From Lentisphaerae bacterium GWF2_49_21 (GTDB lineage Bacteria; Verrucomicrobiota; Lentisphaeria; Victivallales; GWF2-50-93): a stretch of 64,000 nucleotides of DNA. Every line of letters starts with the position of its first letter. Within the stretch, counting starts at the first letter, position 1. This document shows, one piece after another, positions 1 to 64,000 of the stretch. The position numbers were made by a program, and so were the translations under genes. The notes under the pieces are model-generated. The model was not told the DNA's origin and did no database searches. It worked only from the letters and a program-made list of their open reading frames with translations. The stretch is from contig MHBH01000020.1 in NCBI GenBank assembly GCA_001804805.1, forward strand, positions 1 through 64,000, in the 5' to 3' direction.

Positions 1-352
1 TTCGCGAAGCGCCCTGTCGGATGACAGGGCAACTCCCTTATGCTCCAAATTCTTTCAATCTCTACGCATTGTACACGAGCGTCCCGAGCACGCCGCAAGG
101 CGGGTCTCGGGAAGGTCAAGGGTTCGCGAAGCGCCCTGTCGGATGACAGGGCAAGTCCCTTATGCTCCAAATCCTTTATTCTCCCACGCAGTCTCCGAGC
201 GTCCCGAGCACGCCGCAAGGCGGGTCTCGGGAAGGTCAAGGGTCTATGCTCCTGGCATGATCCCGGCTCGCGGACCACAAAGGCCTGCGACGTCGGCCCA
301 GAGGGTGCCATGCAGATTCGCGAAGCGCCCTGTCGGATGACAGGGCAACTCC
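1..352. repeat. Mosaic intergenic repeat block with tandem modules
   Basis: A module starting ttcgcgaagcgccctgtcgg occurs at 1, 123 and 317. A second module (cgagcgtcccgagcacgccg onward, about 47 nt) occurs at 76 and 196. The first two units therefore form an imperfect direct repeat of about 120 nt, joined near-identically by the tract ending ggaaggtcaagggt. The module holds short self-complementary pieces (gccctgtc/gacagggc), so each copy can fold as a hairpin. Apparent reading frames through this block simply follow the repeat and contain no recognisable protein. Nothing else that looks like a gene is present before 537. Confidence 0.8.
254..288. repeat. 35-nt perfect direct repeat, copy 1
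   Basis: The 35 bases from 254 (ggcatgatcccggctcgcgg onward) are identical to 1830-1864. The two copies have the same orientation and bracket the DUF3127 and DUF1643 genes, about 1.6 kb apart. Confidence 0.85.
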
Positions 353-536
353 AATCTTCTCCCTCCGCAAAGCTATGGAGAAGATTGCCGCGGCGAAGTT
401 CTCTACGAAGCCGGGCCTTATGCTCCAAATCCCTTAATTTTTCTGAATAATGCAATCAAAAATTCCTTTTGCGGTTTGCCGTGTCGCGGAAATGGAATCT
501 ATTGTCATTTATGAAATAAAAACCAAGGAGATTGTA

Positions 537-899
537 ATGCAATATGATTTGACAGGTGTAATCAAGCTGATACAGGAGGCGAAGACATTCGGAGCCAAGG
601 GATTTACAAAACGCGAGTTCGTGGTGACGGTCAAGGAGGGCAAGTATCCGCAGGACATAGTTCTGGAGTGCGTGCAGGAGAAAGTCAATCTGCTTGACGG
701 GCTGACGGAGGGCCAGACGGTCACGGTGACGTTTGATATCCGCGGACGCGAATACAACGGGCGCTATTTCAACAATCTTCAGGCGTTCCGCATCAAGGGC
801 GGAGAGGGAACTGCTCCCTCGGTTGATGAAGACCGTCCACCGCTGCCTGATGAAGCGGAAATCCAGGGAACCACTGTTGACGATGATATCCCATTTTGA
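537..899 (+). CDS. DUF3127 family OB-fold protein with SSB-like C-terminal tip
   Basis: About 120 residues. The core matches the DUF3127 pattern I know from Bacteroidetes and phage proteins: TGVIKLIQEAKTFGAKGFTKR, then a strand ending in DIVLEC, and a DIRGREYNGRYFNNLQAFRI segment. The family is thought to adopt an OB fold and bind single-stranded DNA. The tail is acidic and ends DDDIPF, essentially the tip used by bacterial SSB to recruit repair and replication proteins. I chose the ATG at 537 because AAGGAG sits six bases upstream and the domain begins there; an in-frame start at 450 would add residues with no domain. Isolated between repeat-rich spacers. DNA-binding role is inferred from family and tail. 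Confidence 0.8.
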   Translation: MQYDLTGVIKLIQEAKTFGAKGFTKREFVVTVKEGKYPQDIVLECVQEKVNLLDGLTEGQTVTVTFDIRGREYNGRYFNNLQAFRIKGGEGTAPSVDEDRPPLPDEAEIQGTTVDDDIPF

Positions 900-1341
900 T
901 TGACCAGGGAAGCCGCAGATCCGGTAGGAAAGAATTTATCTCGCACAGAGGCACGGAGACACAAAGTTAATCAGCCACAGACTTTCACAGACTCCAGCAC
1001 CGACTATTTCTCGTAATGGAATCGGCTCAAGGCGAACTTGTTCGCCCTGTGATGCGGAAGATGCATGAGAGCAAGAACGAGTTTTTGCCCTCATGCATCT
1101 TCCGCATATCTTCCCTCTGCCTGCGCAGAGGAGAGCCGATTCTTTCCAATCAGTTTCCTAATCCCGTTATCCTGTCAGAAAAATTACCTTGGTGGCTTTG
1201 TGGACCCGACGCCTGAGAGGGCCGGGATCTCTGACTTGAGCGAAGCGGGTGCGAGGAAATCTTATCATGAAAACTAGTTTTGATTTCAAAACAAACTCAT
1301 CCTATATTGATTCAGGAACAAACTCGAAAAGGTAATATATT
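900..1341. other. Intergenic spacer with two hairpins, no gene
   Basis: No convincing gene in this 442-nt spacer; the short frames here overlap hairpins. It contains the phrases cacagaggcacggagacaca and agccacagactttcacagac; the second resembles, in reverse complement, the text at about 51620-51648. These look like decayed members of the dispersed intergenic repeat families seen elsewhere in the window. Confidence 0.6.
1031..1107. repeat. Two adjacent inverted repeats (strong hairpins)
   Basis: Positions 1031-1046 form a short hairpin (ggcgaa/ttcgcc around cttg). Immediately after, 1052-1069 (atgcggaagatgcatgag) is the exact reverse complement of 1090-1107, giving an 18-bp perfect stem with a 20-nt loop that can pair further (gcaa/ttgc). 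No T-tract follows directly, so this is not a typical intrinsic terminator. Confidence 0.8.
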
Positions 1342-1821
1342 ATGTTCAATGACTGCATATTCTCCCCTGACAGGAAATACAGGTATGTGCTGAAGCATCG
1401 CTGGGACGACCTGATGCCGGAGAAGGCCTGCATGTGGATCGGTCTCAATCCGTCGACCGCGGACGAACAGCAGCTGGATCCTACGCTGAGGAGGATAAGG
1501 GGGTTCTGCATTACCCACGAGTTCAACTGCTTCTACATGCTCAATATCTTTGCCTTCAGGGCGACGGATCCGAAGATAATGAAGAAGGAATCCGATCCCA
1601 CCGGACCGGAGAACGACAGGTGGCTGAAGGAGATATCCGACAAATGCACGCTTGTTGTCGCCTGCTGGGGAACGCACGGGAAGCATATTGGCAGATCCGA
1701 CGCAGTGATCAAGCTTTTCTCATCCCATGATAAAACTCTTCACTGCCTGGGCAAGACGAAGGAAGGTTATCCGGTTCATCCCCTCTACATTCCTGCCGAC
1801 GCCGAACTGAAGGCCATCTGA
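1342..1821 (+). CDS. DUF1643 domain protein
   Basis: 159 residues. The signature WIGLNPSTADEQQLDPTLRR near residues 33-52 followed by LNIFAFRATDP near 68-78 and VVACWGTHG near 104-112 is the DUF1643 pattern. These small soluble proteins are common in phage and accessory regions; their biochemical role is not established. An AAGG about ten bases upstream of the ATG is a modest ribosome site. It stands alone, directly before a second copy of a 35-nt repeat and the restriction operon. Family assignment is secure by motif; function unknown. Confidence 0.85.
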   Translation: MFNDCIFSPDRKYRYVLKHRWDDLMPEKACMWIGLNPSTADEQQLDPTLRRIRGFCITHEFNCFYMLNIFAFRATDPKIMKKESDPTGPENDRWLKEISDKCTLVVACWGTHGKHIGRSDAVIKLFSSHDKTLHCLGKTKEGYPVHPLYIPADAELKAI

Positions 1822-1829
1822 TCAGCACC

Positions 1830-1864
1830 GGCATGATCCCGGCTCGCGGACCACAAAGGCCTGC
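1830..1864. repeat. 35-nt perfect direct repeat, copy 2
   Basis: Identical over 35 bases to 254-288, same orientation. It begins nine bases after the DUF1643 stop codon and precedes the hsdR promoter. Confidence 0.85.
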
Positions 1865-1904
1865 ATCTATCATCCCGTATCCTGCATCCGGAATATCCTT
1901 TTCC

Positions 1905-1932
1905 TTGAAAACCAGCCCATGTTGTATATAGT
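1905..1932 (+). promoter_or_regulatory. Candidate sigma70-type promoter for the restriction operon
   Basis: TTGAAA at 1905-1910 and TATAGT at 1927-1932 are separated by 16 bases, and the hsdR start lies 28 bases downstream. A GGGGTGG ribosome site follows at about 1947. Assigned by pattern only. Confidence 0.4.
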
Positions 1933-1959
1933 TACGCTCATATTCGGGGTGGTTTATAA

Positions 1960-4293
1960 ATGGACAAGAAAAGCTTAAGCGAGCGCGACATCTGTACGAA
2001 GTTCATCACTCCTGCCCTGAAAAGCGCAGGATGGGACATTGATACCCAGATACGGGAAGAAGTCTCCTTCACTAAAGGCCGCGTGATCGTCCGCGGGAAG
2101 ATGGTCACAAGGGGCAAGGCGAAAAGAGCCGATTACATCATCTACATCAAGCCCAACATCCCAATCGCGATAATAGAGGCCAAGGACAACACCAATGGGG
2201 TAGGGGATGGCCTTCAGCAGGCACTCGATTATTCCGAGATGCTGGATGTCCCTTTCGTATTCTCGTCAAACGGCGATGCTTTCATGTTCCATGACAAGAC
2301 CGCCTCCGGAAACGTCGAAATACAGCTTTCCCTTGAAGATTTCCCATCTCCTTATGAACTCTGGAGAAAATACTGTTCTTGGAAAGGAATCAAAACGGCA
2401 GAAGAGAAAATCGTCCTCCAGGACTATTATGACTATGGGAGCGACAAGACGCCGCGTTATTACCAGAATATCGCCATAAACAAGACAATAGAAGCCATAG
2501 CGAACGGTCAGGACAGGATTCTTCTTGTAATGGCGACCGGCACGGGCAAGACCTATACCGCCTTCCAGATCCTCTGGCGCCTCTGGAAGTCCGGAACAAA
2601 AAAACGTATCCTCTTCCTCGCCGACAGGAACATCCTCGTCGACCAGACCAAGACCAACGACTTCAAGCCGTTCGGCAAGGCCATGACCAAGATTGTGAAA
2701 CGTCAGACAGACAAGTCATACGAAATCTATCTCGCCCTCTACCAGGCGGTGTCAGGAACCGAAGAGGAGAAGAACATATACAAACAGTTCTCCCCGGACT
2801 TCTTCGACCTGATAGTCGTGGACGAGTGTCACCGTGGAAGCGCAGCCGATGATGCAGCCTGGCGCGAAATCCTCGAATATTACACGTCAGCCACCCAGAT
2901 CGGGCTTACCGCCACCCCAAGGGAAACCAAGTATATCTCCAATATCAGTTATTTTGGGAATCCAGTCTATGTCTATTCCCTCAGACAGGGCATCGAAGAC
3001 GGATTCCTCGCCCCGTACAAGGTCATACGCATCGACATCGACAAGGATCTCATCGGATGGCGACCGGAAAAGGGCAAGCTGGACAAATACGGCAAGCTTA
3101 TCGAGGACCGCATCTACAACCAGAAGGATTTTGACCGCAGCCTTATACTTGAAAAGCGCACGGAACTTGTCGCTGAAAAGATTACTGCCCTCCTGAAGGC
3201 CACGAACCGTTATGACAAGACAATTGTCTTCTGCGAGGACATCGACCATGCCGAAAGGATGCGTCAGGCCCTTGTGAACGCAAATCCGGACCTTGCCGCG
3301 AAGAACCGCCGCTACGTCATGCGCATAACCGGAGACAATCCCGAAGGCAAGGCGGAACTCGACAATTTCATCGATCCCCAATCCCAATATCCTGTCATTG
3401 CGACCACATCCCGGCTCATGGGCACCGGAGTCGATGCACAGACCTGCAAACTGATCGTTATTGACAAGAACATCTCGTCCCTGAGCGAGTTCAAGCAGAT
3501 AATCGGGCGTGGCACAAGGATCAAGGAGGAATACGGCAAGCTTTTCTTCACCATCATGGATTTCAGGAAGGCCACCAACCTTTTCGCCGATCCTGACTTC
3601 GACGGTGATCCGGTCCAGATATATGAACCGCCTCCTGACGGATCAATCCTTCCACCTGAACCACCTCTGGGCCCCGACGATGTAATTGTCGATCCTCCTC
3701 CACCTCCGGAACCGCCGGGAGGACCAGAAGGTAGGATTAAATACACGGTCGGAGATGTCACGGTCCATGTCATAGCCGAACGCGTACAGTATTATGACAA
3801 GGAAGGGAGACTTGTCACGGAATCCTTGAAGGACTACAGCAAGAAGACCATCAAGAAGAGTTTCTCTTCACTTGACGATTTCCTTACCCGCTGGAATTCC
3901 GCTGACAAGAAGCAGGCGATCGTGATGGAGCTTGAATCCCAGGGATTGGTGCTTGAGGCCTTGTCGGAGGAAGTTGGCAAGGATCTTGATCCGTTCGACC
4001 TGGTATGCCATGTTGCATTCGACAAACCGCCGCTTACTCGGAAAGAGCGCGCGGATAATGTCCGTAAAAGGGATTATTTCACGAAATACGGTGAACAGGC
4101 ACGGATCGTCCTTGACGCCCTTCTTAAGAAATACGAGGATGGAGGTATTGAGGATATTGAGAATCCGCAGGTGCTCAAACTGGCTCCCTTTGACCATATG
4201 GGCCGTCCAATGGAAATCATAAAGATTTTTGGGGGCCGGAAAGAATACGAGGAAGCGATCAAAGACCTCGAAAAAGCATTGTATATTGCTTGA
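1960..4293 (+). CDS. hsdR: Type I restriction enzyme R subunit (EcoEI-type)
   Basis: 777 residues; the motor and nuclease subunit of a type I restriction-modification complex, which translocates DNA and cuts unmethylated DNA away from its recognition site. Order of parts: an N-terminal PD-(D/E)xK-type nuclease region near residues 55-80 ([10 protein letters not shown], then IAIIEAKDN), a superfamily-2 helicase with Walker A ATGTGKTY near 195 and a DECH box near 287, the second RecA fold with [10 protein letters not shown] near 515, a proline-rich linker near 565-590, and an EcoEI-like C-terminal domain. GGGGTGG precedes the ATG. First gene of an operon with a RhuM-Fic gene, hsdM and hsdS; a conserved 30-nt repeat begins on its stop codon. 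No truncation seen. Confidence 0.95.
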
Positions 4294-4320
4294 ACGGAGC
4301 GCTGGCGTCTCGCCGGCAAT
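4291..4320 (+). repeat. Stop-codon-linked intergenic repeat, copy 1
   Basis: Starts exactly on the hsdR TGA: tgaacggagcgctggcgtct followed by cgccggcaat. It matches 28 of 30 bases at 5403-5432, where the copy also starts on a TGA. Confidence 0.8.
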
Positions 4321-4325
4321 TCTTT

Positions 4326-4350
4326 GTTGGAGTTCACAGCTTTAGCGTGT
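4326..4350 (-). repeat. Dispersed intergenic repeat (25-nt core), inverted copy
   Basis: Reads gttggagttcacagctttag and on to cgtgt. Its reverse complement matches 24 of 25 bases with the copies at 29748-29772 and 63195-63219. Lies in the spacer between hsdR and the RhuM-Fic gene. Confidence 0.75.
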
Positions 4351-4388
4351 GCGTTTGTTCTAATCTTTCGTGATGAGGAAATTTTATT

Positions 4389-5405
4389 ATGAAAAAAAAG
4401 AAAATACATAAAATCAGGGAATCCTCAGCAGAATATGGCAGTTCTGAGATTGTCCTATACAAGGCTTCTGATGGCAGGACTGAACTTGAAGTCAACCTCA
4501 AGGGTGAAACACTCTGGCTCAGCTTGAATCAAATCGCCTCACTTTTTGGCAGGGACAAGTCAGTCATTTCAAGACATCTGTCCAACATATTTAAAACCAA
4601 TGAGTTGGAAAGAAATTCAACTGTTGCGTTTTTTGCAACAGTTCAAAACGAGAGTGGACGGGTTGTCGAACGACAAGTCGAATACTTCAATCTTGATGCC
4701 ATCATCTCGGTCGGCTATCGCGTCAATTCAAAGCGTGGTACGCAGTTCAGGATATGGGCGACGAACGTCCTCCGCGAACATCTGGTCAAGGGATATACCG
4801 TCAATAATCGCCGACTCAAGGAACTGAACCAGGCTATAAAGCTTATTGCGGATTTCGCGGAAACTAGGAATCTTTCTGGAAACGAGGCGACAGCCCTCCT
4901 AAATGTTGTCAAGGACTACAGTTATGCACTGGACCTGCTTGACGACTATGACCACCAGCGTGTAAAGACAGCGGATCTTTCCAGGATAAAGGCAATACCT
5001 GTCACAAGCGACGAAGCCCGCAGGATAATCGGAACCTTGCGCGGCCAGTTCAAGGCGGGCGACCTGTTCGGCAGGGAGAAGGACGGCAGCCTGCCATCCT
5101 CCCTTGAAAACATCATGCAGACATTTGACAGGCGCGAACTTTACCCGAGCATAGAGGAGAAGGCGGCCAACCTCCTGTATTTCCTGGTAAAAAACCATCA
5201 CTTCGTGGACGGAAACAAGCGTATTGGGGCAGCCCTGTTCCTCTGGTTCCTCGAGAAAAACAAGTCCCTTTACAGATCTGACGGTTCGAAGCGGATCCCG
5301 GATAACGCCCTTGTCGCGATAACCCTGATGATGGCGGAAAGCGATCCGAAGGATAAGAATATATTGATAAGCGTGGTAGTAAACCTAATTAATAAAAAGC
5401 AATGA
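4389..5405 (+). CDS. RhuM-Fic/Doc fusion protein in the restriction operon
   Basis: 338 residues. Residues 1 to about 140 match the virulence RhuM family: LWLSLNQIASLFGRDKSVIS (a helix-turn-helix-like element) and NLDAIISVGYRVNSKRGTQF. The C-terminal half, about 205-310, is a Fic/Doc fold with HHFVDGNKRIGAA at 270-282; this fits the Doc-type HxFxxGNKR motif with putative catalytic His270. Fic enzymes transfer AMP or phosphate to protein targets; RhuM's role is not settled. GAGGAA sits before the ATG. The gene lies 95 bases after hsdR and 251 before hsdM, same strand, so it is probably co-transcribed. It could regulate, guard or back up the restriction system; that is inference. Confidence 0.85.
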   Translation: MKKKKIHKIRESSAEYGSSEIVLYKASDGRTELEVNLKGETLWLSLNQIASLFGRDKSVISRHLSNIFKTNELERNSTVAFFATVQNESGRVVERQVEYFNLDAIISVGYRVNSKRGTQFRIWATNVLREHLVKGYTVNNRRLKELNQAIKLIADFAETRNLSGNEATALLNVVKDYSYALDLLDDYDHQRVKTADLSRIKAIPVTSDEARRIIGTLRGQFKAGDLFGREKDGSLPSSLENIMQTFDRRELYPSIEEKAANLLYFLVKNHHFVDGNKRIGAALFLWFLEKNKSLYRSDGSKRIPDNALVAITLMMAESDPKDKNILISVVVNLINKKQ

Positions 5406-5432
5406 ATGGAGCGCTGGTGTCTCGCCGGCATT
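5403..5432 (+). repeat. Stop-codon-linked intergenic repeat, copy 2
   Basis: Starts on the TGA of the RhuM-Fic gene and matches 28 of 30 bases of 4291-4320. Confidence 0.8.
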
Positions 5433-5656
5433 TTCCTCTTGGAGTGTATTCGTTCGTAGCCTGTCCTCCGTAGCTTTACGCGAAGGAGGATCAAGCCCGT
5501 GAGGGCTGTTCTTGTAGTAGGTACGTGCTTTCCTGTCCTGAGCTTGTCGAAGGGAGCATGTACCAGTTTTAAATTCAGGAATGGGACAGGCTTCCGCCGT
5601 CGCAAAGAAGCTATGGCGGACACGGAAAGCCCGTCCCTACTTATTAAGGAGTTTTC
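5433..5656. repeat. Intergenic repeat mosaic before hsdM
   Basis: Contains tcctccgtagctttacgcga followed by aggagga (a hairpin pairing tcctcc with ggagga), agtaggtacgtgctt (5516-5530; reverse complement at 55902-55916) and ccgccgtcgcaaagaagcta followed by tggcgg. The same kinds of module recur in other spacers. AAGGAG just before 5657 is the hsdM ribosome site. Confidence 0.6.
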
Positions 5657-7096
5657 ATGTCAGTTGGAAATGTAGTCAAGACAATTCAGGATATAATGCG
5701 CAAGGATGTCGGCGTTGACGGCGACGCCCAGCGGATCTCGCAGATGGCGTGGATGTTCTTCCTAAAGATCATCGACGACCAGGACCAGGAACTCGAGATG
5801 ATGAACCGTGAATACCGTTCGCCCATCCCGAAGGATTTCCAGTGGCGCACCTGGGCCGCCAACCCCGAAGGCATCACCGGCGACGAACTCGTCAATTTTG
5901 TCAACAACAAGCTCTTTCCCGGGCTCAAGGAACTCAAGATTTCCGGACAGAATCCCCGCATCAAGATCGTCCGCAGCCTTTTCGAGGACGCCTACAACTA
6001 CATGAAGTCAGGACAGCTCATGCGGCAGGTGATCAACAAGCTCAACGAGATCGACTTCAACAATATGAAGGAACGCCAGCATTTTGGCGACATCTACGAA
6101 CAGATCCTCAACGATCTCCAGAACGCCGGAAACGCTGGTGAATATTACACGCCGCGTGCCGTCACCTCGTTCATGGTTGACCGCATCGACCCAAAACCCG
6201 GCGAAATCCTGATGGATCCCGCCTGCGGTACTGGTGGATTCCTTACATGTTCCATAAACCACATGCGGAAGAAGTACATCAAATCGGTCGAGGATGAGAA
6301 GAAGATGCAGGCAAGTTTCAGGGCGGTCGAGAAGAAACCCATGCCTCATCTGCTATGCGTCACCAACATGCTTCTGCACGACATCGAGAATCCGTCATTC
6401 GTCCTACACGACAACACACTGTCACGTCCGCTCAGGGACTACGGTCCGGGTGACTGTGTCGACATCATCCTCACCAATCCCCCGTTCGGTGGAATGGAGG
6501 AGGATGGCATAGAACAGAATTTCCCGCAGAGTTTCCGCACCCGTGAAACAGCAGACCTCTTCCTGGCGCTCATAATCAAACTCCTCAAACCAGAAGGACG
6601 CGGTGCAGTTGTCCTTCCCGACGGCTCGCTCTTCGGGGAAGGCATCAAGACCAGGCTCAAGGAACATCTCCTTACTGAATGCAACCTGCACACGATTGTC
6701 CGTCTGCCGAACAGTGTCTTCAAGCCTTATGCGTCCATAGGTACGAACCTGCTCTTCTTTGAGAAAGGAAAACAAACTAAGGAGATCTGGTACTACGAAC
6801 ATCAGGTTGTTGACGGACAGAAGGCGTATTCAAAGACTAAACCCATCAAGTTCGAATACTTGAAACCGTGCATTGACTGGTGGGACAAGCGCGAAGAGAG
6901 CGAAGTCGCGTGGAAAGTCACGATAGACCAGATAAAGGAACGGAACTACAATCTCGACTTCAAAAATCCGCACACGGTGGAGATTGACCACGGCGATCCC
7001 GAAGAGATACTTGAGGAACTGCAGGCGGCTGAAAAAAAGGCTTGCGAACTTCGCGGAAAACTGAAGAAAATACTGGAAGAAGCATTGAAGAGTTAA
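5657..7096 (+). CDS. hsdM: Type I restriction-modification DNA methyltransferase M subunit
   Basis: 479 residues; adenine-N6 methyltransferase that, with HsdS, modifies the recognition site and, with HsdR, forms the restriction complex. The N-terminal HsdM helical domain spans about residues 5-125. The SAM-binding motif DPACGTGGFL lies near 186-195 and the catalytic NPPFGG near 273-278, giving the usual gamma-class order. The C-terminal third ends in a charged coiled-coil-like tail (LEELQAAEKKACELRGKLKK) that fits contact with HsdS. Ribosome site AAGGAG lies six bases upstream. Length is normal for the family. Confidence 0.96.
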   Translation: MSVGNVVKTIQDIMRKDVGVDGDAQRISQMAWMFFLKIIDDQDQELEMMNREYRSPIPKDFQWRTWAANPEGITGDELVNFVNNKLFPGLKELKISGQNPRIKIVRSLFEDAYNYMKSGQLMRQVINKLNEIDFNNMKERQHFGDIYEQILNDLQNAGNAGEYYTPRAVTSFMVDRIDPKPGEILMDPACGTGGFLTCSINHMRKKYIKSVEDEKKMQASFRAVEKKPMPHLLCVTNMLLHDIENPSFVLHDNTLSRPLRDYGPGDCVDIILTNPPFGGMEEDGIEQNFPQSFRTRETADLFLALIIKLLKPEGRGAVVLPDGSLFGEGIKTRLKEHLLTECNLHTIVRLPNSVFKPYASIGTNLLFFEKGKQTKEIWYYEHQVVDGQKAYSKTKPIKFEYLKPCIDWWDKREESEVAWKVTIDQIKERNYNLDFKNPHTVEIDHGDPEEILEELQAAEKKACELRGKLKKILEEALKS

Positions 7097-7275
7097 CCAC
7101 CCGTCTTCGCCAGAGGCTACGCCGTGGCAAGCGAAACATACGAAAGTTTTATAGAAGGATATGTTAAAGGAATAAAAAAACCCCAGCTTCATCATCCGCC
7201 CGAAAGCAGAGAGAGGAGTCGACTGGGGACTGTGCGAATAATTTAACACATGGATATATAGATGCAAAGCAACTT

Positions 7276-8958
7276 ATGAATAAGAATTTAATATCTTTAT
7301 TCGATAAGGCGGCGGAATCATCGGAATTCATTCCGAAGCTCCGTCAGCTCATCCTCGACCTTGCTGTCCGTGGCAAACTCGTCCCGCAGAATCCAAAGGA
7401 CGAACCTGCCTCCGAACTCCTCAAGAAAATCAAAGCCGAAAAAGATAAGCTCGTCAAGGAAGGGAAGATCCGCCCGGAGAAACCACTTCCGGCATTGCTC
7501 CATGATAAAATGCCATACTTGATTCCCGGAAATTGGAAGTGGGTAAAGCTTGGCGAAACAGTTCTCCAAAATATCGGAGGAGGAACACCTTCAAAAAATA
7601 ATTCATTATACTGGGACGGTGATATTCCTTGGGCCAGTGTAAAAGATGTCGGGAAGGATAAATATTTAACTTCAACTCAAGATTTCATTACTAAGGATGG
7701 CTTGAAGAATAGTAGCTCTAATCTTATTCCAGCCGGTCAACTTATAGTCGTGACTAGGATGGGACTCGGCAAGGTTTCGATCAATAAAATAGACGTGGCC
7801 ATCAATCAAGACTTGAGGGCTCTTTTTCTATCGAGTAAATCCGTGCTAGACTATTATTACATTTTCTTTCTAACACACAAGTTTGAAGGAACTGGCTTAA
7901 CTGTAAAAGGTATTAAACAAGACGAGCTTATGGCATTTCCTTTCCCTCTTCCCCCTCTGTCCGAGCAGAAACGGATAGTTGCGAAGGTTGACGAATTGAT
8001 GGCGTTGTGTGATGAGCTTGAAGCAGCAAATGAAATACGGGATGAGAAACGCAAGCGCTTGAACTGGACTTCATTGAAGGCTGTCACAGATGCGAAAACT
8101 CCAGAAGATTTCAAAAAGGCGTCTGGCTTCTTCATAAATCATCTTCCGGAAATAACTGTCACCCAGGACCACATCAAGAACCTCCGCCAACTCATTCTCG
8201 ACCTTGCCGTCCGCGGTAAGCTTGTCCCGCAGGATCCCAAAGACGAACCCGCCTCTGAACTCCTCAAGAAAATCAAAGCAGAAAAAGATAAGCTCGTTAA
8301 GATCGGGAAAATTCGCAAAGAAAGTAATTCCACGCAAATCTATCCTGACGTAATCTTATTTGAATTGCCTGGAAACTGGCAATGGTGTAGGCTGACTCAA
8401 ATAGCTAATGTGGGAACCGGGGCAACTCCATTAACTACTGAATCACTGTACTATAATGGTGAGATTAACTGGATTACAAGCGGGGATACTGGTAATCCTT
8501 TTATTACAGAGGCTGAGACTAAAATTACATCGAAAGCAATTCAAGAAACAAATTGTAAAGTATATCCAATCAATACCCTTGTTATAGCCATGTACGGGCA
8601 AGGCAAAACCCGAGGTCAAATTACTGAGCTCAAAATAGAAGCTGCGACTAACCAAGCATGCGCTGCAATTTCTCTCTATATATTTAAAGATCAAATGAAC
8701 CAATACGTAAAATATTATTTCCGCAAAATGTACGATGAAATACGAATTCTTGCTCAAGGAGGAGCCCAGCCAAATCTAAATATGGAAAAGATAAAATCAA
8801 CCATGATTCCTCTTCCCCCTCTTGCTGAGCAAAAACGGATAGTCGCGAAGGTCAACGAACTGATGTCACTCTGCGACGACCTCGAAAAGCAAATTTCCAT
8901 TTCCTCCACCCAAAGCACAAGGCTTTTGAATAGTATACTTCAAGGACCTTTGTGTTAA
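7276..8958 (+). CDS. hsdS: Type I restriction-modification specificity subunit
   Basis: 560 residues with the classical two-half layout of HsdS, the subunit that reads the split DNA target. A conserved block (LRQLILDLAVRGKLVPQ onward) begins near residue 22 and is repeated near 305; each is followed by a target recognition domain opening with a GNW motif (PGNWKWVKLGE, then PGNWQWCRLTQ), and each half ends with LPPLSEQKRIVAKVDELM or its near copy. The conserved blocks are alike at DNA level too, while both recognition domains, especially the second, are AT-richer than their surroundings. Ribosome site is weak. Lies 179 bases after hsdM. Confidence 0.95.
   Translation: MNKNLISLFDKAAESSEFIPKLRQLILDLAVRGKLVPQNPKDEPASELLKKIKAEKDKLVKEGKIRPEKPLPALLHDKMPYLIPGNWKWVKLGETVLQNIGGGTPSKNNSLYWDGDIPWASVKDVGKDKYLTSTQDFITKDGLKNSSSNLIPAGQLIVVTRMGLGKVSINKIDVAINQDLRALFLSSKSVLDYYYIFFLTHKFEGTGLTVKGIKQDELMAFPFPLPPLSEQKRIVAKVDELMALCDELEAANEIRDEKRKRLNWTSLKAVTDAKTPEDFKKASGFFINHLPEITVTQDHIKNLRQLILDLAVRGKLVPQDPKDEPASELLKKIKAEKDKLVKIGKIRKESNSTQIYPDVILFELPGNWQWCRLTQIANVGTGATPLTTESLYYNGEINWITSGDTGNPFITEAETKITSKAIQETNCKVYPINTLVIAMYGQGKTRGQITELKIEAATNQACAAISLYIFKDQMNQYVKYYFRKMYDEIRILAQGGAQPNLNMEKIKSTMIPLPPLAEQKRIVAKVNELMSLCDDLEKQISISSTQSTRLLNSILQGPLC
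7336..7470 (+). repeat. Intragenic direct repeat in hsdS, copy 1
   Basis: The tract encoding the first conserved block is closely repeated at about 8182-8310 (for example ctcctcaagaaaatcaaagc in both). The pair frames the first recognition domain. Confidence 0.75.
8182..8310 (+). repeat. Intragenic direct repeat in hsdS, copy 2
   Basis: Second copy of the hsdS conserved block, near 85-90 percent identical by eye to about 7340-7470, followed by the AT-rich second recognition domain. Confidence 0.75.
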
Positions 8959-9664
8959 GAAAAGAGGAGATTTGTGAAACAGTCTATAATGGGGAGCCGG
9001 TGCCATGCCAATGCCGTTAACTTAAGATATAACGCGTTAATGTCTTGCGCGTTAGATGCATATGAGAATCCTGAAGGGCGGCATTGGTGCCATGCTGGGC
9101 AAGAGCATGATTGCTAAGAAGTAGCGCTGATACCGTTGGCCTGAAGTGGATTAGGAAAGGAAACCGGTGCCATTCTAGGGAAAATATATATGGTAGGCTA
9201 ATTTGCGGGAAGATGTCAAAGCTGGTGACGTGTCGCCGTCCTGCGGAGGCTTAGGAAAACTTTTTCATCCCGATAACCCCATGCTCGCGCATGGGGCTAC
9301 ATAATGTTGCCCTCTGCGAGGGCTTGCCCCGCGCATATGATCACCCCGCAATTGGCTCAATATATTGCCGGACGGAGGTTTAACCGCCGTCAGAGCTGTC
9401 GGACTTAGGATATTTGTTCGTAGTAGCTCGTGTTCGAGCGTTCTTAACGGAACCTTAAAAGACTGAAGAACGCGCAAACATGCGCTACTACAAGCGAAAA
9501 CGCCCTCATTTGAAATCATTTCTAAGTCCGACAGGCTCCTTCGGCGGCGCCATAGGCGGCCAGAGGCCAGCGCTCCTATTAAATCATCTTGAGATAGTCC
9601 GGGGCTTCATGATCGATTCTTTGCTTGTGGCACATCTGCGGTTATGTTATCTGCGGAACAATCA
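8959..9664. other. Intergenic spacer with hairpins and repeat fragments
   Basis: About 700 bases without a convincing gene. The word ggtgccat occurs at 8999, 9086 and 9166. There are hairpins at 9277-9296 (ccccatg/catgggg) and just after (gccctctgcgagggc), then a long inverted repeat at 9420-9491. The last 170 bases before the GH5 gene carry more repeat text and no clear promoter. Confidence 0.6.
9420..9491. repeat. Inverted repeat; its right arm recurs near 55.9 kb
   Basis: Arms 9420-9445 (gtagtagctcgtgttcgagc onward) and 9466-9491 are complementary at 22 of 26 positions around a 20-nt loop. The last 22 bases of the right arm (9470-9491) are repeated exactly at 55919-55940. Confidence 0.75.
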
Positions 9665-11158
9665 ATGAAAAAAAATCTATCCATAATTTTTGCATGTCTG
9701 TCCTTCTGTGCCATGGCGCAGGAAAAGGCTTTGCCTGATGCGTCGTGGGACAAGCTTCCGCGCTGGCGAGGATTCAATCTCATTGACAAGCTCCATCTCG
9801 ACTGGGCCAACGGCCAGTTCCAGGAGGAGGATTTCAAGCTCATATCCGAGTTCGGCTTCAACTTCGTCAGGCTTCCCATGGATTACAGGATCTGGATCGT
9901 GGACGGCGACTGGAATAAGTTCGACGAAAAGGCGTTGAAGGGAATCGACCAGGCCGTCGGATGGGGCGGCAAATACGGAATCCATGTGAGCATCAATTTC
10001 CATCGTGCACCCGGATTTTCAATTGCGAAGCCGGCGGAAAGCCTGAGCCTGTGGGAGGATGCTGATGCACTCGAAGCTTGCATTCTCCATTGGGCGATGT
10101 TTGCAAAAAGGTACAAGGGGATTCCGAACAGCCGACTGAGCTTCAATCTCTTCAATGAGCCTGCAGGGGTGACGGAAGGAGATTATTTCAAGGTTGTGAA
10201 GGCGGTATGCGACGCGATCAGGAAGGAGGATCCGGAAAGGCTGATCATCTCCGACGGGATCAGTGCCGGCAGCAGGCCGTGTTCCAGTCTCAAGGAATTG
10301 AAAGTCGCGCAGGCCACTAGAGGATATATCCCATTTGAAGTCACCCACTACAAGGCCGAGTGGGCCTATGGAAGTGATAAGATGCAGCTGCCATCATGGC
10401 CGAAGACGAAGCTGACAGGTATCCTTTTCGGTCCTGAGAAGGAGGAGCTGCAGGCCCCATTCATAATAAAAAATACCATGCCTTTCAAGTTGAAGCTGAG
10501 ATTGAGGATGGACATGGTCTCCGACAAGTCAAACCTGATCGTAAAGGCCGATGACAAGATCGTTCTCAGCCGGGAATTCGTGAACGGGCCCGGAAAAGGC
10601 GAATGGAAGGAGGCGGTGTACAAGCCGGAATATGAGAAGTATCAGAACGTCTATGATCTGGAGGTTTTTGCGGAAATACCGGCTGGCACGAAGAAGATTT
10701 CACTCGAAAATTCAGTCGGTGACTGGATGAGCATTGCCGAACTGGGGGTGATGGCCGGGGGCATGGAATTCAATATGAAGATGGAACAGATCTGGGGTAG
10801 GAATCCAGTCCTGCTCGATTTCACCTCCTCAGGCTTCAAGCTTGTCAACAAGGAGGAAGTCCTTGACAGGAAATGGCTATGGACCCAGGGCGTCGATCCT
10901 TGGAAGAAACTTGAAAGTGAAGGTGTCGGAGTAATGATCGGCGAGTTCGGTGCGTACAACAAGACGCCGCATGATGTCGTCCTGGCATGGATGGAGGACT
11001 GCCTTCTGAACTGGAAGGAGGCAGGATGGGGCTGGGCGCTATGGAACTTCAGGGGCTCGTTCGGTATTCTGGACAGCGGAAGGAAGGATGTCAAATACGA
11101 GGATTTCAACGGGCACAAACTCGACCGTAAAATGCTGGAGATGCTGCAGAAGTATTGA
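9665..11158 (+). CDS. Secreted glycoside hydrolase family 5 enzyme with inserted domain
   Basis: 497 residues from the ATG at 9665; an earlier ATG at 9644 would put seven residues ahead of an evident signal peptide (MKKNLSIIFACLSFCAMAQ). RWRGFNLIDK near 34-43 and FNFVRLPMDYRIW near 65-77 are GH5 barrel strands; FNLFNEPAG puts the acid/base at Glu165 and IGEFGAYN puts the nucleophile at Glu427. GH5 covers cellulases, mannanases and related retaining beta-glycosidases. About 260 residues separate the two glutamates, more than usual, and residues about 250-395 look like an inserted beta-sandwich, possibly carbohydrate-binding. Substrate cannot be read from sequence. No operon partner; likely periplasmic or exported. 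Confidence 0.88.
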   Translation: MKKNLSIIFACLSFCAMAQEKALPDASWDKLPRWRGFNLIDKLHLDWANGQFQEEDFKLISEFGFNFVRLPMDYRIWIVDGDWNKFDEKALKGIDQAVGWGGKYGIHVSINFHRAPGFSIAKPAESLSLWEDADALEACILHWAMFAKRYKGIPNSRLSFNLFNEPAGVTEGDYFKVVKAVCDAIRKEDPERLIISDGISAGSRPCSSLKELKVAQATRGYIPFEVTHYKAEWAYGSDKMQLPSWPKTKLTGILFGPEKEELQAPFIIKNTMPFKLKLRLRMDMVSDKSNLIVKADDKIVLSREFVNGPGKGEWKEAVYKPEYEKYQNVYDLEVFAEIPAGTKKISLENSVGDWMSIAELGVMAGGMEFNMKMEQIWGRNPVLLDFTSSGFKLVNKEEVLDRKWLWTQGVDPWKKLESEGVGVMIGEFGAYNKTPHDVVLAWMEDCLLNWKEAGWGWALWNFRGSFGILDSGRKDVKYEDFNGHKLDRKMLEMLQKY

Positions 11159-11634
11159 GGCCAAGATATGAAAAATGAACATCCGCCGTCGCTGAGAAGC
11201 TTCCGTCTACGCAAGGCCTACGCCGTGACTAGATGGCGGACACAGTCGAACATCCAACATTGAACTTCCAACCTCGAATAAGGAAAGTGGCACAGGACAA
11301 GACATCAATATCGAATATTGAGTTGGATATGATTTCACAGGAAGGGAAGAAAATTCCAAACCAAGAAAAGAACAGCTCTTGCGAGCTTAACTACGAACGA
11401 ATGCAATTATTGAATATGTTTGTAGTCAACGTCGCAAGACGTGTTCTTGATTGTCAGCAGTTAAGTCCCATAAGGGCTGTTCCTGTATTTGTTTGAAAAT
11501 TGGAACTTGTTTAAATTTTGGAAATTGGAGCTTGGAATTTCTCATGAACTGTAAATGCGGTGTTCCGCTTTGAGCGGTTCACAAACTCAAGCCTCCGGCT
11601 CTGCCAGAGGTAGATGACTATTGGACGGGGATGG
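11159..11634. other. Intergenic spacer, AT-rich, repeat fragments
   Basis: No supported gene. Near 11183-11243 is a ccgccgtcgctgagaagctt ... gatggcgg inverted module related to those at about 5594-5620 and 29776-29800. The rest is AT-rich, with gaacgaatgcaattattgaa-type text. A short frame at 11233-11496 has no recognisable content. Confidence 0.55.
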
Positions 11635-12639
11635 ATGAAATTGAACATCTTCACATATCACGACGCTATCAGAGGATATCTGGAAAAGGATCTGGAGTTC
11701 TTAAGGAACAATTCATACCGCACTCTTGATTCGGATGAGCTTTTCAAGGCTGTCAGAGGAGATTATTTTAATAAGGGTGCGTCACTGACTTTTGATGACG
11801 GGCGGATAAGCTGCTGGACTGTCCTGTATCCATTGTTGAAGAAATACGGATGCAGGGCGATATTATTCATCGTGCCGGGATTTGTCGAAAAGAGGAGGGA
11901 TGTCTTTCAGGAGAAGACCAATGCCGGAGGCTCATCCCGCAAATTGGAGGACATGAATAGATACTGTTCGTGGGTGGAGCTGAAGGAGATGGTTGATTCT
12001 GGTACGGTTGATGTTCAAAGCCACAGCATGGCGCATGAAATAGTTTTTTCGTCAGGGGAACTTGTTGATTTCCAGCGACCGAGTGATTCTGGGAATCCGC
12101 TTTACCCGCAATGGTTCTCCGCTGAAAATCCCAGATGGGGGCTCCCAATTTATGCATGTTCATGGAAGGGAGCGGTTGACAACGAGTACAGGCCTGACGA
12201 CATAACTGGCGGGAAATGCGTGGAGTATGTGTCAGCCGGCGGCGGCCTGGAATTCTTCAATGACAGGAGCTGGAAGAAAAGACTTCTGTCCGAATACAGG
12301 CGGAATTCACGTTCCGGGAAAATGATTAAAATAGATTTTGACAGGAGCCGCTATTTGGAAAACTCGCTTAGGCTTTCACAAGGCATGATATATGAGAAGC
12401 TTGGCAGGACGCCGCAGTTTTTCGCGGCACCCGTCCACAGTTATGATGATCTGGTAATATCCATCCTCAAGAAGGAGGGATTCAAAGGGCTCTTCAACGG
12501 AGGAGCAAGGACAGTCGTCGATCATGATGGCTTTGTCATTTTCGGGAGGAGGCGGAGCGGGGCGCCTCGACGGCTTTCTGGGGCTGGACGGGAAACTTTA
12601 ATGCAGAGGATATTGAAGAGGTTGAGCAATGACGGTTGA
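11635..12639 (+). CDS. Polysaccharide deacetylase-like protein
   Basis: About 334 residues. LNIFTYHDAIRGY at the start and SLTFDDGRISCWTVLYPLLK further on are the first NodB-homology motifs, with the metal-binding DD pair; VDVQSHSMAHE supplies the H-x3-H motif. A late motif FFAAPVHSYDDLVISILKKE corresponds to the usual second half of the fold. Enzymes of this family remove N-acetyl or O-acetyl groups from polysaccharides. I prefer the ATG at 11635 (GGACGGGG upstream) over one at 11614. A large insertion between motifs (about residues 145-225) is unusual. First gene of the exopolysaccharide locus; overlaps the next gene by 11 bases. Confidence 0.82.
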   Translation: MKLNIFTYHDAIRGYLEKDLEFLRNNSYRTLDSDELFKAVRGDYFNKGASLTFDDGRISCWTVLYPLLKKYGCRAILFIVPGFVEKRRDVFQEKTNAGGSSRKLEDMNRYCSWVELKEMVDSGTVDVQSHSMAHEIVFSSGELVDFQRPSDSGNPLYPQWFSAENPRWGLPIYACSWKGAVDNEYRPDDITGGKCVEYVSAGGGLEFFNDRSWKKRLLSEYRRNSRSGKMIKIDFDRSRYLENSLRLSQGMIYEKLGRTPQFFAAPVHSYDDLVISILKKEGFKGLFNGGARTVVDHDGFVIFGRRRSGAPRRLSGAGRETLMQRILKRLSNDG

Positions 12640-13636
12640 GACAAAAAGATTCCAGGGGGCCCGCAGGGAGTGGAACAGCATCGCCTCTTTCTTCCCTTGC
12701 TATTCTTCCGAGCAAAGCTGGGAATGGGGGGATTATTTGAAAAGCTTTGGCTGGAGTGTTGACAGGGTCTTATTCATCAGTGGCGGCTGTGTTTGTGGAG
12801 CGGCCAGTGTCGCAATGAGGACGAAATATGGTCAGTTTTTCTGTTATACGCCGCGAGGTCCGCTTGCGGAATACGATGATTTTGAAGCTGTGTCCGGAAT
12901 CCTTGAGAATCTCAAGGCGCTCTATCCGAAAGCTGTTTTCATAAAGATCAATCCTGATGTGAAATATGAAGAAAAGTTGTTTGAGCTTATAAGCGCGGCA
13001 GGATTTTCAAAGGAGGAAAGCCCGGATCTCTTTACTGAGACGCTTGAAATCCCCCTTGAATTGTCCGAAATTGAATTATGGAACAGGATAAGGCCGAGAG
13101 TCAGGTCATATATGCGGAAATCGCAGGAAATCCTGAAGATCAGGACTTGCGGCAGAGACGAATTCATCCCTTCCTTCTCTGAAATCTATTCAGGCATGAG
13201 CCGCTTGAAAAAACTATGCCGCATATCTTCTGATTATTTCGAAAAGATGTCAGAGGCGCTTGAGCCTTCCGGGATACTGAAGATGAGGGCGGCGTATCAT
13301 GGCGACCGCATGCTCGCCGGGATAATTCTTTTAATTTCAAACAAGACCGTGCTCTACAAGTGGGGGGCTGCGTCCAGGGAGGAGCCGGAGTTCCGTGCTT
13401 CATATCTCCTGCACTGGGACACCATCCTCTGGGCAAAGAGGAACGGCTACAAATATTATGATCTTGGAGGGGTTGACCTGAAGGAAAATCCAGGAGTGAC
13501 GCAGTTCAAAAAGGGATTTGGTGGAATTGAGAAGCAGCTTATAGGGGAATTTGACTTTTCCAACCGTCGCGTGATTCACAGGATATATAGTCGCCTTAGG
13601 GATGATTTATACCGGATACGCCGTTTTATTAATTGA
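12629..13636 (+). CDS. FemAB/GNAT-type acyltransferase of the exopolysaccharide locus
   Basis: 335 residues. Opens with SEQSWEWGDYLKSFGW and continues with VRSYMRKSQEI, YHGDRMLAGIILLISNKTVLYKWGA and LLHWDTILWAKRNGYKYYDLGG, the pattern of FemAB-like proteins built from paired acetyltransferase folds. In Gram-positive bacteria FemAB adds amino acids to lipid II; in Gram-negative exopolysaccharide loci relatives are common and are thought to modify sugars or amino-sugar side groups. It overlaps the upstream deacetylase by 11 bases and precedes the methyltransferase by nine, so the three are one operon. AAGAGG upstream of the ATG. Substrate unknown. Confidence 0.8.
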   Translation: MTVETKRFQGARREWNSIASFFPCYSSEQSWEWGDYLKSFGWSVDRVLFISGGCVCGAASVAMRTKYGQFFCYTPRGPLAEYDDFEAVSGILENLKALYPKAVFIKINPDVKYEEKLFELISAAGFSKEESPDLFTETLEIPLELSEIELWNRIRPRVRSYMRKSQEILKIRTCGRDEFIPSFSEIYSGMSRLKKLCRISSDYFEKMSEALEPSGILKMRAAYHGDRMLAGIILLISNKTVLYKWGAASREEPEFRASYLLHWDTILWAKRNGYKYYDLGGVDLKENPGVTQFKKGFGGIEKQLIGEFDFSNRRVIHRIYSRLRDDLYRIRRFIN

Positions 13637-13645
13637 AAGGCGCCC

Positions 13646-14689
13646 ATGTTCTATAGGACAATAGACTATCTGGCATGTCCTTCCGACAAGAACCCGCTGA
13701 TCGCGGACAAGATCACTCAATGTTCGGAAATAAAGAATCCTTCATGCCATTCCCGGTGCAGGTTATACTGTGCATTCAAAGGCGTCCAAATTCCAAATGG
13801 GATTGCTCCTGAGGACTGTGGAAAATGCCATAGACTCGAGATAATCACCGCCACTCTCAAATGTCCCAGGTGTGGAACTGCCTTTCCTGTGAAGGACGGC
13901 ATAGCCAGGCTGCTGCCTGTGGAAAAGGATATTAAGCCTGAATTGCAGACGAGCATGGCTGTGAAGAAGAGCGAAATGAAGGCACGGGATGAGTTTTCGG
14001 CGGAATATGACCTGAAGTTTCCTCCAGGCAGGGATCTCCTGGAAACAAAGTCTTTTCTGAAACGGCTGTCGCTTTCCGGTTATGATGCAGTCCTCGAGCT
14101 TGGAAGCGGAACTGGAAGGCTGACTATGTCCATGCTGCCATCATGCAAGGAAATAATCTGCATTGATCTCTCGTTTGAATCCTTGAAGGAACTCAGCAGG
14201 AAGATACATCTTCAGGATGGTGGAACTGCCCATCTGATCCAGGCAGATATGAACTTCATCCCATTGAGGAAGGAATACCTGTTTGAGAAAATCGCCTGCT
14301 CCGGAGCGATACAGCATGTTCCGGCAGATTCGAAAATTGATGCAATTAAGGAGATAGACAGATATCTTGCCGGAAATGGGATATTTGTCGTAAGCGCGTA
14401 TAATCATTCCGAAATGACGGTGGAGACAAGGGAGAAGGAGGGGTATCATTCGGGGAGGATCTACTTCTACCGGTATGATCAGGACGAGTTCAAGGATTTC
14501 CTTTCGAGCGTCTTCCGTGTATGTGAAATTGCCGGCATGATAAATTTGCCTACGCACAAGGTTGTCGGGAATTTGATGAAAACAGGACTGACCTGGGTTG
14601 CACTGGCTCTGGAGTACCTGATACAGAGGACGAAGCTTTCATTTCGCAGAGGTGAAATGCTGATTGCCGTATGCAGGAAAAAATCCTGA
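13646..14689 (+). CDS. SAM-dependent methyltransferase with N-terminal zinc-ribbon-like segment
   Basis: 347 residues. The first 95 hold cysteine pairs (LACPSDKNPL, LKCPRCGTAFPVKDGIARLLP) like Trm112-type or UbiE-associated zinc ribbons. The methyltransferase begins near 145 with YDAVLELGSGTGRLTMSML (motif I, SAM binding), followed by CIDLSFESLKEL and an acidic motif, then IAGMINLPTHKVVGNLMK near the end. Likely methylates a sugar of the polysaccharide or a lipid carrier intermediate; the substrate is not visible. Last gene of the three-gene plus-strand operon, meeting the minus-strand wzc gene with 57 bases between the stop codons. Confidence 0.8.
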   Translation: MFYRTIDYLACPSDKNPLIADKITQCSEIKNPSCHSRCRLYCAFKGVQIPNGIAPEDCGKCHRLEIITATLKCPRCGTAFPVKDGIARLLPVEKDIKPELQTSMAVKKSEMKARDEFSAEYDLKFPPGRDLLETKSFLKRLSLSGYDAVLELGSGTGRLTMSMLPSCKEIICIDLSFESLKELSRKIHLQDGGTAHLIQADMNFIPLRKEYLFEKIACSGAIQHVPADSKIDAIKEIDRYLAGNGIFVVSAYNHSEMTVETREKEGYHSGRIYFYRYDQDEFKDFLSSVFRVCEIAGMINLPTHKVVGNLMKTGLTWVALALEYLIQRTKLSFRRGEMLIAVCRKKS

Positions 14690-14746
14690 CGGGAATATTT
14701 TTTGATTCCCAGCAGATATAAGCCTTAAGCAGGAAATTCTCCAACA

Positions 14747-16813
14747 TCATTCCTTGGCATAGGCGGCATAGCCGTCCTTGTACTTGTACCTGCCGGTCTT
14801 CATCATGACCACGTCGAACGAGAGCTGGTTGATCACAATGCCGATCAGCTTTGTCTGGTTCTTCTTCAGATTCTGTATGGCGCGAAGGAGGAGATGGCGC
14901 GATGTAGTGTCAGACTGGTAAACGAGAACCGTTCCATCGACAACTGTTCCGATGATGCTGGCGTCGGATACAGGAAGGATTGGCGGAGTGTCAATGATGA
15001 TGAAGTCGTATTTCTGTCTCATGTCGCTGACCATTTCCCTGAATTCGGCGGAAAGCAGAAGTTCAGAAGGATTTGGAGGTATGGTTCCACAGGTTATTAT
15101 GTGGAGATTGTCTATGCCCTGGCTGCCAAGGAGCTTGTCCCATTCAATATCTCCCATGAGGAAATCGGCAGTGGTCCTGACGGCGGTGTCGGGCTTTATC
15201 GAACCTATGAGTACGTCGCTCAATCCCTGTTTGCTGTCAATCTTGAAGAGGTCGGCAATCTTTGGCCTGCGCATGTCGGCTTCAATCAGGAGTGTCATTT
15301 TCCCCATCTGGGCGAGCGCGATTGCGAGATTTGTCGATGTGAGGGTTTTTCCTTCGCGTGGACTGGCGCTTGTGATGGCGATCGCGTTGCCGGTCTTTTT
15401 GCCGGTCCCTATTGCGAACTGGATGTTCGTGCGGAGGGTCTTGTAAGCTTCGGCCACGACGGACAAGGGATCGAAGTTGAAGAGAATCTTCTTGTCCAGA
15501 TCCAGAGGATCCTCGGATTTGGAGAACGGAATCAACGATCTAAATGGTTTAAGCACCAACTTCAACGGTTTGAAGAATGAGTTTTGGACGTTCTGTCCGC
15601 CTATCAGGGGTATATGGGCGATAACTGCAAGTCCCGTGATCCTTTCAACGTCCTCGATCTTGCCTATGGAGGTGTCAAGGCCTTCCCATACAAATGCGTA
15701 AATGAAGCCGAGTATCAGGCCGAAAAGACTTCCGACAATGATGTTCATTATTTCGTTGGGGCTGAGCTTTGAAGAACTCTGGGCCCAGGAAATCAGCTGT
15801 ATTTCGTCCTTGGATTTTTCTCTTTTGGCCTCGTAGTCGATGTCCGCCTTGAGTGCGAATTCACCAAGGCTCTTGCGCAGGTTCTGATTAAGCTCCCATT
15901 CGGCAAGATTGTCATCGTATGTCTGCTTCTTCTGTGGCAGCTTGGAAAGCTGGGCCTCGATCGATGCGACAAGGTTTTTCTGTTTTTCGACCTTTGGGTG
16001 GCTGTCCTGATAGGTTTCCTTGAGCTTGTCCAGTTCGAGCCTCAGCTCAGTGAGCTGCTTCTTGTAGATTTCAACATCTCCGAAGGAAGTATTCTCCTCG
16101 GATGATTTCTGAAGATCGCCCTTCAGATTGTCAAGCGTAGATTTAACGCCGTTCAAACGCTCGTCGATGAATTCCTTTGTGTCTTTTGCGTCCTTGGTCT
16201 TGCTTTTCCAGAAATCGGCCCTGTAGACTATCGCCACCAGATTCGTGATGGCAATCGTGACGGCGGGATAGCTCCCTTTCGACCTTATCATGACTATGTC
16301 GCTTCCGGGGACCTGTTCAATCTGTATGATCCCCCTGAGGGAAGCCGCGCTGAGGGTGGAAATAAATAATTTTTCGTCGGGTGTGAACTTGAGGTTCCTT
16401 ATGTACTTGACGATCGTTTCATTCTTGTCATCCTTGTCAGCATAATAATCCTTGTTCTCCGGAGAGGTTATGATGGTCGGATTTTCTTTGCCGGCGTCAT
16501 TTTTGAGGACGTCGGCCACAGTAGTCAATATCTCATCCTTGTTGCTTATAAGCTCTATTTCGGAGGAAAGCTCGTTGCCTGAGGCGCCATACCAGGTGAT
16601 CTGTGCGCCTTCTATCGTGGCCATAGGCTGCCGTGCTGATATCCTTATCTTGCATTCCGACTGGTATACGGGAGGCTGTTTCATCGTATAGACGACAGTC
16701 AGGGCTACGATCAGGAAGAAAATAAGCAGAATCTGGAAAAATCTCTTCTGTATGATCAACCAGTAGTCGGTAACATCGATATTCAGTGTCTTGTCTGAAA
16801 AATTATTCTCCAT
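14747..16813 (-). CDS. wzc: Polysaccharide co-polymerase and tyrosine autokinase (Wzc/BY-kinase)
   Basis: 688 residues. An N-terminal Wzz-like chain-length domain with a membrane helix (QILLIFFLIVALTVVYTM), a long coiled-coil periplasmic region (about 230-340), a second helix (NIIVGSLFGLILGFIYAFVW) and a cytoplasmic kinase. Kinase motifs: ITSASPREGKTLTSTNLA (Walker A), LLIEADMRRPKIADLF (A'), and FIIIDTPPILPVSDA (Walker B). The C-terminus has the expected tyrosine cluster (GRYKYKDGYAAYAKE). It governs polymer length and export with Wza, cycling between phosphorylated and free tyrosines. GAGGGG upstream of 16813 sets the start; a longer frame to 16867 lacks support. Transcribed away from the DegT gene. 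Confidence 0.94.
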   Translation of the reverse strand: MENNFSDKTLNIDVTDYWLIIQKRFFQILLIFFLIVALTVVYTMKQPPVYQSECKIRISARQPMATIEGAQITWYGASGNELSSEIELISNKDEILTTVADVLKNDAGKENPTIITSPENKDYYADKDDKNETIVKYIRNLKFTPDEKLFISTLSAASLRGIIQIEQVPGSDIVMIRSKGSYPAVTIAITNLVAIVYRADFWKSKTKDAKDTKEFIDERLNGVKSTLDNLKGDLQKSSEENTSFGDVEIYKKQLTELRLELDKLKETYQDSHPKVEKQKNLVASIEAQLSKLPQKKQTYDDNLAEWELNQNLRKSLGEFALKADIDYEAKREKSKDEIQLISWAQSSSKLSPNEIMNIIVGSLFGLILGFIYAFVWEGLDTSIGKIEDVERITGLAVIAHIPLIGGQNVQNSFFKPLKLVLKPFRSLIPFSKSEDPLDLDKKILFNFDPLSVVAEAYKTLRTNIQFAIGTGKKTGNAIAITSASPREGKTLTSTNLAIALAQMGKMTLLIEADMRRPKIADLFKIDSKQGLSDVLIGSIKPDTAVRTTADFLMGDIEWDKLLGSQGIDNLHIITCGTIPPNPSELLLSAEFREMVSDMRQKYDFIIIDTPPILPVSDASIIGTVVDGTVLVYQSDTTSRHLLLRAIQNLKKNQTKLIGIVINQLSFDVVMMKTGRYKYKDGYAAYAKE

Positions 16814-16916
16814 CAAAAATCCCCTCATGTATTGTGTTTTGTAAAACCGTAGGCTCGGTTCTGGCAAATTAAGGATTCACTAATTATATTAGACAAATTA
16901 AAATAAAGACTTAAAA

Positions 16917-17966
16917 ATGAACAAAACGCCAATACACCATTCCCAGCCGTTTTTTGATTCGGACGATGAAAACTCAATCATACAAGTACTTCACGGCAGA
17001 TATATTTCAAGCGGGAAAAGAGCGGCTTTCTTAGGTAAATGCGCTGCAAGGCTTCTCGGGAAAAGATGGGCCGTTCCGGTGCAGAGCGGAACTGACGCCC
17101 TTGTTTCCGCCTTGAAAATACTGGATTTGAAGGAGAACTCGGGAGTTGCAGTTCCCGCGTATATCTGCAGCGCCCCGCTGGACGCGCTTGCGATTCTCAA
17201 GCTCAGGCCCGTCCCTGTTGATATTGACAGGAGGACATTGGCCATCGATGTCCGGCTGGCAAACCGGCTGGACAATGTTTCGGCGGTCATCGCCGCCCAC
17301 CTTTTCGGAATTCCCGCTCCGCTCCATGAGATAAGGAATAGAAACCTAATCGAGGACTGCGCACAGACGCTCAGTATAAGAACCGGAGGCATGGCGGTTG
17401 GCAGCATGGGGCGTATTTCAATCTGCTCCTTTTATGCTACAAAACTGCTCACGACCGGTCATGGCGGAATTGTCGCAGGAAATGAAGAAGCATTGCTGGA
17501 GAAGGTGCTTGATCTGTTTGATCATGACAAGCGGAATGAATGGGAGCCCCATCTCCATTTTCTGATGTCGGATCTCAACGCCGCACTTGGTCTGAGCCAG
17601 ATCAGGAAACTCAAATGGTTCATTTCCGAGAGGAAACGCATTGCAGCCATATATTCTGAGACGCTCGGACAGGGAAAAGCAGCCCGAAGCATATTTTCAA
17701 GATTTCTTGTCATCCCTGAAAAAGGGGATGCTGCGGCAGTAATAAGGATGTTTGAAAAATCCGGAATTGAAGCGAAAAAGCCGGTTTTCAAGCCGGTTTT
17801 CATGTATCTCGGGGAGCCGGCCCGTAAATTTCCGAACGCCTCCTGGGCCCATGATAAATTAGTGTCAGTGCCCATATATCCCGGGATGAAGGAGGTCCAA
17901 GTTGACAGAATAGCCAAATTACTGGAGAAGCACAAAGATGATCTGCGTTGCTGGCCACCAGCCTAA
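16917..17966 (+). CDS. DegT/DnrJ/EryC1/StrS family aminotransferase
   Basis: 349 residues; PLP-dependent enzyme class that makes amino sugars from keto-sugar nucleotides. Signature pieces: FDSDDENSIIQVLHGRYISSG, VPVQSGTDALVSALKIL, VPAYICSAPLDALAILKLRP, LIEDCAQTL and SFYATKLLTTGHGGIV, whose Lys is the expected Schiff-base residue, followed by LMSDLNAALGLSQIRKL. It is somewhat short at the C-terminus for the family but carries all key residues. No strong ribosome site precedes the ATG. Overlaps the WbqC gene by 29 bases. Likely supplies an amino sugar for the exopolysaccharide. Confidence 0.9.
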   Translation: MNKTPIHHSQPFFDSDDENSIIQVLHGRYISSGKRAAFLGKCAARLLGKRWAVPVQSGTDALVSALKILDLKENSGVAVPAYICSAPLDALAILKLRPVPVDIDRRTLAIDVRLANRLDNVSAVIAAHLFGIPAPLHEIRNRNLIEDCAQTLSIRTGGMAVGSMGRISICSFYATKLLTTGHGGIVAGNEEALLEKVLDLFDHDKRNEWEPHLHFLMSDLNAALGLSQIRKLKWFISERKRIAAIYSETLGQGKAARSIFSRFLVIPEKGDAAAVIRMFEKSGIEAKKPVFKPVFMYLGEPARKFPNASWAHDKLVSVPIYPGMKEVQVDRIAKLLEKHKDDLRCWPPA

Positions 17967-18648
17967 CCTATATCCGTACGGAGGTTTTTTTGCAAAAGCC
18001 GCGTCAGTGGATGTCTTTGTCATTGTCGACAATACCCAGTATGTCAAGAAGGAATACCATAACCGCAACAGGATAAGGATGACCGACGGCTCCGTCCAGT
18101 GGCTCAGCATTCCCGTGAAGAACGCCGGCCGGTACAGGCAGCCTATAAACGCAGTCGAGATAGACAATTCAAAGAACTGGAGGCATGTTCATTCAAGGAC
18201 GCTATTCCTCAACTACAAGAAGGCCAGGCACTTTGATTTTTTCTATCCGAAAATAGCCGGGATGCTTGAAAAGGAGTGGGTGATGCTCGCGGATTTCAAC
18301 ATATCGTTCATCAGGATGTGCTTTGAAGCACTTGAGATAAGGACCCCGTTGAAAATTGCATCCTCGGAGGAAATTTCAGGAGTATCATCCCATCTCATCC
18401 TTGATATCTGCAGGAAGACCGGGGCAGGGGCCTATCTGCACGGGAAGCACAGTCTTGACTATGTGGATTTTGACTTGCTCAGGACAAACGGGATAATCAG
18501 CCGGATACAGGATTTTTCAGCCATGCAATATGAACAGGTTTCAGGGGTGTTCGTCCCTAATCTTTCAATCCTCGACATTATCTTCAATTGCGGGCCTGCG
18601 AGCAGGGATGTTATTTTAAAAGGCAGCTCAGTAAGGGAATTGCAGTGA
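17938..18648 (+). CDS. WbqC-like protein
   Basis: 236 residues with the WbqC signature at the N-terminus: AGHQPNLYPYGGFFAKAASV, FVIVDNTQYVKKEYHNRNRI and VQWLSIPVKN. The family is found in O-antigen and exopolysaccharide loci and is proposed to act in transfer or amidation of unusual sugars, but no reaction is firmly proven. GGAGAAG precedes the ATG inside the end of the DegT gene, so the two are translationally coupled. Confidence 0.88.
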   Translation: MICVAGHQPNLYPYGGFFAKAASVDVFVIVDNTQYVKKEYHNRNRIRMTDGSVQWLSIPVKNAGRYRQPINAVEIDNSKNWRHVHSRTLFLNYKKARHFDFFYPKIAGMLEKEWVMLADFNISFIRMCFEALEIRTPLKIASSEEISGVSSHLILDICRKTGAGAYLHGKHSLDYVDFDLLRTNGIISRIQDFSAMQYEQVSGVFVPNLSILDIIFNCGPASRDVILKGSSVRELQ

Positions 18649-18754
18649 ATATTTGCGGAAATTTATATTCGATTCCTCTATTCATGCTTGAAAGATCAGA
18701 GCGCGGAGCTATTTTTAAATCAACTGAAAAGTATATTATTCCGGAGTGCAGATA

Positions 18755-19138
18755 ATGAAGGAAAAACAGGAACAGCCGACAATACTTGTCATTGATGATG
18801 ATTCGCATATCCTTTCACTTCTTGAGACATACCTTTCCAAGAAAGGTGTGAAGACATATACAAGCAGTTCCGCAAAGGAAGCCCTTGGCATACTGAGAAC
18901 TTCGCAGATAAAGCTTGCTCTCGTCGACATCTGCATGCCAGATGTGAACGGTGTGGACCTTCTCCAGCAGATCCAGAAGATCACTCCCTCCACTCATGTG
19001 ATAATGATCACCGGTCTCGGGGATATGGAAGTTGCCAAGAAATGCATGCAGCTGGGAGCCAAGGATTTTATTACCAAGCCCTTTGATTTTGAATATCTTG
19101 AAACAAGCATACTCGCCGAACTTATTCCTTTATCATGA
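18755..19138 (+). CDS. Single-domain response regulator receiver
   Basis: 127 residues, one CheY-like receiver and no output domain. ILVIDDDSHILSLLETYL gives the acidic pocket, LALVDICMPDVNGVDLLQQI the phospho-accepting aspartate, IMITGLGD the Thr of the switch, and DFITKPFDFEYLETSI the conserved Lys. GGAG lies eight bases before the ATG at 18755; a GTG at 18746 overlaps that site and is less likely. Its stop overlaps the start of the kinase gene as ATGA, so the two are coupled, which suggests the receiver works with the kinase or takes phosphate from an unlinked histidine kinase. Confidence 0.9.
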   Translation: MKEKQEQPTILVIDDDSHILSLLETYLSKKGVKTYTSSSAKEALGILRTSQIKLALVDICMPDVNGVDLLQQIQKITPSTHVIMITGLGDMEVAKKCMQLGAKDFITKPFDFEYLETSILAELIPLS

Positions 19139-20034
19139 CCGAATTTACAGGCCTTTCAGTTGATGGATATAAGATTGGGGAGGTCATTGGCAAAGGCGGC
19201 ATAGGCACGGTATACAACACGACTGACTCCTCTGGAAGAGACTTTGCAATCAAGATAATGCAGATAAATCCTTTCCTTGAAGCTTCTGTCCTGGACGCGG
19301 TAATAGAAGGGGCTGTTTTTTCCTCGAGGATCTCTGATGAGTGCGCAAGAATTGTCAAGGTCCATAAGGCCGGCAAGACTCCCGAATTCTATTATATCGT
19401 GATGGACTTCATGGGCGGGGGGACGCTTGAAAGGCTTCTAAATGATAAAACAGTTTCTCTCAATAAGAAGCTTGAAATAGGCCTTTCCCTTTCCCGGACA
19501 ATAGAATGCGTCCACTCAAAGGGGCTGCTCCACGGAGATTTGAAGCCGAGCAATATATTGCTCGGTGACGAAGATGTCCCTTACTTGACCGATTTTTATT
19601 ATTCTACATTGAAAAAAAACAATAGGATCCTCCCTCAGGGGACGCCGAGGTATATGTCTCCTGAACAGGCCATGGGGCTTTTCATAACAACATCGAGCGA
19701 CATATACAGTTTCGGAGTGCTTTTCTATGAACTCCTGACTGGAGAGCTTCCGTATGAGACAAGCGCCAGCAATATTATGGGGATGATAGACACTGTTTCG
19801 AAAAGTGCAATAGTCCCTCCCTCCCGGGTAAACAAGCATCTTGATGATAGGATATGCGCCATCCTGCTCAAGCTCCTCCAGAAAAAACCTGAAGACCGGT
19901 ACCCGACAATGCGGCAAGTCTCTTCAGATCTGAAACTCTGTATTTCAGGCAAAGGGATTTCCAGCGGATCAGACAAGACGATGTTTGAGAGGATAAAAGA
20001 CCGGTTTTTTCCAGGAAAAAGCGTAAAAAGCTAA
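19135..20034 (+). CDS. Serine/threonine protein kinase with altered DFG motif
   Basis: 299 residues, a Hanks-type kinase domain without a transmembrane or sensor tail. Glycine loop IGKGGIGTVY (18-27), catalytic Lys40 in FAIKIM, catalytic loop HGDLKPSNIL with Asp135 and Asn140, activation-segment end GTPRYMSPEQ and SSDIYSFGVLFYELLTGELPY. The metal-binding DFG is DFY (153-155): the aspartate is kept, the glycine is not. Probably active, since the Gly is the least essential residue. Overlaps the receiver gene by four bases. Sits inside the exopolysaccharide cluster, so targets may be assembly proteins; that is inference. Confidence 0.92.
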   Translation: MTEFTGLSVDGYKIGEVIGKGGIGTVYNTTDSSGRDFAIKIMQINPFLEASVLDAVIEGAVFSSRISDECARIVKVHKAGKTPEFYYIVMDFMGGGTLERLLNDKTVSLNKKLEIGLSLSRTIECVHSKGLLHGDLKPSNILLGDEDVPYLTDFYYSTLKKNNRILPQGTPRYMSPEQAMGLFITTSSDIYSFGVLFYELLTGELPYETSASNIMGMIDTVSKSAIVPPSRVNKHLDDRICAILLKLLQKKPEDRYPTMRQVSSDLKLCISGKGISSGSDKTMFERIKDRFFPGKSVKS

Positions 20035-20136
20035 TTTTAAACAAGAAATAGCTGAATTTTATTCCAATTTATGAATATGGTTGTATATTAACTGTTTAAA
20101 TCCAAATACCCTAATTGTTCAATAAGATATGGCGCC

Positions 20137-21294
20137 ATGATTAAACTGAAAATATGGTCTATTTTATTTTTTGCGATAGCCGCAGTCTTATATGCGGGAT
20201 GCCTTGCTGTCAATAAAGATGCTGATAAGGCTGCCGTAAATGCCGAACAGAATCAGAATCTTACGGATGAAAAGGATAATACCAGGCAAATTAATGCGTT
20301 GATGAAGTCCTTCGAATCCCAGAATTCAATTCTTCCTCCTCTTGAAAAACCTCCAGTTAAAAAAGAAGAATACACCGGCCCTTATCTCCTGGACAAGGGG
20401 GATGTCATAGAAATTTCTGTTCTTGATGAGCCTGAAATGACGCGGAATGTCTCAGTCATACCAGATGGGACGATTACATATCTTCTTGTCGGTGAGATAC
20501 AGGCCAAAGGGAAGACCTTGAAGGGGCTTCGAGAAGAGCTGGAAGTCCTCCTCAAGGAATATTTTGTCAAACCACGGGTAAGTGTAATATTAAACAAGCT
20601 CCATGAGGAAAAGGAGATGCTTGAAGATATAGGCTATGTTTCCTTGATGGGGGCATTGAGTCATCCCGGTAAATATAAGATTACCAAGGGCGACCGGATT
20701 ACTGATGCCGTAGCGCAGGCCGGAGGGCTGCTTTATATCAATGATTTCCAGGGGGGGAGGTCCATTGCCAATCTCAAGGCCTCTTATATCTCAAGAAATG
20801 GAGTGAAGCTGGACATTGATTTCGACAAGCTTCTCCGTCTTGGGGACATGAGATTCAATATTTCTGTTGAAATGGGTGATTTCATATATATTGGCGAGGC
20901 GGATACTGATGCTATCATTGTTCTGGGTGAAGTTGCATTGCCCCAGATTATCCCCCATAACAGGGATATTTCAATTGTCGAAGCTATTTCACGCTGCGGA
21001 GGATTTACTGAAAAGGGCATGAAGTCCGAGGTTATAATAATAAAAGCTTCTCCCGACTCCGAGGTCAAGTGCGTGAAAGTTGATCTTGAAGCGCTTCTGC
21101 TGGGCACTGGAAAGGATAAGAACATACTGCTTGAAGGTGGCGATATAGTTTTTGTACCGGAGCACGGTCTCAGCGAGTATGCACGTTATGCGGGCTATCT
21201 TATAACTTTTGCCGACCTGGTCCTCAAGGCCTACAACGTGAGAGATCAGATCCGGTTCCCGAAGTTGACCCGCCATGGCACCGGATCTTATTAA
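20137..21294 (+). CDS. wza: Polysaccharide export lipoprotein (Wza family)
   Basis: 385 residues. Lipoprotein signal with lipobox ending YAGC at Cys22, so lipid-anchored to the outer membrane. A poly-sugar export domain starts near residue 83 (YLLDKGDVIEISVLDEPEMT, then VIPDGTITYLLVGEIQAKG), followed by SLBB-type repeats (GALSHPGKYKITKGDRITDA and a second near 265 with IVVLGEV-like text). A C-terminal helical tail fits the outer-membrane helical barrel. Partner of the Wzc protein: together they form the export channel. No strong ribosome site precedes the ATG. Confidence 0.9.
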   Translation: MIKLKIWSILFFAIAAVLYAGCLAVNKDADKAAVNAEQNQNLTDEKDNTRQINALMKSFESQNSILPPLEKPPVKKEEYTGPYLLDKGDVIEISVLDEPEMTRNVSVIPDGTITYLLVGEIQAKGKTLKGLREELEVLLKEYFVKPRVSVILNKLHEEKEMLEDIGYVSLMGALSHPGKYKITKGDRITDAVAQAGGLLYINDFQGGRSIANLKASYISRNGVKLDIDFDKLLRLGDMRFNISVEMGDFIYIGEADTDAIIVLGEVALPQIIPHNRDISIVEAISRCGGFTEKGMKSEVIIIKASPDSEVKCVKVDLEALLLGTGKDKNILLEGGDIVFVPEHGLSEYARYAGYLITFADLVLKAYNVRDQIRFPKLTRHGTGSY

Positions 21295-21314
21295 GGACAT
21301 AAGGAGATTGCCTT

Positions 21315-22373
21315 ATGTTTAAAATTCCAATCCCGGATGAATGGATTCAGCATTACGCATATATCCTTCTAAGTTCAACTTTCCTGTCATTAATTCTGAC
21401 ATGGTTCTCCATCAGGATCATGAAAAGGATGAATGTCATGGATATTCCGGATGAAAGGAAGGTACATACCTCTCCCGTCCCCAGGATGGCCGGGATCGGC
21501 ATTTATATTGCTTTTGCAATGCCATTGTTGGCGTGCGGCCATGTGAACAGTGCTCAGCTGGGTATCATAGTCGGTGGAGCAATTGCCCTTGTCATCGGTG
21601 CTGTCGACGATGTGCACAGGGTTTCAGCTGTCGGCAAGCTGCTTTCCCTTTTCGGACTCACAATTTTAATGTGGTATTTCGGGATCGTGACCAACTTCCA
21701 TTTGACTGGCATTCAACTGCCGGATCTCTTCATCAATATTGTAATAACCATGTTATGGCTCACAGGCATTTGCAGTGCGATAAATGCGCTTGACCATTTG
21801 GACGCACTTGCCGGAGGAGTTTCAGTGATATCCGCTGCCGCCTACCTTGCTGTTTCTATTCAGTCAGGTCAATGGCTTTGGGGGCTGATTTCCATTTCGC
21901 TCATAGGAAGCCTGCTGGGATTTCTGTTTTTCAACAAGCATCCTGCGAAGATCTTCATGGGGGACAGCGGAAGCTTCTTTCTGGGATTCAGCCTGGCATC
22001 GATGGGCATCATGGGAGGGTGGTCTACCAATCCCATCAAATCCGTAGTTATTCCTATAGCTGTATTGAGCGTGCCCATCTTCGACCTCTGCTATGTTATT
22101 ATTGCCAGAAGGCTCAACGGCACTACCCAATCCCTGCGCGAATCCATAGTCTACTGCGGCAAAGACCATATCGGACACAGACTTATGGATATGGGATTCT
22201 GTCAGGTCAACGCAGTACGGATAGTCTGGCTGACGAGTTTTACTGTGGCTATTTCAGCCTTGACCATAAGGTATACAAAAATATGGGAATCTATCTTGTT
22301 CCTGATACAAATTATCATGATATATGTTATATTAATCATTTTTATGAAAGCTCCTCATCTTAGGAAGAAATAA
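21315..22373 (+). CDS. WecA/MraY-type polyprenyl-phosphate sugar-1-phosphate transferase
   Basis: 352 residues, about ten membrane helices. Family motifs: DIPDERKVHTSPVPRMAGIG (cytosolic loop 1), IGAVDDVHRVSAVGKLL (first Asp pair), AINALDHLDALAGGVSV (catalytic Asp loop; both aspartates kept, though the usual glycines are His and Ala), FFNKHPAKIFMGDSGSFFLG and DHIGHRLMDMG (His loop). Attaches the first sugar phosphate to undecaprenyl phosphate in the inner membrane to start repeat-unit synthesis. AAGGAG before the ATG. Its stop overlaps the next start as TAATG. Confidence 0.92.
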   Translation: MFKIPIPDEWIQHYAYILLSSTFLSLILTWFSIRIMKRMNVMDIPDERKVHTSPVPRMAGIGIYIAFAMPLLACGHVNSAQLGIIVGGAIALVIGAVDDVHRVSAVGKLLSLFGLTILMWYFGIVTNFHLTGIQLPDLFINIVITMLWLTGICSAINALDHLDALAGGVSVISAAAYLAVSIQSGQWLWGLISISLIGSLLGFLFFNKHPAKIFMGDSGSFFLGFSLASMGIMGGWSTNPIKSVVIPIAVLSVPIFDLCYVIIARRLNGTTQSLRESIVYCGKDHIGHRLMDMGFCQVNAVRIVWLTSFTVAISALTIRYTKIWESILFLIQIIMIYVILIIFMKAPHLRKK

Positions 22374-23365
22374 TGGAATCTCTAAGCGCAAACATTTTTA
22401 GCCGGCAGAACCAGGGGATTGAGTCCACCGATGTCTTCAAGGAATCCCAGAGCGCCTATTTTTCACTGATCCTCGCTTTCAATGAACGCTGCGGGATGCT
22501 GAAAAAACAGGAAACTGTCGATTTTAATCCTGTCATGGAATCCCTCCAGAAGATAATTGCGATTATCAGGAAGGACGACAGGATGCTTCTCGGACTTGCA
22601 AATGCCCCTTATTCATATGTCATGCATCATGCAGGAGCTTCTATATCTGAGATGATAGTTGTGACCGGTGTCAACATAATGATTTATTCATTGAAGATTT
22701 CCCTTGAATTCGGTGTCGCCGACAACCATCTCGGCTATATCGGGATTGCAGGTCTCTGCAACAACATCGGCCTTCTCGATTCTGAGAACTTGGACAGCCA
22801 GGAAAAAATGGAAAACCTGCGTAAGACCGAGGAATACGAACTTAGCGCTAAGAAATATGTAAAGAAGATAAAAATTGACGATTTCCACACTGAATCCATC
22901 GAGTTCCTGAACACCCTCGCCAAGAGCGACAAGAACATACTGAGCAAGACGAGCCTTCAGGAATCCATGTATCAATACGCGATAATCATCCATCTCTGCA
23001 GCGAATTCGTCAAGTTGACCCACAAGGGCAGCTTCGGAGAAGTTATGACGCCAATTGACGCGATGAAAAAAATCCGCGGTGAAATGAACAGCTATTTCAA
23101 CCAGGACATCATAAAGCTCTTCTTCAACAAGCTTTCAATCTATCCGCTTGGAAGCTTTGTAAAGCTCAGTTCAGGCGATACTGCGAAGATCATAGGCATC
23201 AATGAGAACTTCATAATGAGGCCGGTAATAGCCATTGTGCTTGATACTGACGGCAGGGAGAAAATCCCGCCGATGAGGGTGAATCTCAGGGAAAAACCCA
23301 ATATCTACATAAAGCATGCGGTCATAAACGAGGAACTGACCGAGCGATTCATTTCCTTCTATTGA
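22373..23365 (+). CDS. Degenerate HD-GYP-like protein
   Basis: 330 residues. The helical core follows the HD-GYP plan: YVMHHAGASISEMIVV (81-96), then GIAGLCNNIGLLDSENL where functional enzymes read LLHDIGK. The metal-binding HD pair is replaced by Asn130-Asn131 and no HxxxxGxGYP stretch follows. The C-terminal subdomain (FFNKLSIYPLGSFVKLSSGD then MRPVIAIVLDTDGREK) is the familiar HD-GYP end domain. It probably cannot hydrolyse cyclic di-GMP and may be a binding or scaffold protein. TAATG overlap with the glycosyltransferase gene ties it to polysaccharide assembly. Confidence 0.7.
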   Translation: MESLSANIFSRQNQGIESTDVFKESQSAYFSLILAFNERCGMLKKQETVDFNPVMESLQKIIAIIRKDDRMLLGLANAPYSYVMHHAGASISEMIVVTGVNIMIYSLKISLEFGVADNHLGYIGIAGLCNNIGLLDSENLDSQEKMENLRKTEEYELSAKKYVKKIKIDDFHTESIEFLNTLAKSDKNILSKTSLQESMYQYAIIIHLCSEFVKLTHKGSFGEVMTPIDAMKKIRGEMNSYFNQDIIKLFFNKLSIYPLGSFVKLSSGDTAKIIGINENFIMRPVIAIVLDTDGREKIPPMRVNLREKPNIYIKHAVINEELTERFISFY

Positions 23366-23371
23366 TCTTGC

Positions 23372-24934
23372 TTATGGTCTTCTCCATTCGGACCCGGTAT
23401 GAATAAGGCTTGAAGACTCCTTGGGCCCCCATGAACCGGATTCATACTTGAAAAGGTCTCCAATCTTTTCCTGCTCCTTTGAGGTTTCCCATGCTTCGAG
23501 GACGGGCGTAAGCAGCGACCAGGAGATTTCTATCGTGTCGTTCCGTATGAAAAGGGTCGAGTCCCCGAGCATGCAGTCGAGGAGCAGGCGTTCATATGCC
23601 TCAGGAGGTTCGCCCTTGATGATGTCCTTGTAGAGGAAGTCCATTACAAGGTTTCCCATGCAGAGCTTCGGACCGGGTTTCTTGGCCTGTATGTGCAGTG
23701 AGAATCCTTCTTCCGGCTGGACATTCAGAAGGAGTACGTTCTGCAGCAGGTCCTCGGGAAGCAGCGGCATGAATATCGAATGCGGAATCTTCTTGAATGT
23801 TATTGCGATCTCGCTTACCCTCCTTGGCATCCTTTTGCCTGCCCTGAGATAGAAGGGAACACCGTTCCACCTCCAGTTGTTTATTGCAAGCCTGGCGGCG
23901 ACGAATGTTTCCGTCTTGGAATCAGGTCTTACACCTTCCTCTTCAAGGTAGGCAGGAACCTCCTCACCGGTGATCTTGCCGCGCGAATACTGCCCCCTGA
24001 CTATGCAGGAACCGAGATTGTCAATTGGGAAAGGATGTATCGATCTGAGAAGCTTCGCCTTCTCGTCCCTTACGCGGTTCGCGTCGAACGAGGCTGGAGG
24101 CTCCATCGCCACAAGCGAGAGCATCTCCATCATGTGGTTCTGAAACATGTCCCGCAGCAGTCCCGACTGGTCGTAATACCCCGCCCTGTGCTCGACACCT
24201 ATGGATTCCGCGACGGTGATCTGCACATGGGAAACGTATTTGTTGTTCCACAGCGGTTCGAATATCGCATTGGCGAAACGAAGCATCAGTATGTTCTGCA
24301 CAGTGTCCTTGCCGAGATAATGGTCTATACGGTAGATCTGCTTCTCCTTGAGGTGTTTCTTAAGCTGCTTCTCAAGCTCGTTTGCACTGGAAAGATCGCG
24401 ACCGAAAGGCTTCTCGATGATGACGCGCCTCCACCTGAATCCCTCGTCGTCCTCCTTCACCAGCCCCGCTTCGCTAAGGAGCTCCACAATCTGTCCGTAG
24501 AGGATCGATGGAGTTGCAAGATAGAATATCCTTCCAGCCTGACCTCCGGGGAATTTAAGTTCTATTGATGAGATCTTGGTGGAAAGTGCCTTGTGTGTCT
24601 CAATCGAGTCATAGGGGCCGGATATGTAATAAACATTCTGGAGGAAGATTTCCAGAATCTTCCTGGGAATGTCGGCTTTGATGGAATCCTTGATGGCCAG
24701 CTCCGCCTTTTTCCGGAACTCCTCATCCCCCATCTGTGTCCTGGCACAGCCGACAATGGAGAAGTTTTCAGGGAGAAGATCCTTCTCGAAAAGCCTGAAG
24801 AGGGAAGGCACGAGCTTCCTGCTGGTAAGATCTCCGGAAGCTCCGAAAATCACCAGGACACAGGCGCCTGGAACTTTTTCCACCAGGTTGCAGGCATTGG
24901 TATTGGTGCAGTTTTTCTCCGCTGAAGTTTCCAT
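23372..24934 (-). CDS. zwf: Glucose-6-phosphate 1-dehydrogenase
   Basis: 520 residues; oxidises glucose-6-phosphate to 6-phosphogluconolactone with NADP+, the entry to the oxidative pentose phosphate or Entner-Doudoroff route. [20 protein letters not shown] is the dinucleotide site, [12 protein letters not shown] and [16 protein letters not shown] the substrate and catalytic His region, and [16 protein letters not shown] a later signature. GGAGG lies about ten bases upstream. Slightly longer than E. coli Zwf through a Cys/Asn-rich N-terminal extension. Convergent with the HD-GYP-like gene, six bases between the stops. Cytosolic. Confidence 0.97.
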
Positions 24935-25017
24935 AATAAATTATTCCTCCATTAAAATCCGGTAGGTTTATCCTATATTGTATTGTCCTTTTCCATTATT
25001 TCAAAAATTCTATCAGT

Positions 25018-25123
25018 AAATATTTACATCTAATAAATCATAAAAAGAGTGATTTCGCATTTTAGAGGTCCCCTTTATTTTTAGTACGGATTAAGTAAAC
25101 GACATAGTTTACTGAATACGTAC
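25018..25123 (+). repeat. Palindrome-bearing intergenic element, copy 1 (upstream of argG)
   Basis: Runs from aaatatttacatctaataaa to ccgcgt-less tail ending aatacgtac and contains agtaaacgacatagtttact, an inverted repeat (agtaaac/gtttact) around gacata, plus the palindrome gtaaatatttac at its left edge. Its reverse complement occurs at 63409-63499. This copy carries an extra segment of about 15 bases including gaggtcccctt. It lies between the divergent zwf and argG genes. Confidence 0.85.
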
Positions 25124-25148
25124 TGTGAAAGAAAGGGGCTATTCCGGC

Positions 25149-25176
25149 TTGCTAAAAATGAACTTAATATTATTCT
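25149..25176 (+). promoter_or_regulatory. Candidate argG promoter
   Basis: TTGCTA at 25149-25154 and TATTCT at 25171-25176 with 16 bases between, 51 bases before the argG start and 25 bases after the palindromic element. Pattern match only. Confidence 0.3.
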
Positions 25177-25227
25177 ATTATCTCTTGAGGAAAATCATTC
25201 AATCCATCGATCAAACGGAGACATATC

Positions 25228-26424
25228 ATGAAAGTTGTTGTTGCATATTCCGGCGGTCTCGATACTTCCGTCATCGTCAAGTGGGTCAAGGAGACCTACA
25301 AGGCCGAAGTCGTAGCCTTCTGTGCGGATGTCGGACAGGAAGAGGAGCTGGACGGACTCGAGGCAAAGGCGAAGAAGACTGGTGCGAGCAAGTGCTACAT
25401 CCAGGACCTTACGGAGGAATTCGCCCGGGATTTTATTTTTCCCATGATGCAGGCCAACGCCATCTACGAGGGCGTCTATCTGCTTGGTACTTCCATCGCA
25501 AGGCCTCTTATCGCAAAACAGCTGATCCAGATCGCAAAGAAGGAAAAGGCGGACTGCATATGCCATGGTGCGACAGGCAAGGGCAACGACCAGGTAAGAT
25601 TCGAGCTTACGGCTTATGCGCTCAAGCCCGACATAAAGATAATCGCCCCGTGGAGAGTATGGGACTTCAAATCGCGCTCGGACCTGATCAAGTATGCCAA
25701 GGACAATAAGATTCCAATCACTGTTTCAGCTGCAAAACCGTATAGCATGGACAGGAACCTCCTGCATATCAGCTTCGAGGGGGGGATCCTCGAGGATCCA
25801 TGGTCCGAACCCCCGGCGGATCTTGGCGTAATGACAAAGTCTCTCGACAAGACGCCTGATAAGGCCGAATACGTAACTGTCGAATTTGAAAAGGGTATTC
25901 CGGTAAAGGTCAATGGGAAAAAACTTTCCCCGGCCAATGTGATGAGGGAATTGAACAAGCTCGGTTCAAAACACGGTGTTGGAAGGGTCGATCTTGTCGA
26001 AAACAGGTTTGTCGGAATGAAATCCCGGGGCGTATATGAAACCCCCGGAGGCACGATCCTCAATATCGCGCACAGGGCCATGGAAAGCATCACCATGGAC
26101 AGGGAGGTCATGCATCTGCGTGACAGCTGGATCCCATATTATTCGAAACTCGTATACAACGGCTTCTGGTTCGCTCCTGAACGGGAAATGCTCCAGGTTG
26201 CAATTAAGGAAAGCCAGAAGTTTGTGACAGGGGAAGTCAAGGTGAAACTGTTCAAGGGCGCGTGCTATGTCGCCGGACGCCGGTCGAAGTATAGCCTGTA
26301 TGACATGAACATCGCGACGTTTGAGAAGGACTGCGTATACAATCAGGCTGACGCCGAGGGCTTCATCAAGCTCAATGCCCTCAGGCTCCGTGTCCTGGCA
26401 AACAGCAAGCAGAAGAGATACTAA
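25228..26424 (+). CDS. argG: Argininosuccinate synthase
   Basis: 398 residues, normal family length. Joins citrulline and aspartate with ATP to give argininosuccinate in arginine synthesis. [19 protein letters not shown] holds the PP-loop [23 protein letters not shown] and [16 protein letters not shown] are family signatures. GGAG lies eight bases upstream of the ATG. No other arg gene is adjacent; a short membrane protein gene follows by 22 bases. Cytosolic. Confidence 0.98.
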
Positions 26425-26446
26425 TAAAAAAATCAAGGATTTTTTT

Positions 26447-26599
26447 ATGATACGTGAAAGGGATAGGGCGATAGCCTGGGGAATAATATTTTTCCTCCTG
26501 GGCTCCATGCTGTATTTTTTCATTCCCAAGGTCATCCTGATATTCATTGTCCTTGGAATTGTCTTCTATTATTTCAGGGAGAAGATAAATTTAGTATAA
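26447..26599 (+). CDS. 50-residue membrane protein
   Basis: ATG at 26447 with AAGGAT nine bases upstream, 50 codons to TAA. The product is two hydrophobic stretches (IAWGIIFFLLGSMLYFFIPK and VILIFIVLGIVFYYF) between charged ends (MIRERDR, REKINLV), a likely helical hairpin in the inner membrane. It lies 22 bases after argG on the same strand and is probably co-transcribed. No family recognised. Confidence 0.65.
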   Translation: MIRERDRAIAWGIIFFLLGSMLYFFIPKVILIFIVLGIVFYYFREKINLV

Positions 26600-26603
26600 T
26601 TCC

Positions 26604-26646
26604 TTTCCAGGCCCCAGGGAGAGCTCCCTAGGGCCTGAAAAGGGAT
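26604..26646 (+). terminator. Long GC-rich hairpin between the small membrane protein and the epimerase gene
   Basis: caggccccagggagagctcc ctagggcctg (26610-26639) is nearly a full palindrome; the stem extends outward with cctttc and gaaaagg. It is followed by aaaagggatttt rather than a strong T-tract, and the next start codon is only a few bases later at 26650, so it could also act on translation. Confidence 0.5.
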
Positions 26647-26649
26647 TTT

Positions 26650-27471
26650 ATGCTCCAGAAAAAAATATTGATAACAGGCGCTTCCGGCCTGATAGGGAAA
26701 CTGGCGTGGGGGCATCTCAGTTCATTCCCTGGAAAATATGATCTTCATGGTCTGGACTGCTCCACTGATTTCTCCGACCACTCATGGGGCTTTCACAGGA
26801 AGACACATATTCCGGAAAATAAGTTCATAGCTGCCGACATCTCCGATTATCAGAAAGTCACGGAAGCAGTGAGAGGAATGGATACTGTGATCCAGCTCGC
26901 GGCCAATCCAAGCCCCTATGCAAAGTTCGAGGATATCCTCGCTTCCAATATCAAGGGGCTGTACAATGTCTTCGAAGCTTCAAGAGCCGCAGGAGTCAAG
27001 CGCATAATTTATGCGAGTTCGATAAGGGTCTCGGAAGGCTATTACCAGTTTGTGGAGCCATATATATCGATCAAGCACAGGAATTTCAATCATATACCCG
27101 AGCAGATACCGTTGCTGAGCCCATATGATCCTGTCAGGCCGACGGAGCTCTATGGTGCAAGCAAGGTCTTTGGAGAGTCGGTCGCAAGAATTTATTCGGA
27201 CATACATGGGATATCCTGCATATGCCTCCGGATCGGACTTGTCTCCTCCTATGATGTGCCGTCTTCGAAACAGCCGGGAATCTGGTGCAGCCACAGGGAC
27301 ATCGCAAAAATAATCCAGCTCTGCGTCGACGCCCCGGAAACTCTTATGTTTGACGTGTTCTACTGCCTCTCAGGAAGCAGATTCAGATGGATTGACACCT
27401 CGAATATCCGTGACAAGCTCGGTTATGTCCCTTCCGACAACGAAGATTACAGGAAGCCGATGCTCGGATGA
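26650..27471 (+). CDS. NAD-dependent epimerase/dehydratase (uronate dehydrogenase-like)
   Basis: 273 residues, extended short-chain dehydrogenase fold. KILITGASGLIGKLA is the dinucleotide loop; DTVIQLAANPSPYAKFEDIL, NIKGLYNVFEASRAAGVKRI and YASSIRVSEGYY follow, with YGASKVFGES carrying the catalytic Tyr and Lys. The NIKGLYNVFEA and ILASN pattern resembles uronate dehydrogenases (uronate to aldarolactone), but general sugar-nucleotide epimerases share much of it, so the substrate is open. AGGGAT precedes the ATG. A hairpin overlaps its stop codon. Confidence 0.8.
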   Translation: MLQKKILITGASGLIGKLAWGHLSSFPGKYDLHGLDCSTDFSDHSWGFHRKTHIPENKFIAADISDYQKVTEAVRGMDTVIQLAANPSPYAKFEDILASNIKGLYNVFEASRAAGVKRIIYASSIRVSEGYYQFVEPYISIKHRNFNHIPEQIPLLSPYDPVRPTELYGASKVFGESVARIYSDIHGISCICLRIGLVSSYDVPSSKQPGIWCSHRDIAKIIQLCVDAPETLMFDVFYCLSGSRFRWIDTSNIRDKLGYVPSDNEDYRKPMLG

Positions 27472-27490
27472 TTTTGCTGTGCAAAATCAT
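27468..27490 (+). terminator. Short perfect hairpin at the epimerase stop codon
   Basis: atgattttgc and gcaaaatcat form a 10-bp perfect stem with a 3-nt loop, overlapping the TGA at 27469-27471. No U-run follows, so termination is only a possibility. Confidence 0.4.
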
Positions 27491-27709
27491 AACTTGAATT
27501 TCTTCTGCTAGCATAGTGCTTGAAACAATTTTCACTCCATGGATGGTTTTTCCATACAGCGTTGAAAAATGCTTTTTATCTCCCGTCCAAAGATGAGTGC
27601 ATTTGGCGCCTATGGCTCCACCTATGACCGGAATATCCTTCTCAGGCAGGGACGGAATTTGAATCCTGAGGATTTGTTTTTTTGGCTTTCATATGGATAT
27701 TACAAAGCT

Positions 27710-28393
27710 ATGAACGACCGGAAAAAGTCATTACTGTCATTAATCCTTCTTGTTCCCGCACCAAGCATCGGGGCGCTTTCAGCAATGGTCCTGTTTCCTG
27801 ACACAATGTTGGGTAAAATCATTTTTGCATTGAGCAAAATCTGGCTTTTTGCATTCCCCCTGGTTTGGTACGTGATCATCTTCAGGAACAAGATAAGTCT
27901 TTCACCGCCAAGGAAGGGCGGATTTGGGATGGGGCTTTTGACCGGCGTCGTGATAAGCCTGGCCATATTTGCAGTATATCTTGCCTTCGGATCAAAATTA
28001 TTCGACCACGCGCTGTTCACCGCCAAGATGAAGGAAATAGGGCTGGCCTCAATTCCAATGTATGCCGGGGGTGCCCTTTACTGGATACTGATCAATTCAG
28101 TTCTTGAGGAGTATGTATGGAGATGGTTTGTCGTCGAACAATGTGAAAGACTGGTGAAACCGGTTCCTGCCGCGATATTCGCATCGCTCTTCTTCACTTT
28201 GCATCATGTCGTCGCCCTCCAGGTATATTGCGGAACCGCAGCAGTAGTCATATGTTCTGCCGGGGTATTCACAGGGGGGCTTGTCTGGTCGATGATGTAT
28301 GTCAAATACAGATCTGTCTGGCCTGGCTATCTCAGCCATGCTATCGTCGATCTGTGCATTTTCGGGATCGGCGCCTTGATGCTCTTCGGGTGA
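27710..28393 (+). CDS. CPBP-family intramembrane protease homologue
   Basis: About 227 residues from the ATG at 27710; the frame stays open back to 27569, but the added residues look unlike the family and neither start has a good ribosome site. Hydrophobic helices throughout. The CPBP (Abi) motifs are present: LEEYVWRWFV (EExxxR type), FTLHH, and YLSHAIVDL. Members are membrane metalloproteases that process CAAX proteins or bacteriocins; specific substrate not predictable. Followed immediately by a 14-bp perfect hairpin. Monocistronic. Confidence 0.82.
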   Translation: MNDRKKSLLSLILLVPAPSIGALSAMVLFPDTMLGKIIFALSKIWLFAFPLVWYVIIFRNKISLSPPRKGGFGMGLLTGVVISLAIFAVYLAFGSKLFDHALFTAKMKEIGLASIPMYAGGALYWILINSVLEEYVWRWFVVEQCERLVKPVPAAIFASLFFTLHHVVALQVYCGTAAVVICSAGVFTGGLVWSMMYVKYRSVWPGYLSHAIVDLCIFGIGALMLFG

Positions 28394-28425
28394 TTTTATT
28401 TTCCTGACAGCCAGGAAAATAAAAT
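28393..28425 (+). terminator. Perfect 14-bp hairpin after the CPBP gene
   Basis: attttattttcctg (28393-28406) and caggaaaataaaat (28412-28425) pair perfectly around a 5-nt loop directly after the stop codon. A/T-rich on both outer arms, so it could terminate in either direction. Confidence 0.7.
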
Positions 28426-28519
28426 GCATCCTTGATAATTGCCTTCCACGAACTAATTTTCTGCGTGTTTGAAATTTTGTATGGTTTGAAAACTCCCTAA
28501 AAATATAAAGGAATGCAAA

Positions 28520-29524
28520 ATGACAAATCTCGCTCTCGTCGGCTGTGCCCACATCCACACTCCCGGCTTTATCAAACGCGTCAAGGCCCGTACCGATGTC
28601 AAAGTTGTGGCAGTCTGGGACCATGATGCCGCCCGTGCCCAGAAGAATGCGATGGAACTTGATGCCGCAGTCGTTGCGGATCTCGCGGAAATCTGGAACA
28701 ACAAGGACATAGGTGCCGTGATCATCTGTTCCGAGACGAACCGCCATGAAGAACTTGTCCTTGCCGCAGCCGCCGCGAAGAAAAACATGTTCGTTGAAAA
28801 ACCGCTGGGCATGGGAGCCAAGGACTCGAAGAAGATGGCCCGTGCAATAAAGAAGGCCAAAGTTAAGTTCCAGACCGGATATTTCATGCGAGGCAGCCCT
28901 GTGCACCAGTTCCTCCGCGAGGCCGTGCAGAAGGGGTGGTTTGGGCAAATTACCCGTGCCCGACACAGCAACTGCCACAAGGGCTCCCTTGGCGGCTGGT
29001 TTGACACTGAATGGCGCTGGATGGCTGATCCTTCAATCGCCGGATGCGGAGCTTACGGCGATCTCGGGACCCATGTGCTTGATATTCTAATGTGGATATT
29101 TGGTGATGTCGCCAGAACTACGGCATCGATACAGGTTGTTACAAAACGTTATGGTGATTGCGATGAATCCGGTGAAGGCATAATAGAATTCGCCAACGGT
29201 GTGCGTGCCACCATGGCCGGTGGATGGGTGGACATTGCAGATCCGGTTAAAATCCAGATCAGCGGCACGGAAGGGCACGCCTATGTCGTGAATGACCAGC
29301 TTTTCTTCCAGAGCAGCAAGGTTCCAGGTGCTGATGGAAAACAGCCTTGGACGCAATTGCCTGCGGCATGGCCACACGCTTTTGATCTTTTCCTCGATGC
29401 AGTAAACGGCAAGCCTGATGTTCCGTTGGTGACAGCTGCTGAAGCCGCAGCCCGTAGCGCAGTGATGGAATCACTGTACAAGGGAGCCGCCAAAGGCAAG
29501 TGGGTGAAGCCTGCAAAGGCGTGA
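28520..29524 (+). CDS. Gfo/Idh/MocA family oxidoreductase
   Basis: 334 residues. N-terminal Rossmann fold (LALVGCAHIHTPGFIKRV, with GCAHIH in place of the common GxGxxG) and NMFVEKPLG, whose EKP Lys is the family's catalytic residue, then a C-terminal beta-sheet dimer domain with WMADPSIAGCGAYGDLGTHV. These NAD(P)-dependent enzymes oxidise sugars, inositols or their derivatives. AAAGGA lies before the ATG. No operon partner. A second, more typical member is at 53566. Substrate unknown. Confidence 0.88.
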   Translation: MTNLALVGCAHIHTPGFIKRVKARTDVKVVAVWDHDAARAQKNAMELDAAVVADLAEIWNNKDIGAVIICSETNRHEELVLAAAAAKKNMFVEKPLGMGAKDSKKMARAIKKAKVKFQTGYFMRGSPVHQFLREAVQKGWFGQITRARHSNCHKGSLGGWFDTEWRWMADPSIAGCGAYGDLGTHVLDILMWIFGDVARTTASIQVVTKRYGDCDESGEGIIEFANGVRATMAGGWVDIADPVKIQISGTEGHAYVVNDQLFFQSSKVPGADGKQPWTQLPAAWPHAFDLFLDAVNGKPDVPLVTAAEAAARSAVMESLYKGAAKGKWVKPAKA

Positions 29525-29745
29525 TTTATGAATATTATTTCGTCGCCCCGCGAGGGCTGAATTTGGAATCAGTTTAAGTCTAGCCTCCGCAGGAGGCGGA
29601 ATAATGTAGCCCCATGCGCATCTCACGGCGCAGTGCCTTGACGAAGCCGGGAAAGCGTGGGGTAATGAAAAAATAAAAAATAATCAACAAGTCCCCGCAG
29701 GGCGACGACATGGAATCTTTTCAGCCAATGTAATTTTTAAAAGTG

Positions 29746-29772
29746 GGACACGCTGAAGCTGTGAACTCCAAC
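29746..29772 (+). repeat. Dispersed 27-nt repeat
   Basis: Starts ggacacgctgaagctgtgaa and is identical over 27 bases to 63193-63219; a 24 of 25 match lies in reverse complement at 4326-4350. Confidence 0.85.
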
Positions 29773-29892
29773 GAAGAAGCCACGCCATAGCTTCTTAGCG
29801 ATGGCAGGTCATCCAATCATCCAGCAAACCACTCATCCAAGCGTCCTATGCTTTAGAGGTCCCCTTGATTAGGTTATTATCCAGATTAGTAG

Positions 29893-29935
29893 GACGGTTT
29901 TAAACCGTCAACAAATCGTCGGGTTAAAACCCGAC
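29893..29935 (-). terminator. Tandem hairpins after the LplT-PlsC-Aas gene
   Basis: gacggttttaaaccgtc (29893-29909) and gtcgggttaaaacccgac (29918-29935) are two adjacent short perfect stems lying directly downstream of the minus-strand stop codon at 29940. They could end its transcript. Confidence 0.5.
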
Positions 29936-29939
29936 ATAT

Positions 29940-32900
29940 TTATGAAAGCAGTTTCTTCAGTTCCGCGAGGTCGAGTTTTCCGCTGCCGAGGAGGGGGAAC
30001 TTCTCAATTTTACGGAAGTTCTCCGCCTTGGGAATCCAGAGGTTCGGGAGATTGTCTTCCCTGAGTTTTTTGATTATTTCCTCAGGTGTAAGTTTCATTT
30101 CCGTATAGAAGACAACCAGTTTTTCGCCCTTGGCCTCGTCCGGTGCGCTGGAAACGGCTACGGCGCGCGTCTCGGTCTCTAAAAGTTCCTGTATTGCGTT
30201 TTCGACGAGTTCATGCGGTACCATCTCGCCGCCGATCTTGCTGAACCTCGAGAGCCTGCCTGTGATTGTGATCCTGTCGTCGGTATCGACCTTCGCAATG
30301 TCTCCGGTGTTGTACCAGCCGTCCTTGATGACTTCTGCGGTCTTCTCAGTATCTCCCAGATATCCCTGCATGACGTTCGGCCCCTTGACAAGCATCAGTC
30401 CTTCGGTGTTTGGAGGCAATGGCTTCATGGTCTGGGGATCGACAATCCTGACGCATATTCCCGGCATCGGCATACCGACGCTCCCGGGTTTGCCGACCTC
30501 GGTCCCGAGATCCAGGATGGAGTTTGATATGTTGAACGATACGACTGGAGAGAGCTCGGTGCAACCATAGCCTTCGAGAGGCGTAAGACCTGTCATGTCC
30601 TTGAATTTTCTTGCGATATCCATCCTGAGCTTCTCTGCGCCGACGATCACGAGCCTCAGGGACTTGAACTGTTCGCCTGTGCACTTCTTCATGTAGAGCT
30701 GGAGGAAAGTCGGCGTGGCAAGCAGGACGCTGAGCTTCTGTTCCTGTATGGCTTTGCCGGAGGCGGCTGCGTCCACCGGATTTGTCACATAGACGACTTT
30801 TGTCCCAGTCATGAGCGGAACCCAGAAACATGTGTTGATCCCGAACGAATGGAACAACGGCAGGTTGCCAAGGATGCTGTCGACTTTCCTGTCCCAGCCG
30901 ACAATCCTATAGAAGGAATATACATTGCTGTTGATGTTCCTGTGCGAAAGCATCACGCCCTTTGGCGAACCAGTGGAGCCGCTTGAGAAGAGCAGGACTG
31001 CCGTATGGAAGACCTGACGATGTGTTACAGGTGACAAAATATTCATGAGCTCCTGATGCGGCAGTATGGCCGCGAGGAATCCCCAGAAAACTATCCTGGA
31101 GCTGGGGATGTTTTTTATGAGATCCTCGGCGAACACCATTTCCGGTCGTGGTTCGATGCCGATCTTCTGTATGAAGATACGGCTTGTCAGGATGCAGTCG
31201 AGGTTCGCTTTTCTTATCGCTTCGTCCATCGCCTTCGGTGAGGATGTATAGTTCAACATAGCGGGAACCTTGTCGGCCATCATGACTGCGAGAGTTGCAA
31301 TAGCAGTGCCAATTGTATTTGGCAGGAGGACGCCGACATATTTCCTGTTTTCCGCAGACAATCTGCGTATTTCGCGGCTGAGTACGGCGGCTCGGACCAG
31401 GACCGAGAAGTTGTTTCTGGACTTGCCATTGGCCTCGAAGAGGATCCGCTGGAACGGATGGAACCTTGCGTATTTCGCAAACTGGTAGTGAAGGGGGCGT
31501 TCCGAATCCCTCGGCCTGCTTTCGGTCTCTGCACCGAGTTCCGTCATGATCTCCCGGAGCTCGAAGGCGTTCTTCGTCTTCGGAACCGGTTTTCCGATAG
31601 TCACGGAGGCCGGGTGCGGGAATTCCATTGGCATGCGGATCCTGAGCTTGCCATAATAGTAGCTGAAGATGCTTCCCCAGAGGAGGCCGAGGCGAACGGG
31701 GATTACCGGCACGTCGAGTTCCTCGGGGATCATCTTTCTAAAGCCTTCCCTGAACTCGTCCATTACTCCGTTCCGGGAGATCTTGCCTTCAGGGAACACG
31801 CAGACCACCTCGCCGTTCCGGAGGGCATTTTTGGTGGTTTCATAGACCTGCGGCATCCTGTCCTTCATCTCCACGGGAGGAACCTCGATGAATCCGTAGA
31901 GCTTGAAGACGCGGGAGAGGAAGGTGAGACTGTAGTAGTCCTTGTACATGAGAAAGCGTACGAAACGCGAGGAACAGGAGGTTATCAGGAGGCCGTCCAC
32001 ATATGACACATGGTTTGCTACAAGCAGGGCCGGGCCGGTCTGGGGGATGTTGTCCTCGCCCTCGAGCTTGATCTTGTAAATGGTGTTGGTGAGGAGCACG
32101 ACAAAGAAGCGGAGCATGAACTCAGGCAGGAGGATGCAGGCATAGACGGTCGCGAAAATTGTCGCGAAACTCATTGCTATCATCAGCGTGGACGCCGGAA
32201 GCGTAAGGAAGAAGCCCTGGATGTGGGTGAAGAAGTCCTTGGCGTCGACTTTCTCCGTTCCGCCGGTGAGGACCAGCATGAGAAGTCCGGATATGATCAT
32301 TGCTCCGAAGCACAGGACGTTTGCATTGGCAAGAAGCGTTCCCCTTGTGACGGGATCGGTCTTGTTCTGGATGTACGCCCTCTGGGGGACGACGAAGAGA
32401 CCGCCGCATATTCCGAGCAGGAACACATGGGTCAGCATCAGTGGATAGACGCCGAGTTGTCCGATCTTCGGAATTTCCGGAAGGAGGACCATGCCTCCCG
32501 GGAAGACGATCATCAATATCAGGAAAACGCTGAGGCCTATTGCGCCGAAAGGGACAATCCCGAGTTCCACCTTCTTCCCGGACAGCCTGCCGGCCAGGTA
32601 GCAGCCGAATCCCACGCCGAAGGCCAGCATGAGCTGGATGATGCCCTGTTCGATCTCCTTTTCAAGCTTCAATGCGTATTTCGCATGGACAATGAGGAGC
32701 GCCTGGACGCCCGTTCCGATCGCGGTGAAGAAAGCGTCGCCGAGAATGCAGAGGAATATCGGCCTTTTTTCCTTGACGAGCCTGAATCCCTCCACATATC
32801 CCTTGAACCAGTTCCAGCTCCACCTTGTCTTTGGATTCGCTGACAGGCCAGGTATTATCTTGAGGGAAATGATGAATGCGGCCAGCGAGAAGCATGAGAG

Positions 32901-33440
32901 GAAGATGCCGCACTTGTAGATGTCCTGTCCGGACAGCGACTTTGCGATTATGCCGGAGAACATTCCGAGGATCACGGCGAGCATGGTGAGCATTTCCTTC
33001 AGGCCGTTGACATGGGAGATCTCCTTTTCGCCGAAGGACTCCGGGAGCATTCCATTCAGCACCGGGCTGAAGAAGGCGCTTTGGGCGGCAAGCAGGAACA
33101 TTATGAGTGCAAGCGGGGTGGAGCCCCAGGTTGCGAATTTCGCGAGACATATCGTGCCGGCAAGCATGAAGAACAGTTCGATGAACTTTATTATCACTAT
33201 CACGTTCCGTTTTGAAAAACGATCGGCGAAATATCCAGCGGGGGAGGGGAACAATATGAAGGGCAGGGCGTAGACCATGGTTATAATCGAGATGAAGGCG
33301 GAATTCTCGGATGAGCTGGATTCAGCCCCCACGACCGTGAATATGGCGACAGCTCTGAACGCATGATCGTTGAACACCCCGAAGAACTGTGCAACTGCCA
33401 GCGGAAAGAATCTTTTCCAGATACCGGAATCCTGTGACAT
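29940..33440 (-). CDS. LplT-PlsC-Aas triple fusion: lysophospholipid transporter, acyltransferase and acyl-ACP synthetase
   Basis: 1166 residues, three enzymes in one chain. Residues 1 to about 430 form a major-facilitator transporter like LplT (AQFFGVFNDHAFRA, AGYFADRFSKRN). About 450-640 is a PlsC acyltransferase with ANHVSYVDGLL (NHxxxxD) and VCVFPEGKISRNG. From about 690 an AMP-forming ligase has LLFSSGSTGSPKGVMLSHRN, GYGCTELSPVV and WYNTGDIAKVD. The expected role is flipping lysophospholipid inward and re-acylating it, as E. coli LplT plus Aas do from separate genes. GGGGAT precedes the ATG. No operon partner; downstream tandem hairpins. Inner membrane. Confidence 0.92.
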   Translation of the reverse strand: MSQDSGIWKRFFPLAVAQFFGVFNDHAFRAVAIFTVVGAESSSSENSAFISIITMVYALPFILFPSPAGYFADRFSKRNVIVIIKFIELFFMLAGTICLAKFATWGSTPLALIMFLLAAQSAFFSPVLNGMLPESFGEKEISHVNGLKEMLTMLAVILGMFSGIIAKSLSGQDIYKCGIFLSCFSLAAFIISLKIIPGLSANPKTRWSWNWFKGYVEGFRLVKEKRPIFLCILGDAFFTAIGTGVQALLIVHAKYALKLEKEIEQGIIQLMLAFGVGFGCYLAGRLSGKKVELGIVPFGAIGLSVFLILMIVFPGGMVLLPEIPKIGQLGVYPLMLTHVFLLGICGGLFVVPQRAYIQNKTDPVTRGTLLANANVLCFGAMIISGLLMLVLTGGTEKVDAKDFFTHIQGFFLTLPASTLMIAMSFATIFATVYACILLPEFMLRFFVVLLTNTIYKIKLEGEDNIPQTGPALLVANHVSYVDGLLITSCSSRFVRFLMYKDYYSLTFLSRVFKLYGFIEVPPVEMKDRMPQVYETTKNALRNGEVVCVFPEGKISRNGVMDEFREGFRKMIPEELDVPVIPVRLGLLWGSIFSYYYGKLRIRMPMEFPHPASVTIGKPVPKTKNAFELREIMTELGAETESRPRDSERPLHYQFAKYARFHPFQRILFEANGKSRNNFSVLVRAAVLSREIRRLSAENRKYVGVLLPNTIGTAIATLAVMMADKVPAMLNYTSSPKAMDEAIRKANLDCILTSRIFIQKIGIEPRPEMVFAEDLIKNIPSSRIVFWGFLAAILPHQELMNILSPVTHRQVFHTAVLLFSSGSTGSPKGVMLSHRNINSNVYSFYRIVGWDRKVDSILGNLPLFHSFGINTCFWVPLMTGTKVVYVTNPVDAAASGKAIQEQKLSVLLATPTFLQLYMKKCTGEQFKSLRLVIVGAEKLRMDIARKFKDMTGLTPLEGYGCTELSPVVSFNISNSILDLGTEVGKPGSVGMPMPGICVRIVDPQTMKPLPPNTEGLMLVKGPNVMQGYLGDTEKTAEVIKDGWYNTGDIAKVDTDDRITITGRLSRFSKIGGEMVPHELVENAIQELLETETRAVAVSSAPDEAKGEKLVVFYTEMKLTPEEIIKKLREDNLPNLWIPKAENFRKIEKFPLLGSGKLDLAELKKLLS

Positions 33441-33587
33441 TAAAAATCCCCAAGTTTTACTTCAGATTGTTAGAGGTTTCCTTTAGCCGCTTTGCCCTCA
33501 AAATCGGAATTCAGGTTAAAAACAGTTGAATAACATAATACTTAAATCAAATTATGGTAAGTAAAAAATAAAAATCAGGGCGATCTT

Positions 33588-34181
33588 ATGGAAAATAAAT
33601 TAAAGAAGCCGATGAAGCTGTTTTTGCTGTCTTTATTGGTGGGGCTGGCCAATATGGGATGCGCCAGCTATCAGGAGATGTATAAACCCACTCCTTCAGG
33701 GGTAATCGAGGAAAAGGAGATACCAGAAGCAAGAGTCATCCAGACAGAATCCAAGTATCAATATTACAACGATAAGAGTTTTGAGAAAATGTTCTCCGAC
33801 ATGGAGTATTACATGCAGAGAAGGAGGATGGAAATGACGCTTCCGATTGAAGCTGAAATACTCAAGACTAAGAACGTATTGCGGTTTTATACCGGAGACG
33901 CTGACAAGGACAAGGATTTGAAGGGCTCCTCAATAGTCAAGGTGCTTGCCAAACCCAGGAAAACTGTCATGTCAATGGGGGCGAGGGGTTCTTACAACCA
34001 GAGGAATTTTGACAAGACCAGTGCTGAGCTGTGGACATGGGTCAAGCAGAATCCGAAATATCGCAAGAAGGCCGAACCATATGCGGTGTTCTGGGATCCT
34101 TCGTTCAAATTGTGGTTCTTGAAAAGGTATGAGGTGCATATTGAGGTGGAGAAAGTGGTGCCGGTTGATGAGATGAAGTGA
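33588..34181 (+). CDS. Lipoprotein of unknown function
   Basis: 197 residues. A membrane leader (KLFLLSLLVGLANMGCAS) ends in a lipobox with Cys, so the mature protein is lipid-anchored. The rest is charged, with a tyrosine-rich stretch (YQYYNDKSFEKMF), DMEYYMQRRRMEMT and a lysine-rich middle (YTGDADKDKDLK). No family recognised. It stands alone between the triple-fusion gene and glgC. Sorting to the outer membrane is likely but not shown. Confidence 0.8.
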   Translation: MENKLKKPMKLFLLSLLVGLANMGCASYQEMYKPTPSGVIEEKEIPEARVIQTESKYQYYNDKSFEKMFSDMEYYMQRRRMEMTLPIEAEILKTKNVLRFYTGDADKDKDLKGSSIVKVLAKPRKTVMSMGARGSYNQRNFDKTSAELWTWVKQNPKYRKKAEPYAVFWDPSFKLWFLKRYEVHIEVEKVVPVDEMK

Positions 34182-34314
34182 TTGTTTCAGGAAAACCGGC
34201 ATTGGAAGCATCTTTTTCAGAGTCCATGGAATCAGGTGTTCACCCCCTTGAAATTAATTGAGAAACAGGGTATCTTGCTAAACGAAAGAGTCGTACCATA
34301 AATGAGGTTGGGAA

Positions 34315-35604
34315 ATGAATGTTTCAGTTCTTGGAATGATACTTGCCGGAGGTGAAGGATCCAGGCTTCATCCGCTTACGATGGAAAGAGCCAAGCCGGC
34401 TGTTCCGTTCGGCGGAAAATACAGGATCATAGACTTCGTCCTCAGCAATTTCATCAACAGTGGCATAAGCAGCATGTTTGTTCTTACCCAGTTCCGCTCC
34501 CAGAGCCTTATGGAACACATCATCAACGGATGGAATATTGCCGGAACCCATGGCAAGGGACGTTTCATCATCCCCGTCCCCGCCCAGATGCGCACCGAGG
34601 ACAAGCGCTGGTTCATCGGAACTGCCGACGCCATCTACCAGAGCATACACCTTATCGAGGACTTCGCTCCCGATCTCGTCGCTGTATTCGGAGGCGACCA
34701 TATCTACAGGATGGACATAAGCCAGATGGTTGATTTCCACTGCCAGTCAAATGCAATTGCGACAATTTCCGCCATCCCTGTCCCGATACAGGAGGCTTCG
34801 AGTTTCGGAGTCATGCAGGTCGACAAGGACTGGAGGATAATTGGGTTCCAGGAAAAGCCAAAGGATCCGACGCCTATTCCCGGGGATCCTAAAATGGCGC
34901 TTGTCTCCATGGGCAACTACACGTTCAACTCCAGGGATCTTCTCGGGCTTCTGAGGAATGACGCCAAAGACAAGAAGAGCAGCCATGACTTCGGCAAGGA
35001 CATCCTGCCGTCTCTCGTGAGCAGCGGACGGCTTTTCGCCTACAACTTCTATCTCAACAAGGTGCCAGGGCAGAAGGACGCCTCCCACTATTGGAGGGAT
35101 GTCGGAACATTGCAGTCCTATTTCTGGGCGAACATGGATCTGAGAATGCCCGAGCCCCAGCTTGATCTTTACAATAAGAAATGGCCCGTTTACAATTATC
35201 ATCTCAGCCTTCCTGCCGCGAAGTTCGTACATAACGAGGAAGTAAGCCCCACCGGCCTTCCAAGGATCGGAAAAGCCGTAAATTCCCTCGTGTGCGACGG
35301 CTGTATCGTATCTGGAAGCACTGTCAGCAACTCGGTTCTCTTCAACATGGTCCATGTCCACAGCTACGCTACCGTCCATAACAGCATCCTTCTCAATGAC
35401 GTCGAGATCGGCGAGAGATGTCTTGTCAGGAACGCGATAATAGATAAACATGTCATTCTTCCTCCTGGAGCAACAGTCGGATATGACAGGGAAGAGGATG
35501 AAAGCAAATATTTCGTCACTGATCTCGATCCCCAGAAGAAGACCTGGCTGACTGTCATACAGAAACAGCGCAGCGTCGAAAAGCTTCCTCCGATCGGACT
35601 TTGA
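34315..35604 (+). CDS. glgC: Glucose-1-phosphate adenylyltransferase
   Basis: 429 residues; makes ADP-glucose for glycogen. ILAGGEGSRLHPLTMERAKP and PAVPFGGKYRIIDFVLSNFI are the nucleotide and allosteric-site signatures, GTADAIYQ and VAVFGGDHIYRMD the catalytic pocket, and the C-terminal left-handed beta-helix shows hexad-like repeats (SNSVLFNMVHVHSYATVHNS). Normal length. GAGG precedes the ATG. No other glycogen gene nearby; yebC follows after 102 bases. Cytosolic. Confidence 0.96.
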   Translation: MNVSVLGMILAGGEGSRLHPLTMERAKPAVPFGGKYRIIDFVLSNFINSGISSMFVLTQFRSQSLMEHIINGWNIAGTHGKGRFIIPVPAQMRTEDKRWFIGTADAIYQSIHLIEDFAPDLVAVFGGDHIYRMDISQMVDFHCQSNAIATISAIPVPIQEASSFGVMQVDKDWRIIGFQEKPKDPTPIPGDPKMALVSMGNYTFNSRDLLGLLRNDAKDKKSSHDFGKDILPSLVSSGRLFAYNFYLNKVPGQKDASHYWRDVGTLQSYFWANMDLRMPEPQLDLYNKKWPVYNYHLSLPAAKFVHNEEVSPTGLPRIGKAVNSLVCDGCIVSGSTVSNSVLFNMVHVHSYATVHNSILLNDVEIGERCLVRNAIIDKHVILPPGATVGYDREEDESKYFVTDLDPQKKTWLTVIQKQRSVEKLPPIGL

Positions 35605-35706
35605 AGAACGAACCTGGGGATCGGCGGTCAATCAGGCATGGGTGCCAACTCTCACAAATCACTAAATCACCAAATCTTAAAATCATCAAATAGTCAGAGG
35701 TAATTA

Positions 35707-36471
35707 ATGTCCGGACACAGCAAATGGGCGAATATCAAGCACAGGAAAGGCGCGGCCGATGCCAAGAAAGGCAAGGTCTTCTCCCGCCTGGCGAAGGAAA
35801 TAATGGTTTCCGTCAAGCATGGAGGAAAGGATGTCTCGGCCAATACGAGGCTTAGGACAGCCCTGACGGCTGCAAGAAACGCGAACATGCCCAGGGACAA
35901 TATCGACAGGGCGATCAAAAAAGGCGCAGGAGAGAGCGGGGAATCCGTAAACTACGAGAGCATATTCTATGAAGGCTGGTGCAACGGCTTCGCGATTCTC
36001 GCAGAATGCCTTACCGAAAACAAGAACAGGACCGCCAGCGACGTGAGAATGTTGTACGACAGGGGCAACGGCACTCTTGCCGGCGGAGGTTCCGTCACCC
36101 GGTTGTTCCATCGCAAGGCCCATTTTGTAGTCAAAGGCGAAAATGCCGACGAGGACAAGCTTATGAACATTGTCCTTGATGCAGGTGCAGATGACATTGA
36201 GGTCGATTCAGGCGTTGCCGAGATCTGGGGTCCGCAGGAAGCCTATGACGCCATTTCAAAGGCCCTTGAAAATGCGAAGATCGCAACTGAGGAGTCCGGA
36301 ATAGTCCAGAAGCCTGACACGCTTATGGAAGTGACTGAGCCTGAGATTGCGAAGAGAGTTCTCAACCTTATTGAGACGCTCGAAGAATATGATGATATCC
36401 AGGCGGTCTATACCAACATCGACATCCCGGATGAAGTCCTCGAAAAGCTTGCAGCGGAGCAGGAGAAGTAG
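35707..36471 (+). CDS. yebC: YebC/PmpR family protein
   Basis: 254 residues, full length. MSGHSKWANIKHRKGAADAK and GKVFSRLAKEIMVSVKHGGK are the strong N-terminal signature; GPGGVAIL-like text and AGADDIEVDSG appear later. The family acts as a transcription regulator in some species and as a translation factor relieving stalling at proline-rich sequences in others. AGAGG upstream of the ATG. Ends 92 bases from the convergent Tad operon. Confidence 0.96.
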   Translation: MSGHSKWANIKHRKGAADAKKGKVFSRLAKEIMVSVKHGGKDVSANTRLRTALTAARNANMPRDNIDRAIKKGAGESGESVNYESIFYEGWCNGFAILAECLTENKNRTASDVRMLYDRGNGTLAGGGSVTRLFHRKAHFVVKGENADEDKLMNIVLDAGADDIEVDSGVAEIWGPQEAYDAISKALENAKIATEESGIVQKPDTLMEVTEPEIAKRVLNLIETLEEYDDIQAVYTNIDIPDEVLEKLAAEQEK

Positions 36472-36563
36472 GAACGTGCCGGAGAGCACTCGAATTACGA
36501 ACAGTTGAATGTCGAATTGCGATGTTATGCCGGTAGAACATTCAATAAGGCATAGGAAGCGGC

Positions 36564-36935
36564 CTATTCTTCCTTATCTGTTTTTTCTATTGAATCGAGC
36601 CGGATATGCAGATCAAAAACCCAGGCTATCCTGACTTTGTCGCCGACCGTCAATTTTGAGATCTTTTCCATCATTGCCTTGTCGAATCCAATTAAATGGT
36701 TAGTTGAGTCTTTTTCCTGTTTCACATAGAAGACTATGGTTTTCTTGTCACCTTTTACTGTAACTCTCCCATTGTCAATCCTTGTTATCGTACCGGAAAA
36801 GGTTCCGCTGTCACCCTTTTTGAACTGTTCAGTGCCCTGGACGGTTATTTCCTTAGGCGGAAGCTGTGTTTGCGCTTGTGCCTGGCAAATGCCTAAAACT
36901 GAGAGAATGGGCAATAAAAATAAGATCTTTAGCAT
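36564..36935 (-). CDS. Small exported protein at the end of the Tad operon
   Basis: 123 residues. Clear signal peptide (LKILFLLPILSVLGICQAQA), then a compact beta-rich domain with GTFSGTITRIDNGRVTVKGD and VGDKVRIAWVFDLHIRLDSI. The strand pattern suggests a small OB- or SH3-like barrel; no family recognised. Starts six bases after the preceding minus-strand gene, so it is the last gene of the Tad operon and may be a periplasmic accessory. Confidence 0.75.
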   Translation of the reverse strand: MLKILFLLPILSVLGICQAQAQTQLPPKEITVQGTEQFKKGDSGTFSGTITRIDNGRVTVKGDKKTIVFYVKQEKDSTNHLIGFDKAMMEKISKLTVGDKVRIAWVFDLHIRLDSIEKTDKEE

Positions 36936-36941
36936 GGCAAC

Positions 36942-38966
36942 CTATTGTTTTATTTTTTTAAGTTCTTTTTCAGCCCATGTGAAATATCTGCTGTCAGAGG
37001 GTGCGTTCTCAAATATCTCCATGAGTATTTTATCTGCTTCTTCAGGGGAGTTCTGCCTGGCAGAATCATATCGGGCATAAAGGCCTGCGCATTTTTTATT
37101 CAGCCCCTTTTTAATAATTTCCATTTTATCATATACGGCTCCGTGATTGAAATCATCCTGCAGTGCCGATACTGTCAAAATCAAGTTTTCGGCCTCAATG
37201 CACTTCTTCAGGGCTTCAGGAGTGATGTCCTCAGGCAGGCCCGTGACCTTGCCGTCGACGAACTCTTTTATCTCACGGCCGACATGGACTATTGTCGGAG
37301 GTGTTTTATCCTTCATATCCGGATTCATGCCTGTCCTCAGACCGGAAAGAAATTTCACAAGGAGCGCCAGCGCCTCAATGTTTTCAGGATTGTTCTTCCA
37401 TGAACGATAGGTTTCACGTATCTTCCCGGCGGAACTTATTGTTTCTTCAGATTCTGAAAGATCCTTCAAGAGGCCTTTGGCTGAATTAGGATCATATTTG
37501 CCTATTTCCGATATGTCTATCTTAAATTTGGAGATTTGAGCCTTGGAATCATCGAGATCAAGTTCGGTCAGGTCCGATGACTCAAGATGCTTTTTCATAT
37601 TTACAATCTTCTGTATAGTTTCAACCTCCCTGAAGATTTCTTCACATTTCGAGGAAAGCGCCTCCAGCTTGTCCTTTTTGAATGATTCAGATAGCGCCTT
37701 CAGTATTTCAATTGCCTTGTCCCAGTCTTCTTTTTCGCATGCCTGGACAAGGGACATGGCATTTTCAAAGTATCCCAGGACAATTTTTATATTTACAATG
37801 ACCGCAGGGGCCTTCCTGAGGAACATTGAACTGGCTTTCAAGTCGAATTGCCTGCATTCATACTTGCTGATTTTAGCCATTTCATCTTCAATTTCACGCT
37901 TGGCGCTGGTAATGTAGAGCGTATAAAGTCTGAGATTTGCAATTGGAGCCTTTTCTTCCGAATCAGGAAGAGGATCGATAAGCAGGTTTTCTATGGCCTT
38001 CAGCTTCCTCCTGTGAAAATCGAGGAGTTCCATTGCGTTGATCTCCGTGGACAGGGCTTCATGGAGCTCCTTGAAATAAGCGTTGTCACTTTTTGAAATG
38101 GGGCTGATTGCTTTGAACGCAAGCAAAAGATCGCCCTTTTGCATGAAAGAAGAAGCTTGATTGAGCAGCTCCTGCTTCCGGGGGATGGAATCCATACTGG
38201 AAGATGCAGGGGCTTTTGATTTTCCTGCTGTAAACAGCATCCCCAGGATTATGATATTTGCAACGACCGCCATGAGTATGAAGAAATTTATAATCCCAGA
38301 TCTGAATTTGTCCCTGTTCGGGATGTCCAGCATTGGAGCTCCGGATTTTAAGATTTCGAATTCCATGTCCTTGTATCTGTATCTTTCAAAGGATTCGGCA
38401 AGGCTTTTGCCGATCAGTTTCTTGCCGACGCTGTTTTCTATCTCGCTGCACAGGGGCATGATGACAGGAATGTCGTCACCGGCGGACACTGAAAGTATTT
38501 TGGTGTTTTCAGGGAGGCCTGCCGGCTTTATTTCCGAATCGTCTGTCGAACCAATTATATTATCGCCGATGCAAAGCTGGAATATCTGGGGGGCCGGCTC
38601 TTTTGACGAGAAGGAAATGCTGTAGGATGAAAGCGGCCTTTGTGAGGAGAAGATAATATAGCAGTTACCAAAAAACAGTTTCATCCCATGCGACAACGGG
38701 ACGCAGGAGACGGATTTCCCCGACACATCATTCAAGTCCCCTTCCTTTTCCGGATTTATGGCAATCCAGGCCGTCTCCTGTCGTGCGATTGCGAAATGGG
38801 CGTCCTTGACATTTGGAAGATCCTTTTTGAATTCAGCAAGCGAAATATCGCAATGCTCGGAAACTCCGACGGTGATGGAGTCCCTGGATTCATCAAGGAT
38901 GTATTTCCCTAGGAGGATGTCCGGTTTCCTGTAAATCCTGCATTCTGTATGGTTCTGCTCAGGCAC
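36942..38966 (-). CDS. Membrane protein with two FHA-like domains in the Tad operon
   Basis: 674 residues. Residues about 15-110 and 125-205 look like two divergent forkhead-associated domains (ITVGVSEHCDISLAEFKKDL; LCIGDNIIGSTDDSEI), then one membrane helix at about 224-246 (INFFILMAVVANIIILGM), then some 400 residues of helical, Lys/Glu-rich sequence. Canonical FHA Gly-Arg residues are altered, so phosphopeptide binding is uncertain. The first domains would be cytosolic and the helical part periplasmic. Four bases separate it from the neighbour upstream in the operon. No named Tad component matches. Confidence 0.7.
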   Translation of the reverse strand: MPEQNHTECRIYRKPDILLGKYILDESRDSITVGVSEHCDISLAEFKKDLPNVKDAHFAIARQETAWIAINPEKEGDLNDVSGKSVSCVPLSHGMKLFFGNCYIIFSSQRPLSSYSISFSSKEPAPQIFQLCIGDNIIGSTDDSEIKPAGLPENTKILSVSAGDDIPVIMPLCSEIENSVGKKLIGKSLAESFERYRYKDMEFEILKSGAPMLDIPNRDKFRSGIINFFILMAVVANIIILGMLFTAGKSKAPASSSMDSIPRKQELLNQASSFMQKGDLLLAFKAISPISKSDNAYFKELHEALSTEINAMELLDFHRRKLKAIENLLIDPLPDSEEKAPIANLRLYTLYITSAKREIEDEMAKISKYECRQFDLKASSMFLRKAPAVIVNIKIVLGYFENAMSLVQACEKEDWDKAIEILKALSESFKKDKLEALSSKCEEIFREVETIQKIVNMKKHLESSDLTELDLDDSKAQISKFKIDISEIGKYDPNSAKGLLKDLSESEETISSAGKIRETYRSWKNNPENIEALALLVKFLSGLRTGMNPDMKDKTPPTIVHVGREIKEFVDGKVTGLPEDITPEALKKCIEAENLILTVSALQDDFNHGAVYDKMEIIKKGLNKKCAGLYARYDSARQNSPEEADKILMEIFENAPSDSRYFTWAEKELKKIKQ

Positions 38967-38970
38967 TGTG

Positions 38971-39996
38971 CTATTCCCCTGTGTTTTTCAAGGTGCCCAT
39001 GGTTTTAAGGGCCCATTCCTTTATCGAGATCTCATTTTCAAGTGAAGCCGTCGAGAGCAAGTCTCCGAGAAGCTGTTTCGCCGTATCCGTGTTGTTCAAT
39101 TTGATATACTGCGTTATCTGGCTCTTCATCTTGACAATCATGTCCATCCTTGCTTTCTGTACGGTCTTATAATCCTCCACCAGCTGTTGCCTTTTAGCAT
39201 AAATACAGCCCCCGGTATTGGTCTTGGAAAGCTCCTCCAGCGCGGCTTGGAACGCTTTCATGGAATTAAGGATGTTGTTCGGATTGTCCTTTGAATTCTG
39301 CCAGAGCTCCAGGGCCTGTGAATAGTAAAGTTCTGTTTTCCTGAGGGCCTCGGATTGTTCCGAATAAGCCAGGCTGTCTATGAACGGCCTCTGGTATAGC
39401 GGGATGTTCCAGGGATCTTTCAATTCGATATAATTCTTCATTAGCAGGCAGACGCGCTTCTGCCTTGAATCTCCGGGAGTCATGCAGGTTGCCGCATAGA
39501 CGAACCTCTGTTCGCGTGAAAAGAATATCATCCCTGTCCCGTTCTTGGCGCCGGGAAAGGTCTCGTAGTCGAAATTGATGCAGTGCAATCCTGCGAACTT
39601 GCCCTGTCCAATTTCCAAAATACTGATCTGCTTGGATTCCTTTCCATATTTCAGGAGCATGCTTTCGAGAAGCATCTGGATCTGCATCGGATTGAGATCA
39701 AGCGGACTGAATATATTCCTCTCATGTTCCCATATGTCGAGGATGATTGATGAGCCGTCTGTGAAGCTGAAGAAATATGAGTTGTCGAACAGTTCATATT
39801 CCCATCCCGCCGGACATATGATTTCGCACATGGTTCCTGATATCCTTTTCGCGCCCGCCCTTGGGGCGTTGCTGCTCTTCAGGTGATTTATGTAGAAAAG
39901 CATGCCGAGCGCTGTCAGGACAAGGAGGAACAGCACAGCTCCCTTCCAGGAGATGCTTTTCCTTTTTGAAGGCATGTTGATCAAGGATATGGCCAT
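38971..39996 (-). CDS. Single-pass membrane protein in the Tad operon
   Basis: 341 residues from the ATG at 39996, which begins four bases after the tadC stop; an in-frame TTG further up is less likely. One N-terminal helix (AVLFLLVLTALGMLFYINHL) follows a positively charged start, so most of the protein is periplasmic. The middle (FFSFTDGSSIILDIWEHERN, GLHCINFDYETFPGA) is beta-rich, and the last 130 residues are helical with TPR-like spacing (ALRKTELYYSQALELWQNSK), which recalls TadD in role but not clearly in sequence. No family recognised. Confidence 0.7.
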   Translation of the reverse strand: MAISLINMPSKRKSISWKGAVLFLLVLTALGMLFYINHLKSSNAPRAGAKRISGTMCEIICPAGWEYELFDNSYFFSFTDGSSIILDIWEHERNIFSPLDLNPMQIQMLLESMLLKYGKESKQISILEIGQGKFAGLHCINFDYETFPGAKNGTGMIFFSREQRFVYAATCMTPGDSRQKRVCLLMKNYIELKDPWNIPLYQRPFIDSLAYSEQSEALRKTELYYSQALELWQNSKDNPNNILNSMKAFQAALEELSKTNTGGCIYAKRQQLVEDYKTVQKARMDMIVKMKSQITQYIKLNNTDTAKQLLGDLLSTASLENEISIKEWALKTMGTLKNTGE

Positions 39997-40000
39997 GTTT

Positions 40001-40915
40001 TCAGAACCCCGCAAATGCGTTCATCATTGGTTTTATTATCGGTGCGAAAAGTACAATGAATATTCCCGGAAGGATCAACAGGAGCAGCGGGAAAGTTATT
40101 TTTATGACAGTCTTCTGCGCCTCTGTCTCCGCCGAGAGCAGTCTCTTCTTCCTCATGTCGGTTATGGTCTCGCCCAGCATCTGCGAGATGCTTGTTCCCA
40201 TTTCAATGGACTGGGCAAGGGATACGAACACTGTAGACGCTTCGGAGATGTTCATCCTGCTGGATATGTTCACGAGGGCGTCCATGGTTGATATTCCAAG
40301 CCTCAGCTCCCTCTGGAAGATCTTCATTTCCTCTTTGAGGGGGCCCGGGATGTATATGGAGACCAGATAGTTGACCGAAGAATGGAAGTCCAGTCCGGCA
40401 TCGGCGGCGATCTTCAATATGTCCAGGCCGCCGGGAAGCTCCTTCATGAAAAGTTTCCGCCTTGCCTCGGCCTTGCTCTTCAGCATGGAGTCAGGATAGT
40501 AAAAAAGGAGAGCCGAGAAAAGTATTATGACAAGGGCCGCCAGGTCGGCTTCTATGCTGAACATGACTGAAAGTAGAAAGGCCAGGATGGAGAAGATGAA
40601 AGGTATCACGAATTTGAGGGAATATACTTCATAGACGCTGAGACCGTAGAAACCTCCCGCCGTCGTAAACTGCTTCCTGTATTCAGCCAGACCGGAAGAG
40701 ACGAATGAACCAGTGTTCTGCCGTGAGATTACAAATGCGGACAATGGGCTCAGGATTTCCTTGAAAAGCGTTATTGACTTTGATTTTTCAGGTTCAAAAT
40801 CCCTGAACTCGGAGCTTGTCTTCATAAGATAGGCCCTGATCAGCCAGAAGGACAGGATGAAGACTGACAGCCCTCCCGCCGAAACGAATATGATGAGATT
40901 TGAATCTGGTTTCAT
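40001..40915 (-). CDS. tadC: Tad pilus inner-membrane platform protein TadC
   Basis: About 304 residues from the ATG at 40915, which overlaps the tadB stop as ATGA. Type II secretion F-like fold with helices near both ends: IIFVSAGGLSVFILSFWLI, LAALVIILFSALLFYYPD and FPLLLLILPGIFIVLFAPII. GGLDILKIAADAGLDFHSSV and EMGTSISQMLGETITDMRKK are family motifs. With TadB it forms the base on which the CpaF ATPase drives pilin assembly. Confidence 0.9.
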   Translation of the reverse strand: MKPDSNLIIFVSAGGLSVFILSFWLIRAYLMKTSSEFRDFEPEKSKSITLFKEILSPLSAFVISRQNTGSFVSSGLAEYRKQFTTAGGFYGLSVYEVYSLKFVIPFIFSILAFLLSVMFSIEADLAALVIILFSALLFYYPDSMLKSKAEARRKLFMKELPGGLDILKIAADAGLDFHSSVNYLVSIYIPGPLKEEMKIFQRELRLGISTMDALVNISSRMNISEASTVFVSLAQSIEMGTSISQMLGETITDMRKKRLLSAETEAQKTVIKITFPLLLLILPGIFIVLFAPIIKPMMNAFAGF

Positions 40916-41772
40916 ATGTCTATATCCACTATCTTGTTGATCCATATGTAAGCTATCACCTGCATCACAAAGACCGTCAATACGGATCCTACTCCTATGG
41001 GAGAGGCAAGGAACTCAAGCATTTCACCCCTGCGGATCAATGTCATTAGAATGATTATTGTAAAAGGCAGTATTGTCATGATGACCGCCTGCATCCTGCC
41101 CTCCGTCGTCAGGGCGGTGACCTCCTTGTGGAATATTTCCCGTTCCCTTATGAGTTTTGACAGGTTGTGATATGTCTCCGCAAGGTTGCCTCCGTGCTTG
41201 AGGGAAAGTTCGGAGGCTATGGCAATGAGCTTTATGTCCATCAGTCCTGTCCTGGACGCGAAATTATCCAGGGCTTCCGTGAGGCTTTTCCCGAGTTTGC
41301 ATTCATATAGGACAATATTGAACTCCTGAGCCGCCATAGGGGGCATCCTGTCGATGTTCCTGTTTATCGCCTGCTGCAGGTTGAGGCCCGCCCTCAGGGA
41401 ACTGGCAAGTATTTCAAGCGTGCCCGGGAGTTCATCCCCGAGCTTTTCCAGGCGTTTCCTGATCAGGTGCGATATGACCATGTGCGGGACGAAGAGGCCG
41501 AACGCACTCATTGTCAGTCCAAGAATTATGCCGGCCACCACGTTTGCATCCGCCAGCAGAAATCCTACCAGGAAGAGTCCGGAGGACAGGATTATTGTCA
41601 GGCTGACAAGGTTTTCCGGAGGGATTATGGCGTAGATCTGGGAAAGGTCCTTTTGAAACTTATCTGCGGCGGCCTGTTCATAGGACACTTTGGACGTCAG
41701 TATCTTCATAAGAAAGAAGGTGATTACCGATACGGAAATGAAAACCAGCACAAGCGATAGCATGACAGTCAT
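40912..41772 (-). CDS. tadB: Tad pilus inner-membrane platform protein TadB
   Basis: 286 residues. N-terminal helix (MLSLVLVFISVSVITFFLMK), a pair near 60-110, LPGTLEILASSLRAGLNLQQ and CKLGKSLTEALDNFASRTGL in the F domain, ALTTEGRMQAVIMTILPFTI and a closing helix. Shares four bases (ATGA) with cpaF at one end and with tadC at the other, so translation of the three is coupled. Confidence 0.92.
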   Translation of the reverse strand: MTVMLSLVLVFISVSVITFFLMKILTSKVSYEQAAADKFQKDLSQIYAIIPPENLVSLTIILSSGLFLVGFLLADANVVAGIILGLTMSAFGLFVPHMVISHLIRKRLEKLGDELPGTLEILASSLRAGLNLQQAINRNIDRMPPMAAQEFNIVLYECKLGKSLTEALDNFASRTGLMDIKLIAIASELSLKHGGNLAETYHNLSKLIREREIFHKEVTALTTEGRMQAVIMTILPFTIIILMTLIRRGEMLEFLASPIGVGSVLTVFVMQVIAYIWINKIVDIDI

Positions 41773-43376
41773 GCGGACTTCTCCTTTCCGGCAGGAGTGA
41801 ACATGCCATCAGGAAGTTCAATACCCTTGCTTTTGAATTCATCGAGGAAGGACGGGGCGTTCAGAAGGACGTGTCTTCCAATCACCTTTCCTGTTTTCCT
41901 GTCTATCCCCTCCTGTCTGAAAGCAAAGATTTCATTCAGTTCGGGTTCTCCGTTCTTGATCCCGAGGATTTCAGAGATGCTGACTACCTTTCGTGAACCA
42001 TCGGAGAGCCTGCTTGTCTGTACTATCAGATTGACCGCTGAACATATCTGGTTCCTGACGGCGCTAAGAGGCAGATCCATTCCAGCCATGAGTACAAGCG
42101 TCTCCAGCCTTGATACGGTATCCTTTGGCGAATTTGCATGGACAGTGGTGAGCGAGCCGTCATGGCCTGTGTTCATGGCCTGGAGCATGTCAAGGGCCTC
42201 TCCGCCACGGCACTCGCCAATTACAATCCTGTCCGGTCTCATTCGAAGGGAGTTTTTCACCAGGGAACGTATGGAGACCTCGCCCTTGCCTTCGGCATTG
42301 GGGGGTCTGGCCTCCATGCGGACAACATGCTTCTGCTGGAGCTTGAGCTCCAAGGAGTCCTCAATGGTTATTATTCTTTCGTCATCCGGAAGGAAATTGG
42401 AAAGTGCGTTGAGAAGGCTTGTCTTGCCGCTGCCCGTGCCTCCGCTGACAACTATGTTTTTCCTTATCTTGATGCAGCCGTCGATCAGGTTCCCCATTTC
42501 GGCGGTCATGCTTCCATAGGAGATAAGCTTTTCAACGGTGAATACCGCCTTTCCGAATTTCCTTATTGTAACGCATGCCCCATCAGGTGTTATCGGAGGG
42601 ATGACGGCGTTTACGCGCGAACCGTCGGAAAGCCTGGCGTCGACAAGAGGAGAAGACTCGTCTATTCTCCTGCCTATCGGCGCGACAATCCTCTCTATCA
42701 CGGTCTGCAGATGCTCCTGGTTCCTGAACGTCCTCCTGCTGAGGCAGATCTTGCCGTTCTTTTCAACGTATATTGTCTTGTGGTTGATCACCATTATTTC
42801 TGTTATTGAATCGTCGGCTATCAGGGGTTCAAGAGTACCGAGGTGCAGGATGTCCTGGACTATTTCGTCCTTCATGTTTTCGATCGCGGCCGGATCTATG
42901 CCGGAAACATCGGATGAGAGTCCGGATGTTACAAGCTGGTTTGTCAGCCTCTCGACTCTCTTCCTGAGTTCCTCGTCTGAAATGTTGCGGCTTGACGCGG
43001 CTTCATTCTTCATCTGGGAGACGACATCATCGTAGATCCTGTCCTTCAGGACGTCTATTTCCGTCTTTGCAATATCATCCTGTCCCGATATTGTGAGCTG
43101 GAGGATTTCATCGCCTGATGTCAGTTCGGTCTCCTTTAAGATTGGAGACAAGCTGAATCTCCTGCCTGATATTGTGAAAGGGGGACGGGAGCCGCAGTCC
43201 TTGATCCACCAGTAGTCGGACGAGAAGAAGACCTTCAGATCTATGGTCCCGTCATTCCGGGGGACCACATATATGTCGCTGGACTTGGAGCCCCCGATCG
43301 AATAGTCCTTGCCGGTCCCGGAGTTGAGGACACCGATATTCTGGCCGTTGTAAACAAGCTGTAGGGTGCTACTCAT
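41769..43376 (-). CDS. cpaF: Tad pilus assembly ATPase CpaF/TadA with N-terminal FHA-like domain
   Basis: 535 residues, longer than usual. Residues 1 to about 100 are an added FHA-like domain (LNSGTGKDYSIGGSKSSDIY). The ATPase follows: IVVSGGTGSGKTSLLNALSN (Walker A), DDERIITIEDSLELKLQ (Asp box), RIVIGECRGGEALDML (Walker B) and HDGSLTTVHANSPKDTVSRL (His box). It powers pilus assembly at the inner membrane. Overlaps cpaC by eight bases upstream and tadB by four downstream. The FHA fusion suggests recruitment by a phosphothreonine partner, an inference. Confidence 0.93.
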   Translation of the reverse strand: MSSTLQLVYNGQNIGVLNSGTGKDYSIGGSKSSDIYVVPRNDGTIDLKVFFSSDYWWIKDCGSRPPFTISGRRFSLSPILKETELTSGDEILQLTISGQDDIAKTEIDVLKDRIYDDVVSQMKNEAASSRNISDEELRKRVERLTNQLVTSGLSSDVSGIDPAAIENMKDEIVQDILHLGTLEPLIADDSITEIMVINHKTIYVEKNGKICLSRRTFRNQEHLQTVIERIVAPIGRRIDESSPLVDARLSDGSRVNAVIPPITPDGACVTIRKFGKAVFTVEKLISYGSMTAEMGNLIDGCIKIRKNIVVSGGTGSGKTSLLNALSNFLPDDERIITIEDSLELKLQQKHVVRMEARPPNAEGKGEVSIRSLVKNSLRMRPDRIVIGECRGGEALDMLQAMNTGHDGSLTTVHANSPKDTVSRLETLVLMAGMDLPLSAVRNQICSAVNLIVQTSRLSDGSRKVVSISEILGIKNGEPELNEIFAFRQEGIDRKTGKVIGRHVLLNAPSFLDEFKSKGIELPDGMFTPAGKEKSA

Positions 43377-44898
43377 CTATCTTCTTCTCTATTTTTTCTT
43401 CCATCTTGTCAATTTTATCCTCGACCTTGTCTGTTACCTTGTCCACAAGCCTTTCGATAAAGGTGAAGTCGACATGGTTTGGATCATCTTTCATCTTCGC
43501 GTATGTTCCATCCTCCTTTTTCCCTTCATCCACAACCTGTTTCGGGTCGGATATAGATATGCGTATCAGAAGGAGCAGATGGGCGTTGTCATCTTTTTTC
43601 TTGTCGTTGTCGAAGATATATCCTATGAGAGGTATGGTCGAGAGGTATGGGACTCCCTGCTTTATAACCTGGTCGTTGATAGTATTCATCTTGTTGACGA
43701 GAATTACTTCCCCGGGAGTAATGGCATATTTCGCGGTAAGGGAATACTTGGCTATCTTCAGGGTGGGGATTTCACGTTCGACCTGGCTGACCTGGACATT
43801 GACATCCGCCCCTACGGAATCACGGCTTATTATGGTCGGAACGATATCAACAATGAATCCGAAGTCAATGGGATCCACCTGTGTGACCTCGACCCCCGTA
43901 GTCTGCAGGTATATGGTTCCTCCTTTTTGGACGTTGAGTTTCTCCCCGCTGGTGGTTGACATCCTGGACTCATACAGGACTTTCAAGGAATTTCTGATCT
44001 TCTGCAGCTTCATGGCGCCATCATTGGAGACATTGCCCTGGAGATCCCAGGAGGCCCCCTCGTTCCTTGTGTTTGTACGAACCCCGTTTGTCTCACCGTG
44101 CTGCCAAAGTTCCGTCTGCTTCGGATTCCAGGCAAGGTTGTACTTCACCTCATTCATCACCAGTCCCATGTCAACATCATCCCCGTTCGTTATTGAGACA
44201 AACTTGACTTCCACGATGAGGGGGGAGCTTCCGGCAGTCAGTCCGGCCGAGTTGAGTACGCATCCAAATCCAGTGGCATAGGCCTTCAATACGGAGAGCA
44301 TGTCCTCCTGTTTCTTCTTGTCCAGGATCATCCCTGAAACAAACACGGTCCCGTCCTGCACCTTTGCATTCACATCCTTGAACTCCGAGGCCTTGAGATA
44401 GGTGTTTATCTTGCCAAGCAGGTCTTCCTGGGAGAAGGAGACATTGTTTATAATCCTGGCCTTGTCCAGCGCCATGGCGGTCTCGATTTTCTTCAGGGTG
44501 TTCTGCTTCACCATCTCTCCTCCCAGTATCAGATGGTCCGTTGTCACCGTCATCTCTATGTTGGGAGCATCTGAGAAGATTTGCTGGAGGGTGTCCCAGT
44601 ATGTAGGAACCACGGTTACTTCTACTGAGGTCTGGCTTCCGTCCGTATTCTGGCAGAATATCCTGGCCTTCCCCATTTTCACTCCTATTACGACAAGCTC
44701 GTCGTTCCGTTCCGTCCTGGCCACGGTCACTGTTTCGGGATCCATTGCGAGGAATGAAGAAATAGGATCAAGTTTTACGAGCGTTCTTCCGCCCTCCTTG
44801 ACCTGGACCATTTTTTTCTTCGGTGCTACATCTGCTGAAATTAGGATGAAGGAAAAAAGAAATAGCACAAGTAAAGGGAAAAAAATCCTGTTTCCCAT
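43369..44898 (-). CDS. cpaC: Tad pilus outer-membrane secretin CpaC/RcpA
   Basis: 509 residues. Signal peptide (IFFPLLVLFLFSFILISADV), N-terminal pilus-secretin domain with BON-like repeats (VPTYWDTLQQIFSDAPNIEM), and the C-terminal secretin domain with GVPYLSTIPLIGYIFDNDKK. After the secretin the chain ends in a charged heptad-like tail (RLVDKVTDKVEDKIDKMEEK onward). It forms the outer-membrane pore. AAGGAGG lies six bases before the ATG. Confidence 0.92.
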   Translation of the reverse strand: MGNRIFFPLLVLFLFSFILISADVAPKKKMVQVKEGGRTLVKLDPISSFLAMDPETVTVARTERNDELVVIGVKMGKARIFCQNTDGSQTSVEVTVVPTYWDTLQQIFSDAPNIEMTVTTDHLILGGEMVKQNTLKKIETAMALDKARIINNVSFSQEDLLGKINTYLKASEFKDVNAKVQDGTVFVSGMILDKKKQEDMLSVLKAYATGFGCVLNSAGLTAGSSPLIVEVKFVSITNGDDVDMGLVMNEVKYNLAWNPKQTELWQHGETNGVRTNTRNEGASWDLQGNVSNDGAMKLQKIRNSLKVLYESRMSTTSGEKLNVQKGGTIYLQTTGVEVTQVDPIDFGFIVDIVPTIISRDSVGADVNVQVSQVEREIPTLKIAKYSLTAKYAITPGEVILVNKMNTINDQVIKQGVPYLSTIPLIGYIFDNDKKKDDNAHLLLLIRISISDPKQVVDEGKKEDGTYAKMKDDPNHVDFTFIERLVDKVTDKVEDKIDKMEEKIEKKIDE

Positions 44899-44920
44899 GA
44901 TGCCTCCTTATATCTGTTGA

Positions 44921-45886
44921 TTATTTAGGAGCCTGTTTTAATGGCGCCGGTGCTCCGGTTTTCGTTTTTTCCGCTGGTTTCAGGGAAGTCTCGGCCCTTG
45001 CCTTGTCGAGTTCGGTCGCAAGCTTGCCCTTGATACCCTCGCAGTCCACTTCAAAAATCTTATCGGCGGGCAGCCTGTCCGTTCCAGTAGGGGATCTCAG
45101 GACAAGGGAGAGCGAGGCATTGCTCCTGGCATGGGTCAGCATCACCGCTTCCTGTATTGAAACTTCAAAAGTAATATTGGAATATGTCGTATTTGCAGAT
45201 TTCGAGGTCATGAATGTGCTGTAGTTCTGGCCAACCGCAAGCACCAGGACGTTCTGCATGAGGATGAAAGTCTTCGATTTCTCCTGCTGCGCCTGGGCAA
45301 GCAGTTCCGGATTCCTGGCTGAAGTGTCGAGCATGTCCTTGACGGTGGCGGAATTCAAGGCAAGGAGGTTTACGGCGGCGCCCCCGCATCCCGCATCCTT
45401 TGTTGCGAGAATATCAACCCTGTCCCCGGGATAAATATTGAAGCCTACGCCTGAAAGGGCGTCTACGGAAATGGTCACGGCCCTTTTATCCTTTTCGATG
45501 ATGTCGGAAAGAGACTGGACTTCAGCCTCCTTCAGATCGGACCACAGTATCGGGGCGCCGGCGGTGATCGACCTCTTGGCCTGTCGGCCGGCAATCATTG
45601 TCTTCAGGTTGTTTATCTCAATACTGAGCTTCGAGAGATCGTCTGACACAGGGACTACGATGTTTATGTCGGACGCGGAGCTTTCCTGTATTTCCTTGGT
45701 CTCCAGCTGGGCGAGGGATATGATCTGCATCTCATCTATCTGCTGGGCAGCTATTATAATCCTGACCTTCTTCTCCTGGACTACAGTCGTCTTGGCTGTT
45801 ATGTAGCGGTTGATTGCAATGACTGATATGATTCCGAGCACGATAGCAGCCGCCACCGGCAGCACATTCTTCACGTTCTTGTTCAT
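44921..45886 (-). CDS. cpaB: Tad pilus assembly protein CpaB/RcpC
   Basis: 321 residues. N-terminal anchor (VLPVAAAIVLGIISVIAINR), then a SAF domain (VRIIIAAQQIDEMQIISLAQ, RQAKRSITAGAPILWSDL) and AVTISVDALSGVGFNIYPGD plus VDILATKDAG, the usual CpaB order. The C-terminus is Lys/Ala/Pro-rich. Periplasmic; thought to act on secretin assembly or bind peptidoglycan. AGGAG before the ATG. Next to cpaC in standard Tad order. Confidence 0.9.
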   Translation of the reverse strand: MNKNVKNVLPVAAAIVLGIISVIAINRYITAKTTVVQEKKVRIIIAAQQIDEMQIISLAQLETKEIQESSASDINIVVPVSDDLSKLSIEINNLKTMIAGRQAKRSITAGAPILWSDLKEAEVQSLSDIIEKDKRAVTISVDALSGVGFNIYPGDRVDILATKDAGCGGAAVNLLALNSATVKDMLDTSARNPELLAQAQQEKSKTFILMQNVLVLAVGQNYSTFMTSKSANTTYSNITFEVSIQEAVMLTHARSNASLSLVLRSPTGTDRLPADKIFEVDCEGIKGKLATELDKARAETSLKPAEKTKTGAPAPLKQAPK

Positions 45887-45936
45887 TTTTACTCCTGATA
45901 TTTATTAAATAACATGTTAATCCGCTGTTTTACTTC

Positions 45937-46749
45937 TCAATACGCTATCTGGGGATTCCTGACCTTGGAGAAGCGAAAGGATACGACCAGCCTTCCGGAC
46001 TCCCTGTTTGTCATGATATGGCACATCAAGTCATTCTTCCTTGCTACAAGCAGCCTGTCTTTTTTTCCTGCATCAGCAAGTTTCAATATATCATCCCAGT
46101 TTTCAGTCTGCCAGCTGTTGATGGCAAGTCTCCTTTTTATTTCTGATATTTCGGCGTCCTCATCGCCTGCCGGGAAGCAGCTGTATATGTCCGAACTGTT
46201 TTCCGTTCCGCCCTTGATGTAAAAATCCGGAATCGACGGCATTATCTTGAGATATTCCGGAGGGATTTCCTGTTCGGAGACCTTGCCGTAGGCCTTTAGC
46301 GAAGTAATTTCCTTGAGATCGCCCTCCAGCGAAGTTATGGCGGTCCCTGAGGGAGTCGCGTCGAAAACATAGCCCCGCACATGGTTTTTCGGGGTCACGA
46401 AACAGATGAAATCGAAATTCTTCTCCTTGACCAGGAAAGAAGGGACCTTGTCGCTTTTCGCGTCCACAGGCTTGTTCCCTTCCGCCTTGTTCTGCCGTAT
46501 GATACGCTCCTTTGCAGCATAGACCGGCGCCTCCTCGAATTCCTTTTTGATGGTGTATGAAACCCCTTTTATATCGAGCGTCCCGGTTCCGGAAAAACTT
46601 GTTGGAATTTTCTCTATGGGAACTTTGTCTGCCGTGACAACAGGCTTGTCAGGCCCCCTTTTCTTGTAAAGGGAGTAATGATAGGAGCCACAGGCGAATA
46701 TCAATCCTGAGAGTGCTGTAATAATTAAAAATCTTATAGTCTTTCCCAT
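45937..46749 (-). CDS. Putative lipoprotein of the Tad operon
   Basis: 270 residues from the ATG at 46749 (AAGGGG just upstream); a frame reaching 46791 runs into the TadE-like gene. Leader with a lipobox-like end (IITALSGLIFACGS). The mature part has a beta-rich, charged sequence (GTLDIKGVSYTIKKEFEEAP, NFDFICFVTPKNHVRGYVFD). No family recognised. Its place between pseudopilin-like genes and cpaB suggests an envelope assembly role. Confidence 0.75.
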   Translation of the reverse strand: MGKTIRFLIITALSGLIFACGSYHYSLYKKRGPDKPVVTADKVPIEKIPTSFSGTGTLDIKGVSYTIKKEFEEAPVYAAKERIIRQNKAEGNKPVDAKSDKVPSFLVKEKNFDFICFVTPKNHVRGYVFDATPSGTAITSLEGDLKEITSLKAYGKVSEQEIPPEYLKIMPSIPDFYIKGGTENSSDIYSCFPAGDEDAEISEIKRRLAINSWQTENWDDILKLADAGKKDRLLVARKNDLMCHIMTNRESGRLVVSFRFSKVRNPQIAY

Positions 46750-46762
46750 ATGCCCCTTATTC

Positions 46763-47401
46763 TTATCCGAAAACCTTGTTAAGCCAGTCAATCATTTTTC
46801 CGATGAACGATTCCCCGGTATATTTGCATGTGTCGCAGCCCGGCATATAGCAGTAGTAGCCGGTGCCGAATTCAGAGGGAGGAGGATTGCCGCCGGCAAA
46901 TGCCGTATAGGCGGCCGATGGAAGCATGGTAGGGGCAGATGCTTTCACGGAGCCGGAGTAAAACACATCCTTGTCGAATACATTGAAAAAATAAGGCTGG
47001 AGATTTCCTCCGGTAACAAGGTTGGCGATGAATTTTAGGATTGCGGGGAAAAGGGGCCCGAGATATTTTTCGACCCAGTCCTGCACCGACTGTATTGCGC
47101 CGCCTATAAGAGACCTCTTGTCGCTGGCGGGATTGATAGTCAGCTTCACGCCTTTTCCGGCACCATCGTCAAAGAAAGCCTTCTCAAGGAAAGAAGAGTC
47201 CACAGTCAGCGTCCCCTGGTTCCTGGCCCTTATTTCGGAAACCAGGCGCTGGGCTCCGTCAAGCCTCTGCTTGATTATCAATACGCGCGGAATGTCAATG
47301 CATATGCATAGCAGGACCAGATAGATCGGCATGACAAGGCCTGTCTCCAGCAGGATGGCCGCCCTGCCGCTCTTCAACCGGTTTCTGTATTTCTGCTCCA
47401 T
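46763..47401 (-). CDS. TadE-like pseudopilin
   Basis: 212 residues. N-terminal basic stretch then a hydrophobic segment (RAAILLETGLVMPIYLVLLC), with a Glu at the position expected for TadE/TadF processing though the residue before the cleavage site is Ala rather than Gly. The rest is periplasmic with Gly/Pro-rich parts and a CDTCKYTGES segment. Minor pilin-like component. Twelve bases separate it from the TadG-like gene. Confidence 0.8.
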   Translation of the reverse strand: MEQKYRNRLKSGRAAILLETGLVMPIYLVLLCICIDIPRVLIIKQRLDGAQRLVSEIRARNQGTLTVDSSFLEKAFFDDGAGKGVKLTINPASDKRSLIGGAIQSVQDWVEKYLGPLFPAILKFIANLVTGGNLQPYFFNVFDKDVFYSGSVKASAPTMLPSAAYTAFAGGNPPPSEFGTGYYCYMPGCDTCKYTGESFIGKMIDWLNKVFG

Positions 47402-47413
47402 GATCCCAAGTCC

Positions 47414-48565
47414 TCAGTGTAACAGGAATTTGTCGAAATATTCCCTGATATTGAATTTTATCTTGATGCCATATTTTTCTATTTCCTGATTGAACCTTAT
47501 ATTGTCTATGGAGATTAGGAATGCATCCGCTCCGACTCCGTAATGGATTGGCCGGTAAGGGTGGTCGTAAGCGGAAGTCATTGTGACATTGCCCCCCTGT
47601 GCCTGTCCCACTGCATACGCAATCACTGGCGGATTCATGTAATTCGAATCGTCCCCTCCCAGGAAGTATTTCGATATGTAGCTCACATCGTTCTTCATCC
47701 AGACACCCCATATCATAGGAGGTATTTTCGTATCCTTGCTCTCCTTGGAACGGTAGGGATCATCCTGCCAGCGTATCTTGGCGGCCAAGTCTATGATATT
47801 GGTATTGGTATTGAGGAGGCCAAGAAGCACCATGTAGGCCTTGCCTCCCGCACCATCAGGGTTCTTTATGTTCAGGGGCATTGTCTTCGCTTCCTGTGAT
47901 TCGATCGGGAGCTTGTAGAATGCGTCTGGAGAGGTAGGTATTCCAATGGCGACAAATCCACCGGTCAGTTTGTTGATCGCTCCTGCTATGAACTCCCATA
48001 TCTTTTCAAGGATGCCTCCTCCGCCTCCGCCAGGTATGGGGATTTTTGGAATTATCCTTTCCGCCCCATTGGCGGATGCTGCATTGTTCGCGGAGAGATA
48101 TCCCATGACCATGGTTCCGGTTGCATAGACCGTTCGCAGTTTAGTAAGGAAAATATCCACAATTATGTTGTGGACCCAGTATCCTGCTCGGGCAATGCCC
48201 CCTGCGACCGATTCAATTGCAAATCCGGCAGGAGCCAGGAAGAGTGTTGCCTCCAGGATTTTCGCTATGCCGGTCATCGCTCCGGCTATTCCGTACAATA
48301 CGGCCACAACGGTATCAGTCTGGTATATCTCGACATTTATGTTCTGTACGAGATTCATCCCCCTGCATTGCCAAACTGCCATCTCCAGGGCCGCGGAATC
48401 TGCCGCGTTCTGGGCCTGTATCTTCTTCCGTGAAACGGCCGAAACATCAAATACTACAGTTACGATTGCAAGTATGAAGAAGGATATGAAGGCAGTATAA
48501 TAGAAGGCGACGCCTCTGTCGCTTTCGATCCTTCTCCAGCAGGTGCTTCCAAATATTCTCGTCAT
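47414..48565 (-). CDS. TadG-like protein
   Basis: 383 residues from the ATG at 48565 (AGGAAA upstream); the longer frame to 48715 begins with text that does not look coding. RRIESDRGVAFYYTAFISFF then FILAIVTVVFDVSAVSRKKI followed by QAQNAADSAALEMAVWQCRG is the TadG pattern (membrane helix then NAADSAAL). The rest is periplasmic and includes hydrophobic stretches (GIAGAMTGIAKILEATLFLA). No von Willebrand domain is evident, so it is a short TadG variant. Confidence 0.85.
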   Translation of the reverse strand: MTRIFGSTCWRRIESDRGVAFYYTAFISFFILAIVTVVFDVSAVSRKKIQAQNAADSAALEMAVWQCRGMNLVQNINVEIYQTDTVVAVLYGIAGAMTGIAKILEATLFLAPAGFAIESVAGGIARAGYWVHNIIVDIFLTKLRTVYATGTMVMGYLSANNAASANGAERIIPKIPIPGGGGGGILEKIWEFIAGAINKLTGGFVAIGIPTSPDAFYKLPIESQEAKTMPLNIKNPDGAGGKAYMVLLGLLNTNTNIIDLAAKIRWQDDPYRSKESKDTKIPPMIWGVWMKNDVSYISKYFLGGDDSNYMNPPVIAYAVGQAQGGNVTMTSAYDHPYRPIHYGVGADAFLISIDNIRFNQEIEKYGIKIKFNIREYFDKFLLH

Positions 48566-48581
48566 GTCTGTCGTTTCCTGG

Positions 48582-50033
48582 TTATGGTGAATTGCAGAAA
48601 TATTGCTTTGAACAATGATCATGGGAGTGGTTCGGATATGCGGTGTCGATTGGCACGTAATGGGGGAATTTGCCGTCGGATGCAAACAAGTCATGGGCCC
48701 TTGATATCTTCGCAATCCTGTTCGAAACCTTTTCGCAATACTTCAGATTAGCGGATTCAGCTCTGGCGCAGGTTGTAAAGTCAGTCGGATCACGGCATCC
48801 CCAGTTCCAGCATTTAAAGAACCAAGTCTTACAATAAGCTGCCTCGTCGCCCTTGTCGCCGCACAAGCCTACGACTTTGCGGGGATCCATCTCCAGTATT
48901 CGCATATAGTCGTTGCACTTGCCTTGGATTTTCGCCCAGAGATTGGCCTCCGTTGTGACGGCTTCGACGTAGTCCGGTTTTCCCGCGGCCTGTTGTCTGC
49001 CACCGTAAGCGGTTTCAATTTTCTCCCTGGCCAATACAGCCTGTTCCCATTCATCTATCAGGTCGGAAGCTTCCGCGATGATCTTCTTCGCCTTTTCCCG
49101 GGCCCGTTTCCGCATTGCTTCGGGATCGATGTTCGCCGTGCCGTCGTCGTTGGCGAAATAATTTTCAAGAAGCTTCTTCTCGGGTTCGACAAGCATGGCG
49201 AAACGCCCGGTAGCCGTCACAGTATCTATTTTTTTGTCGCTTGCCACGGCCCAGAACATGAATGCGCTGTAGAGCCAGCCGCCCTTGTGGAGAGGATAGT
49301 TTATCGACACCTTTATGATCTCGGGATTGCTCCAGGCGTTCGTGTCATAGTCGTCCGACGGGAACTTGAGCTTCCCGGGGATTGGGATTTTTTCGGTGAC
49401 TATCGTCCCCGTCTTGGTGGCCCTCTGCAGCGCCATGTTGAAACGCTGGTTCATCTGCGAAGAATATGTTCCGAATATCTTGTCCAAAAGGGTTTTCAAT
49501 TGACCGTTCAGGAAATCCCTTATCTTCTGCTCCACAGGCTTGATTATCGCCTGGAGGATCTGGGCCAGGATCTTCTGGAAGAAGTTGGCGTCTGCGCCGG
49601 GCGTTATCTCAAAAAGGGGCTTGCTTATCAGGAAATAGCTCTTGAAATCAACCGTGCTGCCAGACGAACTGCTGTCCATCCATGCATAAGTCGAGCTCAT
49701 CATGAAGAAGGAAGTTGCCACCTGGTCTGCGGTATATGTCTTTCCTCCGACCTGCACTTCCGGATACATCGTGTCGGGGTCGTTTCCCTGGTAGCAGTGG
49801 ACCTTGGCGATCCTGGCGACTGAGAACGCAGCGTGGTTCGCCATCACAGTCGTGTCCCAGAACATGCACATCTCGACGATGAAGAGGGAAATCCCTATCA
49901 GGAGAGGGAATGCGAATGCGAATTCGAGGTGGACCGAGGCTCCTTCACCGCTGATCCTCGAACTGATCCTCTTAAAAATCCTTTTCTCACGGTTGTTCCT
50001 GAGAAAGAATGATTTTCCAGAGTCATTGTCCAT
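48582..50033 (-). CDS. Large TadE-like pseudopilin
   Basis: 483 residues. GEGASVHLEFAFAFPLLIGI is a TadE-type leader with Gly before the cleavage site and Glu at +5, followed by a helix (SLFIVEMCMFWDTTVMANHA). The mature part is much longer than usual TadE, with a helical basic region near 300-345 (MRKRAREKAKKIIAEASDLI) and a Cys-rich segment near 410-435 (CKTWFFKCWNWGCRD). Start codon lies a few bases after the prepilin peptidase stop; ribosome site weak. Confidence 0.82.
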   Translation of the reverse strand: MDNDSGKSFFLRNNREKRIFKRISSRISGEGASVHLEFAFAFPLLIGISLFIVEMCMFWDTTVMANHAAFSVARIAKVHCYQGNDPDTMYPEVQVGGKTYTADQVATSFFMMSSTYAWMDSSSSGSTVDFKSYFLISKPLFEITPGADANFFQKILAQILQAIIKPVEQKIRDFLNGQLKTLLDKIFGTYSSQMNQRFNMALQRATKTGTIVTEKIPIPGKLKFPSDDYDTNAWSNPEIIKVSINYPLHKGGWLYSAFMFWAVASDKKIDTVTATGRFAMLVEPEKKLLENYFANDDGTANIDPEAMRKRAREKAKKIIAEASDLIDEWEQAVLAREKIETAYGGRQQAAGKPDYVEAVTTEANLWAKIQGKCNDYMRILEMDPRKVVGLCGDKGDEAAYCKTWFFKCWNWGCRDPTDFTTCARAESANLKYCEKVSNRIAKISRAHDLFASDGKFPHYVPIDTAYPNHSHDHCSKQYFCNSP

Positions 50034-50036
50034 GGT

Positions 50037-50543
50037 TCATGCACCAGTTGTTGAAATGATTACCGCCCAGAGAGTTCCTATCGCGATAGCAAGTCCATAA
50101 GGTATGGTCGGCTGTTTTTTCAGTCCGTGCGAAGGCGTCCCCTTCCTGCCGATGAGCATCCTGAAGAAGTTGGCGGACGTTGTGAGGATGTGCCCGTTCC
50201 AGACGGCATACATGATCGCGATCACCCCGCCTGAAATTACAGTATAGTACAGAACCCACCATATGCTGGGAGTGCCTACAAGGGCTCCGACGGCCGCCAT
50301 AAGCTTGAAATCCCCGCCGCCAAGGACTCCCGCAAGGCAGAATGGCAGGAAAACAGCTCCTCCGATTACAAGCCCGAGCAGCGAATTCATGAACATGTCG
50401 GTGCCTCCAAGCGCAAAGGAGGCCAATAAGGCACATATGATGGCGCCTAATGTGAGCCAGTTTGGGATCGTTCTGCTTTTTATTTCAGTATATGTGGCGA
50501 CAAACAGGAGGGGTGGAAGCAGTATTAATAAAGATTCTCTCAT
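50037..50543 (-). CDS. cpaA: Prepilin peptidase CpaA/TadV with Glu at the first catalytic position
   Basis: 168 residues from the ATG at 50543; a longer frame to 50660 overlaps the third pilin gene. A multi-pass protein with the A24 aspartyl protease motifs: TEIKSRTIPNWLTLG, where the usual Asp is Glu20, and GVLGGGDFKLMAAVG with the second Asp78. It would cleave and possibly methylate the Flp pilins in the inner membrane. Lies directly after the third pilin gene. Confidence 0.88.
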   Translation of the reverse strand: MRESLLILLPPLLFVATYTEIKSRTIPNWLTLGAIICALLASFALGGTDMFMNSLLGLVIGGAVFLPFCLAGVLGGGDFKLMAAVGALVGTPSIWWVLYYTVISGGVIAIMYAVWNGHILTTSANFFRMLIGRKGTPSHGLKKQPTIPYGLAIAIGTLWAVIISTTGA

Positions 50544-50566
50544 GATGAAAATAATCCTTGATGCAG

Positions 50567-50770
50567 TCAGAAAAATGGCATCGAAATTAGAAACACCCTC
50601 AGCATAAGCTCGCTCCGCATGAATTGATAGGCCGGTCCTCCGGGAATCAGCGGAGCACATACCATTATGGCGACAAATGCAAAGAGCATGGAGTATTCAA
50701 GATAAATTGCGGCCCGTTCTCCGGAGAGCCTTTGGAAATACCTGCTGTACCTGTCCGGAGGTTTCTCCAT
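50567..50770 (-). CDS. Flp-like pilin 3
   Basis: 67 residues. GERAAIYLEYSMLFAFVAIM resembles a Flp leader and helix: Glu-Tyr present, but the residue before the expected cut is Ala. The helix is followed by a different, proline-containing C-terminus (APLIPGGPAYQF). Two bases separate it from pilin 2. Whether it is assembled or is a minor pilin is unclear. Confidence 0.78.
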   Translation of the reverse strand: MEKPPDRYSRYFQRLSGERAAIYLEYSMLFAFVAIMVCAPLIPGGPAYQFMRSELMLRVFLISMPFF

Positions 50771-50771
50771 G

Positions 50772-50969
50772 TCATTTGCCCTTCATCTGGGAGTTGACAT
50801 CCTGGACTTTTCCGCTCATGGTATTGAAAAGATCCTTGAGCTGCTTGCCGAAGGCGGCAACTGCAATGGCCACGGCAATGCCCACCAGGGCACAGAGCAT
50901 TGCATACTCAAGAAATGTGGCCCCGGACTCCCCAAGGAACATCCGGGAATATCTCCGGAATTTCTTCAT
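50772..50969 (-). CDS. flp: Flp pilin 2
   Basis: 65 residues. GESGATFLEYAMLCALVGIA is a canonical Flp leader: Gly at -1, Glu-Tyr at +5/+6, then a hydrophobic helix and a short Lys-rich tail. Likely the main pilin, or one of two. AAGGG precedes the ATG. Confidence 0.9.
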   Translation of the reverse strand: MKKFRRYSRMFLGESGATFLEYAMLCALVGIAVAIAVAAFGKQLKDLFNTMSGKVQDVNSQMKGK

Positions 50970-50984
50970 GAAAATTCCCTTGGA

Positions 50985-51194
50985 TTATTTTGCGTCTGAA
51001 AAGTCGCCATCGATTTTGGCTTTTTTGACGTTGTCTGATACGGTTCCAGCCTGGGTGGCCGCTCCGGAGAATATGCTCTTGATGTTTTTCCCGAAAAGAG
51101 CCGCTGCTATTGCCACGACTATTGCTACGAGGCCTGCAAGCATCGCATATTCTATGAATGTAGCCATGGACCTGTTCATCTTCTTACGTCTCAT
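50985..51194 (-). CDS. flp: Flp pilin 1
   Basis: 69 residues. KKMNRSMATFIEYAMLAGLV keeps Glu-Tyr and the hydrophobic helix but has Met where pilins have Gly before the cut. The tail (KKAKIDGDFSDAK) is charged. AGGAGG lies five bases before the ATG, the strongest ribosome site of the operon, so it is probably abundant. Confidence 0.88.
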   Translation of the reverse strand: MRRKKMNRSMATFIEYAMLAGLVAIVVAIAAALFGKNIKSIFSGAATQAGTVSDNVKKAKIDGDFSDAK

Positions 51195-51220
51195 ATCATC
51201 CTCCTGTTAAATATTAATGG

Positions 51221-51388
51221 TTATTTCTTTTCCTCTTTTTCCTTGATGAGCTTTTCAATGTTCTGGTTCGTTTTCTTGAGCTCCTCGAAAATGTGATCAA
51301 GCTTGTAATACAGAAAAACTGCGCAGAAGGCAAGCAGTCCTACAATCATCAGTTCGCCTTCAACATCCTGCAGGTGGGAAAAATTCAT
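51221..51388 (-). CDS. 55-residue membrane protein with coiled-coil tail, first gene of the Tad operon
   Basis: ATG at 51388 with AAAGGAGG six bases upstream, 55 codons to TAA. The product has one membrane helix (ELMIVGLLAFCAVFLYYKL) then a charged helix (FEELKKTNQNIEKLIKEKEE) of coiled-coil character. It lies 26 bases before the first pilin gene and just after the likely promoter, so it is highly expressed if real. No family recognised; it could be a small assembly factor. Confidence 0.75.
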   Translation of the reverse strand: MNFSHLQDVEGELMIVGLLAFCAVFLYYKLDHIFEELKKTNQNIEKLIKEKEEKK

Positions 51389-51432
51389 AAAACGCCTCCT
51401 TTTGAACTCAAATCTAATATATTAATTTTATG

Positions 51433-51460
51433 ATTATAACTTGAAAAAAACTGGAATCAA
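51433..51460 (-). promoter_or_regulatory. Candidate promoter of the Tad operon
   Basis: Read on the minus strand: TTGATT (51460-51455) and TATAAT (51438-51433) with 16 bases between, about 45 bases before the 55-residue gene, within an AT-rich stretch. The best match to a housekeeping promoter I found in the window. Confidence 0.55.
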
Positions 51461-51646
51461 GCAAATGGATTAAATTTTCCGTGATTTTGCCAATGTGGTC
51501 AGGTGGCGGCGTATTGGCGTGTCGGAATAACGGCGGTGGGCATCCAAGCTGAGATCCGATAATTTGAAGTCTGTGATTTGACTAATTTTCCAGCCAGGGT
51601 ATTTCTTCCGATATACAGCCCTTCAAAAGTCTGTGTGAGTCTGTGG

Positions 51647-52432
51647 CTAGGCATTCTTCAGGATGTGCTTCGGGGAATTTGATTTCCTGAATCCGCCCGG
51701 CGAGGTCTGGAATTTCTTCCTGAACGCCCTACAGAAGGTCTCGACATTCATGAACCCGCAGGCTGAACTTATCCTTTTCACCTCCTCGTTCGTCGTCGCA
51801 AGAAGCCTTCTCGCCTCCTGAAGCCGTTTGTCGAGAAGTATCAGATGCGGACTCGAACCGAGGAATTTTCTTGAAAGGGAATGAAGGTGGGGAACACTGA
51901 TCCCGGCCTCCTTCGCAAGATCCTCTATCGCCAGATCCTCCGGATAATTGCTGTTGATGAACGCAGTAAGCCTTGTAAGCGACATCGGAATGTCAGATGC
52001 AGGTTTCCTTCTCACAAATGACGTGGCCTCCCAGGCGACCTTGGAATAGACGTACTGGGACATCAGCTGACGATCAAAGCTCTCATCGTGGAACGACTTT
52101 ATAATTTTATCGGAAAAGCTCAAGGACTCCTCCCGGTTCTCCCAGACCGTCAATCTTGGAAATGCCCTTTTCCCAGTGTCATCCGGCCTTATGAACCTCA
52201 GGCAAAGGCACTCATAAGGAAAATCAGGAAGATACTTGTGGATGGTCATGTCGCCGGGAATATGCCAGAACATCGTTCCATATTCGAAGATCTGTTCCTT
52301 TGAATTATGTTCGAACAGGAGCTTTCCGCCTGTCAGGACCTCAATGTATTCGAATCCTGCCTGGATGATATGCGGATTTATATTGTGGTGCCGCGGTGCC
52401 CTGAAATAACTTACATTTGTGAGTTCGAGCAT
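51647..52432 (-). CDS. AraC family transcription regulator
   Basis: 261 residues. An N-terminal cupin-like sensing half (NINPHIIQAGFEYIEVLTGG, GTMFWHIPGDMTIHKYLPD) and a C-terminal double helix-turn-helix from about 165 (LTAFINSNYPEDLAIEDLAK, EAGISVPHLHSLSRKFLGSS, SACGFMNVETFCRAFRKKFQ). Such regulators usually sense a sugar or derivative and bind direct repeats. AAAGGA precedes the ATG. Divergent from the sugar isomerase/oxidoreductase operon; candidate operators lie between them at 52681-52718. Confidence 0.94.
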   Translation of the reverse strand: MLELTNVSYFRAPRHHNINPHIIQAGFEYIEVLTGGKLLFEHNSKEQIFEYGTMFWHIPGDMTIHKYLPDFPYECLCLRFIRPDDTGKRAFPRLTVWENREESLSFSDKIIKSFHDESFDRQLMSQYVYSKVAWEATSFVRRKPASDIPMSLTRLTAFINSNYPEDLAIEDLAKEAGISVPHLHSLSRKFLGSSPHLILLDKRLQEARRLLATTNEEVKRISSACGFMNVETFCRAFRKKFQTSPGGFRKSNSPKHILKNA

Positions 52433-52680
52433 AATGACAAATCCTTTGGATGGTTGGGTGAGAATGGTAAAAAATATTTCCTGTTTTTTCTTTATGTCAG
52501 ACGCTTTGGTCTGACTTTGGACTGCGGTACCCCTGTACCGCTTTGTATTTACTATTAATTCTAACTGGATTCAGAATTCAAAGCGGCAGAGGGCTGCCGC
52601 ACTCCAGAGATTCGCTTTGCTCATCATAAAACCATAGGAATCAAAATCATTAAATCAGTTCATCAATCATCCACCGGCTT
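52433..52680. other. Left part of the divergent regulatory spacer: three short hairpins
   Basis: Between the AraC gene and its operators lie three perfect 7-bp stems: 52496-52515 (gtcagac/gtctgac), 52524-52541 (gcggtac/gtaccgc) and 52583-52600 (gcggcag/ctgccgc). The surrounding text resembles repeat modules in other spacers. No gene. Confidence 0.6.
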
Positions 52681-52718
52681 TATCATACTTTGTATCAACA
52701 TATCATACTTTATGTCAA
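52681..52718 (+). promoter_or_regulatory. Candidate AraC-type paired direct-repeat operator
   Basis: tatcatactttgtatcaa at 52681 and tatcatactttatgtcaa at 52701 are direct repeats exactly 20 bases apart, about two helical turns, as AraC-family regulators prefer. They lie about 90 bases before the isomerase start. Confidence 0.6.
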
Positions 52719-52807
52719 TTGCAATAATACCTCTCCATGTATAAATTCTAAATGATCAAAGATATTTGGTCAAGTAACAAGATCCTAAAATAACAGGAGG
52801 AGTGATA

Positions 52808-53563
52808 GTGAAACCAATTTCAGTCCAGTTGTATTCGCTAAGGGAAGAGTCGAAGAAGGATTTTACAGCGGTCCTCAAGAGGGTCGCGCAGATCGGCTAC
52901 AAGGGCGTCGAACCTGCCGGATTCTACAACTACAAGCCTGTCGAGTTGAGGAAGGTTGTCGAAGATCTAGGAATGAAGATCTCCTCAAGCCACGGCCCGT
53001 GGGCGACCCCGACCAATCTCGCAGAAGCCGAAGAGACCGCCAAGATCCTCGGCCTCGACATCGTTTCCACAGGCTATGGCCCCAATGAGTTCAAGGACAT
53101 GGATGCGATCAAGAAAACAGCAGAAACGGTAAATGGCATGATAAGTGTACTTAAGAAAGCAGGGCTTGCCCTGTTCCTCCACAACCACTACTGGGAGTTC
53201 GAGCAGATCGATGGCAGGCTCAAATACGACTATTTCGCGGAAATGTGCCCGGAAGCCCTTTTCGAAATAGACACCTACTGGGCGGCGAACTTCGGCGCGA
53301 ACGATCCTGCTGAACAGGTCGCGAAGTTCAAGAAACGCACTCCTCTCCTCCACATCAAGGACGGTCCGCTCGAGAAGGACAAGGCGATGGTCGCAGTCGG
53401 CAAAGGCAAGATGGATTTCAAGAAGGTCATAGCCGCCGCTGATCCGAAAATCCTCCGCTGGCTCGTTGTCGAACTCGACAAGTGCGATACCGACATGTTC
53501 CAGGCCGTCGAAGACAGCTACAAGTACCTTGTCGCAAGCAAACTCGGGGAGGGGAACAAGTAA
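52808..53563 (+). CDS. Sugar phosphate isomerase/epimerase (AP endonuclease 2 family TIM barrel)
   Basis: About 251 residues starting with GTG at 52808; AGGAGG at 52795-52800 is seven bases upstream of it, while a GTG at 52802 would be too close. PISVQLYSLREESKKDFTAV, YKGVEPAGFYNYKP and LFEIDTYWAANFGA plus TPLLHIKDG are typical of xylose isomerase-like TIM barrels with metal-binding Glu, Asp and His. Likely isomerises or epimerises a sugar or its keto product. Two bases before the partner oxidoreductase gene; under AraC control by context. Confidence 0.85.
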   Translation: MKPISVQLYSLREESKKDFTAVLKRVAQIGYKGVEPAGFYNYKPVELRKVVEDLGMKISSSHGPWATPTNLAEAEETAKILGLDIVSTGYGPNEFKDMDAIKKTAETVNGMISVLKKAGLALFLHNHYWEFEQIDGRLKYDYFAEMCPEALFEIDTYWAANFGANDPAEQVAKFKKRTPLLHIKDGPLEKDKAMVAVGKGKMDFKKVIAAADPKILRWLVVELDKCDTDMFQAVEDSYKYLVASKLGEGNK

Positions 53564-53565
53564 CC

Positions 53566-54666
53566 ATGGCTTCAAAAATGAGAATCGGTATCATTGGCTG
53601 CGGAAACATCAGCAAGACTTATTTCACGAACGGTCCGACATTCCAGGACATCGAGATCGTCGCATGCGCCGACATAAACATGGCCGCGGCCGAGGCGAAA
53701 GCAACGGAGTTCAAGGTCAAGGCGATGACGGTTGACGAGATCATAAAGAGCCCTGATGTGGATCTTATCGTCAATCTCACGATTCCTGCCGCCCACGCCG
53801 AGATCAATCTCAAGGCGCTGAATGCCGGCAAGCATGTCCATTGCGAAAAGCCTCTCGCCATCACGCTCGCGGACGGGAAGAAGATAATCGATCTTGCAAA
53901 GAAGAAGAAGCTCAGGGTCGGCTGCGCCCCTGACACCTTCCTCGGCGCCGGACTCCAGACTTCCAGGAAGATCATCGACGACGGCTGGATCGGCAGGCCT
54001 CTTGCAGGAACCGCCTACATGATGGGACGCGGACCTGAAGCATGGCATCCGAATCCGTTCTTCTTCTACCAGACCGGCGCGGGCCCGATGTTCGATCTCG
54101 GACCGTACTACATGACGGCTCTTGTGCATCTGCTTGGGCCGGTAAAGACCGTTTCAGCCTGCACGCAGACTTCGTTCCCAGTCAGGATCGCAGGATGCAA
54201 GGAGCATTTTGGCGCGAAGATCAAGGTCGAAGTTCCGACGCACTGCTCCGGAACGCTTGAGTTCCACAATGGCGCGATGATAACGGTTGTCATGAGCTGG
54301 GAATGCTGGAAGCACGCACACAGCCCGATCGAGATATACGGATCTGAGGGAAGCATGATGGTTCCGGATCCCAACACCTTTGGCGGGCCCGTGAAAGTCT
54401 TCCGTCCCGGCAACGAGAACTGGTCGGAATCAGTGCTCACCCACAAGTATGCCAAGAACTCGCGTATAATCGCTGCTGCGGACATCGCTGCTGCAGTGAA
54501 GAAGGGAAGGCCCCACAGGGCTTCCGGCGAGCTTGCATACCATGTTCTTGAGATAATGCATGCGTTCGAGCTCTCATCCAAGAGCAGGAAGCATTATGAG
54601 ATGAAGAGCAAGTGCGCACAGCCTGCTCCGCTCCCGACGGATCTCATGGAAGGGGTCCTCGACTGA
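53566..54666 (+). CDS. Gfo/Idh/MocA family oxidoreductase
   Basis: 366 residues from the ATG at 53566 (GGGAGGGG a little upstream). MRIGIIGCGNISKTYF has the Rossmann GxGxxx motif, and GKHVHCEKPLAITL the EKP catalytic lysine; the C-terminal domain holds AGPMFDLGPYYMTALVHLLG, placing the usual Asp/His/Tyr pocket. NAD(P)-dependent sugar or inositol oxidoreductase. Forms a two-gene operon with the isomerase and ends at an intrinsic terminator. Together they suggest catabolism of a sugar through a keto intermediate. Confidence 0.93.
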   Translation: MASKMRIGIIGCGNISKTYFTNGPTFQDIEIVACADINMAAAEAKATEFKVKAMTVDEIIKSPDVDLIVNLTIPAAHAEINLKALNAGKHVHCEKPLAITLADGKKIIDLAKKKKLRVGCAPDTFLGAGLQTSRKIIDDGWIGRPLAGTAYMMGRGPEAWHPNPFFFYQTGAGPMFDLGPYYMTALVHLLGPVKTVSACTQTSFPVRIAGCKEHFGAKIKVEVPTHCSGTLEFHNGAMITVVMSWECWKHAHSPIEIYGSEGSMMVPDPNTFGGPVKVFRPGNENWSESVLTHKYAKNSRIIAAADIAAAVKKGRPHRASGELAYHVLEIMHAFELSSKSRKHYEMKSKCAQPAPLPTDLMEGVLD

Positions 54667-54714
54667 AGTAGGGGCGGGCTTTAGCCTGTCCCCAGTATTT
54701 GGATTTTTTTACCG

Positions 54715-54755
54715 ATCCGTGGTCTTTCCTGATAAGAAGGGCCACGGATTTTTTA
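54715..54755 (+). terminator. Intrinsic terminator of the isomerase/oxidoreductase operon
   Basis: atccgtgg (54715-54722) pairs with ccacggat (54742-54749) around a 19-nt loop and is followed by a run of T residues. Downstream of the oxidoreductase stop by about 50 bases. Confidence 0.8.
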
Positions 54756-54942
54756 TGCCATAACTCGCGAATTGTAGTAATTGCCCTGAATTGAAGATTT
54801 AAGTTTGCAGGGTTGCTGCCGGAGTTGCGCGTTGCCCATGTACACCACGTTGCCAGCGCTTCAAAAGAACGCCAAGGCTCTGCTGCGGTTTCTGTCAGCA
54901 GAAGCATTTGGTTCAAAGTTTATGCGCATTGGACATTTTTCC

Positions 54943-55575
54943 CTATTGAGGTCCATGCCCAGCGACAAATATCATCCCGATGGCCAGTATTGTAAAATAA
55001 ATCCATGTCTGGAGTATTGCCGATGCAATAATAAATACGGCACAAATAATTCTTGATTTGAAACGTGTTCCACTCATCCATGTCCCGGCAATGATCGGTA
55101 TAGCCATAAGGACGGAAAATATAAGATTGAATGGTAAAGCAAATAATCGGACATTTGGAAATGATAATATCAAAGCTTTGACTAACAACACAGAAATCAC
55201 TTGAGAAATAATTAAGCCGGACCACCCGCAAAACAATACGAAATACCCTGTATTGGCGTGGATAAATGTTTTTATGTGATTTGTCATGCGGGAAGGACAT
55301 CCACCTTCGGCAATCGATTGGGGAGAATCTCCAGAGAGCTTCTTTCTTCTTAATATGGCAACAGTAAATATAGTTGCTGAAAGAAAGGAAATAATCGGAC
55401 CGAGCGTACCTCCAAATAAACCCGACACGAGAAGTGTCACCCCAAAACCACAATATCTAAGATGTTTTTCTCTGCGCCCACCGACAAACAGTGGCACCAA
55501 TCCAAGAATGGCACCGATTAACAATAAGAAACAAAACGCCGATAGATTTGGAAATTTAAAATTGAATATTGACAT
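54943..55575 (-). CDS. AT-rich multi-pass membrane protein, unknown
   Basis: About 210 residues from an ATG at 55575 (an ATG at 55587 is also possible). Six or so hydrophobic segments, for example CFLLLIGAILGLVPLFVGG, FGVTLLVSGLFGGTLGPIIS and FNLIFSVLMAIPIIAGTWMS. A central soluble loop is basic (RRKKLSGDSPQSIAEGG). No family recognised. Base composition is clearly lower in G+C than neighbours and both sides are repeat-rich, which suggests acquisition. A second frame on the same strand is a shadow. Confidence 0.6.
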   Translation of the reverse strand: MSIFNFKFPNLSAFCFLLLIGAILGLVPLFVGGRREKHLRYCGFGVTLLVSGLFGGTLGPIISFLSATIFTVAILRRKKLSGDSPQSIAEGGCPSRMTNHIKTFIHANTGYFVLFCGWSGLIISQVISVLLVKALILSFPNVRLFALPFNLIFSVLMAIPIIAGTWMSGTRFKSRIICAVFIIASAILQTWIYFTILAIGMIFVAGHGPQ

Positions 55576-55918
55576 ATGCCAACTCAATGTATTTTTAAAT
55601 CGATATCTTTGAACTTCTTATTATGCTGTTCCCCATAAGAAGGGGGTCGGAATTGCAATTTTATAAGCACCACTCCGGATTTAGCCTCAAGCCTGTTACC
55701 ATATGTATATAAGACTTATGGTAAATCACCATATGCAGTAAAATAGACCACAAGGGGGAACTGAAGTCAAGGTTTCAGCCCCCAATACCTGACCCCTTGG
55801 CTGTTGAAATGCCGTCCAGGCTGTGGAAGAAAATGTATCCAAAAGGAATTTTTGGACAGGCTTTAGCCTGTCCCATTCTTAAACAAAGATGGTACACGCT
55901 AAAGCACGTACCTACTTA

Positions 55919-55940
55919 ACGCGCAAACATGCGCTACTAC
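55919..55940 (+). repeat. 22-nt exact repeat of 9470-9491
   Basis: gcgcaaacatgcgctactac with two preceding bases matches the right arm of the inverted repeat at 9420-9491. Here only the one arm is present. Confidence 0.85.
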
Positions 55941-56007
55941 GAACGAGGACAGGCTCTGTGGAGGCATTACACCTTCCCTTGTACGCCGTTGTTTGGAGGA
56001 TATAGTT

Positions 56008-56034
56008 ATTTTCTTTCAGTCCCTGAAAGAAAAT
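56008..56034 (+). promoter_or_regulatory. Perfect hairpin in the GH35 leader
   Basis: attttctttcag (56008-56019) and ctgaaagaaaat (56023-56034) form a 12-bp stem with a 3-nt loop ending 15 bases before the GH35 start; AAAGGG lies between hairpin and ATG. Placement suggests transcript or translation control, but it could be another repeat. Confidence 0.4.
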
Positions 56035-56049
56035 TAGAAAGGGTTAATA

Positions 56050-58185
56050 ATGAATTTACTGACTTGGGATAAGAAATCTTTCATCATAGATGGGAAACGC
56101 GGTTTCCTGCGTTCAGGCGAGTTCCACTATTTCCGGGTTCCAAAGAAGGACTGGAAGCGCCGGCTGGATCTCTTTAAGAAAGCTGGAGGGAACTGTGTGG
56201 CGACATACGTCCCATGGTGCCTCCATGAACCTGAAGAGGGGAAGTTCCTGTTTGGCGATTGTGACGAACGCGATGTCGAGACATTCTTCAAGCTGTGCAA
56301 GGATGCCGGCCTTTATGTGCAATGCCGTCCCGGTCCGTACGTCTATTCCGAACTCTACTGTCACGGGCTTCCCAGATGGCTCTGCGAGAATTACCAGGAG
56401 ATCCTTGCCAGAAACGCGAAAGGCGAGATCTTCCAGTACCAGTCGATCTCATATCTCCATCCGAGATTCCTTGCGAAAGTCGCAAATTGGTACGACAAGG
56501 TTGTGCCTATCATAAACAAATATTCTGTGGACAACGGCGGACCTATTGCGCTTGCGCAGGTCGACAACGAACTGATGGGGATACACGAGTGGTTTGGGAG
56601 CCTCGACTACAACCGCGCATCCATGGGGATTGGCGTAAGGAACGGACGGTATCCGGAGTTCCTGAAAAAACGCTACGGGAGAATTGGCTTCCTGAACAAG
56701 GCGTATTCTGCGAAGTTCGCAGATTTCCACAAGGTCATGCCGCTTCCCGAGATTTCACAGAAGACAGTCGAGGATAGGAGACGGGTGAAGGATTATCAGG
56801 ATTTCTATTTCCAGTCCTGTGCCGAATATTTAGCCATCCTGAGCATCATGCTGCGTAAGCGCGGTGTGAAACTCCCGATCACGCACAACAGCGGCAATCC
56901 GTCAATGAACTCTTATTTCCATGAAACCATCGGATATACCGGTTCAAAGGAGTTCATTCTTGGGAGCGACCATTATTACAATCTTTCGCAGGACTGGGAT
57001 CAGAACAATCCGACTCCGAAATATGCGGGGAAATGCTTCTATTCAAATGAAATGCTCCGCCTCTATGGATTTCCTCCGACGATATTTGAACTTCCGGGTG
57101 GAAGCCAGGCCGCCTGGCCTCCATCCCTGCCGGAGGACATGAACTGTGCGTATATGCTCAATGTCGCGTTCGGGATGAAGGGCTTCAACTATTATGTCTA
57201 CACCGGCGGACCTGACAATCCACAGAACATCAGCTACAAGAACAATTATGACTACAACGCTTTCGTATCGGGTGACGGAAAGATCAGGCCGACTTTCAAG
57301 ATGATGGAAGGATTTCATAAGTTCCTGATCAGGAACCGTTGGCTCGCGGAGGCGGAGCTTGTTTCAGATTTCCAAATCGGACTCGACTGGGAGCAGACCC
57401 GCAGCCACCATTATTTCTCCAGCCGTGGAGATTTTCTCTTTGGAAACAACGAGGCGTGGCAGTTCCTGCAAAAAGGGATCACGATGACGGCCCTGAACAA
57501 TTCCTATACTCCGGGCTTCTCAGATCTATATTCGGATGCAATCCTCAGGGAAAAATCAAAACCTCTTTTCGTTCCGACTTCAGCCTGCATGGCGGAACAT
57601 GTCCAGGAACGGCTCGTGAAATTCGTGAAGTCCGGAGGACGGCTTATCATTGCTCCGGTCATTCCTTATCTTGATGAAAACTTCAACCCGTGCACAGTCC
57701 TTTCAAAATTCCTTGGAGGTGCCAGGTCGGAGGCGGGGACAAGTCCAAAGGTGATCGCGCCTGCGTTCAAGATCGGTCAGACTCTGATGAGGGATAAATA
57801 TTTTGTTTTCACTGCTGTTCCCCGGAATGCTGAAATCATCGCCAGGGCGCAGGACAAGGAAGCGGTCGTCGGTTTCAAAAATAAGGTTGGGAAGGGAACT
57901 GTGGTTGCGCTCGGATACCAGTGGCACCACAGCTACGACGAACATAGCAATGTGTTCCGCCATCTTTTGGAGCTTGCAGGGGCAGGGCGGACGGTGGTCA
58001 CCTGCGACAATCCGAACATCTGGGCGGTTGTCCGGTCCGATGGGAAACGCTCGATGCTGTTTGTGATGAATCTTTTTGCATCGCCGCAGAAGGCGAATGT
58101 GTTGGTGCGGGGGAAGGCGGGAAAAATCAGGATTGCAAAATCCTTCAGACTTGCACCGATGGCGGTTGAAACGGTGATGATATAA
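56050..58185 (+). CDS. Glycoside hydrolase family 35 beta-galactosidase
   Basis: 711 residues. The TIM barrel opens with RSGEFHYFRVPKKDWKRRLD and NCVATYVPWCLHEPEEGKF, family hallmarks of GH35. GGPIALAQVDNELMG puts the acid/base at Glu174 (usually QVENE, here QVDNE) and FELPGGSQAAW puts the likely nucleophile at Glu347. The second half has beta domains (about 430-711) including a glutamine amidotransferase-like segment. Retaining exo-beta-galactosidase. No signal peptide is visible, so probably cytosolic, acting on imported oligosaccharides. AAAGGG before the ATG. No partner gene. Confidence 0.92.
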   Translation: MNLLTWDKKSFIIDGKRGFLRSGEFHYFRVPKKDWKRRLDLFKKAGGNCVATYVPWCLHEPEEGKFLFGDCDERDVETFFKLCKDAGLYVQCRPGPYVYSELYCHGLPRWLCENYQEILARNAKGEIFQYQSISYLHPRFLAKVANWYDKVVPIINKYSVDNGGPIALAQVDNELMGIHEWFGSLDYNRASMGIGVRNGRYPEFLKKRYGRIGFLNKAYSAKFADFHKVMPLPEISQKTVEDRRRVKDYQDFYFQSCAEYLAILSIMLRKRGVKLPITHNSGNPSMNSYFHETIGYTGSKEFILGSDHYYNLSQDWDQNNPTPKYAGKCFYSNEMLRLYGFPPTIFELPGGSQAAWPPSLPEDMNCAYMLNVAFGMKGFNYYVYTGGPDNPQNISYKNNYDYNAFVSGDGKIRPTFKMMEGFHKFLIRNRWLAEAELVSDFQIGLDWEQTRSHHYFSSRGDFLFGNNEAWQFLQKGITMTALNNSYTPGFSDLYSDAILREKSKPLFVPTSACMAEHVQERLVKFVKSGGRLIIAPVIPYLDENFNPCTVLSKFLGGARSEAGTSPKVIAPAFKIGQTLMRDKYFVFTAVPRNAEIIARAQDKEAVVGFKNKVGKGTVVALGYQWHHSYDEHSNVFRHLLELAGAGRTVVTCDNPNIWAVVRSDGKRSMLFVMNLFASPQKANVLVRGKAGKIRIAKSFRLAPMAVETVMI

Positions 58186-58469
58186 GTTGAACAAGAAATA
58201 GTATTTCAAGGACGGGACTGCTTGCCGATTTTTAATCGATATTGAAAGACAACGTTGCCATCAAGAAAGGGAAAATTATCATACTTTCCGGTTCGGCATG
58301 CTACTATCAGAAATATGGATGCCAGCCCCAAATATATAAGCTTAATATTTCGTGGCAGGGAGTTATTGTTGCCATACTGATCCACAGGCCTTTGTCGCAA
58401 ATAGACATATATGAATATGTTGAATAAATTTAAAAAGGCAATATTGTATTGGCAAAACAAGAAACACAT
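58186..58469. other. Intergenic spacer before the STAS-like gene
   Basis: 284 bases, AT-rich, with no recognised gene. Short opposing frames (58242-58427 plus, 58206-58469 minus) lack recognisable content. I see no clear hairpin or promoter here. Confidence 0.5.
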
Positions 58470-58814
58470 ATGAAAATAAAGCCACAGAAATTTCTGGATG
58501 TAAAAACCATCGCGTCAAGGATGGAGGTCAATTATCTCGAAAAGGAGATAACCGATCTTGCATTGAAGTCAAATGACCGCCTTGTTGATTTGGACTTCAG
58601 CGACATCATACATATTTCGCGTTCTGCCGCGGATGAACTGCTTTCTGCCCAGCAGAGGGCAAAAATCCACGACATCCAATTGTTTTTCTCAAATCTCAAC
58701 GATTTCAACACGCGGATGCTGAAAATGGTTGCAGATAAGATCGAACATCCTCCACTTCCAATAAGAACTGTCCAGTCAATTCCAGTCTCAGAACTTGTTC
58801 TTTCCGAAAATTAG
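58470..58814 (+). CDS. STAS-like (DUF4325-type) protein
   Basis: 114 residues from the ATG at 58470; a TTG at 58449 is less likely. LVDLDFSDIIHISRSAADEL is the STAS-like DUF4325 core, where a Ser-containing loop usually follows the second strand, then NDFNTRMLKMVADKIEH. Such proteins are proposed to take part in partner-switching with kinase-like ATPases. No kinase partner is adjacent, but a SpoIIE-type phosphatase gene lies 1.6 kb away. Function beyond this is inference. Confidence 0.75.
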   Translation: MKIKPQKFLDVKTIASRMEVNYLEKEITDLALKSNDRLVDLDFSDIIHISRSAADELLSAQQRAKIHDIQLFFSNLNDFNTRMLKMVADKIEHPPLPIRTVQSIPVSELVLSEN

Positions 58815-58939
58815 CGGTTAATCGTTGTGGCGGTCTCACGGGTTTCAGTGTAAGGCCCCCCATTGACAAAGTTATCCTGGCAATCCTGCCTGCCCGGCGT
58901 AGCCTTGGCGAAGGCGGGTTATCCTGTCGAAAAATGTAT

Positions 58940-60112
58940 TTACAGGAAGCATATACGCGAGATGCACTGGTCGAAGCTTTCCTTGCCGCTTATGATGTCG
59001 ATCTCGACGCGCATGAAATAGACGGGGATGTCCCGGCGGTCGAGACGGGGCATCCTGACAGCGTCCTTCTCCGTAGTGACGATGAAATCGGCGTTAGCTT
59101 TTTTTGATGAGTTTATGAAATCGATTATCTCCTGCTGGCGGAACCTGTGATGGTCGGCAAAGCGGGCCCTGAATACGACCTGTGCCCCGAGTTTCTCCAG
59201 GAACTCCTCGAAGCTTTCCGGGCACGCGATCCCGCTCAGGGCGGCAATTTTTTTACCTTTCAGATGTTCGAGATCCAGGCGGGCTTCCTTTGTGAAGACA
59301 TCCTCAAGATATTTCGGCTTGTGGCAGCATTCTATTATTTCAGCGCGGCGGTTGTGCTTCCTGAGGAAATCCTTGAGATGGCGCAGCTGGTTTCCGCCAT
59401 TTGATTTCGTGAGGAAAATATAGTCGGCCCTGCGGATGTTCTTTATGGGTTCGCGGAGAAGCCCGCGCGGAAGAATATGATGGTTGCTGAACGGGAGCGT
59501 AGTGTCCACAAGCACGATGTTCAGCCTCGGCTTGAGATCGAGATACTGGAACCCGTCGTCAAGGATGAGAGTGTCGGCCTCGTATTCCGCTATGGCGAAA
59601 AGGCCAGCCTTGACGCGGTCCTTGTCGACAAGGACTATCACATTCTTGAGATTTGAAGCGAGCATGTAGGGTTCATCTCCTGCCATGGTGGAGTTGAGCA
59701 GCAGGTTTTTCCCGTCCGAGACCACGCGAGGAGGGACTTCGTTCCGCTTGGAAGAGAATTTCTCCTTCATTTTTTCGAAGAAGGATCTGTCCTTGCTTCG
59801 GTAGCCCCTGCTGAGGACTGCGACTTTCCTGCCCTTGTGGCTCAGTGATCTTGCGAAGACTTCGACCACAGGGGTTTTTCCTGTTCCGCCGCAGGTGAGG
59901 TTGCCTATGCTGACCACAAGGCATCCGAGGGCTCTCGGCCTGAATATGCGCTTGTTATATAGCCACTGCCTGAACCGTACCGCCCTGTAATAGAATCTTG
60001 ACAGCACGAACAGGAACATCCGCATTCCAATATCGAAGCGTGCATGGTGCCTCTCATCGATGATCTCGATGAAATACTGCAGGACATTTTCATTTAGTTC
60101 GCGTATTGTCAT
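58940..60112 (-). CDS. lpxK: Tetraacyldisaccharide 4'-kinase (lipid A synthesis)
   Basis: 390 residues. N-terminal membrane-proximal helix then VVSIGNLTCGGTGKTPVVEV with the P-loop, VAVLSRGYRSKDRSFFEKMK, and ADTLILDDGFQYLDLKPRLN with the catalytic Asp region, the standard LpxK order. Phosphorylates the 4' position of the lipid A disaccharide at the inner membrane, which shows the organism makes lipid A. Ribosome site weak. A repeat fragment (cggcgtagccttggcgaagg) lies just past its stop. Confidence 0.95.
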   Translation of the reverse strand: MTIRELNENVLQYFIEIIDERHHARFDIGMRMFLFVLSRFYYRAVRFRQWLYNKRIFRPRALGCLVVSIGNLTCGGTGKTPVVEVFARSLSHKGRKVAVLSRGYRSKDRSFFEKMKEKFSSKRNEVPPRVVSDGKNLLLNSTMAGDEPYMLASNLKNVIVLVDKDRVKAGLFAIAEYEADTLILDDGFQYLDLKPRLNIVLVDTTLPFSNHHILPRGLLREPIKNIRRADYIFLTKSNGGNQLRHLKDFLRKHNRRAEIIECCHKPKYLEDVFTKEARLDLEHLKGKKIAALSGIACPESFEEFLEKLGAQVVFRARFADHHRFRQQEIIDFINSSKKANADFIVTTEKDAVRMPRLDRRDIPVYFMRVEIDIISGKESFDQCISRICFL

Positions 60113-60272
60113 TTGAAAAAACTGTCCGTTCCTGATTTATGATAAACTATTAAAATACTTCAAGTTGGGCTAAATTTCTCTTTGTCAAGCTTATTTTTTT
60201 GTCTGCATACGCTTGCAAGTAGTGACGTAGGCGGTATTTTTACCGACCTGAAATAATATGTTTCTTGAAAAT

Positions 60273-60346
60273 GGGCGGTTAGCTCAGTTGGCTAGAGCAT
60301 CTCGTTTACACCGAGAGGGTCGGGGGTTCGAGTCCCTCACCGCCCA
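60273..60346 (+). tRNA. tRNA-Val (anticodon TAC)
   Basis: 74 bases with a full cloverleaf: acceptor stem gggcggt with accgccc, D arm agctcagttggctagagc, anticodon stem tctcg/cgaga around loop tttacac (anticodon tac), and T arm gggggttcgagtccctc. The discriminator is A and CCA is not encoded. Lies between lpxK and the phosphatase gene. Confidence 0.95.
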
Positions 60347-60378
60347 AATCCCTTTGCTTCACCATGCAGGCTTTCAAG

Positions 60379-63054
60379 TCACGGCTTTCCGGGAATTCTT
60401 CCTGTTCCATGGAAGATCAGGTTCAATGCGGTGATGTCGTCGGACTGTTCGGCGCCTTCCGTAAATCTGGCAACTTCGCTGAATAGCAGGTTTATCGTCT
60501 CAACTGAATCCAGCCCCTTTGTTCTCATGAATGCGTTATCCATCCTGTCATCGTCGAAAAGTTCATATTTGATGTTTGCGGCCTCCGTGACGCCATCCGT
60601 ATAGATCAGGATGGAATCGCCGGGTGAAAGGACTGTCCTGCCTGCGGGATACTTGTCAGAATCAAAGACGCCAAGGGGCGGCATCGTGTGTTCATTCTCG
60701 AGTTTTTCCAGGGAGCCGCTGTTCCTGAGGATCAATGGATAAGGATGTCCGGCGTTTGAGAATTCGAGGGCGCCGGTGACCAGATCAATGATGCCGATGA
60801 AAAATGTCACGAACATGCAGGTGCTGTTGTCGGAGGATAGGGACTTGTTCATTTCGGTGATTATCCTGCCGGAATCCATGCTGCCGGCGCCTTTGGCCCT
60901 GAGAAGCGTCTTTGTTATGGCCATGTAGAGGGATGCCGGAACTCCTTTCCCAGCGACATCGCCGATGGCGAAGCAGAAATGACTTTCGTCAAGGAAGAAG
61001 AAGTCGTATAGATCTCCGCCTACGGCCTTTGCCGGGATGAGCTTCGCATAGATGTCGAATTCGCTGCGGTGCGGGAATGCCGGGAAGATATTCGGGATGA
61101 TGCTCATCTGGATGTCGTGGGCGATGCGGAGTTCGCTTTCTATCTTCTCCTTCTGGGAGGTGGTCTCCGCCAGATCCGTGGTATATTTCTTGAGATCGAC
61201 TATCATCTTGTTGAATGAATCTGCGAGATCCTTGAATTCGTCGCGGGATCTGACTTCGATCCGATGCTCGAAATCACCCTTGCTGACAAGCCTTGTCCCC
61301 TGGATAAGCGTCTTGAGGGGACGCGTGAACACATAGGAGAAGCAAAGGAGGACCAGCGCCGCGGCAAGCGATGTCGCAAGCATTACGAATCCTACCTTGC
61401 GCCTGATCTCGCTGTTGGCGCGGTCGAGTGCTTCCGTGGGCCGGTACAGCTCGAGCACGTTTGTGACTTCCCCGTTTTCGCCAGTTATCGGCGCCAGGTA
61501 GCTGAACCATTCTCCCTGGTCGTCCTTGAACCTCCCGCTCTGCGGCTTCTTTTCTGCAAGCACCTTGAAGAACATCTCGCGCTCCCTTGGAACAATGAAG
61601 GGCTCGTATATCGGACCGCGCCAGTTGTTGATGCCGAAATAATAGTGCCCCCTGTGGAGCTTGTGGATGATCCATTTCGGGGTCTGTTCGACCTTCGAGA
61701 TGTCGGCTATCTTCTTTGCGGTCTGGAATATCTTTTCATATTCGGATGAGCCGAGATCCTCGGGCTTCCCTATCCGTCTGAGGTCGGGTATTGAGATCTC
61801 GCAGAGGATGGCATTTGCGATGTTCGCAGAACGCCTGATATATTCGTCCTGGATGTTCTTCATGACTATGTCGCTCGACCAGAGGCCGGTGATATACGAG
61901 CTGGCTGCGAGCATCGGTATGAACAGCACGGTGAACTTCAGGAAGAAATTAAGTTTGGCCTTTGCTGTCAGCGCCAGTATCCGTTTCTGGACAAAGAACC
62001 CGCCTATTGCAAGGGCGATGGCAAGCATGCATGCGACAAACAGCAGCCACCTGCTTTCAAAATAATTGTCAAACACCTTGATTTTTTCTCCGATGACGAT
62101 GGCCGAACTGTTCGCCAGATCGAAGGAATAGCAGAGGCCGTCCTTGCCAACCTTGATCTTGTTCACGAGTATGTCCGGGAACCTGTAGCCTGATGCCAGG
62201 GGATCGATGACCTTTACCACCTTGCCGTCCTGTCCGTACTGCACCCAGGTGCGGTTCCCGCTGCTGGCGACCGTGAGGAGCGGCTTTTCCATTCCGGGAA
62301 GCTTTATCAGGTACACGTTTGACGCCGCGAGCAGTTCATCCTTGGCAAATCCGACGGTCCCGATCTCGCGGAGCTTTGTACCGTCCGGGGAATACTCGTT
62401 CACCTTGCCAGTGGCTCCGGATGTCACGAAGATATGCCCTTCAGAATCGACGGCTATCCCCATCCAGTTTGAATTCTCGGTGTTCACATCACCGAGTTCG
62501 GTGATCCCGGCGGGAAGAGTGCCGTCCCTCATCTCGATGCCTGAGACATTGAGCTTCCAGATGTTGCGCCTGCCCGGAATATTGTTCAGGACGTAGCGGA
62601 CGCCTTTGTCGTCGGTGCAAATCGCCAGATCCGGCGCCGACTTCATCTTGTCCATGGTGAGAGTGAGGATGTCTTCCGGCTTACCGTCGAACGTCCTGTA
62701 TTTCCTGTATCTGATTCCGGTCTGTGACTGTGTTTTGAAGTCGTAGAGATAGCTGCCTACGATTATGCCTTCCTGGTATGAGTGCATCTGCCTGACCATG
62801 TAGTAGCCATTGGCGTCGTCGCCCTCTATGCGGCTTCTCTTTTCGAGCTTGAGCCCGCCGTCCTTTCCGACGCCCGAGAGCTGGAGTAGAGTGTTGGCGG
62901 ACTTCTCCACCACGAAGAGTTTGTCGTCCTGGTACGTGAACGCCACGGGGATGTCATACTTGCTGGTGATGAAACAGCGGGTGGCGGCAAGATAGACGGA
63001 TATTCCCGCAACGAGGATCAAGAACAACTGCAGCGTTATCGCTCTTGTTTTCAT
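60379..63054 (-). CDS. Membrane sensor with beta-propeller-like ectodomain and SpoIIE-type phosphatase
   Basis: 891 residues. Helix 1 (LQLFLILVAGISVYLAA), then about 300 residues of repeats with NHL-like strands (GIAVDSEGHIFVTSGATGKV), two helices near 333-390, a periplasmic segment, another helix (550-572), HAMP (RPLKTLIQGTRLVSKGDFEH), coiled coil and a PP2C/SpoIIE domain from about 666. Metal sites: AVGGDLYDF (Asp681), AIGDVAGKGVPASLYM (Asp699) and AEQSDDITALNL. Dephosphorylates a partner, probably a STAS-type antagonist, in response to an external signal. Ribosome site weak. Confidence 0.92.
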   Translation of the reverse strand: MKTRAITLQLFLILVAGISVYLAATRCFITSKYDIPVAFTYQDDKLFVVEKSANTLLQLSGVGKDGGLKLEKRSRIEGDDANGYYMVRQMHSYQEGIIVGSYLYDFKTQSQTGIRYRKYRTFDGKPEDILTLTMDKMKSAPDLAICTDDKGVRYVLNNIPGRRNIWKLNVSGIEMRDGTLPAGITELGDVNTENSNWMGIAVDSEGHIFVTSGATGKVNEYSPDGTKLREIGTVGFAKDELLAASNVYLIKLPGMEKPLLTVASSGNRTWVQYGQDGKVVKVIDPLASGYRFPDILVNKIKVGKDGLCYSFDLANSSAIVIGEKIKVFDNYFESRWLLFVACMLAIALAIGGFFVQKRILALTAKAKLNFFLKFTVLFIPMLAASSYITGLWSSDIVMKNIQDEYIRRSANIANAILCEISIPDLRRIGKPEDLGSSEYEKIFQTAKKIADISKVEQTPKWIIHKLHRGHYYFGINNWRGPIYEPFIVPREREMFFKVLAEKKPQSGRFKDDQGEWFSYLAPITGENGEVTNVLELYRPTEALDRANSEIRRKVGFVMLATSLAAALVLLCFSYVFTRPLKTLIQGTRLVSKGDFEHRIEVRSRDEFKDLADSFNKMIVDLKKYTTDLAETTSQKEKIESELRIAHDIQMSIIPNIFPAFPHRSEFDIYAKLIPAKAVGGDLYDFFFLDESHFCFAIGDVAGKGVPASLYMAITKTLLRAKGAGSMDSGRIITEMNKSLSSDNSTCMFVTFFIGIIDLVTGALEFSNAGHPYPLILRNSGSLEKLENEHTMPPLGVFDSDKYPAGRTVLSPGDSILIYTDGVTEAANIKYELFDDDRMDNAFMRTKGLDSVETINLLFSEVARFTEGAEQSDDITALNLIFHGTGRIPGKP

Positions 63055-63192
63055 TCAATATAGAATCTTTTATTGGTTTGAGGCAATTTCAAAATTGCCT
63101 CTTTTGAGCTGATTTCAAAAGTTGGAGTGCGCTGTCCCGACATCGCTGAGCCGGGATCTTAGACTTTAGCGTGTGTAACCTGTTGAATACCA

Positions 63193-63219
63193 GGACACGC
63201 TGAAGCTGTGAACTCCAAC
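63193..63219 (+). repeat. Dispersed 27-nt repeat
   Basis: Identical over 27 bases to 29746-29772, same orientation. Confidence 0.85.
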
Positions 63220-63408
63220 AAGCGTTATTCCCGCAACAAACGTTTTTCGTATTTTTGAAATCAGCTCGGGTTGTCAAGCATAACATTATTTCGAACTGCG
63301 GTAAATACAAACTTCGCGAGGACGGTTTGCAGAGTTCCAGGTTCCATCAGGCATGCGGCCTCGCATTATCATCAATAAAATGTAATTTATCAGACAAGAG
63401 ACTGAAAG

Positions 63409-63499
63409 GTACGTATTCAGTAAACTATGTCGTTTACTTAATCCGTACTAAAATAAAATGCAAAATCACTGTTTTATGATTTATTAGATGTAAATATTT
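63409..63499 (-). repeat. Palindrome-bearing intergenic element, copy 2, inverted (upstream of GH95)
   Basis: Reverse complement of 25018-25123 apart from a missing segment of about 15 bases and a few substitutions. Contains agtaaactatgtcgtttact, the same inverted repeat read from the other strand. Confidence 0.85.
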
Positions 63500-63529
63500 G
63501 CTGAAGGACATACTTCAGTGAATATTTAC
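63490..63529. promoter_or_regulatory. Long imperfect hairpin before the GH95 start
   Basis: gtaaatatttgctgaag (63490-63506) and cttcagtgaatatttac (63513-63529) pair at 15 of 17 positions around gacata, the same centre as the palindrome inside the neighbouring element. It ends 13 bases before the ATG, where a protein or structure could control expression. Confidence 0.5.
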
Positions 63530-63542
63530 TTTGAAAATCCAT

Positions 63543-64000
63543 ATGAAAAAAACGCCTGTAAAAAACAGAATGAAGCTCTTCTATCGCCAGCCTGCATCCG
63601 GTTTCACCGAGGCTTTGCCCCTTGGGAACGGCAGGTTCGGCGCAATGGTCTTCGGCTGTGTTGAAGAGGAGATTGTGCAGCTCAACGAGGACACGCTATG
63701 GGCCGGTGTTCCCGGAAAATATACGGTTCCGGACGCCAAATCTGCACTCCCGAAAATCAGGGAGGCCTTATTCAAGGATGATTTCCACGGTGCAAATGAG
63801 CTCTGCAAGAAGTTGCAGGGGCCGTTCTCCCAGTCCTACATGCCGATGGGCAACCTGAGGATAAAGTTCAAAGATCAGCCGGTACATGAGGAGTATTCAC
63901 GCGAACTCGATATCTCGAGGGCTGTAGCGAAAGTCGCGTATAAGTCCGGAAAGACAAATTATGAAAGAACTTATTTCACGAGCTTTCCCGACAATGCGCT
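63543..64000 (+). CDS. Glycoside hydrolase family 95 alpha-L-fucosidase-like enzyme (5' part, cut by window edge)
   Basis: First 152 residues only; the gene continues past 64000. LFYRQPASGFTEALPLGNGR and FGAMVFGCVEEEIVQLNEDT followed by LWAGVPGK are the N-terminal beta-domain hallmarks of GH95. Members release fucose or galactose from alpha-L linkages by inversion, but the catalytic domain lies beyond the window. No signal peptide, so perhaps cytosolic. It follows the palindromic element. Confidence 0.85.
   Translation, partial: MKKTPVKNRMKLFYRQPASGFTEALPLGNGRFGAMVFGCVEEEIVQLNEDTLWAGVPGKYTVPDAKSALPKIREALFKDDFHGANELCKKLQGPFSQSYMPMGNLRIKFKDQPVHEEYSRELDISRAVAKVAYKSGKTNYERTYFTSFPDNA

Follow-up and report, generated by a model that had tools for sequence, protein, structure and literature searches.

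A palindromic element upstream of argG and of a GH95-like gene in a Lentisphaerae genome is probably a miniature transposon with IS66-family ends

Judged by structural criteria, the palindromic element that recurs upstream of argG and of a GH95-like gene in Lentisphaerae bacterium GWF2_49_21 qualifies as an IS66-family MITE. We hold with high confidence, on the strength of sequence comparison, that both copies in the window (the whole stretch of 64,000 nucleotides analysed here) are MITEs with IS66-family ends that were moved by an IS66-type transposase. This reading is the most likely one because the element combines 8-bp target duplications with ends matching those of IS66 elements. As a MITE it would be a non-autonomous miniature transposon of ~120 bp (roughly 80–260 bp in the family), for which a full-length relative would provide an IS66-type DDE transposase. 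That transposase would recognise the terminal repeats and insert the element, from which the 8-bp target duplication would result. The positions of the window copies 5' of argG and GH95 would then have no regulatory meaning. A preliminary description had considered both a shared operator and a small mobile repeat; the latter is borne out by the presence of the element at no fewer than ~60 loci, mostly outside promoter gaps, and by the 8-bp duplications.

The two window stretches form a genuine near-identical reverse-complement pair, inverted relative to each other, with arms 25074-25123 and 63409-63458 (50 nt, 96% complementary) and a second arm pair 25013-25045 and 63472-63504 (33 nt, 97%). 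Both lie 5' of a plus-strand gene, as had been stated, and the extra bases described in copy 1 are indeed present when it is compared with other copies. The pair stands, but its ends had been drawn too narrowly: aligned copies place the limits at 25013-25123 and 63409-63529. The parts are as follows.

25013..25123, plus strand: MITE copy 1, A end to B end, with an A hairpin that lacks its outer left half (alignment with other copies)
25013..25027, plus strand: inner arm of the A hairpin left over in copy 1, TCAGTAAATATTTAC (alignment with other copies)
~25064..25075, plus strand: bases peculiar to copy 1, AGAGGTCCCC and neighbours (alignment with other copies)
25084..25123, plus strand: B hairpin of copy 1, with the IS66-like terminal repeat as its outer end, GTACGTATTCAGTAAACTATGTC on the minus strand
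25148..25181, plus strand: argG promoter-like stretch CTTGCTAAAAATGAACTTAATATTATTCTATTA, 3' of the element and outside it (by eye)
63409..63529, minus strand: MITE copy 2, complete at 121 bp and running from A to B on this strand
63409..63448, minus strand: B hairpin of copy 2
63490..63529, minus strand: A hairpin of copy 2, with the IS66-like terminal repeat GTAAATATTCACTGAAGTATGTC as its outer end
63401..63408, no strand: left flank of copy 2, ACTGAAAG, sharing 5 of 8 bases with the right flank TTTGAAAA (63530-63537)

The flanks ACTGAAAG and TTTGAAAA are at best a decayed target duplication. The sequence AGAGGTCCCC, at 25064 in copy 1, was seen again at 29855 and near G000:C32:142719 (G000 being the window's genome) and is possibly another short repeat.

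In the full unit of ~123 bp, an A+T-rich core separates two 40-bp hairpins that are inverted relative to each other. From A to B, a complete unit reads GTAAATATTCACTGAAG-TATGTC-CTTCAGTGAATATTTAC, the core ATCTAATAAATCATAAAAAGAGTGATTTTGCATTTTATTTTTA, then GTACGGATTAAGTAAAC-GACATA-GTTTACTGAATACGTAC; read from outside to inside, both 40-bp ends have the loop TATGTC. Complete copies start with GTA and finish with TAC and are bounded by the terminal inverted repeats GTAAATATTCACTGAAGTATGTC and GTACGTATTCAGTAAACTATGTC. Each end comprises a terminal repeat of 22–23 bp, behind which the first 17 bases of that repeat recur in inverted orientation, and it is because of this added copy that the MITE end forms a hairpin. 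These hairpins are strong, with z of -3.6 and -6.0 on the A-to-B strand and energies far under those of shuffles. The AGTAAAC...GTTTACT palindrome for which an operator role had been suggested therefore exists as the stem of the terminal hairpin; the role itself did not hold up (see below). Rfam gave nothing at the element, its sole match being a tRNA. In a set of A-type hairpins of 46–49 bp the loop is swapped for a mostly G+C-rich palindrome (e.g. TCCGCCGCGGCGGA), resulting in much longer stems (G000:C14:24763, C32:84798, C33:115792, C17:181232, C29:25676 and C61:21950).

The window's genome (5.9 Mb, 91 contigs) was searched for further copies, a check that had been proposed, and at least ~60 loci were found, a census to be read as a lower bound. 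With copy 1 as query at least 52 matches were obtained (E <= 10), with the A end and a long core at least 76, and the 16-base end pattern GTAMRTATTCASTRAA with 1 mismatch gave 110 matches versus 1 for the reversed control, far above the chance level. The 61 loci that were read out comprise two-hairpin copies, copies with one side truncated, and single hairpins. Two-hairpin copies measure 84–208 bp when complete and have short or long cores; single hairpins are mostly 38–49 bp. Across the family, the element is short (80–260 bp), gene-less and dispersed. It was found in all 8 genomes of this Lentisphaerae family that were searched (5 genera), while 33 genomes from other families of the same order yielded one weak match and a plasmid collection none. 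Of the family members, G004 corresponds to the Lentisphaerae MAG AM-lipid-01-D10_bin-0339, as judged from a protein match at 100%, which agrees with the phylum of the window. Another palindromic repeat is dispersed as well (GTTGGAGTTCACAGCTT..., within arms resembling GAGCTGATTTCAAAA...TTTTTGAAATCAGCTC). It has 3 copies in the window (4326-4350, 29746-29778 and 63193-63221, the last in a larger unit at ~63083-63265) and also occurs inside locus L223 (1055-1317); 10 core matches were present in 60 fetched loci, and one copy is nested in a G006 MITE.

Flanking target duplications, which had also been proposed as a check, were found as exact 8-bp direct repeats around 7 of ~31 complete copies, these 7 coming from six genomes:

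CAACGAAG, G000:C73
CACCTGAG, G003:C203
CATTTATC, G001:C78
TAATCTCC, G002:C93
CAATGGCT, G005:C254
CTCGGGCT, G005:C103
ATTGCGAG, G006:C44

The chance expectation is ~0.0005 (31 x 4^-8), with a binomial chance of ~5e-28. Against the MITE reading, in the window's genome an exact duplication accompanies just 1 of the 13 copies that are complete or nearly so; four near-identical 123-bp copies have none, and no clear duplication flanks either window copy. Target duplications of fixed length are a mark of DDE transposition. Since the element combines 8-bp duplications with ends starting GTA, the search turned to IS66.

A search of the family with DDE_Tnp_IS66 revealed a complete IS of 2313 bp in G004, flanked by the exact duplication GTGAATCT. 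Its genes specify a 579-aa TnpC, which matches DDE_Tnp_IS66 at E 3e-49, and a DUF6788 protein. Its ends GTACGTATTCAGTGAAGTATGT and GTAAATATTCAGTAAACTATGT agree with the B and A ends of the MITE at 20/22 and 19/22 positions, respectively, and similarity between IS and MITE is limited to these terminal ~22 bp. Two distant relatives of the G004 IS, at 43% in a WOR-3 MAG and at 31% in G063 (same class), carry terminal sequences of that type, GTAAGTATTCAGTRAA and GTAAATATTCGGTGAAGACGT. Because the G004 IS and both distant relatives share this type of end, the 22–23-bp MITE end is best regarded as the terminal repeat of an IS66 subgroup. The IS66 elements of G000 and G004 have 8-bp duplications, as do ISPpa5a and ISPpa7 (PMC3281130). 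A TnpC fragment with 83% identity is present in G003, a member of the window's genus; as a point against the reading, the window's own assembly yielded no relative at E 1e-30 and no full-length partner IS. Mobilisation of the element by an IS66-type transposase appears probable. L097 and L103 are two further IS66-type elements, of G000 and G004; they have exact 8-bp duplications, and their GTAA ends differ in sequence from those above. In G063, a Y1-like ORF lies beside the IS66 relative (L246, ~2924).

The single hairpins are presumably eroded copies: in 12 of 27, AT or a longer piece of the core is still attached on the inside, as expected of truncated copies. An 8-bp duplication flanks 0 of 40 single hairpins, which counts against the MITE reading. 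A second layer could be added to that reading, namely that single hairpins are functional, REP-like 3'-end elements, kept by selection behind stop codons and with an effect on the ends of mRNAs or on how translation terminates. We regard this as possible, if on balance doubtful. In its favour, 10 of 22 copies lie 0–6 bp from a stop codon compared with 0.75 expected and a maximum of 6 in 20000 random draws (copies free of overlap with flanking gene calls, gaps of >=60 bp, random placement in the same gaps), although the gene calls are crude; none of these 22 lies within 6 bp of a start. Further copies supply the stop codon themselves, at distances of -4 and -15, through TAA and TGA of the end sequence. 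Compensated changes occur in 6 of 17 stem pairs (13 cells versus 2.5 in shuffles), which fits selection on the hairpin; however, template-switch repair of palindromes could also account for them. E. coli REPs at most 15 nt from a stop codon are reported, from earlier work, to stall ribosomes (PMC12306157). On the other hand, the stop-codon excess is weaker at loci of the sampled relatives (4 of 19 versus 1.0, null maximum 7, gaps of >=30 bp), and a terminator scan of both window copies gave no terminator-like site. Retention behind stop codons of a hairpin that is tolerated or useful is our preferred reading of this excess, site-directed insertion a possible one. The bolder version, in which an IS66-type transposon end evolved into a REP-like hairpin family whose single hairpins are placed or kept a few bases from stops without target duplication and act on message 3' ends, we consider unlikely.

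We consider it very unlikely that the element is itself of REP/BIME/REPIN type and owes its dispersal to a Y1 (RAYT) transposase with single-stranded hairpins as substrate. Paired inverted and single hairpins, intergenic positions near stop codons and 20 Y1_Tnp matches (IS200/RAYT-type) in the genome would suit this explanation. However, none of these 20 Y1 loci has hairpins of the element nearby. Y1 transposition is not known to make 8-bp duplications, and a Y1/RAYT partner is inapplicable to the duplication-bearing copies. Moreover, the definition of REP/REPIN includes a GTAG (or CGTC) tag (PMC3733652), whereas the ends of the element, GTAAAT/GTACG, are fully paired and no unpaired tag of either kind was found at the hairpin end.

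The preliminary description had further proposed an operator of a regulon, with a LacI- or AraC-type regulator binding the palindrome 5' of argG, GH95 and other genes. The palindromic stem agrees with this, as does the location of both window copies in divergent intergenic gaps, between argG and a minus-strand G6PD gene and between the GH95-like gene (Pfam Glyco_hyd_65N_2 match) and a minus-strand gene for a SpoIIE/HAMP protein. However, argG orthologues in the congeners G001, G002 and G003 (86–93% identical proteins) have no element upstream. The stretch CTTGCTAAAAATGAACTTAATATTATTCTATTA is near-identical 5' of argG in G001 and partially matched in G002 and G003 (by eye), and since it lies downstream of the element and recurs in these element-free congeners, the element sits 5' of a probable argG promoter. 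In G001 and G003 the element is also absent upstream of the GH95-like gene, but because the upstream neighbours look different there, these two loci were kept out of the strict empty-site comparison. Distances to genes, a further check that had been suggested, place most copies outside promoter gaps: 6 of 55 lie in divergent gaps, a depletion relative to the control gaps, of which 27 of 97 are divergent (p = 0.015). A sigma-70 scan found no promoter-like site inside either window copy. The GH95-like gene has its first ATG 13 bp past the end of copy 2, which may interfere with the leader. With ~60 or more copies, stop codons close by and 8-bp duplications in addition, a regulon operator can practically be dismissed. 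The false regulon lead is thereby removed, the palindrome 5' of argG and GH95 being hitch-hiking DNA.

A literature search with partial coverage and without ISfinder brought up neither a hairpin-ended IS66 MITE nor, for the phylum Lentisphaerae, any such repeat. MITECca01 of Cardinium and MITEAba12 are the nearest published analogues within that coverage. MITECca01 resembles the element in having inverted repeats termed palindromic and being mostly intergenic, but is ~240 bp long and has its source in ISCca4 and not in that genome's IS66 element (PMC9769881). MITEAba12 is gene-less, ~112 bp long and shares its ends with a resident IS; it also supplies stop codons, and only 40% of its copies keep target duplications (PMC6382973). 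Unlike the present element, it is mobilised by ISAba12, has 9-bp duplications and a different IS relationship (PMC6382973). The 2313-bp IS66 element of G004 has the terminal 22 bp (20/22, 19/22), GTA ends and 8-bp duplication in common with the MITE and differs in carrying genes and in lacking the inverted tip copy behind the terminal repeat. REP, BIME and REPIN sequences (PMC3116915, PMC3733652) are comparable in occurring as single and paired inverted hairpins, intergenic and near or overlapping stop codons; the element departs from them in its 8-bp duplications and in having neither a GTAG or CGTC tag nor, in the window's genome, a linked Y1 gene. That its single hairpins abut stop codons like E. 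coli REPs suggests that REP-like 3'-end hairpins could come from an unrelated transposon. In conclusion, the comparison points to a bacterial palindromic repeat family that is tied to a DDE (IS66) transposon and not to a Y1/RAYT transposase.

Follow-up and report, generated by a model that had tools for sequence, protein, structure and literature searches.

The 64,000-nucleotide stretch of DNA analysed here (the window) contains two direct repeats of 18 bp beside a gene for an AraC-family regulator, which raises the question of whether they form an operator, by which protein it is read and what binding would bring about. A sequence-only reading had taken the repeats for AraC-type half-sites in a divergent layout, and the layout proved to be correct: the regulator is encoded on the minus strand, an operon on the plus strand, and the repeats lie between them (Table 1). 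The repeats are very likely an AraC-type operator, with the neighbouring AraC-family protein as its predicted binding partner. This prediction draws on comparison within the order, from which the paired element, its 20-bp register, a fixed orientation, a place at a -35-like hexamer and an association with the AraC lineage and the operon are apparent.

Table 1. Features around the predicted operator, with positions in the window.
Feature	Position	Strand	Remarks
AraC-family regulator, 261 aa	51647-52432	-	HTH at approx. residues 172-250
Dispersed repeat element	52490-52637 (ends approximate)		between araC and operator
Distal (promoter-upstream) half-site TATCATACTTTGTATCAA	52681-52698	+	core ATACTTTGTATCAA at 52685-52698
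Proximal half-site TATCATACTTTATGTCAA	52701-52718	+	core ATACTTTATGTCAA at 52705-52718; kept through TTG to 52721
Candidate operon promoter	52719-52747	+	-35-like TTGCAA 52719-52724, 17-bp spacer, -10-like TAAATT 52742-52747
Xylose-isomerase-like TIM barrel (AP_endonuc_2)	52808-53563	+	first operon gene
Gfo/Idh/MocA oxidoreductase	53566-54666	+	second operon gene

The two copies are identical at 16 of 18 positions and lie in direct orientation, 20 bp from start to start. The 20 bases previously given as their distance are thus correct as a period, but not as a gap, which measures 2 bp. When the 369-bp intergenic region (52433-52801) was subjected to dinucleotide shuffling, none of 2000 shuffles reached 16/18 or better at any offset between 18 and 40; at least 15/18 was reached in 5 and at least 14/18 in 69 of the 2000. 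The paired 18-bp direct repeats were therefore confirmed as such. The repeat alone is unusual and not unique, since another 16/18 pair of comparable offset (25) is present in the 64-kb window at 11492, in A+T-rich sequence. With up to three mismatches, a degenerate form of the 18-mer occurred twice in the window, compared to 0.12 expected occurrences, and 20 times in the whole 5.9-Mb genome (reversed control: 11). Only the two window copies matched it genome-wide with no mismatch.

In close relatives, ATAnTTTnnRTCAA-N6-ATAnTTTnnGTCAATTG was found before the operon in all four intergenic regions, namely in G004, G005 and G006 of the same genus and in G002 of the same family. The order of the AraC, TIM-barrel and Gfo genes is kept in these four genomes as well. 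The half-site core was defined as the final 14 nt of either copy because this is the part kept by the relatives; the leading TATC of the window's distal copy showed no conservation among them. Degeneration of the distal half-site in the relatives was considered and rejected, as the 14-nt core ATAnTTTnnRTCAA is intact in 4/4 of the aligned sequences.

The comparison was extended to 137 genomes of the order, with up to 19 candidates scored per genome and a match at E ≤ 1e-30 counted as AraC homologue. Such a homologue is present in at least 72 of them. The upstream regions of 83 listed AraC matches were taken, of which 82 were long enough (L014 with 31 bases was dropped), and a second, partial AraC piece of G001 (L016) was left out of the counts. 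The proximal core ATAnTTTnnRTCAATTG (pattern ATANKTTNNRTMAATTG) was detected with at most two mismatches upstream of 66 of the 82 listed homologues including that of the window, compared to 0/82 for the reversed pattern and 2/82 on the opposite strand. This search pattern carries no information on the distal half; RT[CTA]AA was nevertheless observed exactly 20 bp upstream of the proximal half in 54 of the 66 sites, followed by offset 16 with 16/66. The strict form RTCAA gave 32/66 at offset 20, none at 16 and not more than two at any other offset between 5 and 59, and for this reason the signal at 16 was attributed to the A-rich sequence that separates the halves. When the columns are compared, the distal half mirrors the proximal one (ATA...T...GTCAA). 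Spacing and direct orientation, on which the assignment as AraC-type half-sites had been based, are thus found in the order as well.

A matrix built from the 65 other loci, with the window left out, placed the window's proximal site (17 nt) first among 127,968 positions with 24.5 bits, the next position reaching 8.8. With 14-nt cores, the proximal half ranked first (18.9 bits) and the distal half second (14.5 bits), followed by 13.8 bits. The halves also seem to have changed together in some loci: where the proximal RTNAA carries A in third place, the distal half does so in 5 of 8 sites, compared to 2 of 58 where it carries C. Since four of the five co-changed sites (L028, L029, L030, L035) belong to one genus, this was probably a single event and is not leaned on here; the fifth (L131) is questionable as a site and lies 2 bp from the araC match.

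In the window, the site and the araC match are 250 bp apart, compared to approx. 50 bp in the four close relatives, because a dispersed repeat has been inserted in between. BLAST gave 54 matches to the element in the genome, itself among them; 11 other copies were aligned, and the element is absent from the four aligned relatives. It contains two terminator-like hairpins on opposite strands (0.2 expected) and may insulate araC or weaken its expression. A 10-nt match about 200 bp upstream, CTTTATGTCA at 52490-52499, had been a candidate for a third, looping half-site. It was not counted as such since the stretch belongs to the dispersed element, most copies of which (11 others aligned) read TTTAYGTCA at this place. 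A conserved third half-site in the manner of araO2, about 200 bp away, was not found in the four relatives, where araC and the site are only some 50 bp apart. In another genus (L015/L108, G001:C494), a different stretch with a palindrome (gccagtct...agactggc) is situated at this place between araC and operator.

The regulator carries the DNA-binding domain of its family, with 69.9 bits for PF12833 and 55.6 bits for PF00165, both over the cut-off, and both Pfam families of the two-HTH domain were matched in 24/24 aligned homologues. An N-terminal ligand-binding, cupin-like domain is usual in the AraC/XylS family, though not universal. Pfam recognised no N-terminal effector domain in the window protein, and among the homologues PF02311 (N-terminal ligand-binding, cupin-like) was matched weakly in 3/24, with a best E of 0.011. 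An AlphaFold model calculated from a three-sequence alignment had a mean pLDDT of 35.8, too poor for structural use.

The first operon gene probably starts with GTG at 52808 after AGGAGG, as read against relatives, while the list of open reading frames gives 52802. The nearest solved sequence to its product is 8bvk (E 2.7e-19), described as AtOGE, an Agrobacterium O-glycoside beta-eliminase acting on 3-keto-glycosides (PMC10628242). For the Gfo protein it is DgpA (7xr9, E 7.6e-20), which is described as oxidising puerarin at C3'' (PMC11239390). Among the NCBIfam matches listed, none was over its cut-off. The operon had been called a sugar isomerase/oxidoreductase operon, of which a TIM-barrel/oxidoreductase operon was confirmed; "sugar isomerase" is a superfamily label, however, and the nearest structures are 3-keto-glycoside enzymes. 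This suggests that 3-keto-glycoside chemistry would fit the operon better than a sugar isomerase, which is a lead rather than a result.

Two further features were observed nearby. A GH35/GH42-like glycoside hydrolase is encoded at 56050-58185, approx. 1.4 kb downstream of the operon, and tblastn (1e-3) did not detect it within the 12.8 kb around L017, the homologue in GWF2_50_93. The minus-strand genes at ~46000-51200 resemble, by eye only, a cluster for a Flp/Tad-type pilus, with TadE-like proteins and a prepilin-peptidase-like protein.

A 28-nt pattern of the paired site with its 20-bp period was found at 90 places in 65 of the 137 genomes, and its reversed control at 3 places. Before this pattern was drawn, 22 loci and G001 had already been examined; 42 of the 65 genomes were new to it. 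As an unplanned spacing control, a slightly stricter version with a 21-bp period gave 4 places in 2/137 genomes (its own control: 1) and missed the window. Conservation in relatives, which had been named beforehand as a test, is therefore seen for the paired repeat across many genomes of the order.

At 48 of the 90 places, a listed AraC homologue has the paired site in its upstream 400 bp, and the site points away from AraC in 48/48. Concerning the remaining 42, the surroundings of 37 were fetched, two (G001) were read, and three (G032:C98:14360, G034:C124:6714, G087:C40:35522), which lie past the 3' end of an AraC gene, were left out. Among the 37 fetched sites, 17 precede a TIM-barrel homologue by 98-155 bp, measured from the first base of the site to the match start. 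These 17 have no match to an AraC of the window type in the stretch examined, and a Gfo homologue then follows in 9 of them. That the other 20 of the 37 do not precede the TIM gene counts against the proposed reading.

Operon and site also go together where the regulator is linked. Within the stretches examined, a TIM or Gfo homologue was found near 56 of the 66 AraC genes with the site compared to 3 of the 16 without it. The other 10 AraC loci with a site had no TIM or Gfo match in the stretch examined, and two of the 16 homologues (out of 82) without a site, L144 and L148, still adjoin a TIM homologue. Counted per genome (137, with up to 19 AraC candidates each), regulator and site occurred together in 59, the regulator only in 13, the site only in 6 and neither in 59. 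Fisher's test gave a p of 9e-19 for this co-occurrence, a value uncorrected for shared ancestry and not to be taken literally since relatives are not independent samples.

A probable promoter of the operon adjoins the proximal half. This half ends with RTCAATTG, the nearly invariant TTG of which opens the -35-like hexamer. Among the spacers between 10 and 25, a -10-like hexamer (at least 4/6) was most frequent at 17, in 37 of 66 sites, followed by 22 (24/66) and 16 (21/66); the one in the window matches at 4/6 only. A generic promoter scan of the window did not have the TTGCAA/TAAATT promoter among its predictions, so that the promoter is derived from comparison alone. A weak, activator-dependent promoter may well escape such a scan. 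Judged by these motifs, the proximal half is placed against the -35-like hexamer in the way known from AraC-type activation at -35.

According to the proposed mechanism, the divergently encoded AraC-family protein would bind both half-sites in tandem in the 20-bp register, i.e. about two helical turns. Since the -35-like hexamer directly follows the downstream half-site, the protein bound there could touch RNA polymerase. In the presence of the effector, the TIM-barrel and Gfo/Idh/MocA operon (52808-54666) would then be switched on. Provided that the neighbour binds, activation is likely, rather than repression. The effector may be related to a glycoside or a 3-keto-sugar.

It is less likely that the neighbouring protein binds the site and mainly represses or autoregulates araC instead of activating the operon. 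In 61 of 66 loci, 33-125 bp separate the site from the start of the araC match (at most 125 bp in 62/66), a distance from which it could also affect araC. Against this, seven genomes (G025, G027, G030, G031, G125, G130, G134) hold the site at an unlinked TIM-barrel operon and an AraC homologue without it. The proximal half, moreover, adjoins the -35-like hexamer of the operon, and the araC gene of the window is 250 bp off behind an element with terminator-like hairpins. An autoregulated AraC system, as expected by the sequence-only reading, may thus exist but is not the general case, because these seven genomes carry the site at the operon instead of at the AraC gene. The site goes with the operon, which speaks for operon control and against autoregulation as the conserved role. 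The 16 AraC homologues without the site, 3 of them beside a TIM or Gfo match, and the 10 that have it but lack such a match weigh on the other side.

The operator could also be a real one of the AraC type whose main reader is a different AraC paralogue, with other targets for the neighbour. The genome contains 76 matches to HTH_18 (AraC HTH), any of which might provide such a paralogue, 42 of the 90 sites in the order fall outside the 400 bp upstream of any listed AraC homologue, and six genomes have the site without an AraC match at E ≤ 1e-30 among the scored candidates. This is quite improbable, however, given the fact that the AraC lineage is linked to the site and co-occurs with it, and that the window's own genome has one paired site only despite its 76 AraC-type matches. 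That the repeat arose by chance in an A+T-rich spacer, or as a side effect of the dispersed element's insertion, can practically be dismissed: a comparable 16/18 repeat exists elsewhere in the window and the element was inserted just upstream, but no shuffle out of 2000 was as good, both cores are present in the four aligned relatives without the element, and the footprint is seen across much of the order.

The sites at other genes may indicate further targets. Of the 20 fetched sites that do not precede a TIM gene, 19 were read by translation (L182 was left out). They precede other Gfo oxidoreductases (L155, L165, L176), GH3-like enzymes (L156, L175) and an FAD oxidoreductase (L160, L161), and at these seven loci the operator is located approx. 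100-150 bp ahead of the gene; they possibly represent a wider regulon. Pseudopilin-like genes with FTLIELLVV-type N-termini follow the site at L164 (G033), L171 (G089) and L174 (G111). The three related copies of G001 (L045, L053, L108) also precede pseudopilin-like sequence by eye, which makes four genomes in all. Three other genes follow at L170, L172 and L173, and six sites (L153, L157, L167, L168, L169, L179) have no plausible downstream gene.

A rather doubtful, tentative idea is that a small regulon dedicated to the breakdown of 3-keto-glycosides is marked in Lentisphaerota by the operator, RTCAA-N15-RTCAATTG with its ATAnTTT cores. The site would be inherited with the operon while its AraC linkage drifts, and in some genomes it would have been recruited to more glycan genes, such as those of GH3-like enzymes and other Gfo oxidoreductases, and to surface genes of the pseudopilin-like kind. 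If this were true, one sugar signal would control both catabolism and surface proteins.

The mechanism is a textbook one and the site is a clear example of a familiar kind. New are the operator shared within the order, the promoter geometry, the target operon and the reason for the odd distance to araC. For one of dozens of AraC-type regulators in the genome, an operator, a promoter and a target operon are thereby predicted. The substrate may become easier to find with the search pattern, which matched in 65 of 137 genomes and in many cases ahead of the same enzyme genes. By title and start of the abstract, and among the matches listed, no published binding site for an AraC-type regulator in this phylum was found. 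Judged in the same way, none of the literature on AraC half-sites (direct repeats, class II, ara sites) describes the site of the window.

In E. coli, araI1 and araI2 are half-sites in direct orientation with a 21-bp period. As with E. coli AraC at araBAD, an AraC-type HTH protein and two half-sites next to a promoter are present here; unlike araI1-araI2, the period is 20 bp, the half-site sequence is another one, and no third looping site is established. E. coli AraC is described as shifting to araI1/araI2, closer to RNA polymerase, upon addition of arabinose (PMC6018408). For SphR of Pseudomonas aeruginosa, two direct-repeat half-sites typical of the family, few targets and binding in gel shifts are described (PMC3900636). 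The two direct-repeat half-sites of the window resemble its operator. The SphR half-site is TGNCCSNNRNNSNCC with 6-8 bp between the repeats, compared to the A+T-rich ATAnTTTnnRTCAA with 6 bp between the cores here. Concerning the enzymes, AtOGE and DgpA are the nearest solved relatives of the TIM and Gfo proteins of the window, at moderate similarity (E ~1e-19), and the operon of AtOGE is described as holding a Gfo oxidoreductase as well (PMC10628242).
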